Of a stretch of DNA of 57,470 bases, positions 1-57,470 are shown piece by piece. Position 1 is the stretch's first letter, and each line of letters opens with the position of its first letter. This DNA is from Prevotella sp. (GTDB taxonomy: Bacteria > Bacteroidota > Bacteroidia > Bacteroidales > Bacteroidaceae). Under the pieces are notes generated by a model that was not told the origin of the DNA, did not search any database, and worked only from the letters and a program-made list of their open reading frames with translations. The stretch covers positions 1 through 57,470 of the forward strand of contig JAIJUV010000002.1 in assembly GCA_022732315.1 (NCBI GenBank). Direction: 5' to 3'. Both the position numbers and the translations under genes were made by a program.

Positions 1-1367
1 CAGTTGGTGATGTATTTCATCAGTTCCGGAGCGTCGCGCCAGATGCTGTTGGTAGGACTCATATCTACCGAAGCATAGAATTTCCAGCCTGGCCATGTAT
101 CGTTCTTAGGCGAATAGGCGGTGCCGTGGAAGAACATGTGGTTTACGCCGGCGCAGAACATCAGGTCCATATCCGGTTTCATCTGGCTCAGGGATGTGCG
201 GAAGTGCTCGGTGAGCCAGGTGAAGGTTTCGCTGGATGTATATTTCTTTCCGGTGATGTGCGCAGCCGATGGAGCATATTTCAGCATGCTGAGGTCGCTG
301 AAGTTAGGACGGGTCTTTCCCGGATCCTTGCGCAGTCCCTTGATGCCGAAATCGGTCAGTCCGAAGCCTTCTATCTCCGGGATATCGACGGCAGCATAGC
401 AGTCGATGAGGTTGGCAGGTGAACCGTGTGCCTGGTTGCGGGTGATGGCACCACGCTTGTTTGCCCATTTGGTCCACTGCTCCGTGAAGTTGTGGAGCAG
501 CATGTCGCCCAGGGTCTCACGGTAGTCGCTTACCACCCCAGCATCGCCATCCAGGAACTCTGGGAACTTATCCTGCAGTTTGTATCCGTGAAATTTCTCG
601 AATTCCGTCAGGAGGTTAGGAGTCCAGTTGGCGCCATACACCTCGTAGCTGTCATTGAAGAAGGTATGCGGATATGGAGTCTTCGATGCTACGAAGGCGC
701 TGTCGATGTGCTGCAGGTAATTGGCCACGGCAGTAGAGTCGAAATGGTCGATGACATATCCCTCTCCTCCAGGTGCGGCACGCTTCACCTTCTGACGGGT
801 GCGGCTTTCATAGAGAGCGATGACGCGTTTCTTGTATTTTTCACCCTCCACAGGGAACGCCTTGATGACCTTCAGCTTGGCGAAGGCACGCTCTTTCTGT
901 GGCACGTTGAATTCTATCTCCATCAGTTTCTGCTTCATATCCACGATGGTATCTACGAACACCGCCTTGCATGCTGCTTCGCTGATAGGCACCCAAGGAC
1001 CTCCGAAAGGCCAGCCAGTTCCGGTGGCCATATCCGTCTCGATGCCCACCTGCTTGTTTTCCTTCTCCACGAACTTGAGCATGTCCATCCATTTAGGCGA
1101 GAGATAAGGGATATCGTTCTTATCGTTGCCCTGCACACCATAGAGCGGTGTGATTTCCACGGCACCGATGCCAGCCTTGGCGTATTCGTCAAGGTTCCAC
1201 TTCAGGTTTTCCTTATCCACGGCAGATCCCATCCACCACCATCTTACGCCCGGCTTGGCTTCCTGCGTAGGGGTAGGGAGGAACTGAGCCTGGCAGTTGA
1301 GTGACGACATCAATGCCATGGCAAAGGATAATCCTATAAATTTATATTTTTGTTTCTTGTTCATCAT
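1..1367 (-). CDS. Alpha-L-rhamnosidase, GH106 family (3' part outside the window)
   Basis: The frame is open from a start at 1367 to the left edge, giving about 455 residues of the N-terminal part. GH106 proteins are usually about 1000 residues or more, so half is missing beyond the edge. Two adjacent ATG codons (1367, 1364) precede a signal peptide with a hydrophobic core ending near NCQAQ. The early block PGVRWWWMGSAVDKENLKW, then GIGAVEITPLYGV and TGTGWPFGGPWV, are typical of the GH106 N-terminal region, and FFNDSYEVYGANWT and SETFTW lie in the catalytic barrel. Family knowledge: GH106 enzymes release alpha-linked L-rhamnose from rhamnogalacturonan or RG-II side chains in the periplasm. 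That suits the neighbouring RG-I lyases and rhamnose catabolic genes. It is transcribed from its own promoter (1413-1420) and separated by a terminator from the gene to its right. Substrate is inferred. Confidence 0.88.
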   Translation of the reverse strand, partial: MMNKKQKYKFIGLSFAMALMSSLNCQAQFLPTPTQEAKPGVRWWWMGSAVDKENLKWNLDEYAKAGIGAVEITPLYGVQGNDKNDIPYLSPKWMDMLKFVEKENKQVGIETDMATGTGWPFGGPWVPISEAACKAVFVDTIVDMKQKLMEIEFNVPQKERAFAKLKVIKAFPVEGEKYKKRVIALYESRTRQKVKRAAPGGEGYVIDHFDSTAVANYLQHIDSAFVASKTPYPHTFFNDSYEVYGANWTPNLLTEFEKFHGYKLQDKFPEFLDGDAGVVSDYRETLGDMLLHNFTEQWTKWANKRGAITRNQAHGSPANLIDCYAAVDIPEIEGFGLTDFGIKGLRKDPGKTRPNFSDLSMLKYAPSAAHITGKKYTSSETFTWLTEHFRTSLSQMKPDMDLMFCAGVNHMFFHGTAYSPKNDTWPGWKFYASVDMSPTNSIWRDAPELMKYITN

Positions 1368-1412
1368 ATTGATGGCTTTTAAGTTTTCCTTAATTGATTA
1401 TTACTTCGGTTG

Positions 1413-1420
1413 CAAAGATA
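1413..1420 (-). promoter_or_regulatory. Promoter -7 element for the GH106 gene
   Basis: On the minus strand the sequence reads TATCTTTG followed by CA, matching the Bacteroidota -7 consensus TAnnTTTG. It lies about 46 bases before the GH106 start codon. No clear -33 element was assigned. Confidence 0.6.
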
Positions 1421-1516
1421 GTGAAAAATACTCAATTACATCTGTGTTATAGTTCTTAAAAATGTAAAATAGTACAAATATGCTAGGTGTTTTGCCAAAA
1501 AGTCAAGGAATTGCAG

Positions 1517-1554
1517 AAAAAAAGATGACCTCGCAAACGCAAGATCATCTTTTT
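1517..1554 (-). terminator. Rho-independent terminator after the AAA-ATPase-like gene
   Basis: On the minus strand GATGA-T-CTTGC, loop GTTT, GCGAG-G-TCATC forms a stem followed by a run of seven T. The gene ending at 1604 reads directly into it. The plus strand also gives a T-rich 3' side, so it may work both ways. Confidence 0.8.
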
Positions 1555-1603
1555 CTTGTTATAGTCTTTTCTTTATATCTTTTTTTATTCTTTTCTTTCT
1601 TCT

Positions 1604-3178
1604 TTATGCTTTTTCCCAATCCAGCAGTCCTTTTCCTTCATCATCCAGTTCGATTCCCAGTCCTATCACTTCTCGCTTGTCAGCCATGAACGGCTCAAGA
1701 TATTGGTTTTTGATGATTTGCTTGACGGCAGCTTCCTTGCCACCATTGTTCTTCAGCTTTAATTCTATTACATAGATGTATCTTGATGTGGTGGCGAGAA
1801 TATCGATTCTGCCTGTGGCGAGCATGTGTTCCACTTCAACCTTCAGTCCGATGGCATTGAGGATGGTGCTGATAATGAGGCGATAGCGTTCTTCCATATC
1901 CATGGAGGCAAGCTTCTTGTTGCTATATGGCACATCGGCAATGAGAGCCTTCATGGATTTCATAGCTTCTGCCAACTGAGCTGTTCCTAACTGGTAGTAC
2001 AGATTGGCTTGCAATGACTGGATATCGCCTTCCTCTCGCAGGGTCAAGGCTGGGAGAACCATTTCATAGAGAGCTTGCTTCACTTCCTCGTTAGGGAATC
2101 CCAGTACATAGCCGAATTCATCGCTGTTCTTGATGGTGAGATAGCCCGACTGATAGAGGAACAGGGCAGCTCCACCGCCCGTTACATCAGATTGTTCCAG
2201 TATATTTCGCAGGATGCGGCAATGGTCGAAATCGCCTAGGCGCAACTCGGCATTGTTTACAAACTTAGGGATGAGAGAGGTGGCGCCCGATGCTGCCCAG
2301 AAGTTACTTAATCTGGATTGCTGTAGTGCATTGACCAGGCTATAAGGATTGTAGATGTCCACCATGTTTTCTTCTGAGAAGTGGTAGCCATCGTAATAAG
2401 CCTTTAATCTATCATGGGTTTCCTGTACGGACCAATGATTGGATTCTGCCATTTTCTCCAATTCTGGCATGAAATTTTCCAAAATTTCCTCTTCTGTAAT
2501 ACCGCAGATTGTGGTATATTCTGGCAAGAAACTGATGTTTGTCAGATTGTTGAGCACCGAGAACAATGAAATCTGAGTGAACTTGGTGATGCCTGTGATA
2601 AAGACAAGCTTCTCGTATTCATCAGCATTCTTAAGTACAGAGAACACGGTGCGATATACTTCCGTGCATGCCTTGTGTTCCGGAGTCTTCCAGGAGTGCT
2701 GTAGGGGTGCATCATACTCATCAATGAGCACGGCAACCTGCAGACCGGTCTGTTCGTATGCTGCAACGATGATGTTTTTGAATCGGTTTGACAGAGCGGT
2801 CAGGGATCTTGGTGTGATGCCATATTGGGTTTCGTATTTGGCGAAGGTCTCGTCAAAGTAAGCCCTGATGCCTTCGGGGGTGGCATCAGCCATGCTCATG
2901 TCGAGTCGAACAACGGGATATGATTTCCATTCTTTCTCCAATGACATGATTTTCAATCCCTCGAAGAGTTCTTTCTTTCCTTCGAAGTACGACTGTAGCG
3001 TATCGACAAGCAATGACTTGCCGAATCGGCGAGGACGGCTCAGGTAATTATATTTAAAGCCGTTGGTTACTAATTTCCAAATAATGTCGGTCTTATCAAC
3101 ATAGAGAAAGTTCTCTTTTCTGATAATCTTGAACGACTGGATGCCTGCTGGCAGCTTTCTGAGATTGTAATTTGTCAT
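1604..3178 (-). CDS. AAA-ATPase-like / PD-(D/E)XK nuclease family protein
   Basis: A 524-residue cytoplasmic protein without signal peptide. The N-terminal half is an AAA-ATPase-like domain: VDKT near residue 27, a Walker-A-like RPRRFGKS (48-55), and a Walker-B-like VLIDEYDAPL near 150. The C-terminal part has the PD-(D/E)XK nuclease-fold signature, with GRIDILATT followed by YVIELKLK. This matches the architecture often annotated AAA-ATPase_like plus PDDEXK_9 (DUF1703-type). The family is present in many copies in Prevotella and Bacteroides; its function is unknown and links to mobile or defence biology are only suspected. It has its own promoter (3233-3240) and terminator (1517-1554), so it is an autonomous unit sitting between the GH106 gene and the esterase genes. 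Nothing ties it to pectin use. Family assignment is confident; function is not. Confidence 0.85.
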   Translation of the reverse strand: MTNYNLRKLPAGIQSFKIIRKENFLYVDKTDIIWKLVTNGFKYNYLSRPRRFGKSLLVDTLQSYFEGKKELFEGLKIMSLEKEWKSYPVVRLDMSMADATPEGIRAYFDETFAKYETQYGITPRSLTALSNRFKNIIVAAYEQTGLQVAVLIDEYDAPLQHSWKTPEHKACTEVYRTVFSVLKNADEYEKLVFITGITKFTQISLFSVLNNLTNISFLPEYTTICGITEEEILENFMPELEKMAESNHWSVQETHDRLKAYYDGYHFSEENMVDIYNPYSLVNALQQSRLSNFWAASGATSLIPKFVNNAELRLGDFDHCRILRNILEQSDVTGGGAALFLYQSGYLTIKNSDEFGYVLGFPNEEVKQALYEMVLPALTLREEGDIQSLQANLYYQLGTAQLAEAMKSMKALIADVPYSNKKLASMDMEERYRLIISTILNAIGLKVEVEHMLATGRIDILATTSRYIYVIELKLKNNGGKEAAVKQIIKNQYLEPFMADKREVIGLGIELDDEGKGLLDWEKA

Positions 3179-3232
3179 ATCCGATACTTTTTAAATGTTC
3201 GAACTACTTGCCTGCTGTAGCTTAACTTTTTG

Positions 3233-3240
3233 CAAAGGTA
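3233..3240 (-). promoter_or_regulatory. Promoter -7 element for the AAA-ATPase-like gene
   Basis: The minus strand reads TACCTTTG followed by CA, matching TAnnTTTG, about 55 bases upstream of the start at 3178. Confidence 0.6.
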
Positions 3241-3347
3241 CAGAGAAAAAATGGTTACGCCAAGAAAAACCGGTATAAAAATATTTAATGGCACTGGAAA
3301 ACTAGCCTATTCTTGATACCTGGCAAAACGTGAGGTGTCAAGAAGAA

Positions 3348-3381
3348 GGAAAGGTGGTCATCGGCTGATGATCACCTTTCC
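3348..3381 (-). terminator. Terminator hairpin overlapping the end of the deacetylase gene
   Basis: Arms 3348-3362 and 3367-3381 are complementary over 15 bases with one wobble pair and a 4-base loop. The left half of the hairpin on the minus strand encodes the last codons and stop of the polysaccharide deacetylase gene. A pyrimidine-rich tract follows. Confidence 0.7.
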
Positions 3382-4305
3382 TTTTGATGGTTCTATCTGA
3401 ATCAGATATTTTTCGTCTTTATATTTGACGGCAAGGTTCTTGCCTGCCTGCGTCGCCTTGATGGGTTGGAAATCCAAAATCAGGGTGAGTGGTACTTGGA
3501 AGATGTTCTTGTTGAGTTTCATCTTCGGGGTAACCATTATCTGGTTCTTCCTGGCTTTTATCTTCAGGGTGGTGTTGTCACGCTCCTGCTGGTAGGCTGC
3601 TACATCATGAAAGGTAGCAATCCAGAGTTTCCCATTCTGGGCTTGGTTCAGGGCGTAATCGAACATTTTCCAGAGACGGGTCTCATCGCCGAAGCTGTCG
3701 TATCCCATGCGGATGCCGTGGGTCATTGTTACTGCCCATTCACCTTTATCAATCACTCCTTGTAGATAATTCTCAAACCATTCCTGGGTGCGCTTGCTGC
3801 CAAGACTAACCTGATAGGTGCGCGTACCCACACGATCTTTACTGCAGTATGCCACCGCCCCGTCGCTCTTCCTGTTGCCTGGATAGAAATAGGTGCGAGG
3901 GAAGATGCCAGTGTGCTGATAGATGAGTGTGTCGTTGTGCTGCACCTCGTAGCGCAGTTCATCCTGAGTCAGTTTTGATACGTTCTTGTGGTTGTAGCCA
4001 TGACTCGTCATCTCCTGTCCATCCAGCGCCATTTTTTTTGCCTGTTTCCAGGTAAAGGTTTGCTTCTCGGGGTTCTTGGGCTGTTGGTTCATGCGTGAAC
4101 CGATGAGGCAGAAGGTGCCCTTGATGCCCAGTTCTTTCATCTTCGGGAAAAGGATGGAGTATTGCTCTTTGAGACCATCATCGAAGGTAAAGGAGATGGC
4201 AGCCTTTCTGTTGTCGGCATACTTGGCGATGGAAATACTTTGAGCATGAATGCCCGAAGGCACCATGCTCAAAAGTGAAAGTATAATGTAACCTATTGAT
4301 CTCAT
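3358..4305 (-). CDS. Secreted polysaccharide deacetylase (NodB-like, CE4-type)
   Basis: A 315-residue protein with a signal peptide ending near HAQS (residue 22). The NodB signature motifs are visible. SFTFDDG (residues 38-44) has the catalytic-base and metal-ligand aspartates. SHGYNH (101-106) has two zinc-ligand histidines. YFYPGNRKS (139-147) is followed by a THG motif. These predict a metal-dependent deacetylase acting on N- or O-acetylated carbohydrate in the periplasm. About 65 C-terminal residues after the catalytic domain look like a small beta-rich domain. The start lies 4 bases after the stop of the SASA-type esterase gene, so the two are co-transcribed. In this setting it probably de-esterifies pectin, but CE4 members also act on chitin, xylan or peptidoglycan, so the substrate is open. 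Confidence 0.82.
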   Translation of the reverse strand: MRSIGYIILSLLSMVPSGIHAQSISIAKYADNRKAAISFTFDDGLKEQYSILFPKMKELGIKGTFCLIGSRMNQQPKNPEKQTFTWKQAKKMALDGQEMTSHGYNHKNVSKLTQDELRYEVQHNDTLIYQHTGIFPRTYFYPGNRKSDGAVAYCSKDRVGTRTYQVSLGSKRTQEWFENYLQGVIDKGEWAVTMTHGIRMGYDSFGDETRLWKMFDYALNQAQNGKLWIATFHDVAAYQQERDNTTLKIKARKNQIMVTPKMKLNKNIFQVPLTLILDFQPIKATQAGKNLAVKYKDEKYLIQIEPSKGKVIISR

Positions 4306-4309
4306 GTCT

Positions 4310-5185
4310 TTACTTCAGAAGTTTTTTCTTCTCAATAAGCTGGAACATCTTGTTGCCCAATTCCTGAGCCCCCTCGGCATCGAAGTGCAGAACATCGCTG
4401 CGCAGGCTGGCATTTGGCACATCTACCACATAGATATTCTTGTCTTCCTGGGCAAGTCGATGCTGTGCATCTTCCACACCTTGGCTCCACTGCTTGCTCT
4501 TATGTGAGATTCCACCTATTATAATAGGTAGGTTGGCATATTTCTTATTGCCTGTTTTCTCTACAAGATAGGTGCGGATATAGGTGAGCATCTGCTTCAG
4601 GTTGTGATAGTAGTTCTTTGCCTGATGGCGGTCGCTTTCTCCCTGGTGCCAGAGCATGAATTTGATGTCGTATCCCTCTGGCAGATGGCTCAGCTGGTTG
4701 TCGATGCAGGCACCGATATTCTCGGTGAAAGCCTTGAGCAGGCTCTTTCCGCCCTTGTCGGAAGCCACGTTTTTGGCAAGGTATTCTGGTGAAGCATTCC
4801 AGTATTGCTTGCTAGTGCTGCGGCAGAGGGTGTCGATGGCGGTGCCGCCCAGACTCTCCTTAATGACGTAGAAGTTCTTTTTGAGTTTCTTCTCTACGTT
4901 CCAATATACGATGGCATCGTAAGCCCAGCGACCCGGTTTGTTTCGGTTGTTGATTCGGGGCCAGAAGGTCTCGAACTTACCTTCGCCTGAGAGGCTGCTG
5001 GAACCGAAACTCCACTGGCAGTATTTGTATTTCTGCTTCTGGATTTCGGCAGGAAGGTCGGTGTTCATCACTCGTCCATCGGTGTTCGACTGTCCAGCGG
5101 TGAGGATTACCACGGCTGGCTGTTTCTTGGCAGCCGCTGGCATCAGGCTCATGGCTGCGAATAAAATGCAGATAATTTTCTTCAT
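4310..5185 (-). CDS. Secreted carbohydrate esterase, SASA/SGNH type (sialate O-acetylesterase-like)
   Basis: A 291-residue protein with signal peptide MKKIICILFAAMSLMPAAA. The SGNH-like nucleophile motif TAGQSNTDGR places the catalytic serine near residue 33. WHQGESD is the conserved central block of the SASA family (DUF303), and SDVLHFDAEG near residue 264 supplies the C-terminal Asp-x-x-His pair. Family knowledge: these enzymes remove O-acetyl groups from sugars such as xylan, pectin or sialic acid. It is the first gene of a two-gene unit with the polysaccharide deacetylase, read from a promoter at 5224-5231. Both are probably extracytoplasmic de-esterifying enzymes of the pectin region. 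The exact substrate cannot be read from the sequence. Confidence 0.82.
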   Translation of the reverse strand: MKKIICILFAAMSLMPAAAKKQPAVVILTAGQSNTDGRVMNTDLPAEIQKQKYKYCQWSFGSSSLSGEGKFETFWPRINNRNKPGRWAYDAIVYWNVEKKLKKNFYVIKESLGGTAIDTLCRSTSKQYWNASPEYLAKNVASDKGGKSLLKAFTENIGACIDNQLSHLPEGYDIKFMLWHQGESDRHQAKNYYHNLKQMLTYIRTYLVEKTGNKKYANLPIIIGGISHKSKQWSQGVEDAQHRLAQEDKNIYVVDVPNASLRSDVLHFDAEGAQELGNKMFQLIEKKKLLK

Positions 5186-5223
5186 CTTCTGATTGTATTG
5201 TTATGTTGTTATTGATTTGCCTG

Positions 5224-5231
5224 CAAAATTA
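5224..5231 (-). promoter_or_regulatory. Promoter -7 element for the SASA esterase unit
   Basis: The minus strand reads TAATTTTG followed by CA, matching TAnnTTTG, about 38 bases before the start at 5185. Confidence 0.6.
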
Positions 5232-5244
5232 CGCAATAAAAAAG

Positions 5245-5283
5245 AAAAAGGCGTGGTTATATCGTTCGAAACCACGCCTTTTT
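5245..5283 (-). terminator. Terminator of the SusCD operon
   Basis: AAAAAGGCGTGGTT (5245-5258) and AACCACGCCTTTTT (5270-5283) form a perfect 14-base inverted repeat around an 11-base loop, with a T run on the minus strand after the SusD gene. Confidence 0.9.
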
Positions 5284-5363
5284 GTGTCAATTATGCCTAT
5301 AAAGACATGAATTTATGTGTAGAAAAGCAATTCATCCTTCATTTTTGAGATGAAATTCGGCTT

Positions 5364-6956
5364 TTAGTATCCCTTGTTTTGGGTGTATAGCCCCTTGCGT
5401 ACTTCTATCTGACTTTGTGGGATAGGATAGAGATACATGTCGGCGTTCACACGGTTGGCGTATTGCTTGTAGGTGCCATTCTCGGTGTCATCATCATCAA
5501 TGAACATCTGCTTGATGGTATCTACATACTCGTTTCTGCGAACCAGGTCAAACCATCTTACGCCTTCTTCGGCAAGTTCGTATCTGCGCTCATCCTGCAC
5601 AGCCTTCTGGAATTCTTCTTCAGATAAGTTGATGTCCAGATCAGCAAGTCCTGCGCGGCGACGAATCTTGTTCACCACTTCTCTGCCTTCGATGGTATTG
5701 CCCACGCACTCTGCATAAAGCAACATGATGTCTTCGATGCGGAGTAGCTGGAAGTTCTGTGGCCAGTAGCTGCGATCAACGATAGTGGCATCCATATCCG
5801 ACATTCCAAACTTGGCACGCTTCACCTTGCTTTCGAAATACTTTGTATAGAACGTTTTTCCTTCGCTGGTTACGATGTTACCGTCTTCATCTACAGTCTC
5901 CTTGAGGTTGAGGGTTCCGTCGGCACGTTTGTCTATATATTCTCCCGTAATTTCATCTTTGGCAATGAAGTGGCGCTGGAGTCCTCGTTCTATATAAACG
6001 TGGGTACCAGTCACGAGGTTGTTGCCGCACCAGTCTGTGCCTGGGTTGCTATGTACGGTGAGTGTTACCATCGGATTGCCCTGTCCGGCTTCTGCGATAT
6101 ACTGAATCTCGAAGATGGCATACTTGTTATCGTTCTCGTGCAGCCAGCTCTGGTTCCAGGCGTCCATGTCGGCCATCCAATACTTGTTCCTGGCTGTGGC
6201 ATAATCGATAACCTCCTTGAAGAGCTGCTGTGCCTCTGCTTTCTTGGCTGTATCGTTGAGTGGGAAGCCTGCCATGGTGAGATATACTTTACCCAGGAAT
6301 CCCTTGGCTGCCACCTGGGTAAGGCGCTCGTTGTGTGCCTTGCCCTGATAATCGGAAGCCGTCTCTGCCAGGTTTTCTACTGCATATTGCAAATCGGGTA
6401 CGATGATGCTGTTATATACATCTACCGCCTCGCTCTGTCTCAATTCAAACGACTGGTTGGTAGTGAGAATATGGGTAGGAGCAGGAACTCTGCCAAAGAA
6501 TCTGACCAGGTCGAAGTAAGCCAGGGCTCTGATGCAGCGTGCCTCTGCCTTATACTGCTTCTTTACTTTCAGGTCGTTGAAGTCGAGTGCCTCTATTTTG
6601 TCGAGGAAGGTGTTGGCGGCGGATACAATCTTGAAGTAATCGCTCCAGCATCCCGACACGATGTTGTCGGTAAGAAGACCATTGGCATTAAAGGTGGCCA
6701 CATCGGCATAGTCGTTCTGCTTGCTGTCTGTGAGCACCCAGGTATTGTCTGAACGGAGTTCGCTCATGGCGAAGAGATACTTAGGTATAGGCTTCAGCGT
6801 TCCGTAAAGTCCGGTAAGAGCCTGGTCCATCTGAGCTTCTGTCTGGTAGAAGTTATCAGTGGTCTCCGTGTTCTTTGGTGTTACCGTGAGGAAATCATCA
6901 CAGGCTGTGAGACTCAGGGCTGCTACACCTATTATAATATACTGATATAGTTTCAT
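5364..6956 (-). CDS. susD: SusD/RagB-family outer-membrane glycan-binding lipoprotein
   Basis: A 530-residue protein with a lipoprotein signal; the lipobox LTAC places the modified cysteine at residue 19, followed by DDFL, the usual SusD start. TPKNTETTDNFYQTEAQMDQALTG is the conserved N-terminal helical region, and the C-terminal part has the family blocks around ERRYELAEEGVRWFDLVR and YLYPIPQSQI. SusD proteins cap the SusC channel on the cell surface and bind oligosaccharides. The gene lies 15 bases after the SusC gene and is the last gene before a strong terminator. No SusE/SusF or other surface glycan-binding gene follows it. Its ligand is inferred to be rhamnogalacturonan oligosaccharide from the flanking PL9 and esterase genes. 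Confidence 0.95.
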   Translation of the reverse strand: MKLYQYIIIGVAALSLTACDDFLTVTPKNTETTDNFYQTEAQMDQALTGLYGTLKPIPKYLFAMSELRSDNTWVLTDSKQNDYADVATFNANGLLTDNIVSGCWSDYFKIVSAANTFLDKIEALDFNDLKVKKQYKAEARCIRALAYFDLVRFFGRVPAPTHILTTNQSFELRQSEAVDVYNSIIVPDLQYAVENLAETASDYQGKAHNERLTQVAAKGFLGKVYLTMAGFPLNDTAKKAEAQQLFKEVIDYATARNKYWMADMDAWNQSWLHENDNKYAIFEIQYIAEAGQGNPMVTLTVHSNPGTDWCGNNLVTGTHVYIERGLQRHFIAKDEITGEYIDKRADGTLNLKETVDEDGNIVTSEGKTFYTKYFESKVKRAKFGMSDMDATIVDRSYWPQNFQLLRIEDIMLLYAECVGNTIEGREVVNKIRRRAGLADLDINLSEEEFQKAVQDERRYELAEEGVRWFDLVRRNEYVDTIKQMFIDDDDTENGTYKQYANRVNADMYLYPIPQSQIEVRKGLYTQNKGY

Positions 6957-6971
6957 AATTGTTTTGCTTGT

Positions 6972-9900
6972 TTAGAATTGAATATTTACACCAAAATTGA
7001 ATGTTCTTGCCATTGGATATGCTCCGTAATCGTAGCTTGAGATGCGGCTTGTTGAGTTGTTGCTTTCTGGTGAATAACCTCCATCATATGAATCAATCAT
7101 GAATACATTCTCTACACTGGCACTGAGGAGAACGTTACTGATAAATGCCTTTTTAGGCATGCGCCAGTTGTAAGAGAGGGTTACATTCTTCAACTTGATG
7201 AAGTCGCTGCTGTAGAGCCAGCGGTTATCATACTCTTCGTTGATACCCGATCCCCATGCACGTGGTGTATGGCCATCGCCCGGGTCGCTTTCAGAGAACC
7301 ACATGTTCTTCCACTTTCTCAATACATTCACCGATGTTCCCATACCCTGACGGTCGAAGGCACGGCCTAGCGCACCATATATCTTACCACCAGTCTGTGC
7401 CGTAATGAGGAAAGAGGCTGTCCAATTCTTATACTTGAAGCTGTTGGTCATACCATAGGTGCATGATGGCTGCGGATGTCCCATGTGAACACGGTCGGCC
7501 TCGGTAATCTTACCATCTGGCACACCATCTGGACCACTGACATCACGATAACGAACCGTACCTACTACCGAACCTGTCTGGGTAGGATATTTCTTCAAAT
7601 CCTCGGCAGTCTCGTAAACGCCTACAGCATCATAGAGATAGTATTCGCCTGCAGGGCGACCCACTTCAATCACCTGGGTAGAATGGTCATAGCCTGTAAA
7701 GATGGTAGAGTTAGCTCCCAAGTCAATCACCTTATTCTTGTTCCAGGAGAACTGGAAGTTGGTGGTCCAGCGCAATCTTCCCGTCAGGTTCTCTGTTTTC
7801 AATTCCAGTTCGATACCTGTGTTCCGGATATTGCCCACATTGGTATATCCACGTGTATAACCCATATCGGCAGGCAGGGTAATCTGATAAAGCATATCAC
7901 GGATATTCTTCATGTAGTAATCCACAGCCAAAGAAATGCGATTGTTGAAGAGCCCCAGGTCGATACCGGCATTCCATGAATCCGTCTTCTGCCATCCCAA
8001 CTCATCATTGGCGGTGCTTCCCGGGATGAAACCCGTGGTCAGTTTGCCGTCCTGGCTATAGTTGTTGTTACTGAGTATGCCATAGGCAGAGTTGCTCGGG
8101 ATAGAGTTAGAGCCATTTACACCATAGCTTATACGGAGTTTTGCCTGATTTACCAGCCAGTTGTTCTTCCAGAACTTCTCGTTGCTGGCTCTCCATGCAC
8201 CAGAAACGGCAGGGAAGGTGCCCCATTTCTTATTCTTTCCGAATCGGCTGCTACCATCTCTTCGGATGCTGGCATTGAGTAAATAGCGGCTATCGAAGCC
8301 ATATTCTGCACGGCCAAAGTAAGATACCAGTCGGTCTTCTGTGTTATAAACAGCAGATACATTCTTCAATGTAACGGTGGTCATATCCGAGAATCCGCCA
8401 TTCAGGGCATTGTTTGGATATTGTGTGGCACCAATGGTGTAAGAACTTCCGTCCTTGGTCATTTCCACAGACCAGCCGCCCACCACATTGAGATGATGCT
8501 TGCCGAAATCCTTATTATAAGTGGCAGTGGCTTGACCTAAATATTTATGGCTGCGACTACCTGTCCAGCTTCCGTCGCTATAATATCCTTCAGGATAAGA
8601 AGCCCAATATCTATTAAGGCTGCTTGGGGTGAAGCGATGGCGCTCGCTGTTGACAAACAGCCAGCTGCCCAAAACTTCGACTGTCAGTTCCGGAAGAATC
8701 TGATAACGGGCAAAAGCAGATGCATTGAGTCGGATTTTCTCGTCACGATAGCTGGAGTATTCCATGTTGGCAATAGGACTAATCGCACTTCCTGCCCAGA
8801 GATAGCGAGTGTATGGCTGGGCACCGGTATAGAGTCCGGCTTCGGCTTCGGCAACCGGAGCCAGGGTCAGGGCCAGCTGGGCGGTATTGCCCTTGCCGTC
8901 CACGTTGCCACCCTTGGTAACGGTAAATTGTGGAGCCAGGTCGAATCCCAAGGTCAACTTGTCCTTGACGGTGGTCTGTGCGCTCATCTTAAGATTGATG
9001 CGTTCGAATCCTGTCTTGATAACGATACCTTCCTGGTTGACATAGCCCAGGGAAGCACGGAAGTTGCTCTTCTTGTTGCCTGATGAAACAGAGAGGTTGT
9101 AATTTTGTGCCAGGGCTGTCTGGAAGATTTCCTTCTGCCAGTCGATGAGAGAGAGACCGCCATAGTTTGGCATATCCCATCGAGGATCGTTTACATAGTT
9201 TACGCTCACACTGCCGATGAAGGCGATGCGTTCAGCGTAAGTATCGGTTTCCTTTGCACCCTTTAATCCATATTGGTTGACGTAGCGCACATTGTTAGCC
9301 TTCTTTCTCCATTCAATCCACTCAGTAGGACTCATGATGTCCATGTATCGTTCGGGAGCGTTCAGGGAATAGTCGGCACTGAAGTTTACTCTCACCTTGC
9401 CCTCATCATTACCTTTCTTGGATGTGATGATTACTACACCATTGGCACCACGGCTTCCATAGATGGCGCTGGAAGATGCATCCTTCAATACCTCGATGCT
9501 CTCGATGTCCTGAGGGTTGAGGTTGACGAGGTCGAAGTCTTCGTCCATAGGAACGCCATCTACCACGAAGAGAGGATTTGAGTTGCCACTCTCGTTGATA
9601 GATGTTGCACCACGCACGTTGATCTGAACGCCACTGCCTGGCGCACCGCTGGTGGTACGGATTTCAACACCAGCCAACTCTCCCTGCAAAGCACTTGCAA
9701 TATTGCTCACAGGACGGTCTTTCAACTGGTCTCCCTTTACTTTGGCTACGGCATTGGTTACATCGCCTTTTTTAACGGAACCATAACCGATAACCACCAC
9801 TTCGTCCATCATTTTGGAATCTTCCTGCAGGGTGGTACTAGCCTTGTTGCCTTTGATGCTGACTTTCTTGGTCTTCATGCCGATGTAGGAAACTTCTACC

Positions 9901-10100
9901 TGGTGGGTGCCATTAGGAACCGACAGGGTGTATTTGCCATCCATATCGGTAACGGTGCCCTGTTTGCCCACCTTGATGGTGGCGCCAATCACCGGGTCGC
10001 CGTTTCCGTCGGTGATGACACCATGGATGGTCTTTGTGTTTTGTGCCATGCCAGAGATGCTGGCTGAGGCTAAGAGTAGGGTGAATAATATATGTTTCAT
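6972..10100 (-). CDS. susC: SusC/RagA-family TonB-dependent outer-membrane transporter
   Basis: A 1042-residue protein with a signal peptide ending near GMAQ. Residues about 22-100 form a carboxypeptidase-regulatory-like beta domain (IHGVITDGNGDPVIGATIKV). It is followed by the TonB box region MMDEVVVIGYG and the plug domain, with ALQGELAGVEI and LFVVDGVPMD and the conserved IESIEVLKDASSSAIYGSRG block. The rest is a beta-barrel ending in aromatic NFGVNIQF, as outer-membrane barrels do. It imports oligosaccharides with SusD using TonB/ExbB/ExbD energy. Its start is 3 bases after the stop of the LRR lipoprotein gene, so they are translated from one mRNA. Confidence 0.96.
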   Translation of the reverse strand: MKHILFTLLLASASISGMAQNTKTIHGVITDGNGDPVIGATIKVGKQGTVTDMDGKYTLSVPNGTHQVEVSYIGMKTKKVSIKGNKASTTLQEDSKMMDEVVVIGYGSVKKGDVTNAVAKVKGDQLKDRPVSNIASALQGELAGVEIRTTSGAPGSGVQINVRGATSINESGNSNPLFVVDGVPMDEDFDLVNLNPQDIESIEVLKDASSSAIYGSRGANGVVIITSKKGNDEGKVRVNFSADYSLNAPERYMDIMSPTEWIEWRKKANNVRYVNQYGLKGAKETDTYAERIAFIGSVSVNYVNDPRWDMPNYGGLSLIDWQKEIFQTALAQNYNLSVSSGNKKSNFRASLGYVNQEGIVIKTGFERINLKMSAQTTVKDKLTLGFDLAPQFTVTKGGNVDGKGNTAQLALTLAPVAEAEAGLYTGAQPYTRYLWAGSAISPIANMEYSSYRDEKIRLNASAFARYQILPELTVEVLGSWLFVNSERHRFTPSSLNRYWASYPEGYYSDGSWTGSRSHKYLGQATATYNKDFGKHHLNVVGGWSVEMTKDGSSYTIGATQYPNNALNGGFSDMTTVTLKNVSAVYNTEDRLVSYFGRAEYGFDSRYLLNASIRRDGSSRFGKNKKWGTFPAVSGAWRASNEKFWKNNWLVNQAKLRISYGVNGSNSIPSNSAYGILSNNNYSQDGKLTTGFIPGSTANDELGWQKTDSWNAGIDLGLFNNRISLAVDYYMKNIRDMLYQITLPADMGYTRGYTNVGNIRNTGIELELKTENLTGRLRWTTNFQFSWNKNKVIDLGANSTIFTGYDHSTQVIEVGRPAGEYYLYDAVGVYETAEDLKKYPTQTGSVVGTVRYRDVSGPDGVPDGKITEADRVHMGHPQPSCTYGMTNSFKYKNWTASFLITAQTGGKIYGALGRAFDRQGMGTSVNVLRKWKNMWFSESDPGDGHTPRAWGSGINEEYDNRWLYSSDFIKLKNVTLSYNWRMPKKAFISNVLLSASVENVFMIDSYDGGYSPESNNSTSRISSYDYGAYPMARTFNFGVNIQF

Positions 10101-10103
10101 GAC

Positions 10104-10946
10104 TTATTCTTCTTCTATTGTATTAAACTTGCTCCAGAGTTTGTCGGCTTCGTATGCACTCTTGCAGCCTGTAGGCACATAGAGTGTAGCCTTCGAAATA
10201 TAATCGCCCAGGGAATCTTGCAATGCCGGAGGGGTTGTTGCCTTGACATGAACCTTGGTCAGTTTGCTGGCTCTGTAGAAAACGTTGCCGCCCATCTTGC
10301 TGACGGTGCTTGGCAGAGTGATTTCCCTGACGGCTGAGCAACCCAGGAAGGCACGTTCGCCGATGGTGGTGATGCCCTCGTTGAGCTCTATCTTGCTTGC
10401 CTTGGCGCAGTTGGCGAATGCCAGGCTGCCGATGGTCTTCACCTGCTCTGGCAGGGTGAAGGCTTCCATCTTCTTGCATTGGGCGAAACAGGCGCCTGGG
10501 ATTTCCTGGATGGATGCAGGGATGTTGACGGCTGTCATCGCCGAACAGTTGGCGAATGCACCCTGTCCGAAGGTGGTAATGGTTTCCGGAAGGGTGAGTT
10601 GGGCGAGCGTAGTGTTGTTGGCGAAAGCCATCTCATCTATGCTGGTTACCCGGTAAGTCTTTCCATCCACGGTGAAAGTCTCTGGGATGGTTACTGATCC
10701 TACGTAGGTGGTCAGTTTTGCCTGGTTGTTGTCGTTGAGCTGTATGGGATATTTGCGGTTGTAGGTAACCATGGCAGTGCCATCCCCATTGTCGAAGAAG
10801 AAAATCTTGCTTTCATCTTCCAGTGTATAGGCTATTTGCCCACGAGTAAAATATTCCTTGTCGCCATCCACCGTGTCGCTGCTGCAGGATGTAACGATGC
10901 AGCAAGCGGCAAGGATGGCTTGAATCATGAAAGTTTTCTTGTTCAT
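10104..10946 (-). CDS. BspA-type leucine-rich-repeat surface lipoprotein
   Basis: A 280-residue protein with a lipoprotein signal (lipobox VTSC, cysteine near residue 21). After a beta-rich stretch of about 75 residues come at least five LRR_5 (BspA/TpLRR) repeats. Each pairs an AFANC-type turn with an I.LPE.IT.IG strand: TSIDEMAFANN, TTFGQGAFANC, QEIPGACFAQC, KTIGSLAFANC, TTIGERAFLGC. BspA repeats mediate protein or glycan binding at the cell surface. The gene lies between the esterase gene (46-base gap) and SusC (3-base gap), so it is part of the SusCD operon. Since no SusE-like gene is present, it may take the role of the surface glycan-binding protein. This is inference; the repeat family itself is clear. 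Confidence 0.88.
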   Translation of the reverse strand: MNKKTFMIQAILAACCIVTSCSSDTVDGDKEYFTRGQIAYTLEDESKIFFFDNGDGTAMVTYNRKYPIQLNDNNQAKLTTYVGSVTIPETFTVDGKTYRVTSIDEMAFANNTTLAQLTLPETITTFGQGAFANCSAMTAVNIPASIQEIPGACFAQCKKMEAFTLPEQVKTIGSLAFANCAKASKIELNEGITTIGERAFLGCSAVREITLPSTVSKMGGNVFYRASKLTKVHVKATTPPALQDSLGDYISKATLYVPTGCKSAYEADKLWSKFNTIEEE

Positions 10947-10992
10947 TGTTTTGAGTTTTATATCTGTGACACGTGAAATGATTTTATTCTTT

Positions 10993-12285
10993 CTATTTGG
11001 CTGTTGCGTTGCCGTTGCTCTGTCTGCGCTCGATGGTGATGCTTTCCTGTTTGTTTGGACTCACCAGATAAGCTCGCTTGATGCGCAGCGAAGTCTTTCC
11101 GTCGGCTGGGATAAAGGTAATCTTCTTCTTCTCGCTGGTAAAGAGATAATTGTAGCCGCCTTTTTCCTTGGCCTTGATGGCTTCGGTCTTTTCGCTCACC
11201 CTGAGCAGGTTCTGCTTTTGACGCTTGAACATCGGAGCCTCTGTGGTGGCTGTAAGCGAATACTCGGTGTTGGGCTTGCCTCTTACGATAATCCCTACGT
11301 TCATAGGTATCACGTTGCCCACCTTTACGAGTTTTACCAGGTTGCTCTCTGTGCCTTGAATCACGCCGTAGGCAATCAGACCTTCTGGAACTGCGAGGTT
11401 TTCGCCTGAAAGATTGCCGAATACGGCATAACCATCGGCTCCCGTCTTTACCATATAGTAGTTCCAGTCTTCTTCTGCAGAATCGGAATCATTCTTAGGA
11501 CTGGCAACAATGGCTATCTTTCCGTCATTTTTTGGAAGATAAATCTTGTTGATGTTGATGTATTTCTTGAGGATATTTGCCTTGTACATCAGCTGTGCCA
11601 CCAGTTGGGCGTTTACTCTTGCACCCAGTTCGTTGGTGTGGGTAGAACCGCCGGCTGGGAAAAACTGCTTGCAGCCTTCTGGTCCCCAGGATTCCATATA
11701 TTCCTTGCAGGCTGCTGTGAGGTTGAGGCATTCCACTTTTAGGGAATCGGCCACCTTCTTCATGTGATGAGGGTAGTCGTAGGTGTGGTCATTCTCATCC
11801 ACGCCATGTGCCTTGCCATTGTCTATACGTCCGAGGCGTGAAATCTTGGTGCCCTCGAAGAGCTTGCGGCAAATGGATGTCACAAGGATAGGAGTGGCAC
11901 CAAGCTCACGCGTCTCACATATAAACCTACTTAAATATTCGCGATAAACATCAGTCGCTACTGATTTCTGGTCGTTATGGCCGAATTGAATGAGGACATA
12001 GTCCCCTTTTTTGATTTCTGTTTTGACCTTAGGCCAAAACTTGCGATAGAAACTGCGGGCACTCTCACCACGGTCGCCCCAGTTTTTCACTGTCATGCCG
12101 TTGGTGAAATAATCGCCAAACACTTGTCCCCATCCATACATTCCTTTCTGGTCTGGTTCGTTCTGGTCATAGTCTGCCATGGTAGAATCACCTATGGTGT
12201 GAATCTTTGCATTTACATTCAACACCATGGTCAGTAGGGCTAATGCTATGACGAGAATTCTTTTTATGTTACTTTTGATTGTCAT
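10993..12285 (-). CDS. Secreted SGNH esterase, rhamnogalacturonan acetylesterase-like (CE12-type) with C-terminal beta domain
   Basis: A 430-residue protein with a signal peptide ending near VNAK. The SGNH blocks are present: IGDSTMAD (Ser near 34), a Gly in NWGDRGESA, GHND near 102-105, and a terminal STHTN histidine near 217. The motif before that histidine reads GGSTH, where the other SGNH domains in this window have D-x-x-H, so the supporting aspartate is apparently missing. Residues about 250-430 form a second domain, with VPEGLIAYGV and VIPMNVGIIVRG. It resembles the C-terminal half of the protein at 15663-16910. Rhamnogalacturonan acetylesterases remove acetyl groups from GalA in RG-I so that lyases can act. 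It is the first gene of the SusCD operon, downstream of the promoter at 12343-12350. Confidence 0.88.
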   Translation of the reverse strand: MTIKSNIKRILVIALALLTMVLNVNAKIHTIGDSTMADYDQNEPDQKGMYGWGQVFGDYFTNGMTVKNWGDRGESARSFYRKFWPKVKTEIKKGDYVLIQFGHNDQKSVATDVYREYLSRFICETRELGATPILVTSICRKLFEGTKISRLGRIDNGKAHGVDENDHTYDYPHHMKKVADSLKVECLNLTAACKEYMESWGPEGCKQFFPAGGSTHTNELGARVNAQLVAQLMYKANILKKYININKIYLPKNDGKIAIVASPKNDSDSAEEDWNYYMVKTGADGYAVFGNLSGENLAVPEGLIAYGVIQGTESNLVKLVKVGNVIPMNVGIIVRGKPNTEYSLTATTEAPMFKRQKQNLLRVSEKTEAIKAKEKGGYNYLFTSEKKKITFIPADGKTSLRIKRAYLVSPNKQESITIERRQSNGNATAK

Positions 12286-12342
12286 AATTATTTTTGTTTA
12301 TAAGTTTAAAATCTGTGATTGTCTGTTGGATTGTTCCTGCTG

Positions 12343-12350
12343 CAAAAGTA
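12343..12350 (-). promoter_or_regulatory. Promoter -7 element of the esterase-LRR-SusC-SusD operon
   Basis: The minus strand reads TACTTTTG followed by CAGCAG, matching TAnnTTTG. It lies about 58 bases before the esterase start. The same 14-base block TACTTTTGCAGCAG occurs at the divergent promoter near 17.0 kb, and both carry the same upstream operator word at the same distance. Confidence 0.75.
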
Positions 12351-12354
12351 AGAT

Positions 12355-12399
12355 ATTTCCATCAATATGCTTTGTTCTATCGTGCATATTGATGGAAAT
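12355..12399. promoter_or_regulatory. Perfect 16-base inverted repeat; candidate HTCS operator (or PL9 terminator hairpin)
   Basis: Arms 12355-12370 and 12384-12399 are perfectly complementary around a 13-base loop. The repeat starts 9 bases after the upstream PL9 gene ends and stops 5 bases before the -7 element of the SusCD operon. On the minus strand the distal arm contains TTTCCATCAATATGCAC, which matches a site at the same spacing before the promoter at 17007-17014. No T run follows, so a regulator-binding site is more likely than a simple terminator, though both are possible. Confidence 0.6.
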
Positions 12400-12408
12400 T
12401 TATACTTC

Positions 12409-13800
12409 TTATCTGTTTCTGTATTCATTTACCAGGCGTTGGTAATCAGCAAAGTTGTATCCATATCCGCTCGGCTGGGTTGGTTCGAGGAAATGGAAAG
12501 ATGGCAGCATGCCTTGGCTGTCTCGTTCTGCCAGCAGTTCTTGGGCATCCAGACTCTTGAAACTGCTCTTTGTCAGTTTCTTGTCGTTGTCCCACTTCTG
12601 GGTGGCTTCATTCCAGTTGAAGGAGTTGTTCTGTATGGTGCAGTCCTTTCTGTCTCCGTCAACCTTCATCAGATGTTTGTTGCTCTTGATGGCATCCGAA
12701 CCGTATGAGAGGCAGTTTTCTATGATGTGACCATAGCCGTTTACATTGCTGTTGCCCGTTTCGGTTCTGTCCTTTCTGTTGGTCATATTATAGTTGGCAC
12801 CGCCGTTCTTATAGGCCGAGCAATGGATGAAGTGCAGACCTCCCAGATGGTGGTTGGCATAGAAACCATTGGCACGGTTGGCAGCCGAGATGCAGTTTTC
12901 GGCAATATGCATCGGAGCTTTATCAAACTTCGTTCTGGCCACTTTTCCCATGCCATAGCCTCCGCATTTGAATCCGTTTCCATCTGCTATCTTCTTGTCT
13001 TCGCCATTGATGCTGGCAAATCCATTCTTGTAGGCGATGCTATAGAGGAACTTCACCGGGGCTTGGGCGTTGATGAGATCGTAACCGTCATCGCTGTTAT
13101 ACCAGGCTCTGCAACCGATGAATACATTCTCTTCGCTGTCGAGTGTTCCCGGGTGGCATCCGAATCCGTCGCTATTGCCGCCTTTTCCGTTTTCCGAAAC
13201 GGTATCGAAGTTGTTGTAGGCATCACAATTGATGAAGTAGTTGTGTGCACATTTCTTGATGAGATAGAATCCTATTCCCATGCCGTCGTGAGCTGAGACG
13301 TTCTCCAGCTTGTTATGAGAAGCATTGAATATTCTGAAGTTTTCGCTTTGGGTATGATGGGGTTGTGTTACCTGAATACCGATACTCTCAATGTTCTTGA
13401 TGTGGAGATAGCTGCCTCTCAGCAGGAATCCGGTGATGCGGGCATCCGGTTTTACCTCCGAGAAATCGAACACGGGGCGTTTGCCTTGGTCATCCGTCAT
13501 GCCGATGTAGCTGATGCGCTTCTGGGCTGTTCCACTCTTATCGAGCAGGAAGGCGACGGCATATACCTTTTGATAGGTGGGAGCCATCAGGTCTTTCTGC
13601 TTTACCTTGTAGGTTCCTGGCATGATAAAAATGGTGTCTCCTGGAGCTACGAGAGCTTGGGCTTGAGCAAGAGAGGCGAAGGCTTTTGACTTGCTTAAAC
13701 CGTTGTTCTTGTCTTTGCCTTGTGGTGACACGTAATAGTTCTTGGCACAGAGTGCCATAGCCTGTGTCAGGATAGATAGTATACAAATGAATTTTTTCAT
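12409..13800 (-). CDS. Secreted PL9-family pectin lyase (rhamnogalacturonan or pectate lyase)
   Basis: A 463-residue right-handed parallel beta-helix protein with a signal peptide ending near ALCAK, followed by YYVSPQGKDKNNG, the usual PL9 start. The catalytic features known from Dickeya Pel9A are present at almost the same positions. NSDGFGCH carries the first calcium-binding Asp near 210. NSDDGYD carries three more near 236, 237 and 240. GNGFKCGG carries the catalytic-base Lys near 277. It therefore looks active as a calcium-dependent lyase by beta-elimination. PL9 includes pectate lyases and RG-I lyases; the PUL context favours RG-I. Its start is 8 bases after the stop of a second PL9 gene, so the two are a tandem pair in one operon. 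Confidence 0.9.
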   Translation of the reverse strand: MKKFICILSILTQAMALCAKNYYVSPQGKDKNNGLSKSKAFASLAQAQALVAPGDTIFIMPGTYKVKQKDLMAPTYQKVYAVAFLLDKSGTAQKRISYIGMTDDQGKRPVFDFSEVKPDARITGFLLRGSYLHIKNIESIGIQVTQPHHTQSENFRIFNASHNKLENVSAHDGMGIGFYLIKKCAHNYFINCDAYNNFDTVSENGKGGNSDGFGCHPGTLDSEENVFIGCRAWYNSDDGYDLINAQAPVKFLYSIAYKNGFASINGEDKKIADGNGFKCGGYGMGKVARTKFDKAPMHIAENCISAANRANGFYANHHLGGLHFIHCSAYKNGGANYNMTNRKDRTETGNSNVNGYGHIIENCLSYGSDAIKSNKHLMKVDGDRKDCTIQNNSFNWNEATQKWDNDKKLTKSSFKSLDAQELLAERDSQGMLPSFHFLEPTQPSGYGYNFADYQRLVNEYRNR

Positions 13801-13808
13801 GATGCTTG

Positions 13809-15284
13809 TTATTTATTGATGAATTTCTTTCCGTTGCGGATATATAGGTGGTTGCGGAGTGGATGAGTCACCCGCTTGCCATCCAGGGTGAAGTAATATC
13901 CGTCTTTTGATGGATTGATGGTGATATTGCCTATGCCCGTGGTTGCAGAATCTGTGTTGAAAGTTCCGTAGCCATAGTCCTTGCTTTCATCTTTCAATCG
14001 CATGAAGTTGATGGTTGGCAGACTGCCGTCTGTATTTCTTGCAGCTGTTAACTCTTCAAGGTTCAGGCTGTAGAAATCGGAGTCATTGAAGGCTTCATTC
14101 TCCCATACGTTGCCGGTGCAGGTAAACGAGTTGTCCTGGATAGTGCATTGGCTGATGTCGATGGATTTCACTATCTTGCTTGATTTGTAGGAGATATTAT
14201 GGGTTACGATGTGCCCGTAGCCATTCACATCAATGGCATCATCAAGAGAACTTCCTTTTCTGTTGACGAAAGAGTAGTTATAACTGCCATTCCTGTAGGC
14301 TGAATTATGGTCGAACTTGACGCCGCCCAAGTGGTGATTGGTATAGAAACCATTGGCTTTGTTGCCCACCGACAGGCAGTGGCTCACCTCGTGCATCGGT
14401 ACAGAGGAAATTTTCACTTCCTTGCCCATACCGTAACCTCCTGCCTTGAATCCATTGCCATCGGCACGCCTGTTGCCGTCTTTGTCGAAACCATTGCGGT
14501 AGGCTATGCAGTATCTGGCAGTGGCTGCCGACTGACAGTTGATGAAATCGAATCCGTCGTCACTGTTTTGCCAGGCTCTGCAATATTCAAATACGTTGCC
14601 TTCGTAGTTTGCGCTGACATGACAGCCGAATCCGTCGCTGTTGCCGCCATTGTTTACAGAGATGTTCACGGAGTCGAAGTTGTTGTAGGCATCGCAATGG
14701 CTGATGATGTTATGTGCCGAACGTCCTGTAAGATAGAATCCGATTCCCATACCGTCGTGGGCTGCGATGTTATAGAATCTGCAGTAGCTTCCTCCGTTGA
14801 TACGGATGTTTTCTGATTGTGTATTGCTCGAGGATTTGGGAACGTTGATGCCGATAACCTCGAAATTGGAGAACTCCAGGTATTTGGCACGGATATAGAA
14901 TCCGGTGAGTCTTTTGCCGGTATTGATGGCAGAGAGGTCGAACACGGGGCGATTGCCCTGTGCATCCTGTACACCTTTATATATAATAGGTGAATCTGCT
15001 GTTCCGCTGGTAGCGAAATCGAAGATGATGTCCCAAACGTTGCTGGATGTCTTATCCATCATCTCGTTTTCTTTCACCTGGTAGGTTCCTGGCAGAATGT
15101 ATACCACGTCACCTGCCTTTACTTTTTTCTGGGCTGTGGTCAGAGAGGCGAGAGGTGCATCCTCTCTGGTTCCTGCATTGTTGTCATTTCCGGTTGGGGA
15201 AATGTAGTAGTTGATGGCATGAAGTTGAAGTGATAATGCCATCAAAGATGCAAAGGAAATAAGTTTTTTCAAGTTGTTTGTCAT
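13809..15284 (-). CDS. Secreted PL9-family pectin lyase with GKKFINK C-terminal tail
   Basis: A 491-residue paralogue of the adjacent PL9 protein, with signal peptide ending near LHAIN and the start YYISPTGNDNNAG. Calcium and base residues are conserved: NSDGFGCH near 217, NSDDGFD near 241, GNGFKAGG near 279. Unlike its partner it has about 35 extra C-terminal residues, ending FTLDGKRV...LYIRNGKKFINK. That tail resembles the short C-terminal modules common on secreted Prevotella proteins and shares NGKKFINK with the protein at 15663-16910. The tail may serve sorting or anchoring; this is not shown by the sequence. The two tandem PL9 copies probably differ in substrate pattern or location. Confidence 0.9.
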   Translation of the reverse strand: MTNNLKKLISFASLMALSLQLHAINYYISPTGNDNNAGTREDAPLASLTTAQKKVKAGDVVYILPGTYQVKENEMMDKTSSNVWDIIFDFATSGTADSPIIYKGVQDAQGNRPVFDLSAINTGKRLTGFYIRAKYLEFSNFEVIGINVPKSSSNTQSENIRINGGSYCRFYNIAAHDGMGIGFYLTGRSAHNIISHCDAYNNFDSVNISVNNGGNSDGFGCHVSANYEGNVFEYCRAWQNSDDGFDFINCQSAATARYCIAYRNGFDKDGNRRADGNGFKAGGYGMGKEVKISSVPMHEVSHCLSVGNKANGFYTNHHLGGVKFDHNSAYRNGSYNYSFVNRKGSSLDDAIDVNGYGHIVTHNISYKSSKIVKSIDISQCTIQDNSFTCTGNVWENEAFNDSDFYSLNLEELTAARNTDGSLPTINFMRLKDESKDYGYGTFNTDSATTGIGNITINPSKDGYYFTLDGKRVTHPLRNHLYIRNGKKFINK

Positions 15285-15339
15285 GTTATTGCTTTTTTAT
15301 GATTGTTTTGACGAATAAAAAAGTGAGTTTTTAAAAAGA

Positions 15340-15376
15340 AAACCTCTCGCATATTGAAATAAATATGGAGAGGTTT
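15340..15376 (-). terminator. Terminator hairpin after the small ORF
   Basis: AAACCTCTC (15340-15348) pairs with GAGAGGTTT (15368-15376), extended inside by CATATT/AATATG with a one-base bulge. On the minus strand it is followed by TTTTCTTTTT. It lies between the small ORF and the PL9 gene, so it may reduce transcription into the PL9 pair or define the mRNA end of the upstream genes. Confidence 0.8.
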
Positions 15377-15407
15377 ACATTTATAGAAACAAATTTACTC
15401 TTAACCT

Positions 15408-15584
15408 TTAATTGTCCCAAATGCCATAGTGCTTTCTTGAGAGGGCAGTTTCTGGTTTTGCATACTCTTCATCGAAACCGATGCTTTCTGCTTCGCCTTG
15501 AACCCCGGATGCTGCCAGAATTGCATTCTCCAACTCTACGTTGCATATCTCTACGCAAGGTGCGATATATTGTTTTTTATTCAT
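15408..15584 (-). CDS. Small 58-residue protein of unknown function
   Basis: A complete frame of 58 codons from ATG at 15584 to TAA at 15408. The sequence begins MNKKQYIAPCVEICNVELE, continues NAILAASGVQGEAES and ends RKHYGIWDN. The pattern K-K-x-Y-x-x-P followed about 15 residues later by LAASG is, from memory, typical of a large group of tiny Bacteroidota proteins annotated only as hypothetical. It has two cysteines (residues 10 and 14) and an acidic middle, with no convincing signal peptide or membrane segment. It sits in the operon between the secreted beta-sandwich protein and the PL9 pair, with a hairpin on each side. Coding status is supported by position, direction and the family-like N-terminus. 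Function is unknown. Confidence 0.7.
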   Translation of the reverse strand: MNKKQYIAPCVEICNVELENAILAASGVQGEAESIGFDEEYAKPETALSRKHYGIWDN

Positions 15585-15627
15585 AATGATTGCCTTTAAA
15601 AAATGTTGTTTTTATCTTTTTTGAGCA

Positions 15628-15656
15628 GAAGTTTCGATTCTATGAACCGAAACTTC
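15628..15656 (-). terminator. Intercistronic hairpin without T run
   Basis: GAAGTTTCG (15628-15636) pairs with CGAAACTTC (15648-15656), and the stem continues inward to about 13 pairs. It starts 7 bases after the end of the secreted protein gene. There is no T run next to it, so it may be an mRNA-stabilising or processing hairpin rather than a terminator. Confidence 0.5.
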
Positions 15657-15662
15657 GTTTGG

Positions 15663-16910
15663 TTACTTGTTGATGAACTTCTTGCCGTTCATGATGACCA
15701 TACCCTTGTATGACTTCTGAACCTTCTGACCTGCCAAGTTGAACATGATGCCATCATTCTTCTTAGCCTCGTTCTCAATACCATTGATGCCTGTTGTCTC
15801 ACCATTACCACCAAAGTTGAAGAAAATAGCCTTTGCTGCAGCTGGGTTTTCCTTGATAGCCTTGGCGAGCTTGTCCTGGTCGCGGCGAATCTTATAGTAT
15901 GCCTTGCCGGCAGCAAGTGTGCCTGCTTCTGTTGGAGCAAATACAGCCTTGCCATCCTTTACACCAAGAATATAGTTGTGGAAGGCTTTCTTGTCTGTAG
16001 CATCGCCAGCATAAGCTAATTCTGTTTTCTCCAAGGTATAGTCAGAGATAACTGGACGGAGTGCATAATTCAGATCAACCAATGATTTTGAACCATCCTC
16101 TTTCATGGCAGTGCCACAGTCGGTAGATGTCAGATCGTAACTCTCGTTACCCTTGCCTTCAAGAATCACACCTGTGCATGCAGGGATTGTCTCAACCTCA
16201 GTAAGTGCCAAAGTGATGGTTTCGTCTTTCTGGGTCTTCTGAACACCTGCGATGTAAGCCTTCAAACCTGTAGGTACTTTCCAAGCGTGAACATCAGAGA
16301 AAGTCATGACACCCTGCTCAGGCAAAGTAATTTTTTTTGTAGAAGCGGTTTCGTTTGTTGGAACAAACTTTACAGCATAGATTTGTGCAGCTCTTACGGT
16401 TGTGATATAATAGGTACCTGCCTGGTCGTTGTTTACGCTGGCTGTGAACTGTTCGCCCTTAGTAGGATTTGTAAATTCATCTTTCTTCTCGCCGTTGAAG
16501 TAAACGATGATGCCACGAGCTGCATCTGTTCCTTCTGCATATACATAAAGTGTTCCTGCACATCCTGCATCGAAGGCAATGGCATCTTTGGTAATTTCAG
16601 AAGCCTTGGTTGCTATTTTAGAGGTATATGCACCTGGTAATTTAATACCATAATTAATCTGATAAGTCTGGTCTCCCAATTTGACATCCTTTAAGCTTTT
16701 AGCAACGGTAGTGGCTGCTGTAGCTTCTGCATGGCCTACAATGTACAGTCCGCCATAATTAACAGGAGTGTTAAATGCTACATTCTCATTTCCTGCCTGA
16801 AACTGGTCGAAATTCCAATACGTAGTCTGGGTGATGCCCTCTTGAGCGAAAGCTGACTTAGGGGCGATAGCCATAACGGCTAATGCAATAAGCGTGAAAA
16901 TCTTTTTCAT
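15663..16910 (-). CDS. Secreted beta-sandwich protein of unknown function, first gene of the PL9 operon
   Basis: The likely start is the ATG at 16910, which opens a clear signal peptide (MKKIFTLIALAVMAIAPKSAFAQ). The longer frame to 17102 would add 64 residues in the promoter region and is rejected. The 415-residue product has three parts. Residues 24-180 form a beta-rich domain (TYWNFDQF, GTLYVYAEG, YYITTVRAAQIYAVKFVP) that looks like a carbohydrate-binding module. A second domain starts at VPTGLKAYIAGV with IPACTGVILEG, similar to the C-terminal domain of the esterase at 10993-12285. A tail ends FNLAGQKV...NGKKFINK, like the PL9 neighbour. No catalytic motif is recognised. As the first gene after the divergent HTCS promoter, it may be an abundant pectin-binding protein. 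Confidence 0.8.
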   Translation of the reverse strand: MKKIFTLIALAVMAIAPKSAFAQEGITQTTYWNFDQFQAGNENVAFNTPVNYGGLYIVGHAEATAATTVAKSLKDVKLGDQTYQINYGIKLPGAYTSKIATKASEITKDAIAFDAGCAGTLYVYAEGTDAARGIIVYFNGEKKDEFTNPTKGEQFTASVNNDQAGTYYITTVRAAQIYAVKFVPTNETASTKKITLPEQGVMTFSDVHAWKVPTGLKAYIAGVQKTQKDETITLALTEVETIPACTGVILEGKGNESYDLTSTDCGTAMKEDGSKSLVDLNYALRPVISDYTLEKTELAYAGDATDKKAFHNYILGVKDGKAVFAPTEAGTLAAGKAYYKIRRDQDKLAKAIKENPAAAKAIFFNFGGNGETTGINGIENEAKKNDGIMFNLAGQKVQKSYKGMVIMNGKKFINK

Positions 16911-17006
16911 AATTGTTGTTGTTTTATTGTTTATATTAAATGATATTTCGCTAGGTAGGCTATCGTTTGTTTTTGCTTCAAGTGATGCCTTGTCTAGTTT
17001 CTGCTG

Positions 17007-17014
17007 CAAAAGTA
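17007..17014 (-). promoter_or_regulatory. Promoter -7 element of the PL9 operon
   Basis: The minus strand reads TACTTTTG followed by CAGCAG, about 97 bases before the start at 16910. It sits in the divergent region shared with HTCS1, next to the phased repeats at 17017-17070. Confidence 0.75.
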
Positions 17015-17016
17015 TA

Positions 17017-17070
17017 AGGAATAGTGATGATACAAATGGAATATTGTGCAAGATGATGGAAAATATCCGC
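17017..17070. promoter_or_regulatory. Candidate HTCS1 operator: three 20-base-phased repeats
   Basis: AGGAATAGTG (17017), TGGAATATTG (17037) and TGGAAAATAT (17057) are related words starting exactly 20 bases apart, about two helix turns, as AraC-type regulators often bind. On the minus strand the distal unit reads TTTCCATCATCTTGCAC, matching the site in the inverted repeat at 12355-12399. In both cases TTTCCATC ends 41 bases before the TA of the -7 element. Assignment to HTCS1 is inference from adjacency. Confidence 0.6.
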
Positions 17071-17121
17071 ATCGGTGCCTCTTTTTTTGTGCTTTTGTAC
17101 ATGAATACAAGTTTTTTTCGC

Positions 17122-17129
17122 TATTTTTG
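17122..17129 (+). promoter_or_regulatory. Promoter -7 element for HTCS1
   Basis: TATTTTTG followed by CA, matching TAnnTTTG, 37 bases before the HTCS1 start at 17167. This supports the downstream start over the longer open frame. Confidence 0.65.
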
Positions 17130-17166
17130 CAACACATTTCGTATAAACCGATTAAAAAACTGGCTA

Positions 17167-20100
17167 ATGAATAAAAAGACGATTCTACGTGTTGAGGGCT
17201 TTATGATGTTGCTGCTGGCAACTTTTCTGCCACTCAAGATTTGTGCACAGAGTGTATATCAACTCTCTGTTGACAATGTATTGCCTACGAATTATGTTCG
17301 TACGATACAACAAGACAAGTATGGTTACCTTTGGTTTGCCACCACTTCGGGATTGGTGCGCTATGATGGGTATCAAACCGAAGTGTTGAAGCCGTCCACT
17401 GCGGGCAACCGTAAGTTCATGCAGGATTCCCGTATTTTAGGAATCAAGCCATGGGGAGACAGATTCTTGTGGATTCGTCTTCGTGGTCGTCTCTATAGCT
17501 GCTACGATATTGAGAAAAATGCCTTTGTAGATTTCACGGGCAATGGCAGCTATAGTCAACCCATCAAAGGTTACACCCTTCTTTCTGCTTCTGAGATGAT
17601 GGTTTGGAATGAGAAAGGTGAGGGAAAACGCATCCGTTTTGATGGAAAGAACTTTGCTTCAGTAAAAATGTCGCTCCCTGTTTCTGATGTAATCAACTAC
17701 ATTCAGGCAGGAAATAAGGAGCTTTTGGTGGCTGGTGATGGTACCATCTATCAATGTAAAAACGGAAAGTTTGTTAATATCTTTTCTGCCTTCCTCAATA
17801 AATCGGTACGCAAGGTAACGGAGGCTTCCTACTGGGGTGGATCTATCTTCCTGACCACCAATGATGGTATCTATCAGTATCTGATTGAATCAAGACAGGT
17901 GGTTCGTTCTGCTTACAATCCTAAGCAGCCACATGTGGTGCAGGATAACATGGGCAATGCCATCATTCTGGCCTTGGATGGTAGCGACGTCTTCTATCTT
18001 ACATCTAAGAAGACTTATCATTTCGAGGGCATCTATAATCAGCATCTCTTGCAGTTGAACAGTGAGCCACGCTATCAGTTTTATGCTGCAAGTGATGGAA
18101 AATTATGGATTTCCACCTATGGAAATGGACTCTTCTCTTATGATACCCAAAAGGAAAAGTTGGAGTCGTATGCTGACCTTCTCCCATCGCCTTATGTATA
18201 TACTCCTTTTGTAGATAAGGCACATAATCTTTGGGTATCTCTGGAGAATATGGGTGTGTATGTCATCAACTTTGCCCAGTCGGAGGCCAGCTATCTATAT
18301 TATAACGGTGATAGGTCGGGTATCAATCACGAAGATGATGTTCGCCTTCTCAAGCGTGTGGGCAAGAGTATTTATATCAGCAACATGCAGAATGGCAGTA
18401 AGGTGGCGGATGGACAGTTGAAGAACTTCCGGTCTTTTGATAGCTATCATGATGATATAACATCAGTGGCGCAGGATGCGAAGGGTAAGCTTTATGTGGG
18501 TACTCGAAAAAAAGGTGTCTTTGATGTTGATGGTGGTAAGAATCATGTGCATTCTGACAGTCCGGAATCTATCGGAAAGGGAAAACTCAGTGATATTCTT
18601 TTTGATCAGAAAAACAGAATGTGGGTTTCACTTTTCGATGCAGGACTGGAAGTTTATCTGAACGGGAAGTTTATTCATGTGATAGAGAGTAAGTCGTTGC
18701 AGGCTCGCAACATGGAGATGGATAAGCAGGGCAACATCTGGCTTTGCACCAGTCGGGGAGCCTTGCGTTTCAATCCTGATGAAATATTGCGTAACCACAA
18801 GGCTTTTCAGATGATTCATGTTTCGCCTACAGACCAGGTGAACGATGAGGTGCATAGCGTGTATGAGGACAGCAAGGGAAGAATATGGATAGGAAGCATC
18901 GGAAACGGTGTGAAGATGATAGATGGAAAGGATACCATTACTTATACCACCCGTGATGGCTTGGCAGATAATAATGTGCAGAGCATCGTGGAACATCGTC
19001 AGTCGGGAGATGTGTGGCTGGGTACTGATAACGGTATCTCCCGTTTCCGCAAGGGTACGTTTAATAATTTCTATTTTGGTGCCAACTCATTGGAGAATGC
19101 CTGTACTGAGGATAATGCTGTGGAGTTGGACAATGGCAACCTTGCCTTTGCCACTCATCATGGTGTGATGACCTTCAATCCGGGTGATATCCACGAGAGC
19201 AAGCCTGTTTTCCCTCTAGCGATTACCAAGATAGAGGCAAATGGTATCTCTATTGGAGAATTGGAAGGGGATGAGGCTCGATTGGATGGTACACTGACCC
19301 GTTCCCGGGAATTCTCCATCAGCTATCATCTGAATTCGCTCACCTTCTATTTTTCGGATTTCTATTATGCCAAGAAGAATGGTAGCTCATTCACCTATTA
19401 TCTCAAGGGGTATGACAAGGATTGGAGCAATCTCTCGCGTATCAACTTTGCGCAATATCGCAATCTGCCAGTGGGGCATTATACCCTGTACGTGCGTTCT
19501 TGCAATGCCAACGGTGTATGGTCGCCAGAAGAGGTGGCGCTCAATATAGAGGTGCGCCCGCCTTTCTATGCCACCTGGTGGGCATACCTTATATATATAG
19601 CACTCGTGGCGCTCGCCATCTATTATGTATATGTCAACTTCCGCCGTATCAATAATCTGCGCAACAAGGTGAAGGTAGAAAACCAGCTCACGGAGTATAA
19701 ACTTCGCTTTTTCACAAATATCTCGCACGAGTTCCGTACGCCGCTTACTATCATCAAGGGTGATATGGACCGACTCAAGACCGTGGATAAGATGCCGGGA
19801 GAGATGAAGCAACCGCTCTCGTCGATGGCGAAAAGTGTGGAGAGAATGATGAGACTCATCAATCAGCTCCTGGAGTTCAGAAAAATGCAGAACGACAAGC
19901 TGCAGCTTGCCTTGGAGAAAACGGATGTCATCGCCTTTCTGCAAGACATCTTCTTGAACTTCTGTAATATTGCCGAGGGTAAGCATATCAACTTAATGTT
20001 CCTGCCTTTTGATAAGAGTTACGAGATGTATGTGGATCGCAACTATCTGGACAAGATTATCTACAATCTCTTGTCGAATGCACTAAAATATACTCCGAGT

Positions 20101-21246
20101 CATGGAGATGTTGCTTTGCGTGTGTCGCTGAATGACAATCGGAGCTTGCTCATATCTGTGGAAGATACGGGTGTGGGGGTTGAGAAATCGAAGCAGGATT
20201 TACTCTTCCAGCGTTTTAACCGCAGTAGTTATTCGCATGATAGTATCGGTATCGGTTTGCATCTGACGGCAGAGTTGGTGCGTGTACATCATGGTGAAAT
20301 CTCCTATCACGATAATCAGCCTCAAGGCAGCATCTTCCGCGTGGAATTGCCTGTGGATGAAAAAGTGTATGAGGAGAAAGACTTCATGGCTGTGGATAAT
20401 GCGGTGACACAAGAGGAGAACTGTAAGCCGCGAACGGCCCTAGAGATGGAATACCGGGAAATGCCGCCTAAGCCGCTGAATCATTACCGGGTGCTCGTGA
20501 TAGAGGATGATAATGATGTGAGGGAGTTCCTGAAGAACGAGTTGCAGCGTTATTTCGTGATTGATTTGGCTGCTGATGGGCAAGAAGCTTGGGAAAAGAT
20601 ACAGGAACAGAAACCAGACTTGATTGTGAGTGACGTGATGATGCCTAGAATGAGTGGATATCAGTTGGTGAAGAAGGTGAGAAGTGATTCTGCTCTTACT
20701 GATTTACCTTTTATCTTATTAACGGCACTTACTGCAGACGACAAGAAGCTGAAGGGCATAGATGCAGGAGCGGATGCTTATATTGAGAAACCATTCCATA
20801 CCGACATCCTGATTGCCACCTGTTGCCAGCTCTTGGAACAGCGCAACCACTTGAAGCAGGTGTATGGACAGCAGTCGGCTGGTAGCGTCAAGGCTGCGGC
20901 TCCTGAAGTAATCAGGGACGAACAGGACAAGAAATTCCAGGCTGTGCTGGATGTCTGGCTTGCTGAGCATATCGCCGACCCACAACTCAATATTGATAGT
21001 TTTGCCGAGAGTATGGGGTATGGTCGCACAACCTTCTATAAGAAGATAAAACGCATTACGGGTACAACGCCAAATGATTATATCCGTTCTTTGCGTATGA
21101 ACAAGGCTGCCGAACTTTTGAAGGATGATAGACTTACGGTTGCCGAAGTGGGTTATCAGGTAGGTATTGGCGATCCGTATTACTTCAGTAAGTCGTTTAA
21201 GAACTTCTTTGGCGTGAGTCCAACGAAGTATCGAACTGGCAAATGA
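17167..21246 (+). CDS. Hybrid two-component system regulator (HTCS1)
   Basis: The start at 17167 follows the promoter and opens a signal peptide ending near ICAQ. The frame continues 91 codons further upstream but would overlap the divergent gene and promoter, so it is rejected. The 1359-residue protein has, in order: about 14 two-component propeller repeats in the periplasm (YGYLWFATTSGLVRYDGY type); a Y_Y_Y domain before a membrane segment near residue 805; HisKA with ISHEFRTP (His near 854); HATPase with NLLSNALKYTP; a receiver domain with VSDVMMPRMSG (phospho-Asp near 1155); and a C-terminal AraC-type HTH. It senses a specific oligosaccharide and activates PUL genes. Position, divergent from the PL9 operon, predicts RG-I fragments as signal. 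Confidence 0.95.
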   Translation: MNKKTILRVEGFMMLLLATFLPLKICAQSVYQLSVDNVLPTNYVRTIQQDKYGYLWFATTSGLVRYDGYQTEVLKPSTAGNRKFMQDSRILGIKPWGDRFLWIRLRGRLYSCYDIEKNAFVDFTGNGSYSQPIKGYTLLSASEMMVWNEKGEGKRIRFDGKNFASVKMSLPVSDVINYIQAGNKELLVAGDGTIYQCKNGKFVNIFSAFLNKSVRKVTEASYWGGSIFLTTNDGIYQYLIESRQVVRSAYNPKQPHVVQDNMGNAIILALDGSDVFYLTSKKTYHFEGIYNQHLLQLNSEPRYQFYAASDGKLWISTYGNGLFSYDTQKEKLESYADLLPSPYVYTPFVDKAHNLWVSLENMGVYVINFAQSEASYLYYNGDRSGINHEDDVRLLKRVGKSIYISNMQNGSKVADGQLKNFRSFDSYHDDITSVAQDAKGKLYVGTRKKGVFDVDGGKNHVHSDSPESIGKGKLSDILFDQKNRMWVSLFDAGLEVYLNGKFIHVIESKSLQARNMEMDKQGNIWLCTSRGALRFNPDEILRNHKAFQMIHVSPTDQVNDEVHSVYEDSKGRIWIGSIGNGVKMIDGKDTITYTTRDGLADNNVQSIVEHRQSGDVWLGTDNGISRFRKGTFNNFYFGANSLENACTEDNAVELDNGNLAFATHHGVMTFNPGDIHESKPVFPLAITKIEANGISIGELEGDEARLDGTLTRSREFSISYHLNSLTFYFSDFYYAKKNGSSFTYYLKGYDKDWSNLSRINFAQYRNLPVGHYTLYVRSCNANGVWSPEEVALNIEVRPPFYATWWAYLIYIALVALAIYYVYVNFRRINNLRNKVKVENQLTEYKLRFFTNISHEFRTPLTIIKGDMDRLKTVDKMPGEMKQPLSSMAKSVERMMRLINQLLEFRKMQNDKLQLALEKTDVIAFLQDIFLNFCNIAEGKHINLMFLPFDKSYEMYVDRNYLDKIIYNLLSNALKYTPSHGDVALRVSLNDNRSLLISVEDTGVGVEKSKQDLLFQRFNRSSYSHDSIGIGLHLTAELVRVHHGEISYHDNQPQGSIFRVELPVDEKVYEEKDFMAVDNAVTQEENCKPRTALEMEYREMPPKPLNHYRVLVIEDDNDVREFLKNELQRYFVIDLAADGQEAWEKIQEQKPDLIVSDVMMPRMSGYQLVKKVRSDSALTDLPFILLTALTADDKKLKGIDAGADAYIEKPFHTDILIATCCQLLEQRNHLKQVYGQQSAGSVKAAAPEVIRDEQDKKFQAVLDVWLAEHIADPQLNIDSFAESMGYGRTTFYKKIKRITGTTPNDYIRSLRMNKAAELLKDDRLTVAEVGYQVGIGDPYYFSKSFKNFFGVSPTKYRTGK

Positions 21247-21269
21247 TCTGATGAATTGAATGAAATAAA

Positions 21270-21316
21270 AAAAAGAAAGCTAGTTGCTTCAACTGAAGTA
21301 GCTAGCTTTCTTTTTT
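21270..21316. terminator. Bidirectional terminator between HTCS1 and the GH2 gene
   Basis: GAAAGCTAG (21275-21283) and CTAGCTTTC (21302-21310), with inner CTTC/GAAG pairing, A run on the left and T run on the right. It can stop both convergent genes. Confidence 0.9.
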
Positions 21317-21366
21317 ACTATTATCTATACTTTGATGAACTCATATCATTCTTGAAGAACTCTTTC

Positions 21367-24300
21367 TTATTTGTTCTTCAGAAAATCAATTTCTACGATT
21401 CTCAATACCGGCTTGCCCTTCTTGATTCCGATGAAATCGAGGGTGCTTGCCTTGCCGCCAGCCAGTTCCTTGGTATCGCTGAGCTGGGTCTTGCTCTTGG
21501 CATCGCCCATCATCCTGATGGTGATGTCCTTTGCCTTCACTGGCTTGTCTATTTTGATGTGGACATAGCCGAGGCTGGCATAGGTATAACCCTCCCAGAC
21601 CTTCTTCTTGCCGGCAAAGATGGCGAGCGGATACATCTTGAGTCTCCATCCCGTGAGCTTTACGGTGATTTCATCCACCTTCTCTTTCTCGGTAAACAGA
21701 TAGGTGATCCAGGCATTCTCAAGCTTGCCATCGCTCTTCCATTCTGTGGTCTCATCATCATCGAAAGTTTTCTGGGCATCTTCCTGGTTTACACCAGCCA
21801 CGGCACCGGTGATATCAATGGTCTCCTTGATATCGGTATAGGATGGGGTAGATGGCGTTTCGCCACGAGAGAGATCTTCCTTTAGAGTCATCTGAGGCAA
21901 ATAGTGTTCGATATCTACCTTGTTTGTCTTTAAATCGATGCTTGCCACGCCCTTGATGCCATCAGCACCAGCGCAAATCTTGATATCGCCAGGATTTACG
22001 GTACTGCGTATCAGAACTCTGTTCACGCCGCATTCTACAGGTAAATCAATCCTTCCGATGTAATTATCGAAGGTATTGTCGCTATCTGTAGAGTCTAGAA
22101 TATCTGCAGCTTTGCGGGCTGCCTTCTGTTCTGCTGTCTCGTTCTTATCCACCACGAGGCTCTGGTTCTTGGCAGCAAGTGCCTTTTGGGTTTCCTCGTT
22201 AGGAGTTGCCAATCCGCCAATCCATTCCATTTCGCCCTGATAGTTGAAGTGGATGGTGCGGTTATCGAGTGGACAGCGTCTGCCTTGCTTATCTACCACT
22301 TCTACCTGGATGAGCGCCATGTCGGCACCATCAGCCTTGAAACCTTCAGGGTTCTGGATGCTGGTGAGCTTGATGTGATGAGGCTCGCCGGCTGTTTCGA
22401 TGGCATAACGGCTTGTCTCCTTCTTGGTTTTGGCATCTTTTGATTTCTTATCAGACTTATCGTATGTATAAGCCACAGCCTCAATCTTTCCTGCCTCGAA
22501 AGGTACGTTCTTCCAGGTGAAGAGCCACTGGTTGCTGCGTTCGCCCATGCCCAGGCTCTTGCCGTTGACGAAGAGTTCTACCTCGTCGCCGGTACTTACC
22601 ACATATTCAGTCTGCTTGATGGTGCCTGGCTTGTAGTTCCAATGACCCACGATGTAGGTGGCATCCTTTTCTGGAGATATCCAGCCGTCCCACATCACCT
22701 GATGAGCGAAGAAGGCATCCTTCGGAATGCGCATCGCATCTGTTACACCGCTCGAACGGTAGTTTGCCTCACCACGATGATGGGTGTTGGTATCCGAGAA
22801 GACAATCTTGGTACCGCCATCGCTTACTCGCTTGCCTGTGCCCGGACGCTCCTGCCAGTATTCAAACCATCGCTCTACCATGCTTGCAGCAAAGGTATCC
22901 ATATTGTGGTTGTATTCGAAGGCAGGTTTGCCGCGATACAGAGGTCCGTCGCCTTCCTTGTGGTAAGGATAGCTCTGCTCATCCCAATATTTGCGCAAGC
23001 CCTCGTCGCGATGATACTCCATCGACCACATCGGGTGCTTCTTGCTCTTGTTGATGTAAAGCATCTCGCCGCCATACTCAGCCTCGTTGATGTTGAGCAT
23101 CTCTCGGCTTCCGCTGGCTCTTCCGCCGTGAGGGTCGAACTCGTCGCGGATGGCTTTCATTTGCAACATGTGCTCGCGGCTCACGCCCCTGTTACCGCTC
23201 TCGTAGAAGATGATGCTAGGGTTGTTGCGGTTGTAGATGATGGCTTCCTTCATCAGTTCCAGGCGCTGTTCCCATCTGCGGTCGAAGACATCTTTCTCGG
23301 CATCACCGGCTGGCATTGCCTGAATCAAGCCCACTCGGTCGCAGCTCTCGATGTCCTGTTTCCAAGGGCAGACGTGCATCCAGCGAACCAGGTTACCGCC
23401 CGATTCCACCATCAGTTTGTTGCTGTAGTCGCTCAGCCAGGCAGGAACGCTCATGCCCACGCCAGGCCACTCGTTGGAGGTGCGCTGCGCATAGCCGTGC
23501 ATCATGATGGCACGGTCGTTGAGATAGAACTTGCCTTCGCCAAACTGGGTCTTGCGGAAACCGGTCTTGGTCACTACATCGTCTATCTTGCTGCCGTCGT
23601 CCGCCTTCAAGAGGGTCTTTACGGTGTAGAGATAGCCATATCCCCAACTCCAGAAGTGAGCGTTGCTCAGGAGTCCGCTCACCTTTACGGTTTTGGTTTC
23701 ACCTGGCTTCAAGGTGTATCTCTCGCCATCGAAATGGCCCACTTCCTTACCGTCAGCATCCAGAACCTTGGCGAAGAAGCGGAAAGAGCGAGGCTTGGAA
23801 TCCTCATTTCTTACCTGCGATTCTGCATTTACCGTTACCTTCTTTCCCGCAATATCATAGTTGCTGCCATAGATATAGATACCTGTGGTCTTGAGATTAT
23901 TGTAGAGCGGAAGAGTCTGGTAGAGTTTGTCGGTGATGTGGAGGAACACATTCTTTGGAATACCGCCATAGTTGGCATTGAAGTTCTTGTCGTTCCACTG
24001 GAAACGCTGACCGCTGGTGCGCTCACGATAGTTCCAGGAGTTATCCACACGTACGGCTATGACATTTTCACCTTTTATAATATAAGGTGTCAGGTCGAAT
24101 CCGCTTGCCATCACACCATTCTCGGTATATCCCACTTTCTTGCCATTGAGCCAGATGTCGGCACCGAAGCGCACGCCCTCAAACTCGATGAAATACTTGC
24201 GGTCGCCCACTTCCTGGATATGGAAGTGCTTGCGATACCACATGATGGTGTCGCTGAGGTGTTCAATGGAAACCTTGAACGCTTCTTTCTCGTTGAAGGC

Positions 24301-24477
24301 ACGAGGCAGCGTAATCTGTTTCCAACCGGCATCTGGGTAGTTTGCCTGTTCTGCTCCCGGGAAGTCGCCCACCTTGAGCAACCATCCTCCATTGAAATTG
24401 AGCTTTGCTCTTTCCACTGCATTCATCTGGCAGAGCGAGATGAATGCGAGTAGAAGTAGAAATAGTCTTTTTCTCAT
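21367..24477 (-). CDS. Secreted GH2-family glycoside hydrolase with C-terminal F5/8-type domain
   Basis: The start at 24477 (MRKRLFLLLLAFISLCQMNA) gives a good signal peptide; a start 10 codons upstream is possible. The 1036-residue product has the GH2 sugar-binding jelly roll (FEGVRFGADIWLNGKKVGYTENG), an immunoglobulin-like domain, a TIM barrel, later beta domains (DEVELFVNGKSLG), and a C-terminal discoidin-like domain (EWKSDGKLENAWITYLF). The probable nucleophile Glu is in SMEYHRDEG near 487. Where most GH2 enzymes have Asn-Glu as acid/base, this one reads YESGNRGVS near 429, so the Glu is replaced by Arg. It may use another residue or be of a divergent subfamily. It is probably a galactosidase- or arabinopyranosidase-like enzyme on RG-I side chains; specificity is not readable. 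It is divergent from rhaD and convergent with HTCS1. Confidence 0.87.
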   Translation of the reverse strand: MRKRLFLLLLAFISLCQMNAVERAKLNFNGGWLLKVGDFPGAEQANYPDAGWKQITLPRAFNEKEAFKVSIEHLSDTIMWYRKHFHIQEVGDRKYFIEFEGVRFGADIWLNGKKVGYTENGVMASGFDLTPYIIKGENVIAVRVDNSWNYRERTSGQRFQWNDKNFNANYGGIPKNVFLHITDKLYQTLPLYNNLKTTGIYIYGSNYDIAGKKVTVNAESQVRNEDSKPRSFRFFAKVLDADGKEVGHFDGERYTLKPGETKTVKVSGLLSNAHFWSWGYGYLYTVKTLLKADDGSKIDDVVTKTGFRKTQFGEGKFYLNDRAIMMHGYAQRTSNEWPGVGMSVPAWLSDYSNKLMVESGGNLVRWMHVCPWKQDIESCDRVGLIQAMPAGDAEKDVFDRRWEQRLELMKEAIIYNRNNPSIIFYESGNRGVSREHMLQMKAIRDEFDPHGGRASGSREMLNINEAEYGGEMLYINKSKKHPMWSMEYHRDEGLRKYWDEQSYPYHKEGDGPLYRGKPAFEYNHNMDTFAASMVERWFEYWQERPGTGKRVSDGGTKIVFSDTNTHHRGEANYRSSGVTDAMRIPKDAFFAHQVMWDGWISPEKDATYIVGHWNYKPGTIKQTEYVVSTGDEVELFVNGKSLGMGERSNQWLFTWKNVPFEAGKIEAVAYTYDKSDKKSKDAKTKKETSRYAIETAGEPHHIKLTSIQNPEGFKADGADMALIQVEVVDKQGRRCPLDNRTIHFNYQGEMEWIGGLATPNEETQKALAAKNQSLVVDKNETAEQKAARKAADILDSTDSDNTFDNYIGRIDLPVECGVNRVLIRSTVNPGDIKICAGADGIKGVASIDLKTNKVDIEHYLPQMTLKEDLSRGETPSTPSYTDIKETIDITGAVAGVNQEDAQKTFDDDETTEWKSDGKLENAWITYLFTEKEKVDEITVKLTGWRLKMYPLAIFAGKKKVWEGYTYASLGYVHIKIDKPVKAKDITIRMMGDAKSKTQLSDTKELAGGKASTLDFIGIKKGKPVLRIVEIDFLKNK

Positions 24478-24548
24478 TCTAATGATGTTTTGATTGTTTT
24501 GTTGCATTATTATTATTGTGATATTATTATTGCGTTATTATTATGGTG

Positions 24549-24556
24549 CAAAATTA
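24549..24556 (-). promoter_or_regulatory. Promoter -7 element for the GH2 gene
   Basis: The minus strand reads TAATTTTG followed by CA, 72 bases upstream of the chosen start. The upstream region also holds minus-strand ACAAATGGCG (24611-24620) and TTCCATCATC (24628-24637), words that recur at the other regulated promoters in the window. Confidence 0.6.
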
Positions 24557-24734
24557 CGAAAAAAAACCGATGTTTTTTTGTTCTTCCATTCAAAATTTTG
24601 TGTTTTTGTCCGCCATTTGTTTTTGGGGATGATGGAAGATAGAAAGCCTCTTCTGTAATCAGTAAATGATGCAAAGATGCCAAATGTCATAGCAGAAATA
24701 TCAAAAGAATAGGGTGGATATGGAGGAAAATGCT

Positions 24735-24742
24735 TACTTTTG
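24735..24742 (+). promoter_or_regulatory. Promoter -7 element for rhaD
   Basis: TACTTTTG followed by CAGCAG, 38 bases before the rhaD start at 24780. It lies inside the longer open frame that begins at 24714, which argues for the later start codon. Confidence 0.7.
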
Positions 24743-24779
24743 CAGCAGAAATTTTAAACAAGCTAATAACAAGATTAAT

Positions 24780-25589
24780 ATGAATAGTGTTTTAGAAGGT
24801 CGTCCTGCCTTGAAAAAGGAGGTCGAGAAGATTGCTGAAGTTGCTGGATACCTCTGGCAGAATGGTTGGGCTGAGCGCAATGGTGGTAACATCACCGTGA
24901 ACATCACCGACTTGGTAGATGACGAAATCAAGGCTTTGCCTGCCATCAGCGAAGTAAAGCAGATTGGTACAGCATTGCCAGCCTTGAAAGGTTGCTACTT
25001 CTTCTGCAAGGGTACAGGCAAGCGCATGCGCGACTTGGCTCGCTGGCCTATGGAGAATGGTTCTATCATCCGCATCCTCGACGATTGCGCCAGCTATGTT
25101 ATCATCGCAGATAACGCCGTGATGCCAACATCAGAGTTGCCTAGCCACTTGAGTGTTCATGCCCGTCTCATCGAGAAGGGTTCCAGCTACAAGGCTACCG
25201 TTCATACTCATCCTATCGAACTCATCGCTATGAGCCACAACAAGAAGTTTATGGGCAAGGACGTGTTGAGCAACCTGCTCTGGAGCATGATTCCTGAGAC
25301 CAAGGCGTTCTGTCCACTCGGTCTGGGTATCGTTCCTTATCAGTTGCCAGGCAGCTTGAAGCTTGCTGAGGAGACCTTGAAGGAGTTGGAGGATTATGAT
25401 GTAGTGATGTGGGAGAAGCACGGCGTCTTTGCCAAGGGCTTAGATGTGATGGATGCCTTCGACCAGATTGACGTGCTCTCTAAGAGTGCCAAAATCTACA
25501 TCGATTCCAAGTGCATGGGATTCGAGCCTGATGGTATGAGCCAGGAAGAGATGGCTGAGATGACCAAGGCTTTCAATTTGCCAAGATAA
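24780..25589 (+). CDS. rhaD: Rhamnulose-1-phosphate aldolase
   Basis: The start MNSVLEGRP at 24780 is chosen because the promoter lies just upstream; the product has 269 residues, against 274 in E. coli RhaD. It is a class II (zinc) aldolase of the AraD/FucA fold. Residues match those known in E. coli RhaD: Glu119 in PTSELPSHL, zinc ligands His142 and His144 in VHTHPIE, and His214 in WEKHG. NGGNITV near 35-40 binds phosphate. It cleaves L-rhamnulose-1-phosphate to dihydroxyacetone phosphate and L-lactaldehyde in the cytoplasm. It stands apart from rhaBATM, facing it across a shared terminator and divergent from a GH2 gene. Confidence 0.96.
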   Translation: MNSVLEGRPALKKEVEKIAEVAGYLWQNGWAERNGGNITVNITDLVDDEIKALPAISEVKQIGTALPALKGCYFFCKGTGKRMRDLARWPMENGSIIRILDDCASYVIIADNAVMPTSELPSHLSVHARLIEKGSSYKATVHTHPIELIAMSHNKKFMGKDVLSNLLWSMIPETKAFCPLGLGIVPYQLPGSLKLAEETLKELEDYDVVMWEKHGVFAKGLDVMDAFDQIDVLSKSAKIYIDSKCMGFEPDGMSQEEMAEMTKAFNLPR

Positions 25590-25612
25590 TATAAGAGGAA
25601 ACTTTAAAATAG

Positions 25613-25651
25613 AAAATCCCCGGGCGTTGGAAAATGCCTGGGGATTTTTAG
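25613..25651. terminator. Bidirectional terminator between rhaD and rhaM
   Basis: AAAATCCCC (25613-25621) pairs with GGGGATTTT (25640-25648), with GGC/GCC pairing inside, and T-rich ends on both strands. It serves convergent rhaD and rhaBATM. Confidence 0.85.
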
Positions 25652-25698
25652 TAACTTATATTATTAATATGTAAAAATGATAGATTTCTACTTCTATC

Positions 25699-26016
25699 TT
25701 AGTCCATGTGGAAGAGTTCTTCCAATGGGATGCTGACAGGCGAATTATCCGGATTCACCTCCATGATGTCTGCCATCATATCCCACCATTTCTGGGTGAT
25801 AGGATCCACGTTGGTAGTGTCCTGGCTGTTGGTATCGCTATCGCATTTCTGAACGGCAAAGAGCAGGTTGGTGTCCTTGTCCCAGAAGATGCTGTAGTCG
25901 CTCACACCCTGATCCTTGATCATCTGTTTCAACTCTGGCCAAATCGCAGCATGGCGCTTGGCATATTCCTTTTCGCATCCCTTCTTGAGATACATTTTAA
26001 ATGCAAATCTTTTCAT
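25699..26016 (-). CDS. rhaM: L-rhamnose mutarotase
   Basis: A 105-residue protein, the same size as E. coli RhaM/YiiL (104). It has the family start MKRFAFKMYLKKG, Tyr18 and His22 in EYAKRHAAIWPEL, and the conserved KWWDMMADIM near residue 77, with a C-terminal LEELFHMD. It interconverts alpha and beta anomers of L-rhamnose so that the isomerase receives its preferred form. It is the last gene of the rha cluster, 13 bases after rhaT, so the two are translated together. Confidence 0.96.
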   Translation of the reverse strand: MKRFAFKMYLKKGCEKEYAKRHAAIWPELKQMIKDQGVSDYSIFWDKDTNLLFAVQKCDSDTNSQDTTNVDPITQKWWDMMADIMEVNPDNSPVSIPLEELFHMD

Positions 26017-26029
26017 TTTATTTAATGTG

Positions 26030-27061
26030 TTAAATCAACTGTGGCAAGAAGCTTGAGATAATCAAGACAATGATGCCGACGATTAATACGGTGATGGTCT
26101 TCTTGGAGCAGCCCTTCCATTCCTTCAGAATGATGCCCCATACATTTGAGAACACTACGTTCAGTGCCATCAGAATACAGAACGACAGGGTCATGAGGGT
26201 AGGAGACTCGGTGAGGAAACCCTTACCCAATGACAAACCGAAGAACTGACTGTACCACAAGGCACCGGCAAGGGCACAAAACAGAAGGTTGTTGCCCCAT
26301 ACCTCCTTTTTTTGGTAATCGCCCCAAGTATGGTTCTTGGTGTTCTGATAGAAACAGTAGATGGCGTTGGTGATGAAACCGCCCAGGGTAACCAGGAAGG
26401 TGGCTGGCAAGGTTTTGTACATATCAGGAGTGAAACTGCCGAAATGGATGTCGTCGCCGAAGGCAAGACCCACATTGAAGCATCCGCTCATGAAACCAGC
26501 CAGCAAGGCGATGGCAAGACCCTTAGGGAAGTTGAAGTCCTTCACTGCCGCCTTCTTTTCCTCTTCTGAGAGAGAAGCCGCCTTCATGCTACCTGCCACA
26601 CCGATGATGGCAATACCGAGAAGAGTGACTACCACACCGAGAATTACGCTGAAAGTGAGTGATGAGAGGGCGTCCATCTCTGGGAAGAAGATGTTGAGCA
26701 ATACTGGACCCATGATGGTGCCGAGACCTGCACAGGTTCCCAGGGCGATGCTCTGACCCAAAGCTACTCCCAGATAGCGCATGGAAAGACCGAAAGTCAG
26801 TCCGCCTACGCCCCAGAGCACACCAAAGAGCATGGTCATCGCTACATTGAAGCCATAACCGTCGAATAATTCAAAGAAGGAATGTCCGCTTGGTACAGCG
26901 AGCATAGCGCCGAAAAAAGGCAAAATAAGCCATGCGAACACACCCTGAATTATCCAGTAGGATTCCCAACTCCAATCTTTAATCTTGTTGATAGGGACGT
27001 AGCAGCTGGACTGGCAGAATGCGCCGATGGCTATGATTAAAAGTCCTATTAATATTTCCAT
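26030..27061 (-). CDS. rhaT: L-rhamnose/proton symporter
   Basis: A 343-residue, strongly hydrophobic protein with about ten membrane segments and no cleavable signal, matching E. coli RhaT (344). Conserved blocks include YVPINKIKDWSWESYWI near 22-38 and GLSMRYLGVALGQSIALGT near 90. It carries L-rhamnose into the cytoplasm through the inner membrane. It is separated from rhaA by 97 bases that contain a strong terminator-like hairpin (27102-27130), and no promoter is evident between the hairpin and rhaT. Expression therefore probably depends on read-through from rhaBA. Confidence 0.96.
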   Translation of the reverse strand: MEILIGLLIIAIGAFCQSSCYVPINKIKDWSWESYWIIQGVFAWLILPFFGAMLAVPSGHSFFELFDGYGFNVAMTMLFGVLWGVGGLTFGLSMRYLGVALGQSIALGTCAGLGTIMGPVLLNIFFPEMDALSSLTFSVILGVVVTLLGIAIIGVAGSMKAASLSEEEKKAAVKDFNFPKGLAIALLAGFMSGCFNVGLAFGDDIHFGSFTPDMYKTLPATFLVTLGGFITNAIYCFYQNTKNHTWGDYQKKEVWGNNLLFCALAGALWYSQFFGLSLGKGFLTESPTLMTLSFCILMALNVVFSNVWGIILKEWKGCSKKTITVLIVGIIVLIISSFLPQLI

Positions 27062-27101
27062 TGTATTGTTTATTGCTTGGTTTTTAGGTTCAAGCAGACT
27101 G

Positions 27102-27130
27102 AAAAATCCTAGGCTTCGCTGAGCCTAGGA
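27102..27130 (-). terminator. Internal terminator/attenuator between rhaA and rhaT
   Basis: TCCTAGGCT (27107-27115) and AGCCTAGGA (27122-27130) form a perfect 9-pair stem with a 6-base loop, followed on the minus strand by five T. It may lower rhaT and rhaM expression relative to rhaBA. Confidence 0.8.
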
Positions 27131-27158
27131 CTTTTAGCCTGCTTTAATATCTTATATC

Positions 27159-28412
27159 TTAGTTTCTCTTAGCGAGAACCTCTGCTTCATACTTCTCGAT
27201 GTCAGCAATGTACTCTTCGCCAACTGGGATGTTGTTCTTCAAGTTGAAGTAATCATATACAGCACCGAATGGCAATGTCTTCTCTTCCTCGAGGAGAGCC
27301 AGACGCTGGAAGAGCTTGCCCTCGTCCTCGTACTTGCGGAGTGTATCAAGTGGCTCAAGGAATGCCTGCAACAATGACTTCTGGGCTGCACGTACACCGA
27401 TGATGTAAGCACCGATGCGGTTGATAGAACCGTCGAAGTAGTCGAGACCGATGTGAGCACGGTCGAGTGCATTGGCACGAACCAACTCTGAGAAGAGGTT
27501 GCGTGTATTGTCGTCGAAGAGTGTTACGTGGTCTGAATCCCAGTGCATTGGGCGAGATACGTGGAGCATCAACTCTGGAACGAAGAGCAGGAGTGCTGAA
27601 ACTGCATCTGATACGTTCTCTGTAGGCTCATAGTGACCTGTATCGAGGGTGTACATCACGTTGTTCTTAGCGCAGTAGCCAGCGTAGAAGTCGTGGGAAC
27701 CTACGGTGTAAGCCTCCAAACCGATACCGAAGAGCTTAGCCTCCAGGCAAGACTTCATGTTTGGCAACTCCTCTGCCAGAATCTCATCAAGAGAGTTTTT
27801 CAAGATCTCGCGATAGCGACCCTTCTCAACGGTGATATCCTTAGATCCGTCGTGTACCCAGATGTTCATAATACATGGGTCGTTCTGGAACTTACCCATA
27901 GCGTCTGCAATGCGGCGGCAACGCTTGGTGTGTTCAATCCAGAACTCGCGGATAGCTGGGTCAGGATTTGACAATGAGAGACTGCCACTCTTAGGGTGAG
28001 AGAAAGAAGTAGAGTTGAAGTCGAGCTTCATGTTCTGCTCCTTAGCCCACTGCATCCAGCCTGTAAACTGGTCAACAGAAACCTCGTTACGGTCAATCTG
28101 CTTGCCACCGAACTCACCGTAAATCTCATGAAGGTTGAGACGGAAAGTACCAGCCAGGAGAGAGTTCACCTTCTCGATGTCCTGACGGAGCTCGTCGATG
28201 TTGCGAGCCTTGCCAGGATAGTTACCTGTGCTCTGGATACCACCAGAAGCAGCCTCGCCGCGCTCGAAACCAACCACGTCGTCAGCCTGCCAGCAGTGCA
28301 ATGAGATAGGAGTCTTCTCCAAAGTCTCAATAGCCTTGTCTGTATCCACACCCAGAGCAGCATAGCGCTCCTTTGCAATCTCGTAATTCTTTAAAATCAA
28401 ATCTGCTTTCAT
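27159..28412 (-). CDS. rhaA: L-rhamnose isomerase
   Basis: A 417-residue cytoplasmic protein, against 419 in E. coli RhaA. It converts L-rhamnose to L-rhamnulose using manganese. Metal-site motifs known from the E. coli enzyme are present in order: GLEAY (Glu), LDTGHY (Asp), MHWDSDH (His and Asp residues), and GLDYFDGS (Asp). The N-terminal block ISLHCWQADDVVGFE is also diagnostic. It follows rhaB after 42 bases and precedes the attenuator-like hairpin before rhaT. Confidence 0.97.
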   Translation of the reverse strand: MKADLILKNYEIAKERYAALGVDTDKAIETLEKTPISLHCWQADDVVGFERGEAASGGIQSTGNYPGKARNIDELRQDIEKVNSLLAGTFRLNLHEIYGEFGGKQIDRNEVSVDQFTGWMQWAKEQNMKLDFNSTSFSHPKSGSLSLSNPDPAIREFWIEHTKRCRRIADAMGKFQNDPCIMNIWVHDGSKDITVEKGRYREILKNSLDEILAEELPNMKSCLEAKLFGIGLEAYTVGSHDFYAGYCAKNNVMYTLDTGHYEPTENVSDAVSALLLFVPELMLHVSRPMHWDSDHVTLFDDNTRNLFSELVRANALDRAHIGLDYFDGSINRIGAYIIGVRAAQKSLLQAFLEPLDTLRKYEDEGKLFQRLALLEEEKTLPFGAVYDYFNLKNNIPVGEEYIADIEKYEAEVLAKRN

Positions 28413-28454
28413 TGTTTTTATGTATTTTGTTTGTTATTGTTTATTTTTACTTTT

Positions 28455-29954
28455 TTACCCTTTTACCTTTAAAAACTTCTCATAAGCCGCATCCCATGCC
28501 TCCTTGTCTTGTGGCTCGAATTTCTTCAGCTTAAGCGAGTTGGCGATGATCTGACGCATCTCCCAGATGTCCTTCACGTCGCCGGATGCCTTTGCCTGGA
28601 GCATGATGTTGCCGATGGCGGTGCCTTCCTGAGGACCTGCCAATACGGTTACGCCACAGCTGTTGGCAGTAAACTGGTTGAGATATTGGTTGAGCGAACC
28701 TCCACCGATGATATGGAGCACGTTGAGATTGAAATCTGCGAAATCCTTGAGCCATGTGAATACCTGGCGATAGCGGAGGGCAAGACTCTCGAAGATGCAG
28801 CGGCAGAATTCGCCATAGCTCTGAGGTACGTGCTGACCCGTCTTCTCGCAATACTGCTTGATGGCCTCTACCATGCTCGATGGGTTGGCGAAGCAGGTAT
28901 CGTCTGGATTGATGATGCTCTTGAAGGCTGGCTGCTTCATGGCCTCGGCTATCAGGGCGCTGTGTGCAAGAGTTGCCATGTCTTCGTTCTTGGCTGCTGC
29001 CTCGTCTTTCCATTCCTTGCGGCAACGCTCGTAAATCCACATGCCGCAGATGTTCTTCAGGAATCGGGTAGTGCCCTCGATGCCGCCCTCGTTGGTGAAG
29101 TTGAGCTCGTAGCTCTTCTCGTTGATGATGGCGTTCTTGGTCTCGATGCCCATCAGACTCCAGGTTCCTGAACTCAAATAGGCAAACTCCTCGTTCTTGG
29201 CAGGAACGGCTGCTACGGCGCTGGCTGTATCATGACCTGCTACGGCGATGACAGGAATGGCATTCAAGCCAGTCATCTTCTGCACCTCTTCGGTCAGTGT
29301 GCCGATGATGGTTGCAGGGTTGGTCATCTTGCCAAACTGCTCTCTCTTCAATCCGAGACTTTCCACGAGGTCGTTGTCCAGGTCGCCCGTCATCGGGTTG
29401 AGAATCTGGGATGTAGAAGCCACGGTATATTCGCAGATAGCCTTGCCGGTGAGCATGTAGCTCAGGGCATCAGGGATGAAGAGAATCTTGTCGGCATTCT
29501 CCAGAGCCACGTTTCCTGCTTTGCGCATGGCATACATCTGGAACAATGAGTTGAAGTTCATAAACTGGATGCCAGTCTTTTCATAAACCTTCTCCTTGCT
29601 CATCTTCTCGTCGAAGTATTTTTCCATCATGCCGAACGTATGAGGGTCACGGTATGCCATCGGGTTTCGGAGGATGGCTCCATCCTTGCCCACATATACG
29701 AAGTCGCATCCCCAGGTATCGATACCGATGCTCTGGATGGCGATGCCACGCTGAGCCACGAGCTTCAAGCCCTTGATGATTTCGAAGTAGAGGGCATAGA
29801 TGTCCCAATAGAAGTGACCGCCTGTTTCGATGAGGTTGTTATCGAAGCGAGTCAGTTCCTCCAAGTCGAATTTTCCATCCGACAAGCTTCCTACGATAGT
29901 TCTTCCGCTGGTAGCACCTAAATCTACGGCGAAAAAGTATTTCTTTTGTTCCAT
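28455..29954 (-). CDS. rhaB: L-rhamnulokinase
   Basis: A 499-residue FGGY-family sugar kinase, against 489 in E. coli RhaB. Motifs in order: phosphate-binding DLGATSGRTIVG near the N-terminus, IDTWGCDFVYV, catalytic-region GHDTASAVAAVP, LSSGTWSLMGIE, and the C-terminal HIIGGGSLNQYLNQF. It phosphorylates L-rhamnulose to L-rhamnulose-1-phosphate with ATP, supplying RhaD. It is the first gene of the rhaBATM transcription unit, with a promoter at 30004-30011, next to the AraC-type regulator. Confidence 0.97.
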   Translation of the reverse strand: MEQKKYFFAVDLGATSGRTIVGSLSDGKFDLEELTRFDNNLIETGGHFYWDIYALYFEIIKGLKLVAQRGIAIQSIGIDTWGCDFVYVGKDGAILRNPMAYRDPHTFGMMEKYFDEKMSKEKVYEKTGIQFMNFNSLFQMYAMRKAGNVALENADKILFIPDALSYMLTGKAICEYTVASTSQILNPMTGDLDNDLVESLGLKREQFGKMTNPATIIGTLTEEVQKMTGLNAIPVIAVAGHDTASAVAAVPAKNEEFAYLSSGTWSLMGIETKNAIINEKSYELNFTNEGGIEGTTRFLKNICGMWIYERCRKEWKDEAAAKNEDMATLAHSALIAEAMKQPAFKSIINPDDTCFANPSSMVEAIKQYCEKTGQHVPQSYGEFCRCIFESLALRYRQVFTWLKDFADFNLNVLHIIGGGSLNQYLNQFTANSCGVTVLAGPQEGTAIGNIMLQAKASGDVKDIWEMRQIIANSLKLKKFEPQDKEAWDAAYEKFLKVKG

Positions 29955-30003
29955 TATCTTTTAAGTTATGTCTTTAAGCCTTATTGTTTATTGATTTCGG
30001 TTG

Positions 30004-30011
30004 CAAAGATA
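30004..30011 (-). promoter_or_regulatory. Promoter -7 element of the rhaBATM operon
   Basis: The minus strand reads TATCTTTG followed by CA, about 50 bases before rhaB. It lies between the stop of the regulator gene and rhaB, so activator sites may overlap the regulator's 3' end. Confidence 0.65.
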
Positions 30012-30066
30012 GGGTAAAAAAGAGATAAGGAACACGAGAAATTGATTTTAAAGCATGATTTTTTGT

Positions 30067-30942
30067 CTATCTCGTCATATTTCTGAAATCTGATGGCTTC
30101 ATGCCGGTTTGATTCTTGAATTTGGCAGAGAAATAATCAGGCGATTCGAAGTTGAGCCTATAGGCTATCTCCTTGATGCTCTCGTCGGTGGTTGAGAGGA
30201 GTTCCTTGGCACGCTGCAGTCTCAGCGACTGCTGATACATGGCTGGTGCCATGCCGGTGTATTCCTTGAAGAGTTTGCGGAAACTGGAGTAGCTGATGCC
30301 CAGTTCCTGTGAGATGTCTTGGATGGAGACGGCTTCTTCCAGGGTTTCTCGGATGCGGAGTCTACCTTTATTAATAAGGTCTACGTGCTGGGTGTTCTTG
30401 TTGAGCACGATGTTTCGCTCCAGCGAGTACATGGTGCCGATGAGATGGTTCACGATGCCCGCCAGGGTCTGCTGCGAGTATGCCGCCTCTTCCTGTGCTG
30501 TCTTGTAAGCTTCTTCATAGAGGGCTAGAATCTCGTTGCTGAATCCTACGTGATAGATGGGCTTCTCAGGAGAGAGGAATCCCGCCTTCACGCGGTCGTC
30601 GATGTTCTTTCCCTTAAAACCTATCCAGTAGCTCTTCCAGCCTTTTGTGGCAGAAGGGTGGTAGGTGTGCCATTCTCCCGGGAAGAGGAGGAAAATATCG
30701 CCAGCCTTGATTCGGGTTTCCGGGATGTGTTCCGATTGGAATACGCCTTCGCCCTCTGGCTGGTAGAGGAGCTGATATTCGTCGAGGGTTCTTCCTTTCT
30801 GGATATCGAAGTAATAACCGTCGGCGTGTCCCTTGGTGGGATAGGCTTCTCCTGGGGCGATGATTTCCCGTCCCACGGTGCTGATGGTGAGACCCCATTC
30901 GGCGTCTCTTTCTGTTGCTATCAGATATTTACTGGTTTGCAT
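30067..30942 (-). CDS. rhaR: AraC-family regulator of rhamnose genes
   Basis: A 291-residue protein with an N-terminal AraC-binding cupin-like domain (residues about 10-160, ending in the usual IYHVGFS region). A C-terminal AraC/XylS DNA-binding domain follows (about 190-291), with two helix-turn-helix motifs: ISQELGISYSSFRKLF and IAYRLNFESPDYFSAKF. It lies directly upstream of rhaB on the same strand, with its own promoter at 31017-31024. In Bacteroides thetaiotaomicron an AraC-family RhaR next to the rhamnose operon activates it in response to L-rhamnose; the same role is inferred here. The gene name rests on position and family, not on a sequence comparison. Confidence 0.88.
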   Translation of the reverse strand: MQTSKYLIATERDAEWGLTISTVGREIIAPGEAYPTKGHADGYYFDIQKGRTLDEYQLLYQPEGEGVFQSEHIPETRIKAGDIFLLFPGEWHTYHPSATKGWKSYWIGFKGKNIDDRVKAGFLSPEKPIYHVGFSNEILALYEEAYKTAQEEAAYSQQTLAGIVNHLIGTMYSLERNIVLNKNTQHVDLINKGRLRIRETLEEAVSIQDISQELGISYSSFRKLFKEYTGMAPAMYQQSLRLQRAKELLSTTDESIKEIAYRLNFESPDYFSAKFKNQTGMKPSDFRNMTR

Positions 30943-31016
30943 ATTGTTTTTTTATTAATTGTTTAATTCTATATTTATTGATTATTTTATCGTTGGTTCT
31001 ATCATATTTTCTTTTG

Positions 31017-31024
31017 CAAAAATA
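31017..31024 (-). promoter_or_regulatory. Promoter -7 element for the AraC-family regulator gene
   Basis: The minus strand reads TATTTTTG followed by CA, about 75 bases upstream of the start at 30942. Confidence 0.55.
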
Positions 31025-31171
31025 CAAAAAAATCGTTTTACACCTTATTATATTACATATAAAAAGCTTTAAAATGGATGAATTTATCAATTATTGAACG
31101 ATAAGGAGAATATTTCCCAAAAAACACGATTCATTGAGCAGAATTTGAAGGTTGATTGATGGAAAAAGTGC

Positions 31172-31312
31172 TAATTTTGCACCCAGAAAAAGAAATTGGT
31201 ATATTTTAGGTTTAAGTATATAAGTTTTTTAATTAAGTGTTATTAGGTATAAATTTAGTAGATTAAAAAAACAAAGAACCGTGGGTGCTGTGAAGTTCCC
31301 ACGGTTCTCTTT
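31172..31312 (+). ncRNA. Possible small RNA: orphan promoter followed by terminator
   Basis: The 370-base gap between the AraC regulator gene and HTCS2 has, on the plus strand, TAATTTTG followed by CA (31172-31179). The next 95 bases have no ATG, and then the strong hairpin at 31275-31308 followed by a T run. This would give a transcript of about 125 bases with no downstream gene. The same hairpin also ends HTCS2 on the other strand, so the plus-strand use is uncertain. The remainder of the gap holds only the regulator promoter and AT-rich sequence. Confidence 0.35.
31264..31312 (-). terminator. Terminator of HTCS2
   Basis: AGAACCGTGGG (31275-31285) pairs perfectly with CCCACGGTTCT (31298-31308). 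On the minus strand a T-rich tract (TTTGTTTTTTT) follows; on the plus strand CTTTTT follows, so it could act in both directions. It begins directly after the HTCS2 stop codon. Confidence 0.9.
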
Positions 31313-34300
31313 TTATTTGCCATACTTGCTTGGTGCCACGCCATATTTATTCTTGAAGCATTTGTAGAAATAGGTGGAATCAGAGAATCCCACTTTCTCG
31401 CTGATTTCTGCCACGGAGTATTCGCCTTCGAGCAGCAGTTTGGCGGCGATGCGGAGGCGCTCGTTCTGGATGTACATGTTTGGCGATACACCCATGATGC
31501 TCTTCGTGCGGTTGTAAACCGTGGTTCTGCCCAGGTTGAGCAACTCAGCCAGTTTATCCACATTGAAACCGTTGTCACCGATGTGCTGTGCCACGATGGC
31601 TTCCAATGTATCCTTAAACTTCTTGTCGAGAGCAGACATATAGAGGGTAGGCTCATCCTTTTTCAGTTCCTTCACAGGCTTGATCTTGATGGTCTTCTCT
31701 GTAGTCAGCTCTTTCTCGGCCTCTGTTGTCACTTCTTTCCCTGCTTCTGCTTCAATCTTCTTTTCATGGGCAGATTTCTTCTGCTTCATGTCTGATGCCA
31801 CGAATTGCAGGGCTCTTGCCACGAGCAGCTTGAAGTTGCAAGGCTTCACCATGTAGTCATCCACAAAACTCTTGTATGCCTTCAGTATGTGGTTGGCATC
31901 GTCAAAGGCGGTAAGCATGATTACTGGGATGTCTTGTGTCTCAGGGTCAGCCTTCAAATTGCTTACAATCTCGTAGCCGCTCATGCCTGGCAACATGATG
32001 TCGCTAATCACGAGGGCTGGCTTGATTTGCCTGATGTTTTCGTACCCCGTCTTGCCGTTCATGAAAGCTTCCACGCGGAAGTAGGTAGAGAGTTCAGACT
32101 TGATCTGTTCCATCATGTCTGGGTCGTCTTCGATAACCACCACCGTCACGTTGTTGATCGCCTGCGGTGTCATCTCCTTCACCATCATGTCGATTTCTTC
32201 CTTATCCACGCTGCTGCTATCGATGGCTTTTGTGGTTACGAAATCTTCTGGTTCAAACAGATTCTGGTCGGTAGGCAGGGTAAGCGTAAAGATGCTTCCG
32301 CCCAGGTTGTCTGAACGCTGGTAACTCAAATCGCCTTTGTGCAGCTTCGCCATCTCGTAGGCAGTATAGAGTCCGATACCCATACCGCCCTTCGATACAT
32401 AGCCGTGCATGAATGGCTTGAAGAGGTCTTTCTCTCTTTCCGGTTTAATGCCAGGACCATTGTCTTCTATCTGGAAAATGAGTTCCTCGTCTTTCAGGGC
32501 GAGTTTCACCTCGATGGCGCCATTGTCTGGGGTGTATTTCACGGCGTTGCTCAGCAGATTATACACGATGGTTTCCATCTTGTCGTGGTCAAAGTACATC
32601 TTGTAGTTGCTGCTCCATGGTGTCATCAGCATGTTGATGCCTTTTTGTTGTGCCACCTGTCTCACGTCGTTGAAGATGTTTCTGATGAATATCACGATAT
32701 CGCCTTCTTCCATGGTGAGTTTCATGTTGCCCGTGTTCGCCTTGCGGAATTCCATCAGTTGGTTGATGAGCCGCTGCATCCTTCGGGTGCTTCGGGTTAG
32801 GGTGAACAGGGCGTTTCTTGATGAACCTTCCTTGTTGTTCAGCTTTGCCACGGCACTCTGGATGATGGCGAGTGGAGTGCGGAACTCGTGCGAGATGTGG
32901 GTGAAGAACTCGATGCGGAAGTTTGACATCTGCTTCTCCATCTCTATCTGCTGGTTCAGGTTGAAGTTTCTCAGCCATGAACGGTAGAACAGGAAGCTGA
33001 CGCTACTTATTATAATAAGGTATATCGTCCATGCCCACCAGGTGTTGTACCAAGGTTCGCGGATGGTAATCTTGAATAGCGTCTCCTCGCTCCACTTGTT
33101 GTTGCCGATAAAGGTGCGCAGGTGGAGCGTGTAGGTGCCTGGCTGCAAACTGCTGAAGTCGGCATGGTTCACGCTGGTCATCGGGCACCATGTCTTGTCG
33201 AGTCCTTCCAGATAATACTGGTACATGGCATTCTTGATGTGCGGATAGTCGAAGTTCGAGAAGAAGATGCTCAGTGAGTTCTTGTCGGAAGGCAGACTGA
33301 TTTCCCGGGTATGGTTCAGTGCCTTGGTGAGCAGATCTTCGTTTTCGGCTTCGTAGATAGAGATGCCGTTGATGGTCATGTTGGTGATGGTTGCCTTGGT
33401 GCCGTGCGGATACTCCTTGGTCTTCTGGGTTGGAGTAAGGAGGAGCAGGGCGTTGCTGGTACCGAAGGCGATGCGACCGTCTTCGAGACTCACGGCACAG
33501 TTTTCCGTGAAATTGTTGCTCAGGATGTCTTTCCTGAGTTGGTAGGTACGGATGTCGAGGGTATGGCTGTTAATTTTCGATATACCCTCCTCGGTTCCTA
33601 TCCAGATATTGCCAAACCGGTCTTCTGCTACCGAGCGTACAGTGTTGGTGGTAAGTCCGTTGGTGGTATTGAAAAGCTGGCAATCCAGCTTTTTCGTTTT
33701 CTCATCGTAGGTGCATCTCATCACGCCTTTGGTAGTTCCAAACCATAGACTTCCGTCGTGCGCTTCAATTCCGCAATCCACTTCGCTCACCGGAAGCTTC
33801 CCGTTTTCCTCGTTGAATCTCAGAATCTTCTTGTCGGTGATATGTCGTTCGCGGGTATCAATCATGGCGATACCGTTGTTGGTGGAAGCCCACAGTCTGC
33901 CTTTCTTGTCCAGTAGCAGGTCGTGGATTTGTGCCTCTTTTCCATTGGTTGCCATGAACGATTCAAACTTCAGGTTTCCCGTATTGGCATCGTTTGCCCG
34001 GGTGCAGAGCAATCCGTCTCCCCAGGTAGCGAGCCAGGCTCTTCCCATCTTGTCGAATGCAACGTCGTAGAAGTTGATGGTTGGGGCATAGTGCTCCTTT
34101 TCCCTATTCGAGTATTTGATGCCGTCGATGAGGATGCCGTCTCCCTTAGTGCCAATCCAGACTCTGCCCCGCGCGTCTATGCCGTAGCAATATACGCAGG
34201 CATCGGTTTGCAGCACCAGGGTGCGCTGCCGGGTTTGGGTATCGAAGAGATACGTCTTGTTCTCGCGGGTGCTAACGGCGAGTTTGTGTGGTGCCACCTT

Positions 34301-35662
34301 GCTGATGTGGCGGATGGTATTGCTCCATTCATGTTTGCTCTCTGGCTCCATCTTGATAAACTCGGAGTTCAGTTCCTTTTGCTCTACGCAGCAGAACACA
34401 CCGTCGCCTGTGCCCACCCATACGCAATCGCTTCTATCTACGAATACATTGAGCAGAAAGTCAGAATGGAAGAGTGAGTTTTCGTTCTGCACGGAGAACT
34501 GCTGCAGAATGTCGGTTTTCGGGTCATATACGAAGAAACCGCTGCCGTATGAGGTGATATACACCTTCTTATCCTGACTTTCTGCAGCCACGAAGTTCTT
34601 GTCGCGCGCATTGATATAGATAGGATTGTCCAGCAGATGAAACTTCTTGAAGAGTGCCGAATGCTTGTCGAAGAGGTAGGCATTGCCCAGCTTGTCGTAC
34701 AGGAAATGGTATGACTTGAGCTGGTTCTTGTCCATGGCGTTCGGAACCTGAATGGCAGGCTTATGAAACTGCCCCGTCTTCAGATTCATGGCAAAGGTTT
34801 CACCCTGGGTAAAGATATACCACCAGCCCTGCCAGAAGAATGAGGCACGCGACTTGCCCACAAATCCCAGCATGGATGGGAGTTGTGAATGCTTGATGAG
34901 CTGGGCCTGATCGTTGTAGAGGAAGGCTTCGCCTTTATCTGTGAGCAGGGCGATGTGCGAACCGTCGCAGGTCATCACGATAATCTTCTTGTTCTTGAGG
35001 ATGATGCGGCTCTTGAAGTCGGGAGTAATCAGGTTTACGCCTTTTTCGGATGCAATCCAGATGTTGTTCTTGCCATCTTCCTGGATGTTCAACTTATGAG
35101 TATCCAGCAGTTTTCCGTTTTGCGGGGTAAAGTCGATACTTTGCATCTTTCCTTCTTTCACGTAAATGAATCGTACACCGAAGTCGGCAGATGAAATTCC
35201 GGCTCCCTTTGAACTTTGGAATCGGCCACTCAGAAGGGTGGTGCTGGCATCCAGGTCGAAATAATCAGAGAAGCGTGCTGCCTCGAGGTCGTAACAGCAC
35301 AGGATATTGTTCGGGGTGAATCCCCAGATTTGTCCGTGGGTGTTGTCACTGATGAGCTGCGATATCGAGGAGTAGTTTCTCTGTTTCGCATTGTTGTTGA
35401 ACTTTGAGAAGTTCTGAAATTGATAACCGTCGTATCTGCTCATGCCGTCGGGGGTGGATAGCCAGATGAATCCATCTCTGTCCTGCTGCACGCTGTTGAT
35501 GGTGTTGCACGAAAGTCCGTCTTTTGCCGACAGGCGGGTTACGTTGAAACGAAGGTCGTGGGCATGCACGTCTATAGCCACCATCAGCAGGCTGATGGTT
35601 ACTATATATAATAAGGTGTAGAACGCCTTGCAGTTGTTTTTGTTTATCATTTTTTGTTTCAC
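31313..35662 (-). CDS. Hybrid two-component system regulator (HTCS2)
   Basis: A 1449-residue protein with an N-terminal signal or membrane segment (residues about 14-32). Two-component propeller repeats follow (DGFIWLSTPDGMSRYDGY, GNIWIGTEEGISKI), then a Y_Y_Y domain and a membrane segment near 880 (WTIYLIIISSVSFLFY). The cytoplasmic part has HisKA with ISHEFRTP (His near 921), HATPase with NLLSNAVKYTP, a receiver with VISDIMLPGMSG (phospho-Asp near 1218), and an AraC-type HTH at the end. Between receiver and HTH is a Lys/Glu-rich linker of about 60 residues that HTCS1 lacks. It is divergent from the PL11 operon, which is its likely target, and probably senses an RG-I oligosaccharide different from that of HTCS1. 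Confidence 0.95.
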   Translation of the reverse strand: MKQKMINKNNCKAFYTLLYIVTISLLMVAIDVHAHDLRFNVTRLSAKDGLSCNTINSVQQDRDGFIWLSTPDGMSRYDGYQFQNFSKFNNNAKQRNYSSISQLISDNTHGQIWGFTPNNILCCYDLEAARFSDYFDLDASTTLLSGRFQSSKGAGISSADFGVRFIYVKEGKMQSIDFTPQNGKLLDTHKLNIQEDGKNNIWIASEKGVNLITPDFKSRIILKNKKIIVMTCDGSHIALLTDKGEAFLYNDQAQLIKHSQLPSMLGFVGKSRASFFWQGWWYIFTQGETFAMNLKTGQFHKPAIQVPNAMDKNQLKSYHFLYDKLGNAYLFDKHSALFKKFHLLDNPIYINARDKNFVAAESQDKKVYITSYGSGFFVYDPKTDILQQFSVQNENSLFHSDFLLNVFVDRSDCVWVGTGDGVFCCVEQKELNSEFIKMEPESKHEWSNTIRHISKVAPHKLAVSTRENKTYLFDTQTRQRTLVLQTDACVYCYGIDARGRVWIGTKGDGILIDGIKYSNREKEHYAPTINFYDVAFDKMGRAWLATWGDGLLCTRANDANTGNLKFESFMATNGKEAQIHDLLLDKKGRLWASTNNGIAMIDTRERHITDKKILRFNEENGKLPVSEVDCGIEAHDGSLWFGTTKGVMRCTYDEKTKKLDCQLFNTTNGLTTNTVRSVAEDRFGNIWIGTEEGISKINSHTLDIRTYQLRKDILSNNFTENCAVSLEDGRIAFGTSNALLLLTPTQKTKEYPHGTKATITNMTINGISIYEAENEDLLTKALNHTREISLPSDKNSLSIFFSNFDYPHIKNAMYQYYLEGLDKTWCPMTSVNHADFSSLQPGTYTLHLRTFIGNNKWSEETLFKITIREPWYNTWWAWTIYLIIISSVSFLFYRSWLRNFNLNQQIEMEKQMSNFRIEFFTHISHEFRTPLAIIQSAVAKLNNKEGSSRNALFTLTRSTRRMQRLINQLMEFRKANTGNMKLTMEEGDIVIFIRNIFNDVRQVAQQKGINMLMTPWSSNYKMYFDHDKMETIVYNLLSNAVKYTPDNGAIEVKLALKDEELIFQIEDNGPGIKPEREKDLFKPFMHGYVSKGGMGIGLYTAYEMAKLHKGDLSYQRSDNLGGSIFTLTLPTDQNLFEPEDFVTTKAIDSSSVDKEEIDMMVKEMTPQAINNVTVVVIEDDPDMMEQIKSELSTYFRVEAFMNGKTGYENIRQIKPALVISDIMLPGMSGYEIVSNLKADPETQDIPVIMLTAFDDANHILKAYKSFVDDYMVKPCNFKLLVARALQFVASDMKQKKSAHEKKIEAEAGKEVTTEAEKELTTEKTIKIKPVKELKKDEPTLYMSALDKKFKDTLEAIVAQHIGDNGFNVDKLAELLNLGRTTVYNRTKSIMGVSPNMYIQNERLRIAAKLLLEGEYSVAEISEKVGFSDSTYFYKCFKNKYGVAPSKYGK

Positions 35663-35719
35663 TTTTTCTATTTCGGCCGTTTAATATGGTTTCCGAATGG
35701 TTCGATTTGATTTCAATGG

Positions 35720-35727
35720 CAAAATTA
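35720..35727 (-). promoter_or_regulatory. Promoter -7 element for HTCS2
   Basis: The minus strand reads TAATTTTG followed by CC, about 58 bases before the HTCS2 start at 35662. Confidence 0.6.
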
Positions 35728-35755
35728 CGATAAAAAAATAAAATGGCAAAACAAA

Positions 35756-35826
35756 TGGCGAATATTGTACTAAAATACAGATAACTTTAACAATTTGGAT
35801 GATATTTCGTACTTTTGGATAATATT
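35756..35826 (+). promoter_or_regulatory. Candidate HTCS2 operator: 20-base-phased direct repeats
   Basis: TTTGGATGATATT (TGG at 35796) and TTTGGATAATATT (TGG at 35816) are direct repeats exactly 20 bases apart. A related unit, AAATGGCGAATATT (TGG at 35756), lies 40 bases earlier. The promoter -7 element follows 37 bases after the last TGG. Such phasing suits an AraC-type DNA-binding domain bound as a dimer or tetramer. The regulator is inferred from adjacency. Confidence 0.55.
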
Positions 35827-35852
35827 GCAAGGTAGGTAACAATCATAATGAG

Positions 35853-35860
35853 TACTTTTG
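35853..35860 (+). promoter_or_regulatory. Promoter -7 element of the PL11 operon
   Basis: TACTTTTG followed by CAGCAA, 30 bases before the PL11 start, matching the extended element seen at the other regulated promoters. Confidence 0.7.
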
Positions 35861-35889
35861 CAGCAAATAATAACCTAAGAATGTAAATT

Positions 35890-38007
35890 ATGATAGAATT
35901 CAAGCATTTGTTGGTTCCTGCGGCTTGTCTCCTGATGGGATGTATGCCGACGCAAGCCAGCGAGAAACAGAATTGTCCATCTGTAGCTGCAATGGAGAAA
36001 CTCGATCGTGGCGTGGTGGCATTGCCTGCTGCCGGCAAGGGTGTCTTCATCAGCTGGCGCATGCTGGGTACCGATAGCAAGAACGTATGCTTCGATGTGG
36101 AGCGAGACGGAAAGGTTATCGCCCATCACATCAAGGCTACCAACTATACAGATTCTAAAGGTTCGGCATCCCAAACCTATCGCATTATCAGCTATCAGGG
36201 TGAGCCCAAGATGGATGCTGCTGCAAGTCGGGAAGTGTCGAAGGTGGTCAAGCCTTGGGCGGATTTATATCGCTCTCTGCCCATCAACCATCCAGAGGGT
36301 GGCATCACTCCCGATGGGAAAAGCTATAGCTACACCCCTAATGATTGCAGCGTGGGCGATGTGGATGGCGATGGCGAATATGAACTGATTCTGAAATGGG
36401 ATCCAAGTAACGCCCATGATAATTCGCACAATGGATATACGGGTGATGTCATCCTGGATTGCTACAAACTGGATGGCACCCAACTCTGGCGCATCAATCT
36501 GGGTAAGAACATCCGTGCCGGTGCGCACTATACCCAGTTTCTCGTCTATGATTTCGATGGCGACGGCAAGGCTGAACTGATTTGCAAAACCTCGGCAGGA
36601 AGCCTGGATGGAAAGGGGCGGTTCGTGAGTCAGGCTGCCACCGATGAAGAAATCAGGGCGGTGGATAACCAGGCAGATTATCGCAACAAGGTGGGGCGCA
36701 TCATGGAAGGTCCGGAGATGCTCACCGTGTTCCGTGGACTTTCGGGCGAGGCGATTCATACCGTCTGGTACAATCCGAACCGTGCCTTTGGGGTAGGCAA
36801 GCAGGTGGCAGAAGGCGAAAGTCTGCTCAATGGCTATCCTCAGTATTCTTCCATCTGGGGCGATAAAGACAACTATGGCAATCGCGGCGAGCGATACCTG
36901 GCGGGTGTAGCTCATCTCGATGGACTGGACAAGAATCCGAGTGCCGTGATGTGTCGTGGCTATTATACCCGCTCTTATCTCTGGGCTGTGGATTTCGACG
37001 GCAAGGAATTAAAGACCAGATGGTTCCACGCATCCGTTTCCCCTAACGATTGGGAGGTGAGAGATGCCGAAGGAAAGATAATCAGAGAGGCTCACGGATT
37101 GAAGAACAGAGATCCGAAAGGTAATGAAGTTTCTGCCACAGCCTTCGCCCAAGGTGCCCACAGTTTGGCGGTGGGTGATGTGGATGGCGACGGTTGCGAC
37201 GAAATCACTTATGGTTCGGCTGCCATCAACAACGATGGTACCTTATTATATTCCACCGGTTTGGGACATGGTGATGCCTTGCATCTCAGCGACCTGGATC
37301 CCGACCGTCCGGGCTTGGAAGTATTCATGGTGCACGAGGAATACCCTTACGGTTCCGATCTGCGTGATGCCAGAACGGGCGAAATCCTGCTCTATCATAC
37401 GGATAGGGATGATACCGGAAGAGGCGTGGCTGCCGACATTGATGCCAAGTATCGCGGTTGTGAACTCTGGAGCATAGATGTTCCAGGCGTAAGAAATATC
37501 AAGGGAGATCAGATTTCACTGGGTGGTTTCCGAAAGCACGAATATGGTGAGCGGGAATCCTATATCCCCGGATTCAGATGGCCGGCGATGAACTTTCGCA
37601 TCTATTGGGATGGCGATTTGCAGGAAGAACTGCTCGCCAACCAGGGCAGACCGCATTTCGTGCCTTATCTCCAAAAATGGGATGGCAAGAAAGCCGTTCC
37701 GCTGCCGCTGAGCAATGGCAAGCAACTCTACGAGATGGGACATTCGGCTAGTTGCAACTGGTCGAAGGCAACGCCTAATCTGCAGGCCGACCTCTTCGGC
37801 GATTGGCGAGAGGAAGTAATCTATTGGGATGAGAGCGACGCCTCGCACCTGAATATCTTCACCACCAACATTCCTACGGAGTATCGTGTGCCAACCCTGA
37901 TGCACGACCATATCTATCGCATGGGCGTGGCATGGCAGAACGTGGCATACAACCAGCCGCCTCATCTGGGATATTATCTGCCCGATAAAGCAGAGAAAGT
38001 GAAGTAA
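35890..38007 (+). CDS. PL11-family rhamnogalacturonan lyase
   Basis: A 705-residue protein of the YesW/YesX type. It has a signal sequence; LLMGC near residue 18 could be a lipobox, or cleavage may follow PTQA. An N-terminal fibronectin-like domain (FISWRMLGTDSKN) precedes an eight-bladed propeller with calcium-binding loops DVDGDGEYE, DFDGDGKAE and DVDGDGCDE and blocks such as LILKWDPSNAHDNS. PL11 enzymes cut the RG-I backbone between rhamnose and galacturonate by beta-elimination, needing calcium. It is the first gene of a four-gene plus-strand operon with two esterases and a beta-galactosidase, and is divergent from HTCS2. An ATG directly followed by TAA lies at 35881, just before the true start. 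Confidence 0.95.
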   Translation: MIEFKHLLVPAACLLMGCMPTQASEKQNCPSVAAMEKLDRGVVALPAAGKGVFISWRMLGTDSKNVCFDVERDGKVIAHHIKATNYTDSKGSASQTYRIISYQGEPKMDAAASREVSKVVKPWADLYRSLPINHPEGGITPDGKSYSYTPNDCSVGDVDGDGEYELILKWDPSNAHDNSHNGYTGDVILDCYKLDGTQLWRINLGKNIRAGAHYTQFLVYDFDGDGKAELICKTSAGSLDGKGRFVSQAATDEEIRAVDNQADYRNKVGRIMEGPEMLTVFRGLSGEAIHTVWYNPNRAFGVGKQVAEGESLLNGYPQYSSIWGDKDNYGNRGERYLAGVAHLDGLDKNPSAVMCRGYYTRSYLWAVDFDGKELKTRWFHASVSPNDWEVRDAEGKIIREAHGLKNRDPKGNEVSATAFAQGAHSLAVGDVDGDGCDEITYGSAAINNDGTLLYSTGLGHGDALHLSDLDPDRPGLEVFMVHEEYPYGSDLRDARTGEILLYHTDRDDTGRGVAADIDAKYRGCELWSIDVPGVRNIKGDQISLGGFRKHEYGERESYIPGFRWPAMNFRIYWDGDLQEELLANQGRPHFVPYLQKWDGKKAVPLPLSNGKQLYEMGHSASCNWSKATPNLQADLFGDWREEVIYWDESDASHLNIFTTNIPTEYRVPTLMHDHIYRMGVAWQNVAYNQPPHLGYYLPDKAEKVK

Positions 38008-38064
38008 GATAAAGAGTTAAAAAATAATTTGAATAAACAATAATACATATAAACGCTAAGACAA

Positions 38065-39717
38065 ATGAGAAGATTATTATTTGCAATGTCTTTGATGGCA
38101 GCAGCTACTAGCATGAGCTATGCACAGGTTGCAAAACCTGCAGATAAGGCGAAGCCTACAGTGGCAGGACCTATGGAAGATGTAAATCATGTGATTGATA
38201 ATACCGTGGATAGCCTGAACAAGGCAATGACGGCACGTATCAAACCGGGTACCAGCAGAAAGGGCAACAATCCTGTGCTCTTCCTCATTGGTAACTCTAC
38301 CATGCGCAATGGTACCCTGGGTAATGGTAACAATGGTCAGTGGGGCTGGGGTTATTACGAGCACGAGTTCTTTGATGCCAACAAGATTACCGTAGAGAAC
38401 CAGGCTTTGGGCGGCATGAGCAGCCGTACCTTCTACAACCGTCTGTGGCCGGATGTGCGCAAAGGCATCAAGGCAGGCGACTGGGTGATTATCTCTATCG
38501 GTCATAACGACAATGGTCCATACGATAGCGGCAGAGCCCGTGCCAGCATCCCTGGCATCGGCAAGGATTCGCTCAATGTCACCATCAAGGAGACGGGTGT
38601 GAAGGAAACCGTCTATACTTACGGCGAATACATGCGCAAATACATCAACGACTGTAAGGCGCTGGGTGCTCATCCTATCCTGATGTCGTTGACTCCACGT
38701 GATGCCTACGATGAGAATGATAAGATAGTTCGTGTCAACAAGACCTTCGGATTGTGGGCAAGGCAGGTGGCTGAGCAGGAAGGCGTTCCTTTCGTTGATT
38801 TGAATGAGATTTCTGCAGCCAAGCTCGACAGCTATGGTCATTGGAAGGAGAAGTATCATTTCTTCACCGACCATATCCACACCTCCCGTTTCGGAGCGAT
38901 GATGAATGCCCGTTCGGCTGCCGAGGGATTGGCTGAGAGCAAGGATCCGAGTCTGGCTCCTTTGCAGGCGATGATGGTCAATGTGGCTTTGCCTGTAGAG
39001 AATTTCAAGCGCGAGCCGGGCAAACCTGTTGTCTTCTTCACAGGCGACAGTACTGTGAAGAATGCCGATAAGGAAGAAGACGGCATGTGGGGCTGGGGCT
39101 CTCAGGCTTATACCATCTTCAATCCTAAGAAGATTACCTGTGTAAATGCTGCCAAGGCTGGTCGCAGTTCCCGTTCTTATCTTAATGAAGGAAGATGGGA
39201 GAAGGTGTATAACAGTCTTCAGCCAGGCGATTACGTGCTTATCGAGTTCGGTCATAACGATATCTGTTCTATGACCGATAAGAAGATGCGTGGTTCCATT
39301 CCTTGTGCCAAGGATACCTGTCATGTTTATCAGATGGAAGAAAGCAAGCAGTATGAGGTGGTTTATTCTTTCGGCTGGTATCTGAAGAAGTTCATCCAGG
39401 ATGTTCGTGAGAAGGGTGCTACCCCAATCCTCGTTTCCCTGACTCCTCGCAACGAGTGGCCTCATGGCAAGATGGAGCGCCGCAATGATACCTACGGCAA
39501 GTGGTATCGCGAAATCGTTGCAGAGACAGGTGTTGCCTTCCTAGATCTCCACAATATCGCTGCCGATTCTTACGATAAAAAAGGAAAAGAGAAGGTGAAA
39601 GCGTATTATAAGAAAGATCATACTCATACCAGTTTGAAGGGTGCCCAGCATAATGCCAAGTGCGTGGCTAAGGGTTTGAAGAAGATGAAGAGCCCATTGG
39701 CTAAGTATCTGAAGTAA
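38065..39717 (+). CDS. Tandem double SGNH esterase, rhamnogalacturonan acetylesterase-like
   Basis: A 550-residue secreted protein (signal peptide ending near SYAQ) with two SGNH hydrolase domains in tandem. Domain 1 (about residues 70-290) has IGNSTMRNG, GHNDNG and TDHIHTS. Domain 2 (about 325-550) has TGDSTVKNA, GHNDI and KDHTHTS. Both keep serine, glycine/asparagine and Asp-x-x-His residues, so both look active. The likely role is removal of acetyl groups from RG-I galacturonate ahead of the PL11 lyase encoded 57 bases upstream. The first domain has Asn in place of the usual Asp in the GDS block. Two catalytic domains in one chain may target O-2 and O-3 acetyls, which is inference. Confidence 0.9.
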   Translation: MRRLLFAMSLMAAATSMSYAQVAKPADKAKPTVAGPMEDVNHVIDNTVDSLNKAMTARIKPGTSRKGNNPVLFLIGNSTMRNGTLGNGNNGQWGWGYYEHEFFDANKITVENQALGGMSSRTFYNRLWPDVRKGIKAGDWVIISIGHNDNGPYDSGRARASIPGIGKDSLNVTIKETGVKETVYTYGEYMRKYINDCKALGAHPILMSLTPRDAYDENDKIVRVNKTFGLWARQVAEQEGVPFVDLNEISAAKLDSYGHWKEKYHFFTDHIHTSRFGAMMNARSAAEGLAESKDPSLAPLQAMMVNVALPVENFKREPGKPVVFFTGDSTVKNADKEEDGMWGWGSQAYTIFNPKKITCVNAAKAGRSSRSYLNEGRWEKVYNSLQPGDYVLIEFGHNDICSMTDKKMRGSIPCAKDTCHVYQMEESKQYEVVYSFGWYLKKFIQDVREKGATPILVSLTPRNEWPHGKMERRNDTYGKWYREIVAETGVAFLDLHNIAADSYDKKGKEKVKAYYKKDHTHTSLKGAQHNAKCVAKGLKKMKSPLAKYLK

Positions 39718-39755
39718 AGCAATGGAATAAGGTTGTTTTTAATAGAAGAAACAAA

Positions 39756-41012
39756 ATGAAGACAAGAAATTTTTTATTCACCGGTCTGCTGGCGCTGGCT
39801 TCTACAGTAGCCGCCAATGCCCAGACTTTTGATATTGATATGTTGAAGGCGCAGCCTGTCTATTCCGCAGAGAAGGGACAGGGATATGACATCGTAGCTG
39901 CTCCAAAGGCAAAGAGCAATGCGCCTTTCTTCTATTCCGTGAAGGTGGCGGATGGCAACTATAAGGTGACTGTGGTGCTCGGTTCCAAGAAGAAGGCGGG
40001 CAAGACTGTGGTTCGTGCAGAGAACCGCAGATTGATGCTCGACGAGGTGAGCACTAAGAAAGGTGAGTTTAAGACTTACTCCTTCGTAGTGAACAAGCGC
40101 AGCCCTTATATCAATGCGAAGATGAACGTAAAGATCAAGCCTCGCGAGAAGGATTACTTTACCTGGGACGAGAAGTTGACCCTGGAGTTTACGGGTGCTG
40201 CCCCTGTGGTGAAGAGCATCAAGGTGGAGCCGGCTCCTGCCGAAACCACTACCTTGTTCCTTTGTGGCAACTCTACGGTAGTTGATCAGTTTACGGAGCC
40301 ATACGCTTCCTGGGGACAGATGGTGACCCGCTGGTTTGGTCCAGAGGTAGCTATCTCCAACCATGCTGAAAGCGGATTGACAGCCGGTTCCTTCCTTGCC
40401 TCCAACCGTCTGAACAAGGTGCTGGCGATGATGAAGAAGGGCGACTATGTGATTTGTGAGTTCGGTCATAACGACCAGAAGGAGAAGTCGGCTGGCAGTG
40501 GTGCCTGGTATAATTTCTCTTACAACCTGAAGAAATTCATCGACGAGGTTCGCAAGAAGGGTGGCAACATCATCTTCGTAACTCCTACCCAGCGCCGAAT
40601 GTTCGACAAGGCTACCCATAGCAAGATTCAGGAGACTCATGGCGATTATCCTGATGCCATGCGAGCTGTGGCAAAGCGAGAGGGCGTGCCTGTGATAGAA
40701 CTTCACGATATGACCCGCACTTTCTTCGAGACTTTGGGTTACGAGAACAGTAAGAAGTCGCTGGTTCACTATCCGGCAAATACTTATCCAAACCAGCCTA
40801 AGGCTTTGGAGGATAACACCCACTTCAATCCATACGGTGCCTACGAGGTGGCTAAGATGGTGGTAATGGGCATGAAGCAGCTTAATCTGCCTATCGTGAA
40901 GTATCTTCGTGCAGATTGGAAGGACTTTAATCCTGCCCAGCCAGATGATTTCAATCAATTCGTGTGGTATCCATCCGTGAATCTGGATGTAACCAAGCCA
41001 GACGGAAATTAG
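39756..41012 (+). CDS. SGNH esterase with N-terminal CBM-like domain, rhamnogalacturonan acetylesterase-like
   Basis: A 418-residue secreted protein with signal peptide MKTRNFLFTGLLALASTVAANAQ. Residues about 24-165 form a beta-sandwich (FYSVKVADGNYKVTVVLG) like the CBM35-type domain found in front of some bacterial rhamnogalacturonan acetylesterases. The SGNH domain follows: LCGNSTVVDQ for the nucleophile serine, FGHNDQKE, and EDNTHFNPYGA for the Asp-His pair. It is the third gene of the PL11 operon, 38 bases after the double esterase, and ends about 30 bases before the GH2 gene, across a short tandem repeat. Confidence 0.9.
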   Translation: MKTRNFLFTGLLALASTVAANAQTFDIDMLKAQPVYSAEKGQGYDIVAAPKAKSNAPFFYSVKVADGNYKVTVVLGSKKKAGKTVVRAENRRLMLDEVSTKKGEFKTYSFVVNKRSPYINAKMNVKIKPREKDYFTWDEKLTLEFTGAAPVVKSIKVEPAPAETTTLFLCGNSTVVDQFTEPYASWGQMVTRWFGPEVAISNHAESGLTAGSFLASNRLNKVLAMMKKGDYVICEFGHNDQKEKSAGSGAWYNFSYNLKKFIDEVRKKGGNIIFVTPTQRRMFDKATHSKIQETHGDYPDAMRAVAKREGVPVIELHDMTRTFFETLGYENSKKSLVHYPANTYPNQPKALEDNTHFNPYGAYEVAKMVVMGMKQLNLPIVKYLRADWKDFNPAQPDDFNQFVWYPSVNLDVTKPDGN

Positions 41013-41039
41013 TTAATAGTTTATAGTTAATAGTTTATA
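41012..41039 (+). repeat. Two tandem copies of a 14-base repeat
   Basis: GTTAATAGTTTATA occurs twice back to back in the gap between the esterase and GH2 genes, directly before GTTATG of the GH2 start. It overlaps the esterase stop by one base. It may affect translation coupling, or be a slipped-strand duplication. Confidence 0.85.
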
Positions 41040-41042
41040 GTT

Positions 41043-43508
41043 ATGCATTCTAAAATACTTTTCGCCTCGTTGCTGCTGGGCGGTTTGCCTTTGATGGGAA
41101 CCCTTTCGGCTGATGCAGCGGTGCGCGATACCATCAGCATCAACCAGGGATGGCAGTTCCATCGTGGTGATGTGAAGAACATTGCTGAGTTGAAGTCAAC
41201 CCAGAGCGGGGATGATGTGGTGAATCTGCCACATGATTTCCTGATAGGACAGGATTGGGTGGCTCCGGATGCCAGTGAGCGACCAGATAACAGTGATGCG
41301 GGCAGCAATGTGCGCAGCCGATTGAGTTCCCGTGGATTCAAGGAGATGGGCATCGGCTGGTATCGCTACGAGCTTACTCCCAAGGATGAATGGAAGGGAA
41401 AGCGCATCGTGCTCGACTTTCAGGGCATCATGCTGGTAGGTGATGTCTATCTGAACGGTAAGCGAATCGGTGGTACCGACTATGGATACCTGGGCTTCGA
41501 TATCGATTTGAGCAAACTCTTGAAATGGGGACAGCCTAATGAAATCGCAGTCAAGGCGGATACGCAAAATCCAAGCAACTCCCGCTGGTTTACGGGCGCC
41601 GGTCTCTATCGTGATGTCAATCTCATCGTCACCAATAAGGACCTGTTCTTCCCTCGCCATCCGCTCTTTATCCGTACACAGGGCAACAAGGAGGTGAAGA
41701 TCAAGGCGGAAATCATCAACCAGCAGAAGGTGGCTAAGGGGCAGAGCGCTGCCAAGATGCCTGTAGGTGTTCGTATTCTCGATGCCGATGGCAAGGTGGT
41801 GGCTGAGCAGAAGAACGACATCCACTTCAATGTCAAATGGAGAGACAGAGAGTATGAATTGCCAAGCATCTCTTTGGAAAATGCCAAGTTGTGGTCGCCG
41901 GATTCACCTTATTTATATATTGCCGAGGTGACGCTTTATGACAGCGAGGGCAACATCGCCGACCAGATTAAGGAGCTGTTTGGTGTGCGCACCATCGAAA
42001 TCGTTCCGCAGAAGGGCTTGCTGGTAAATGGCAAGAAGGTTCTCCTCAAGGGCTATGCCAACCATCATACTCTCGGTGCCCTGGGTGCTGCCGCCTATCC
42101 GCGTGCCATCGAGAAGCGACTGAAACTGATGAAGGAATTCGGAATGAACCATATCCGCACCTCTCATAATCCATATAGCGAGGACTTCCTGAAACTCTGC
42201 GATAAGTATGGCATCCTGGTGGTGGATGAACTTTACGACAAATGGCTCACCCAGTATGCCGGTGGCAGAGTGGATTGGGAGAGTCTCTGGCAGAAGGATG
42301 TTCCTGAGTGGGTGAAGCGAGATAGAAACCATCCTTCTGTGGTGATGTGGAGCTTGGGAAATGAGTTGCAGCAGTATAGCAACCTGCCTTTCAACGATTG
42401 GGGCGTTACAGCTTATAAGCTCCAGAAGGAGTTGCTGCACCGTTATGACGATACCCGACTCACCACCGTGGCGATGCATCCGCGCTATCGCAACCTTGAG
42501 ACGGATTCCATTCCAGCAGACCTGGCAATAGAGACAGAGGTGAATTCATATAACTATCGTTACATGTATTTCCCTGGCGACAGCAAGCGCTATCCGGAGA
42601 AAACCTTCTATCAGAGTGAGGCAAGTGTGGCTGCCATGGGACCAAACTTCTACGAGATGGATCTCGACAAGGTGATTGGTCTTGCCTATTGGGGCGCCAT
42701 CGATTACCTGGGCGAGAGCATGGGATGGCCTATCAAGGGTTGGAATCAGGGTGTGTTCGACCTTTCTCTTCAGCCAAAGCCAGATGCTTATTTCGTGAAG
42801 AGTATGTTTACTGACGAGCCAACCGTTCACATCGGTGTTATTGAGAAATCGGGTGGCAACATCCAGTGGAATGGCATCAATGTTTCAGCCGGAAAGCTTT
42901 CTGAAAACTGGAACCGTGAAGCAGGCGAGAAGTTTTCGCTCTATACCTATACCAATGGCGACGAGGTGGAACTCTTCCTCAACGGCAAGAGCCTGGGTGT
43001 GAAGAAGAACAGCAACGATCCTAAGCTCCGTGCCCGAATCAAGTGGGATGGCATCGCCTATGCTCCAGGCACTCTGGTGGCTGTGGCTAAGAAGAACGGT
43101 AAGGTGGTGGCTCGCCATCAGATAGAGACCACGGGCGAGGCTGTGGCTCTGAAGCTGGTTCCGGATATGGAGACCTGGCATGCTGACGGTAAGGATCTGA
43201 TGCACGTTAGCATCTATGCAGTAGATAAGAAGGGCAGAAGAGTACTGAACGTGAAGGATGCCAAGGCATTCGACAAGTTGACCTTCCAGGTGAAGGGCGA
43301 TGCGAATATCGTGGCGGTGGATAATGGAAACATCGCATCTGATGAACTTCATATCGGAAAGACCCAGTTGGAGAAGTCCATCCAGCGCAATCTCTTCCAG
43401 GGTTCTGCCCTCGTGATATTGAGAGCAGGCGATAAACCAGGAAAGATAGAGCTTTCGGTAGCTGGCGAAAAGATGAAAGCCAAGAAGCTGGTTTTGAATA
43501 CGAAATAA
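41043..43508 (+). CDS. Secreted GH2-family beta-galactosidase
   Basis: An 821-residue protein with a signal peptide ending near ADAA. It has the GH2 jelly-roll domain (VVNLPHDFLIG, LDFQGIMLVGDVYLNGKRIGG), an immunoglobulin-like domain, and the TIM barrel. The barrel has MNHIRTSHNP, acid/base WSLGNEL, and the nucleophile Glu probably in FYQSEAS. C-terminal DUF4982-like and Ig-like domains follow (DEVELFLNGKSLG). Both catalytic glutamates appear present, unlike in the other GH2 of this window. It probably removes beta-galactose from RG-I side chains. It is the last gene of the PL11 operon and is followed by a near-perfect terminator. Confidence 0.9.
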   Translation: MHSKILFASLLLGGLPLMGTLSADAAVRDTISINQGWQFHRGDVKNIAELKSTQSGDDVVNLPHDFLIGQDWVAPDASERPDNSDAGSNVRSRLSSRGFKEMGIGWYRYELTPKDEWKGKRIVLDFQGIMLVGDVYLNGKRIGGTDYGYLGFDIDLSKLLKWGQPNEIAVKADTQNPSNSRWFTGAGLYRDVNLIVTNKDLFFPRHPLFIRTQGNKEVKIKAEIINQQKVAKGQSAAKMPVGVRILDADGKVVAEQKNDIHFNVKWRDREYELPSISLENAKLWSPDSPYLYIAEVTLYDSEGNIADQIKELFGVRTIEIVPQKGLLVNGKKVLLKGYANHHTLGALGAAAYPRAIEKRLKLMKEFGMNHIRTSHNPYSEDFLKLCDKYGILVVDELYDKWLTQYAGGRVDWESLWQKDVPEWVKRDRNHPSVVMWSLGNELQQYSNLPFNDWGVTAYKLQKELLHRYDDTRLTTVAMHPRYRNLETDSIPADLAIETEVNSYNYRYMYFPGDSKRYPEKTFYQSEASVAAMGPNFYEMDLDKVIGLAYWGAIDYLGESMGWPIKGWNQGVFDLSLQPKPDAYFVKSMFTDEPTVHIGVIEKSGGNIQWNGINVSAGKLSENWNREAGEKFSLYTYTNGDEVELFLNGKSLGVKKNSNDPKLRARIKWDGIAYAPGTLVAVAKKNGKVVARHQIETTGEAVALKLVPDMETWHADGKDLMHVSIYAVDKKGRRVLNVKDAKAFDKLTFQVKGDANIVAVDNGNIASDELHIGKTQLEKSIQRNLFQGSALVILRAGDKPGKIELSVAGEKMKAKKLVLNTK

Positions 43509-43558
43509 ATCAACTAAAAAAGGTCGCCAAAATGCTGGCGACCTTTTTTAGTTGATTT
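43507..43558 (+). terminator. Terminator of the PL11 operon
   Basis: Arms 43507-43529 and 43536-43558 are perfectly complementary over 23 bases around a 6-base loop, including GGTCGCCA/TGGCGACC and a T run. The left arm overlaps the stop codon of the GH2 gene. Confidence 0.95.
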
Positions 43559-43570
43559 AGATTCGCTATA

Positions 43571-43660
43571 TCCGTCGAAATTCGACGTAACTGATATAGT
43601 TTCGACGGATTGGCTTAAGTTTCGACGGAAATACATTGTTTTTCGTCGAAATTCGACGGA
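43571..43660. repeat. Cluster of CGTCGAAA / TTTCGACG repeats
   Basis: In 90 bases the word CCGTCGAAATTCGACG or its half occurs repeatedly. Palindromic copies lie at 43572-43586 and 43644-43660, and direct half-copies TTTCGACGGA at 43600-43609 and 43620-43629, 20 bases apart. The cluster ends exactly at the stop codon of the AlbA_2 gene. Function is unknown; it could be a protein-binding array, a processing site or a mobile-repeat remnant. Confidence 0.8.
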
Positions 43661-45349
43661 TTATTGCAAAAGATACCAATTGCGACCATCTGTTTTAATC
43701 ATCTCTTCCAATTTCATAGCCTTAAGCAAATCTCCCAATAGTCGTAGTTGTTGCTCTTCCGTCTTGTTGGCAGGAAGTACATCTTTGAGATATTCGTATA
43801 TACTATCTCGCTTGGCGCCTTCGTCTCCTGCATTGCTGAGATACTGTAGAACCATTTGACGCAATCTCTCCTTATCCAATCCTTTGGTCTTTGTGTAAGA
43901 AGGCAGTTGGTGAGTGTTCTTGGCAATGCTAAGAGAAATGCTGTAATGCGGGACCTCACCTTCTATCAGTCCACGTTTGAGTAAGTCTTGCGCTATATCC
44001 TCATGAATAGTTCTGCCTTTTTGTACTGCGTCAAGAGAGATGCAATCCCAGAGAGATAGAGTGTCGTTTGTCTTCAACAAATCAGTGTATCGTTTATTGA
44101 TTTCATTGCCATAGATGCGGACAACTACTTTCTTCTTGATCTGGTCAATCTCATAGTCAGGCATAGGGAAGTGTCTGCGCCATTGCTCATTGAACATTTT
44201 CTTGATACCACGGCTTACGGTATCTATCATGTTGAAATCTACCATCGCCCTACATAAACATTCATTGCGGAAATGCGTCTGAGGCTCTTCGTTCCTTAAA
44301 ACATTCTCCAAAGTGCCAGGAATGAATGTGCCAGCATTGGAATAATACAGATATCCTGGATTCTCCACGAAATTGATGCGTTGCTGAAGAGTGTAGTCTT
44401 GATGGCCAATACAATTATGAAGGGCCTCACGGATGGTATAGTCGTCATACTGCTTCATCGTGTCGGGGAAAAGCGTACCTCCAGGCATTTCACGCAATGT
44501 CAGATTCTCTATCTTTGAGAGGATTTCGTCCACCGTTAATATAAAAGGTACTGTGAAGTGTTCGTAGTCAACCACTTCCTGCTTCTTGTCTCGCCGTGTC
44601 CAAGTAACCTGTACAACAGCAGGACGCAGTTTGAAAGTGGATTCGTATTTGCCCAACAAAATGATAGCTGCCCGAGTAATACCTCCGTTTCTCGTTAATC
44701 CACACTTGCTCAAAAAAGTTTGAACGTTCCAAGCATTCACTTCTTCTGCAGGAATACGGCTATGGACTTTTTTGAACATCATTCGAGCCTTGGCGATAGC
44801 AACCTCATCCAAATCGTCTATTGTAGCATCAGGTACAATTTCTGCAGACCAGTCCTTTGCTGCATAGATTGGTTCTTCAAGAATGACAGCCATTCTTTCT
44901 TGGGTCAATTCCACCAACGAATCTTCTATGCGTTGCCATGCCTTCTTGTGGGCAAGGACAGGGCGACGAGGCAAGTGCTTTGGAATATGTATTATCCATA
45001 CTCGCTTATTTGTATCATCGGTTATAAACTCCTCAATGCTTAGACCTTCAGATGAAAGATAAGTGCATTGTTCTGTGAGTTTGAACGTTGCCGACTGTGT
45101 GTTAGCTGGTTGCCCATTAAAGGTTAGCTTCGAAATATCAGTCCCGACTATTTCAAGCGTCTTATCCTTTACACCAATTACAAGATGTCCACCCTCCATG
45201 TTGGCAATAGCTGACACGTAGGAAATAACATCATCCTTCTCGTCCCCACAGAACGAGTTCTTCAGATTCTTAAATTCCTTCCATTCGCAGCGAGCATTCT
45301 CTTGTGGGTACTCACGGAGGAAGTATTGTTGTAGTTCGAGTTCGAGCAT
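43661..45349 (-). CDS. AlbA_2 (Schlafen AAA_4-type) putative ATP-binding protein
   Basis: A 562-residue cytoplasmic protein. Residues about 10-140 match the AlbA_2/Schlafen AAA_4 domain: CEWKEFKNLKNSF, YVSAIANMEGGHLVIGVKD, and a following HIPKHLPRRPVLA. The middle has a HATPase_c_4-like segment (TIREALHNCIGHQDYT near residue 298; Asn is an ATP-site residue). The C-terminal 120 residues look like winged-helix DNA-binding regions. Such proteins are often called transcriptional regulators, and AlbA_2 domains recur in defence islands. The gene starts 65 bases after the NERD-helicase gene, with no TAnnTTTG promoter in between, so it is probably the last gene of that operon. A repeat cluster follows its stop codon. 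Confidence 0.82.
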   Translation of the reverse strand: MLELELQQYFLREYPQENARCEWKEFKNLKNSFCGDEKDDVISYVSAIANMEGGHLVIGVKDKTLEIVGTDISKLTFNGQPANTQSATFKLTEQCTYLSSEGLSIEEFITDDTNKRVWIIHIPKHLPRRPVLAHKKAWQRIEDSLVELTQERMAVILEEPIYAAKDWSAEIVPDATIDDLDEVAIAKARMMFKKVHSRIPAEEVNAWNVQTFLSKCGLTRNGGITRAAIILLGKYESTFKLRPAVVQVTWTRRDKKQEVVDYEHFTVPFILTVDEILSKIENLTLREMPGGTLFPDTMKQYDDYTIREALHNCIGHQDYTLQQRINFVENPGYLYYSNAGTFIPGTLENVLRNEEPQTHFRNECLCRAMVDFNMIDTVSRGIKKMFNEQWRRHFPMPDYEIDQIKKKVVVRIYGNEINKRYTDLLKTNDTLSLWDCISLDAVQKGRTIHEDIAQDLLKRGLIEGEVPHYSISLSIAKNTHQLPSYTKTKGLDKERLRQMVLQYLSNAGDEGAKRDSIYEYLKDVLPANKTEEQQLRLLGDLLKAMKLEEMIKTDGRNWYLLQ

Positions 45350-45414
45350 ATCACATATTTACTTTTATGATTATTCGTGCATTTTCTTCTCTATTCTAGT
45401 AGGAAAAATCATAT

Positions 45415-47499
45415 TTATTCTTTTTTTTCATATAATCTTTCAGGAACACTTTTTAGGGGTTCTTGTAATTTGCCATCATACAGAATATACAAGTTTCTAT
45501 ATGTTCTGGTCATTGCCACGTAAAGTGCCTTCTTTTCGTCTGTATTTCGTGCACCATTGTAAAATGGTATAATTACAGTCTCAAACTGGAGGCCTTTAGC
45601 ACTATGATAAGTCATGAGTTTTGGATGTTCGGTTTTAAAGTTCAGTGTGTCCTTATTTCTTGAGTCATTATAACCAGCATTGTATTTAAATTCGCATGCA
45701 AATTTAGAAGAAGTAAATGAATTCATTATTTCAATAACCATTTCATTATCAGCTACTAAGATTCCAATATTTCGATATTTGTTCTTTTTTGTTATAGAAA
45801 TAATCTTGTTAATTTGTTCTTGTTTTGATTCACAACTCATGATTACAGGTAATGCATTTTCTTTGCTTAAATAAAGGCTTTCAGAGAAATCTCTAACTTT
45901 ATCGTTTTTTTCATCCAAACCAAGATAATCCTGCGTAATTTTAGCAACTGGTTTAGGAAGGCGATAATTATTGTAGAGTCGTGATACAGCTACTCCTGTC
46001 ATCTGAGATATTTGATCTATTGTCATAGTCTTCTTTCCAAATGCTTTATATATAGATTGAGCAGTATCGCCGAAAAAATAGAAGCATTTTTTTGCAGCAT
46101 GTATAAACTGCAATATTTCTTCTTTATCAAAATCCTGTATCTCATCAACAATTATATAATCTGCTGATGGCATACCCTGGTTAACCCATTGCCAATGATA
46201 AAAGAACTTCTTGTCAAGTGTATTTGCTTTTCCTTGACTCATATATCTATTTAATGATTTGGTTAAGGCGATTAATATTACATCACCTCCTGCCTCTAGA
46301 ATTTGCTGAGCTTTGTACATCGCAATAACAGATTTTCCACTTCCTGCACATCCTGCTACAATCATGGATTTTCCAATATTATCTCCAATTAGATCTAATT
46401 GATCATCGTCCATAGATTCTGTATCAACATTGAATGCTTTTAATATTTTTTGCTTCATGCCGAATCGTTTCTTAGGCTTTGAAGTTTGTTCTTTTACAAT
46501 GTTATTGGGTTGATTAACAATATCATCAACTTCATTTTCAACAGTTTTTATGTCTTCTATTAACTGAGTTGCATCTTTTTCTATCACAGATAGTTGCTCC
46601 GCTGAAGTGTCTACATGATTATTAGCTTCTTCCAATCGTTCTGCTTTAATCTGAAGCAACTCTGCCTGCTGTTGTTGGATAATTATATCCTTTTCTTCTG
46701 CCATTTTCTGCATTTTAGCCATCATAGTCTGAAGTAAATCTACAGCCTTATGTATTGTTTCTTTGTTCTTGGCATTATCCTCTTTTTCTTTTGCGAGAAG
46801 GACGTTAGGGGAAAAATCATCTCCGTTATGAGCAAACTCTTCGTGGAAAAGATCTCCAGGCATCACGTTTGTATCGCTATATTTTGTGATTATATAACGC
46901 TCATCTAGTCCCTTGCTTCTGATAAAATCAAATATATCACCATCGGTCAAAATAATTGATTTATTCGAACGTGTCCTTGCTTTAATTGTATCTAACTCTT
47001 CGCAAATATGCTCTACATCAGATACATTCACCCATGCATTTGCTCCCCATTTAAATTCTTCATCCAATTTTAAGGATGAAATTGAGGAGAACACAACAAG
47101 TGCTTGTATATTATTACATGCATCTTCATTCTTGATATATCTCGATAACCCATCTCGTAAAGCTCGACGGTTGATCTTAAGTTGCTCAAATACAGTTTTA
47201 CTGGAACCATCTTTCTTCTTGGCTCCTCCATTTATTCTTTCACTGCCATGAAACCAATCACCGTTTGCCTGAGCTTTAATTTCACCAGCATAGTTCTTAA
47301 ATTCAACTAATACAATGGCATCTTCTTTGATTATTAGCCCATCAATATCAACTCCGTTAATATTCAGTTTGCCACTTAAATATAGTACAACTTCATTCTT
47401 TCCCTGATAATGTTTTTGCATGATTGGCAATGTGGAACGAAATTGACTAATTTCTCCAGCATTATCAGCTTTATTAAATTCATATATTATTAAACTCAT
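45415..47499 (-). CDS. NERD-domain SF1 (UvrD-like) helicase
   Basis: A 694-residue protein. Residues about 25-125 are a NERD nuclease-related domain (DIDGLIIKEDAIVLVEFKNYAGEI). A coiled-coil-rich linker follows (about 245-340). A superfamily 1 helicase core comes next: Walker A AGCAGSGKS near 385, Walker B VDEIQDF near 453, GDTAQSIY, YNNYRLP, TYHSAKGLQFETV near 635 and YVAMTRTYRNLYI near 664. The NERD lysine/glutamate pattern (V-E-F-K) resembles a PD-(D/E)XK nuclease core, so nuclease activity is possible. It starts 12 bases after the stop of the 3044-residue helicase gene, so the two are co-expressed and may form a complex or act on the same substrate. A role in defence or repair is inference. 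Confidence 0.88.
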   Translation of the reverse strand: MSLIIYEFNKADNAGEISQFRSTLPIMQKHYQGKNEVVLYLSGKLNINGVDIDGLIIKEDAIVLVEFKNYAGEIKAQANGDWFHGSERINGGAKKKDGSSKTVFEQLKINRRALRDGLSRYIKNEDACNNIQALVVFSSISSLKLDEEFKWGANAWVNVSDVEHICEELDTIKARTRSNKSIILTDGDIFDFIRSKGLDERYIITKYSDTNVMPGDLFHEEFAHNGDDFSPNVLLAKEKEDNAKNKETIHKAVDLLQTMMAKMQKMAEEKDIIIQQQQAELLQIKAERLEEANNHVDTSAEQLSVIEKDATQLIEDIKTVENEVDDIVNQPNNIVKEQTSKPKKRFGMKQKILKAFNVDTESMDDDQLDLIGDNIGKSMIVAGCAGSGKSVIAMYKAQQILEAGGDVILIALTKSLNRYMSQGKANTLDKKFFYHWQWVNQGMPSADYIIVDEIQDFDKEEILQFIHAAKKCFYFFGDTAQSIYKAFGKKTMTIDQISQMTGVAVSRLYNNYRLPKPVAKITQDYLGLDEKNDKVRDFSESLYLSKENALPVIMSCESKQEQINKIISITKKNKYRNIGILVADNEMVIEIMNSFTSSKFACEFKYNAGYNDSRNKDTLNFKTEHPKLMTYHSAKGLQFETVIIPFYNGARNTDEKKALYVAMTRTYRNLYILYDGKLQEPLKSVPERLYEKKE

Positions 47500-47511
47500 A
47501 TTTCTTGTAAT

Positions 47512-50500
47512 TTATTTGCCATATCCGGCAATGTTAACAATAAATATATAACCTTGATCATGGGCTTCACTGCACCATTTTGAGGCATACAATTCTGGCT
47601 GCCTATAGTAAAACTTACTTGGATTACTTTGAAATTCAGACAATCGTCGCTTGTCGGAATTTTCAGTATCTTGATATGTCCAGTAGAAAACATCACTTAC
47701 AAAAAAACCGGTCAATGTTTCTTTATTTTCGGTTTCCATACGCTGGACTATACTGCTTCTTCTGGATAATTGGCCAACAATGCTTCCATTATGAATAATA
47801 TTATATGTAGTGAATTGCTGGCCATTTCTGTTCATACCTCTGTAACGTCTAATTTCTACTGGATCATTCTTACGCACATTATATGCGATAGCTTTGTTTC
47901 CATTAAAATTATATCCAGCATTAAACCCTATATTATAATTATCGAGTCCAACTTTTCTTTCTCTTATTCCCCATTGGTCTTCAAGGCTGGTAAAGCGACG
48001 CATGTTTTCAACCGCCTTCTCCCTATTTCCTTTGTATACGAATAGGTATTTTCTTGCACGAGTATATGCAACATATAGTAGTCTTTTCTCTTCTTCTATT
48101 TGTTCAATGTCATTAGAGGAGAGTGGGGTAGACTCATCAATATCTTCAGTTGGGTTAAAAGGAAGAGACGTTACCGATGGTGTTATAATGACAGCATCGA
48201 ACTCCAACCCCTTCACTTTATGCATAGTGGTAAGCACTACATTAAGTTGTTGGTCTAATAATATGCGTCTATTTTGGAACCGCTTGTCATCATATAGCTT
48301 ATATAATTGAGGATTATCTTCTTTTAAGGTTTCTCTGATACCATCGGCCATATCGCCATAAGTGTGCGATTCCTCATCTGTCGATGCAAAATCAAGATAA
48401 TCAAGTATTAGTACAAATGCAAAATCCATATAGAAAGAATCCCAGTTTGGAAATTTGTTTATCCATGAAGATATTGTTTCCTTCAATGCAAATTCTGTCT
48501 GGTTACCCTCTAATTTCAGTCTCTTGTTGCGGTTGCTATCCAACAATTTCAGAACTGCATAGATTTCTCGCATTCTATATAACTCACATACAGAAACTCC
48601 TTGTATTCTGATTCTAATACCAGGTAAATTTAGGGCTTTTATGAGTGAGTAACCGTGATAGACTTCGTTATTCGTTCTGAAGAACACGGCCAAATCTGTC
48701 ACACCCAGCTCTTTTAAGCGTTGAACATATCTTTCAAAATCGTTTGACCACTTTCTGCTGTCCTGATAAATAATCACATACTCTGATTGTGGTTCGTTTT
48801 CTATATTCTTCTTGCATGGAACTGGTACATGAGAAGTTGCTGGTAGATAGCGACTGGCTTCTTTGAGAATCTTTGGATATGAACGATAATTAGTGCTCAT
48901 TGTCATTTTCTTAGGACTTAAAGTCTTATAAAGCTGTTCATAATAATAATTTGGATCCATAGACTCTTCTTTCTCAAATCCATATATACTTTGATCTTTA
49001 TCTCCAATTGTAAAGAACGTGAGGTCATTATAGATTTCTTTCAACCCAAACATTGCGTTAAGTCTTGTTTGAGTAATATCTTGGAACTCGTCAATAAATA
49101 CATATTGAAGATCTGGCATTGCTGCTCGAACGTCATTTGGCTTGTTTTTTATCGTTCTAAGTAGTATTCTTTCCCACTCATTCATTTCATGTCCGGAGAG
49201 CGCAGTATCTCCGCACACTCTTTTTGCAAGACTGTGGAAAGTGTATACATGTAATTGACTTGCAGAACGACTCAATCCAAGTGACGCGAATAGTTTAGCC
49301 AAACGACTTTTTAGCTCAACAACTACAGCCCTGTTATAAGCCAACACTAAGATGCTCTTAGGGTTTACATGTTGATGGTATATTAGTTTTGCACATTTTA
49401 ATGTCAGGACATGTGTTTTTCCTGATCCAGGGCCTGCTTCTACGTTAACATTTTCATTTGAGTTCTCATTGTAGATGGCCCATTGTTCCGGATTGTCTTG
49501 TAATTGTTTTTCCGCTTTTTTTATTGCCGTGGCACGAAGAGCATCCCAGATAGGATCAGATTCTTCATAGTAGTTACTTAATAATGTTTTAAAGTCTTCG
49601 GAGTTTTTTAATGAAAAATATGATCCGATCAATTCCTGGAATTCCTGTTTTGAGTGAATCTTCGTTGTAAGAACGTCCATAACGCATAAACGAAGATTTC
49701 TGATTTCTATAGCTTCATCAAATGCGACTTTGTCTTGATAATCTTTCGAATCTGGCTCAACGTTCTCTAAAATCACTTCTTCTGAATTGTCAGTTGTATA
49801 TATCTCAATGCCAGTAGGAAGCAATGCATCCGTGGAGATGTATGCCATTCCATTTAGATATCGTAAAAGGCTCTCGAAATATACGAATCCTTTATTTTCA
49901 AATCCCAACTCAACAATAGCATCAGACCAGCGGATTATAGTGCTTTGGCATTTATTGATATATTCCAAGGTTTTCAAACAGTCTGCCTGAAAATCATTTA
50001 AAAATTCTTTCCATGTGTCTTTCTCTACTATTACAGATTGAAGAACACATTTTTTCTTTGTATCTATGTATGATTGTACTTTAACATCAGGAATAATCTC
50101 CAATAATGATATGACTTGTCTCAGGCGTTTCTTGTATAAATCGTCATGGTATGAATGGGCAATAGATAAGCCTTTATTATTTTGTTTATCATTCTCATTA
50201 TACCAAGTCATGTATTTTTCTGTAGACTGATTGCCGTCTTCATCGGTCTTAGTGACCTTCTTTACAATTTCTTCTAGGGTATCTGAATCCTTAATGAATT
50301 GACGAATATCGGAAAGAGTATAATTCTTTTCGAGTTTTAATCCATTATTCAGCAACAGTGATCTTGTGGCATTCAAAATTATATGAAATGCAACTTCATG
50401 TGAATTCCAGTCCATCATGTAGGAAACTTCACTCAGTCTAGTGAACGCAATGTGGCATCGAGTTTCTTGTTCTATTCGAATAATTTTATGTTTCTCGCAC

Positions 50501-53500
50501 CAAATCAAACTGTCTAGCAGTTTGGCTGAAGGCATTGACAGTTTTGCAGCAAGTTTCTGAATGGAGACCTGAATATTTGAATTTTGTTGTTCTGTTTGAA
50601 TGAATCTCAACTCAGCTAAAATAGCTGTAGCATAAGTGGCGCTACGGGATGTAGAAAGCCTTTTGATTCTTTCTTCTAACGTCTCTTCATTTGAATCTGC
50701 TGAATTATTATCAAGAATTGTAATATTAATATGTGCAGGACTCAAATATCCCATCTTGATTCTTCCCATTCGCTCAAGCCAATACTGGCCAATTTTGAAG
50801 TCTGTAAAGTCATGATCGAACTGGCCATTTGCCCATAACGTATTTGGAACTACTACAGGATATTCTTTAGTTTTATCAATTGGCTGTATTTTTGTAATGT
50901 ACGAATTAATAGCTACTCTAATCTCCTCGAGATTCTTCCAACTTAAGGTGCTTTGGAGAAGCTGCTCTTTAGCTTTCTTAATATCATCCTTTGAGAACAG
51001 ACACAAGGTCGGTATAGGATTTGATTCACTAAATCCTGCATCTATATACATTTTTTTATTTCGTCCAGCTCTACCAACTTCCTGAAGATAATCTTCCATT
51101 ACACTTGGCGGCATCAAATGGACAATATAGTGAATGTTAGGTATATCCATCCCCATACCAAATGCCTTTGTTGCACAAAGTATATATAATGGATCATTGT
51201 TATCTTTAAATCTTTTATATGTTTCTTCTCTATCATCGCCATCCATACCAGCATGGAAATAGCCTATTGCTTGTGTTGACAATTCTTTACTTAAGATTTC
51301 TGCCTTGTACAATTCATCCGCTAGAAGCAAAGACATTTCTTCACATTGATTTCTAGTTTTACAGAAAACAAGCATTCGGCTATCTTGAGCTTTGATGTTA
51401 TTTTTTATGATATAGTCAACGATTTCTTTCAAACGATGAGGTATATCATGAAACACCAATTTAAAGTCCATTTTGATGTGGCTCCTGATAGGATTGTAAA
51501 TCTTCTTATCATTTTCTTGTCCCAATCGCTTTACAGGAATTACATCATTTATTTGATCGTATATCATGTCGGTTACTGTCGCTGAAAACATTGATATACA
51601 CATGTCATCGCCATAAGTATCCTTGAACTTCTTACATATTTTTATAACATTTAAATATTCTGGACGGAACTCCATTCCCCATTGTGAAATACAATGCGCT
51701 TCATCAAATATCATATACTCAAGTCCATGATCATTTGCCATTCTTGAGGATAAAGCATTTAAGAATGCTCTTGAACGGAAACGCTCAGGAGTTACATAAA
51801 GAATCGCTATTTCACCACCATTAATTTTTCTATATATGTTCTTTACTTCTTGATATGATCTGTCTCCATTTAAGTAATCTACATTGGATATAAAGCCTTT
51901 TTCTCCTAGTTCTTTTACCTGATCTTGCATCAATGCCTTCAATGGAGTTACTACAATAGACAGTTTATTTGTATATGCTGAATTATAAAGCGCAGGTCCT
52001 TGGAATAAAACGGATTTTCCACCACCTGTAGGTAGTGAGACAAGATAGTTTCCTTGTCTTTTAAGGATATGAGGGATAATCTCCGCTTGAATAGGGCTCC
52101 ATTTCTTTTCAGAATCATGTTCTGGATTTACTAATATCGAAAAAATAAGGTCTTTAGCCTTTTCAATATCTGAATCATTTTCATAAATGGATGAGCTATC
52201 CGTAAAGAAAGTCTTGCAAATATTTAGTGAATCATTAAAATTTTCCTCTTTATTCCATAATTGTTTTACCCTATAAGAAGATACACCCCATACTGCTGAA
52301 AGGAAGTGATATTCCTCTAGGAAAGAGTCAAGTACATACATTGTTGATTCAATGCTGTTAGCTTTTATAAAATGATAATAATATTCATATACAGGCCATA
52401 TAGACAGCAAAATAGACTGGTAAGTATCTTTTGCCGAACCTATTGCAACAGATGTTCCTTTTTCTTTTATACCATCATACAAGAATGATTTGTTAAACTC
52501 ATTTGTAAGACCATTCCACATCATCATATGTTTCTCAACGGCCAGGTTATCCCACACATAACAATATGGTGTGTCTCTTCGCCAATCAACGATATCAAAG
52601 AAATGATTTTTGCTTGTTACAAGCATACCGTTTTCATGGTGGTCTATCAACTCAAGTTTTCTGACCAAAGAACCATTGTCAGGAATATAGAAACCTAATG
52701 TTCTTGCATAAGACACGACATCTTCTATTTCCAGAGAATCTTCTAATAATAGAATTATAGGGCGATGATCTTTATAGAAATGAATGTCTTTAAGTAAAGC
52801 CATTTGATAGGCCCAGTAGGTGGCTCTATACCTTGATGTTGCACTGACGCGCTTTTGTAAAGCATCAAATCCTTTGCCATGTCCACTATATACTAAATGT
52901 ATTGAGTTGTTATTTCCGCTGTCTGTTATCCATGGAATTATTTCTATTGTCACCCCCTCAGAGCCATTGTTCAGTGACTCTAAAATAGAGAAGAAATCAT
53001 AATTGTAGCTAACGATATACTTGCCTTCTCTAGTTCTCTCAATCCATACGTTAGCAGCTTCCGAAGGTACATCATTAAAAATATTTAGTTTTCGTTCTTC
53101 CTTATTTACAGCAATGTAACTAGATGCCCCTAATCGCATAGGGATACTGCTATCATTTTGCCAAAAATCAGAAGGAGAATAATGAGTTGGCAATGAATAT
53201 TGGTTTACTCGATTTTCAATTTCACAACCAACAAACCAAATATGTTCGTAATTTTTCAGGTTACTATTTTCCCTTAGAAACTCCATGTCTGCACAATCTA
53301 CATTTCCGGAGCTTTCAATAACGTACTCTTCAAGTAGATTATCAGATAAATAATTGAGCCTAAGATATTGAGCAAGATTTGCTACAACTGGAGTTTTTGA
53401 CATGGTAACAAATCTATTTAAAATTGCATTAAGGAAAGTATCGTCAAAAGGTTTCTCATGAAGCATTTTTTTACTAATAGACATGTAATCAATGCCTTCC

Positions 53501-56500
53501 TGCTTCTGGACAAATTTCATATCCACATATTCAGCAATTCTTGACCATAGACGTTTAGGAGCAATAATTAACCTCTTTGAATCAATATCGTTAATTGCCT
53601 TTATACGAGATACAACTTGTTCATCTGTATCAGTAAGAACCTGATAAAAGTTGTCTTCTTTAGAATCCTTGCTAAAGAAATCAGAAAATTCTGGTTGTCT
53701 CAAAACATCTAAGATCTCATTAATTTTGGCAGGAAGTAAGTCTTTAAGTTCGCCACACAAAGACACATTCTTTGAGAGTCTATAAAGCTGATTCCAGAAT
53801 AATCGATCTACCAGTTCTGTATCTTCTTGAGCTGTATGTCCTGTGTGAAGTGCATATGAGTATCTGCAAGGATTTAATAGAATCTCTATTTCTAAAGTGT
53901 CCCAAACAAATGCATTTGACTCAAAGCCTTTCTTGCTTAATATACAGCCCAAATCCCACGCTTTGATTCTGTGACCAACAATAATCTCAGTTCCTTTTAA
54001 TGCACGTAGAAGTGTATTTAGCTGCTCTTCTCCTTGGTACACCTTTGTGCTTTCATCTTTTCTAAAAGCAAATTCCTTAATAGTATCCCCATCTGATTCT
54101 AAATCGAAAGCCACATATGGAATTTGTGATTTTAATTTCTTCCATTGTTCACCAATAAACAGATCAAAGAGTTTTGTTGAAGCAAAATACCGAACAACTA
54201 TGTCTTTTGCATAAGTCTCAGGACATAACTGCAGAATCTTATACTGGTCATCTTCAGATAACTCAATTATAGAATCTCTAAATTTTTCACTATTTATAGA
54301 TGTAAGGGTTTCAGCAATAGCTTCTTTATCTTCATCATCAACAAAAGATTTCTGACAACTTAGGAGAAATTGACTTACAAATGAAGGCTCTTGCTCATTT
54401 ATCCAAAGAGGTATAGAATCAAAATCTTCTATTTCATTTAGATTATCTGGATTAGCAGTTAATGCAAATAGTTCAACATACAATTCATCCTTCACTGAGG
54501 CAGTGATGGAAATAATATCTGCAGGTTGGTTGTTATTATTAATGCACAAATTGAAAAACGAACGTACCTCTGGCTCTTTGTCTGCTATCAGAGTATTCAG
54601 ATGTTCTCCTATTTGTGGGTATATATGTCGTACATCTATTCCGTTTAGTATATAATTGTTAATGATGTCGAAATCATTTTGTATAAATCTTCCAGCCAAC
54701 AGTTTTAGGACTTCTAAATGATGTTGTGGATTATCTAATAACTTAGTAACCAGTTTTTTTGACGTCTCATAGTCAAGCTCATCTATTAAATTTGCTTGTT
54801 CTATGAACGCTTTGTCTTTATCTGAAAAATAATAAATCAAGAAAGAAAATGCTTCAGATTCAGATTTTTCCTTGAGAAATTTGTATGCTTCGTTCCAGGG
54901 CTTACCAGCGTCATTGTAGATAGAATTATTTTGCGTAATAAGAGAAATTACATAAAGCAGATTCATCGAAAGGCTTGTCGTATTTGCCAATAAAGCATTT
55001 AATATGGAAGTATGTGCCGAAATCCAATGTCTAACTTCTGTTAAGTGCTCTTCTGATGATTTTTCAAGGGATTCAATGGTCTCTGTAAGACATGAAGAAA
55101 AATCGAAATCATCAGGTAGTGCCTGTAAGATACTTATATCTTTTTGGGTGAAAATACTATTTTCTACGGTAGCTGTTATTGATTTTATAGCATTACAATA
55201 AGTACCATTATCTGATGTGTATGACTTTAACTCTGGCAACAATGCAATTAGTTGTTTAAGCAAATTGCTATCCTGCAGAAATTCTTCAATTATTTGAGAA
55301 CATTCCACATTGCTATAATTCGATAGATACTCTGCGAAAGTTTCTATTACTATTTCTTTTCCTCCAGGCTTTCTTAGAATCTTGCCTACGACATGGCAGA
55401 TTACGTCATGATCATGATACGATCCTTTTGAATCTTGCCCTTCTATTTTAGCGAAAATTCCTCTATAAGGAAGAGCTAATAAAAGTCCATTTTTGTCATA
55501 TGTCAACCAATCACCATTTATAGCTTCACGTCTTCCCCTAAATGTTGATGGATTCATTATAATCCATACATCTTCCTCGGGAGAAACCTCTGATTTCCAA
55601 TTTCTCTCATTGAGATTGAAAGTGTATAATTTGCCGGAAGTATCTTCGTTATTTATGCCAAGAGCGTTAGTGAGAACTTTTCCGAAATTATTAACACGAC
55701 TATCATAGAATTGAACTATGGCAATATTCTTGTCAAGTTTAAGCTGTTCTTTTTTTTGGGGTTGTTTTGAGCCATGGTCAGCTTTTGACATAAGTTGACT
55801 TGTGATGTCAATTTCAACTAAATGCTTACTGATATCTATACTTATAATGTTACCAGAAATCGTTTTTCCAATTGGATAAGTATATCCGTTCGGAATAGAA
55901 GCTTCAACAATGGCACCATTCTGAATTTCGATATATGCACGGCTTTTAGATATCTTTTTAACAATACCTTGAATTTCATTTCCTGTTGCGAACTGATCAA
56001 TTTGTGATAGTAAAGGGTCATCCAGTAATTGTTTTCTTCCAACTCTCAGTTTTTTCTTTTCTTCTTCATAACCAATAATGGTGACCTCTATTTCCATCCC
56101 CTCATACAAAAAGTTATTTATGTCGTCGATATACCCCCACGTGACATCCTTAGTGTATAAGAAAGCAGAAAGTTTTTCAACGGTTACATATGCGCCATGT
56201 GGCATAACTCGTTGAACCTTTCCTGTAAATCGTTCGTTTTGATGTGTATTGCCAAATTCTCTTAACTGTGCAATCGTTTCTTCGGAAAGAAGATTTTTGG
56301 GGTTCTGTTCTTTCTTTGTCCTATGCTTAGGTCTAGTACTTTGGTTTAATGAACTTAAATCTATTTTACCAAGAACCCTAGGCTCCTTATTAATTTGATT
56401 TTCTTTCTTTAACGTGAATATCTTCGGTGCAGATTCGTTTGAACCAATATTACTTTTAGGTATTATCTGTTTATATTTATATTGATGGGCGAATATTGGA

Positions 56501-56646
56501 TCAATTTGTCTAAGTTGCGAATCATCTAATACATACTCTGGGGCTTCAGGTAGTATTACTCCTTTTTCCTTAGCATTTTGAACTATGTCATAGACCATTA
56601 GGCCTTTGATATCTGCATATTCTTGTATCGTAATTCTCTGTGCCAT
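47512..56646 (-). CDS. Giant multidomain DEDDh exonuclease-RecQ-UvrD helicase (3044 residues)
   Basis: One uninterrupted frame of 9.1 kb. Domains by motif and approximate residue: an IF2-N-like helical start (1-45); two S1-like RNA-binding folds (137-210, 216-285); a beta domain possibly cold-shock-like (300-450); a helical region; a DEDDh 3'-5' exonuclease with FDLESDG (848), VGHRIKAWD (894) and HTAQED (940); a region without clear motifs (1000-1500); a RecQ-like SF2 helicase with LPTGGGKS (about 1545), FDEAHC (1648) and QEVGRAGR (1857); a winged-helix-like part near 2020; and an SF1 UvrD-like helicase with AGPGSGKTH (2402), DEFQD (2515), TTMHKVKGLEFD (2808) and YVAYTRARKYL (2862). The last 145 residues are unrecognised. 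All key helicase and nuclease residues look intact. It is co-transcribed with the NERD helicase and preceded by an UpxY-like gene. The DNA is AT-rich. Function is unknown; defence or repair is inferred. Confidence 0.88.
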   Translation of the reverse strand: MAQRITIQEYADIKGLMVYDIVQNAKEKGVILPEAPEYVLDDSQLRQIDPIFAHQYKYKQIIPKSNIGSNESAPKIFTLKKENQINKEPRVLGKIDLSSLNQSTRPKHRTKKEQNPKNLLSEETIAQLREFGNTHQNERFTGKVQRVMPHGAYVTVEKLSAFLYTKDVTWGYIDDINNFLYEGMEIEVTIIGYEEEKKKLRVGRKQLLDDPLLSQIDQFATGNEIQGIVKKISKSRAYIEIQNGAIVEASIPNGYTYPIGKTISGNIISIDISKHLVEIDITSQLMSKADHGSKQPQKKEQLKLDKNIAIVQFYDSRVNNFGKVLTNALGINNEDTSGKLYTFNLNERNWKSEVSPEEDVWIIMNPSTFRGRREAINGDWLTYDKNGLLLALPYRGIFAKIEGQDSKGSYHDHDVICHVVGKILRKPGGKEIVIETFAEYLSNYSNVECSQIIEEFLQDSNLLKQLIALLPELKSYTSDNGTYCNAIKSITATVENSIFTQKDISILQALPDDFDFSSCLTETIESLEKSSEEHLTEVRHWISAHTSILNALLANTTSLSMNLLYVISLITQNNSIYNDAGKPWNEAYKFLKEKSESEAFSFLIYYFSDKDKAFIEQANLIDELDYETSKKLVTKLLDNPQHHLEVLKLLAGRFIQNDFDIINNYILNGIDVRHIYPQIGEHLNTLIADKEPEVRSFFNLCINNNNQPADIISITASVKDELYVELFALTANPDNLNEIEDFDSIPLWINEQEPSFVSQFLLSCQKSFVDDEDKEAIAETLTSINSEKFRDSIIELSEDDQYKILQLCPETYAKDIVVRYFASTKLFDLFIGEQWKKLKSQIPYVAFDLESDGDTIKEFAFRKDESTKVYQGEEQLNTLLRALKGTEIIVGHRIKAWDLGCILSKKGFESNAFVWDTLEIEILLNPCRYSYALHTGHTAQEDTELVDRLFWNQLYRLSKNVSLCGELKDLLPAKINEILDVLRQPEFSDFFSKDSKEDNFYQVLTDTDEQVVSRIKAINDIDSKRLIIAPKRLWSRIAEYVDMKFVQKQEGIDYMSISKKMLHEKPFDDTFLNAILNRFVTMSKTPVVANLAQYLRLNYLSDNLLEEYVIESSGNVDCADMEFLRENSNLKNYEHIWFVGCEIENRVNQYSLPTHYSPSDFWQNDSSIPMRLGASSYIAVNKEERKLNIFNDVPSEAANVWIERTREGKYIVSYNYDFFSILESLNNGSEGVTIEIIPWITDSGNNNSIHLVYSGHGKGFDALQKRVSATSRYRATYWAYQMALLKDIHFYKDHRPIILLLEDSLEIEDVVSYARTLGFYIPDNGSLVRKLELIDHHENGMLVTSKNHFFDIVDWRRDTPYCYVWDNLAVEKHMMMWNGLTNEFNKSFLYDGIKEKGTSVAIGSAKDTYQSILLSIWPVYEYYYHFIKANSIESTMYVLDSFLEEYHFLSAVWGVSSYRVKQLWNKEENFNDSLNICKTFFTDSSSIYENDSDIEKAKDLIFSILVNPEHDSEKKWSPIQAEIIPHILKRQGNYLVSLPTGGGKSVLFQGPALYNSAYTNKLSIVVTPLKALMQDQVKELGEKGFISNVDYLNGDRSYQEVKNIYRKINGGEIAILYVTPERFRSRAFLNALSSRMANDHGLEYMIFDEAHCISQWGMEFRPEYLNVIKICKKFKDTYGDDMCISMFSATVTDMIYDQINDVIPVKRLGQENDKKIYNPIRSHIKMDFKLVFHDIPHRLKEIVDYIIKNNIKAQDSRMLVFCKTRNQCEEMSLLLADELYKAEILSKELSTQAIGYFHAGMDGDDREETYKRFKDNNDPLYILCATKAFGMGMDIPNIHYIVHLMPPSVMEDYLQEVGRAGRNKKMYIDAGFSESNPIPTLCLFSKDDIKKAKEQLLQSTLSWKNLEEIRVAINSYITKIQPIDKTKEYPVVVPNTLWANGQFDHDFTDFKIGQYWLERMGRIKMGYLSPAHINITILDNNSADSNEETLEERIKRLSTSRSATYATAILAELRFIQTEQQNSNIQVSIQKLAAKLSMPSAKLLDSLIWCEKHKIIRIEQETRCHIAFTRLSEVSYMMDWNSHEVAFHIILNATRSLLLNNGLKLEKNYTLSDIRQFIKDSDTLEEIVKKVTKTDEDGNQSTEKYMTWYNENDKQNNKGLSIAHSYHDDLYKKRLRQVISLLEIIPDVKVQSYIDTKKKCVLQSVIVEKDTWKEFLNDFQADCLKTLEYINKCQSTIIRWSDAIVELGFENKGFVYFESLLRYLNGMAYISTDALLPTGIEIYTTDNSEEVILENVEPDSKDYQDKVAFDEAIEIRNLRLCVMDVLTTKIHSKQEFQELIGSYFSLKNSEDFKTLLSNYYEESDPIWDALRATAIKKAEKQLQDNPEQWAIYNENSNENVNVEAGPGSGKTHVLTLKCAKLIYHQHVNPKSILVLAYNRAVVVELKSRLAKLFASLGLSRSASQLHVYTFHSLAKRVCGDTALSGHEMNEWERILLRTIKNKPNDVRAAMPDLQYVFIDEFQDITQTRLNAMFGLKEIYNDLTFFTIGDKDQSIYGFEKEESMDPNYYYEQLYKTLSPKKMTMSTNYRSYPKILKEASRYLPATSHVPVPCKKNIENEPQSEYVIIYQDSRKWSNDFERYVQRLKELGVTDLAVFFRTNNEVYHGYSLIKALNLPGIRIRIQGVSVCELYRMREIYAVLKLLDSNRNKRLKLEGNQTEFALKETISSWINKFPNWDSFYMDFAFVLILDYLDFASTDEESHTYGDMADGIRETLKEDNPQLYKLYDDKRFQNRRILLDQQLNVVLTTMHKVKGLEFDAVIITPSVTSLPFNPTEDIDESTPLSSNDIEQIEEEKRLLYVAYTRARKYLFVYKGNREKAVENMRRFTSLEDQWGIRERKVGLDNYNIGFNAGYNFNGNKAIAYNVRKNDPVEIRRYRGMNRNGQQFTTYNIIHNGSIVGQLSRRSSIVQRMETENKETLTGFFVSDVFYWTYQDTENSDKRRLSEFQSNPSKFYYRQPELYASKWCSEAHDQGYIFIVNIAGYGK

Positions 56647-56756
56647 ATTGGACTTGTTATTTTACTTGTTTATAAACTGTTAATGTATTGTCAATTCTAT
56701 TTTAAGGTCGCAAGCTAAAAAAAAACTATAACCTTCGAAATCTTTTGTAAAAGAAA

Positions 56757-57407
56757 TCACAATTGTTGAGACTCGGAAGTTTTTGTCTTATCTGTCATAC
56801 ACATACTGATGATCTTATGTTCATTATACATTTCCATTGCCCCATTCGGTATATACGCCGTAGCCACCAAGCATCCATCAAAAAGTTCTACCACCACTCT
56901 CTGTTGCCCTGCAATCCTTGTCACTCTACCATGTATATCCTTAAACTCACCCTCTGTAATCACTACTTCATCTCCTAACTTATATTTGATATTATCCGAA
57001 GTAACAGGGATAATGTGAGGATTATGTATGGAGGTTAAACGGATGAAATTATCCATAGCTGTATCGGCAATGATAAGAGGAGGATTCTTGGTTGGCGCAT
57101 TTTCACAATGTGAAGTATGGTCGTAATAGTAACTCAACAAAGCTCTATTTTCAAAAGCCTTGATGTTCTTATCTTGCAAAAGAGAGTCAACTTGCTCTGC
57201 TGTTGCATGAACAAACATAAAAGATGAAATAAGAGGCTCCGTTATGATTCGCTTCTTTCCTTGCTTTCTTACCTCTTTATATTGCAAAGGAACATAACAT
57301 TCCAATCCTTTAGCCTCAACGAATGCTTTTGCCTTGATAATACGCCCATACGAAACTCGAAGAACAAACCATTGCTTGTTTCCGGATGGCACATTCTCTA
57401 CCGACAC
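56757..57407 (-). CDS. UpxY/NusG-family transcription antiterminator (start uncertain)
   Basis: The product has 216 residues from a GTG at 57407; the frame stays open to the right edge, so the true start could lie outside the window. The N-terminal NGN domain reads KQWFVLRVSYGRIIKAKAFVEAKGLECYVP, the typical opening of Bacteroidota UpxY proteins. A KOW motif lies near residues 148-175 (LGDEVVITEGEFKDIHGRVTRI). Specialised NusG paralogues of this kind bind RNA polymerase early in one operon and prevent premature termination over long distances. UpxY proteins normally head capsule loci, but here the next gene, 110 bases downstream, is the 9.1-kb helicase gene. It is therefore likely to be the antiterminator for that operon, which is inference. 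Confidence 0.85.
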   Translation of the reverse strand: MSVENVPSGNKQWFVLRVSYGRIIKAKAFVEAKGLECYVPLQYKEVRKQGKKRIITEPLISSFMFVHATAEQVDSLLQDKNIKAFENRALLSYYYDHTSHCENAPTKNPPLIIADTAMDNFIRLTSIHNPHIIPVTSDNIKYKLGDEVVITEGEFKDIHGRVTRIAGQQRVVVELFDGCLVATAYIPNGAMEMYNEHKIISMCMTDKTKTSESQQL

Positions 57408-57470
57408 CCCACCTTTGTTCTTTGAGATGGAGGGCGTACAAGAGGTAAGTCTTGCACTTGGACACGATGA

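What the first reader, a model, noticed from the sequence alone, without database searches (positions are those of the whole stretch)
47512..56646. 3044-residue protein joining RNA-binding folds, a DEDDh exonuclease and two different helicases
The single frame carries IF2-N-like and S1-like domains, a complete DEDDh exonuclease signature (DxE, GH...D, HxAxxD), a full RecQ-type SF2 helicase, and a full UvrD-type SF1 helicase, plus two large unrecognised regions. Joining RecQ and UvrD in one chain is known in some bacteria, but I do not know this RNA-binding N-terminus with them. It suggests a protein that engages RNA-containing structures such as R-loops, or RNA and DNA of an invader.
Basis: partly seen in the sequence, partly recalled or inferred. 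Interest (0 to 1): 0.85.

Follow-up and report, generated by a model that had tools for sequence, protein, structure and literature searches.

The report
Giant mobile exonuclease-helicase fusion protein
This 3044-residue bacterial protein joins RNA-binding parts, a nucleic-acid-chewing enzyme built on a dead DinG-type helicase, and two apparently working helicases; its relatives are rare, have moved between distant bacteria and lie beside restriction genes more than chance would give, so it may be an undescribed defence against invading DNA.

Summary
The frame is real: window 47512-56646, minus strand, 3044 aa, intact. Helicase, S1 and exonuclease calls hold. Core order: CSD, helical array, DEDDh/dead DinG, RecQ motor, UvrD motor, C-terminal domain. 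It occurs in Bacteroidota, Pseudomonadota and several other phyla, but rarely (2 of 295 Bacteroidales, 6 of 150 Hymenobacter-family genomes). One ~8.1-kb gene is shared at 94.5-96% DNA identity across three families. McrC lies in the held flanks of 10 of 49 loci (0.13 expected). Here the gene and its downstream NERD-SF1 helicase partner are 33-35% GC against 48%. In 19 of 79 loci the chain is split into two overlapping genes between the two RecA lobes of RecQ. Best reading: a mobile anti-invader machine that unwinds and degrades nucleic acid, perhaps at RNA-DNA hybrids. Function is inferred, not shown; I found no description in the papers searched.

The parts
47512..56646 (-). Gene A: 3044-aa protein (coordinates include the stop codon)
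   Evidence: Intact frame; 1157 homologues at E <= 0.001
56482..56646 (-). Residues 1-55: possible IF2_N-like segment (weak)
   Evidence: Pfam IF2_N in 3 of 66 members' N-terminal regions, best E 0.0021; not in the window's own protein at E 0.01
56035..56238 (-). Residues 137-204: S1 RNA-binding domain
   Evidence: Pfam PF00575 E 2.1e-9
55504..55737 (-). Residues 304-381: diverged cold-shock (CSD) fold
54142..55404 (-). Residues 415-835: all-helical array, fold not assigned
   Evidence: AF2 model, helices throughout, block pLDDT about 77-98; only weak armadillo-type Foldseek matches
53767..54129 (-). Residues 840-960: DEDDh 3'-5' exonuclease domain (D848, E850, D898, H937, D942)
52255..53634 (-). 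Residues 1005-1464: DinG/XPD-type two-lobe helicase fold without Walker A or DEAH (dead helicase)
51055..52107 (-). Residues 1514-1864: RecQ-type SF2 motor (PTGGGKS; DEAH)
   Evidence: Pfam DEAD 5e-34 and Helicase_C; NCBIfam RecQ models below cut-off
48001..49533 (-). Residues 2372-2882: UvrD/PcrA-type SF1 motor (GPGSGKT; DEFQD)
47515..47979 (-). Residues 2890-3044: conserved C-terminal domain, fold not assigned
   Evidence: Conserved positions in alignments A1 and A4; predicted as part of the model but not searched alone
45415..47499 (-). Gene B: 694-aa NERD nuclease + SF1 helicase, 12 nt downstream of gene A
   Evidence: Pfam NERD 1.5e-7 and SF1 helicase families; homologue next to the core gene in 13 of 79 loci, with the NERD part matched in 4 of those 13
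43661..45349 (-). Gene C: 562-aa AlbA_2 + HATPase_c_4 protein; optional accessory
   Evidence: homologue by sequence only in L002; same Pfam architecture without significant BLASTP similarity in L005; GC nearer to the window's than A and B
56757..57470 (-). UpxY-family transcription antiterminator directly upstream (runs off the window)
   Evidence: NCBIfam NF033644 E 7.6e-34, above cut-off; no tblastn match in the 79 loci at E 1e-5

Best explanation
Gene A, with gene B as a clade-specific partner, is an accessory, horizontally transferred nuclease-helicase machine that most likely protects the cell from phages or other invading DNA. Proposed working order: the cold-shock fold (and, in this clade, S1) binds single-stranded DNA or RNA, plausibly RNA-DNA hybrids at invader transcription or replication sites. 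The RecQ and UvrD motors, both of 3'-5' families, translocate and unwind. The DEDDh exonuclease, held on a DinG scaffold that has lost its own ATPase motifs, degrades the exposed 3' end of RNA or DNA. NERD-SF1 protein B then cuts or further unwinds. Shown by computation here: the domains, intact or lost catalytic motifs, family spread, mobility and neighbours. Inferred: defence role, substrate, polarity, order of events and partnership with B.
For: Catalytic motifs: DEDDh intact in 79 of 80; UvrD ATPase columns in 69 of 69; a P-loop pattern of RecQ type in some large plus-strand gene of 77 of 79 loci (regex). Exo+DinG fold; DinG ATPase motifs lost. Cold-shock fold (sequence support in homologues). 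Rare in relatives: 2 of 295, 6 of 150. Single-gene transfer: L019, L023 and L028 (Chitinophagaceae, Spirosomataceae, a Flavobacteriaceae MAG) share 94.5-96.0% DNA identity over 8.1-8.3 kb and no other stretch over 250 bases in the DNA held. Plasmid-borne in Hymenobacter. GC of A 34.8% and B 33.4% against 47.7%. McrC in the flanks of 10 of 49 loci, 0.13 expected; HsdR in 7 of 49, 0.46 expected. L018 has an AAA gene, McrC and HsdR directly upstream. Gene B homologue beside the core gene in 13 of 79 loci; one match in each of 7 of 8 clade genomes. R-loop link: B. [quoted passage not shown] DinG, Rep and UvrD are cited as cooperating across transcription units (passages in PMC11981726 and PMC3702460).
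Against: No experiment. In 122 neighbour representatives (of 158 listed, one per sequence cluster) no PADLOC family matched more than 2. The window's own scanned neighbours are polysaccharide genes and regulators. Loci are not independent, so the probabilities printed are too small. No homologue of the middle region in phage records or, by a scan with two short patterns, in IMG/VR. P0121 has lost four of the five exonuclease residues. A CSD is recognisable by sequence in at most 36 of 66 members, and the window's own copy is not among them. The DinG match has moderate Z (10-11.5) with rmsd 5-12. Gene B has no match in the held DNA of 66 of 79 loci.
Confidence: 0.5

Rival explanations
1. An accessory genome-maintenance enzyme that resolves R-loops and transcription-replication conflicts or repairs damaged forks for the host itself: a DinG + Rep/UvrD + RecQ team in one chain.
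For: All three helicase types are genome-maintenance families; exo-DinG of S. aureus and B. subtilis acts in crosslink repair and R-loop removal (PMC12345164 abstract, PMC12525004); no phage link was found.
Against: Patchy (2 of 295, 6 of 150), recently transferred as a single gene, more often beside McrC and HsdR than expected; foreign GC in the window.
Confidence: 0.27
2. A gene of mobile elements themselves: it helps a plasmid or integrated element replicate, process its DNA or compete with other elements, rather than serving host immunity.
For: On two Hymenobacter plasmids, one typed mobilizable; a copy among IS elements in a Rhodobacter plasmid record; IstB of IS21 in 2 of 122 neighbour representatives; compositionally foreign in the window.
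Against: Only 3 of 72,556 plasmid records hit in two searches with strict limits and none of 50,697 phage records. Among the recurrent neighbour clusters I annotated (about half of those printed) restriction and regulator genes appeared, not transfer genes; the rest were not annotated.
Confidence: 0.13
3. A restriction-type effector whose main cutter is gene B's NERD domain, gene A serving only as sensor and motor.
For: NERD is a PD-(D/E)xK nuclease used in another defence locus type (PMC12458937 passage); gene B is linked in the window's clade.
Against: 66 of 79 loci show no gene B in the held DNA (some contigs end at the core gene), and in 9 of the 13 that have it the match does not reach the NERD part; the single-gene transfer shows that the big gene can travel alone.
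Confidence: 0.1

Closest known systems
Exonuclease-DinG (S. aureus and B. subtilis DinG)
   Same: DEDDh exonuclease followed by a DinG-type two-lobe helicase fold; aligned over 471 residues to 9ii8_A
   Different: Here the DinG ATPase motifs are lost and the module is embedded between a CSD/helical N-terminus and RecQ plus UvrD motors; a term search of the DinG review found no RecQ or cold-shock mention and UvrD only as a cooperating helicase or in the references
RecQ helicases
   Same: SF2 motor with DEAH and RecQ-like score
   Different: Matches stop at the motor; scores below curated cut-offs; in 19 of 79 loci the motor is divided between two genes
Gabija GajB / UvrD-PcrA
   Same: UvrD-type SF1 motor; GajB models and structures match
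   Different: No GajA among the PADLOC matches of genes B, C and the upstream gene; the motor is one part of a 3000-aa chain
WRN-type exonuclease-RecQ fusion (general knowledge)
   Same: A DEDD exonuclease and a RecQ motor in one chain
   Different: The exonuclease here is joined to a dead DinG helicase and followed by a UvrD motor; WRN chains were matched only in the helicase part
pPIWI-RE / DinG predicted R-loop restriction (PMC3702460)
   Same: DinG-type module in a proposed RNA-DNA-hybrid-directed defence (passages)
   Different: No PIWI or REase-fold domain was found in gene A by Pfam; nuclease and motors are in a single chain
ARMADA/TALON and Dpd multi-helicase defence (PMC12458937)
   Same: Several helicases, and in TALON a NERD nuclease and a cold-shock protein, in defence loci (passages)
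   Different: Built on YprA-type helicases; DpdF similarity here is only to the shared RecQ-like motor and below cut-off

Membership tests
Exonuclease-DinG | DEDDh exonuclease fused N-terminally to a DinG-type helicase fold | tested here: met
Exonuclease-DinG | Functional DinG ATPase (Walker A, DEAH) | tested here: not met
   Pattern search of residues 960-1440 in 68 members: GGKS/GGKT in 7, DECD in 1, DEAD in 1, none at the expected places; aligned positions inspected by eye in 17
RecQ | NCBIfam RecQ family cut-off | tested here: not met
   203.9 bits against 219.8 (recQ_fam), 229.5 against 640.2 (recQ)
RecQ | RecQ-like SF2 motor with intact P-loop and DEAH | tested here: met
   Window protein; by regex in large plus-strand genes of the loci, P-loop in 77 of 79 and DEAH type in 70 of 79
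UvrD/PcrA SF1 | UvrD fold and intact ATPase motifs | tested here: met
Cold-shock domain proteins | CSD fold | tested here: met
Cold-shock domain proteins | CSD sequence signature in the window's own protein | tested here: not met
   No Pfam CSD hit and no hit with a family CSD profile at E <= 1; homologues do have it
Gabija | GajA partner beside GajB | tested here: not met
   PADLOC and Pfam on genes B, C and the upstream gene show no GajA
Dpd | DpdF above curated cut-off | tested here: not met
   143 bits against 550
Any experimentally known anti-phage system | Measured protection from phage | not testable with these tools

The most novel reading that the evidence does not exclude
An undescribed, cross-phylum family of anti-invader machines in which an exonuclease-DinG module, stripped of its own ATPase, is driven by RecQ and UvrD motors in the same chain to destroy RNA-DNA hybrids or replicating invader DNA; and in which the RecQ motor itself can be built from two half-motors made by overlapping genes, so that its ATPase depends on assembly of two subunits.
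Probability: 0.3. Interest if true: 0.85.

Novelty: new variant of a known kind. Interest (0 to 1): 0.68.

Why it matters
It would add a widely spread, mobile, multi-motor nuclease to bacterial accessory functions, with precise tests: each engine has conserved catalytic residues to mutate (D848/E850, K1544, K2410). The DinG-Rep/UvrD cooperation cited for R-loops in E. coli would appear here in one chain. The recurring division of a RecQ motor between its two RecA lobes was not found in print and offers a natural split helicase for biochemistry and regulation studies.

Tried and rejected
Rejected: plus-strand reading (full of stops). Programmed frameshift or sequencing error as the cause of the split genes: overlaps of 1, 4, 8, 14, 17 and 23 nt (17 loci; 38 and 85 nt in L061 and L048, where my ORF caller took a TTG start) put the second gene in different relative frames, and 17 of 19 second genes start with ATG at the overlap; a complete annotated plasmid shows the same split with a 17-nt overlap. 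Gabija and Dpd membership. Core housekeeping gene. Phage gene (the IMG/VR scan used two short peptide patterns and is weak evidence). Empty-site comparison at the window: no close relative genome in the sample searched, the best long DNA matches of the neighbouring glycosidase gene being about 70-72% identical; dropped. UpxY as a conserved part. Gene C as a conserved part. Pfam on the exo/DinG region of 68 members gave 19 families, each in one member only, among them DNA_pol_A_exo1 at E 0.051. The PDB profile search with A3 was not usable for the middle region because A3 contains full-length rows. The VIA-align lists do not test the helical array or the C-terminal domain; folds not listed are not excluded.

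Rows dropped and limits: the genome scan kept the best 80 of 119 confirmed stretches (79 distinct loci), so counts are not a census. A3 used 67 of 74 available locus rows (L005, L050, L051, L068, L074 and both L071 rows left out). A4 used 68 of 78 (L006, L008, L020, L051, L054, L063, L068, L074 and both L071 rows left out). A6 left out L004 and L075 (N-terminus under 100 aa). My BLAST filter called L009 'no core', but by Pfam it has the DEAD, Helicase_C and UvrD domains of a member. L038's second half was not found as one frame and was not counted as split. L019's frame is 2584 aa against 2711-2712 in L023 and L028 and ends early. The Hymenobacter-family sample includes genomes already known to be positive (G023, G026, G027, G030), and the Bacteroidales sample includes L002's own.

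Full report
What is there. The minus strand of 47512-56646 encodes one intact 3044-residue protein. Pfam gives S1 (137-204), a RecQ-like SF2 motor (DEAD/Helicase_C, 1517-1863) and a UvrD-type SF1 motor (2385-2871). A protein search with the whole sequence gave 1157 homologues at E <= 0.001 (best 120 listed); nine of them, 59-90% identical to the window's protein, are aligned with it.

Family and spread. One scan of the GTDB species genomes gave 79 loci (best 80 of 119 confirmed stretches), labelled Bacteroidota, Pseudomonadota, Verrucomicrobiota, Kiritimatiellota, Campylobacterota, Actinomycetota, Bacillota and Myxococcota, several of them MAG labels. In relatives it is rare: 2 of 295 genomes of the order of L002's genome and 6 of 150 of the family of a Hymenobacter genome; both samples include genomes already known to be positive. 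It is therefore accessory.

Mobility. Sediminibacterium C3 (L019), Larkinella C7 (L023) and a Flavobacterium MAG (L028), three families in the tree's labels, carry the gene at 94.5-96.0% DNA identity over 8,116-8,330 bases, essentially the gene itself, with no other shared stretch over 250 bases in the DNA held (L028 holds only about 1 kb upstream). MAG binning could mislead for the third, not for the first two. L019's frame ends about 127 codons early. Two Hymenobacter plasmids carry family members. In the window, genes A and B have GC 34.8% and 33.4% against 47.7% for positions 1-43600, where no 2-kb window (step 500) falls below 41.6%; third-position GC is 0.29 and 0.26 against 0.54-0.68 in eight other genes sampled; gene C is intermediate (43.2%, 0.45). 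So A+B (11.2 kb) look recently acquired, beside a polysaccharide-utilisation locus.

Defence association. Among recurrent neighbour clusters (my own ORF calls, +/- 5 genes) are one of McrC in 10 loci, one of HsdR in 7 and one whose L042 member is HsdM in 6 (identified by Pfam: McrBC and HSDR_N in L018, HSDR_N in L037, HsdM in L042; McrC and HSDR_N places in the genomes by profile). A WYL regulator represents a cluster in 4 loci (L016, L017, L021, L040; only the L040 member was scanned). As a control I searched the 49 held genomes for McrBC and HSDR_N: 32 and 114 matches in about 203 Mb; the held flanks total 0.80 Mb, so 0.13 and 0.46 are expected against 10 and 7 seen. Loci are partly related, so the Poisson probabilities printed are too small, but the excess is large. 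L018 has an AAA gene, McrC and HsdR directly upstream. Against: in 122 neighbour representatives (of 158 listed, one per sequence cluster) no PADLOC family matched more than 2 members, so I saw no standard defence partner outside the window's clade.

Partner gene B. A NERD + SF1 helicase gene follows gene A by 12 nt; a homologue lies next to the core gene in 13 of 79 loci, and 7 of 8 tested clade genomes have exactly one match at E 1e-20. The match includes the NERD part in only 4 of the 13 (L001, L002, L003, L007); in the other 9 it begins at residue 237-374, and the L004 homologue has no Pfam NERD hit. So the conserved partner is the SF1 helicase; the nuclease part varies or has diverged.

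Split RecQ. In 19 of 79 loci the chain is divided into two genes between residues ~1695 and ~1718 (to 1747 in the distant L075), just after RecQ motif III, that is, between the two RecA lobes. In 17 of the 19 the genes overlap by 1 to 23 nt, mostly as ATGA or TAATG, and in different relative frames, which argues for translational coupling rather than a programmed frameshift; L048 and L061 have longer called overlaps from TTG starts. A quick maximum-likelihood tree needs at least three changes of state (one gain and two losses is possible; L075 is a long branch). A complete annotated plasmid shows the same arrangement. I found nothing in print on this or on the fused family; these searches cover open-licence PMC only.

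Mechanism. Shown here by computation: domains, motif states, spread, mobility, neighbours. From established knowledge: RecQ and UvrD families move 3'-5', DEDDh enzymes are 3'-5' exonucleases, cold-shock and S1 folds bind RNA or ssDNA. From papers: B. [quoted passage not shown] S. aureus DinG has both exonuclease and helicase activity (PMC12345164, abstract and outline); the cooperation of DinG, Rep and UvrD is known to me here only as cited in PMC11981726 and PMC3702460 (passages); R-loop-directed restriction with DinG has been proposed for pPIWI-RE operons (PMC3702460, passages). Inferred: a single-chain machine in which two live motors feed an exonuclease, used against invading nucleic acid, with hybrids as a plausible signal. 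I put about 0.5 on an anti-invader role of this kind and clearly less on hybrids as the specific target.

Other papers seen: PMC12458937 and PMC5512222 (passages by term search only).

Noticed in passing
L035, L037, L039-L045, L047-L049, L052, L053, L055, L056, L061, L075, L078: RecQ motor split between its two RecA lobes into overlapping genes in 19 of 79 loci.
   Followed up: partly
L071:1583-23838: Two tandem giant members, 3802 and 3545 aa, in an Anaerobiospirillum contig; members in L050, L051 and L074 are 3166-3970 aa.
   Followed up: no
P0121: Member whose exonuclease has lost four of the five DEDDh residues: a natural nuclease-dead variant.
   Followed up: no
window 56757-57470: UpxY-type antiterminator immediately upstream of the 9.1-kb gene, possibly helping RNA polymerase through a very long operon; no match in the 79 loci.
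   Followed up: partly
L100:9005-16406: Rhodobacter sp. CZR27 plasmid copy lies in three annotated frames in a stretch with IS elements.
   Followed up: no
L012:1435-4464 and L032:189-3167: A ~1000-aa gene directly upstream of the core gene in two related loci; the L012 one has AlbA_2 and WYL domains.
   Followed up: no
L064, L068, L076: Downstream of the core gene, a ~904-aa gene followed by a gene of a UvrD-containing cluster (UvrD and PDDEXK_1 by Pfam in L064); possibly a compact AddAB-like pair.
   Followed up: no
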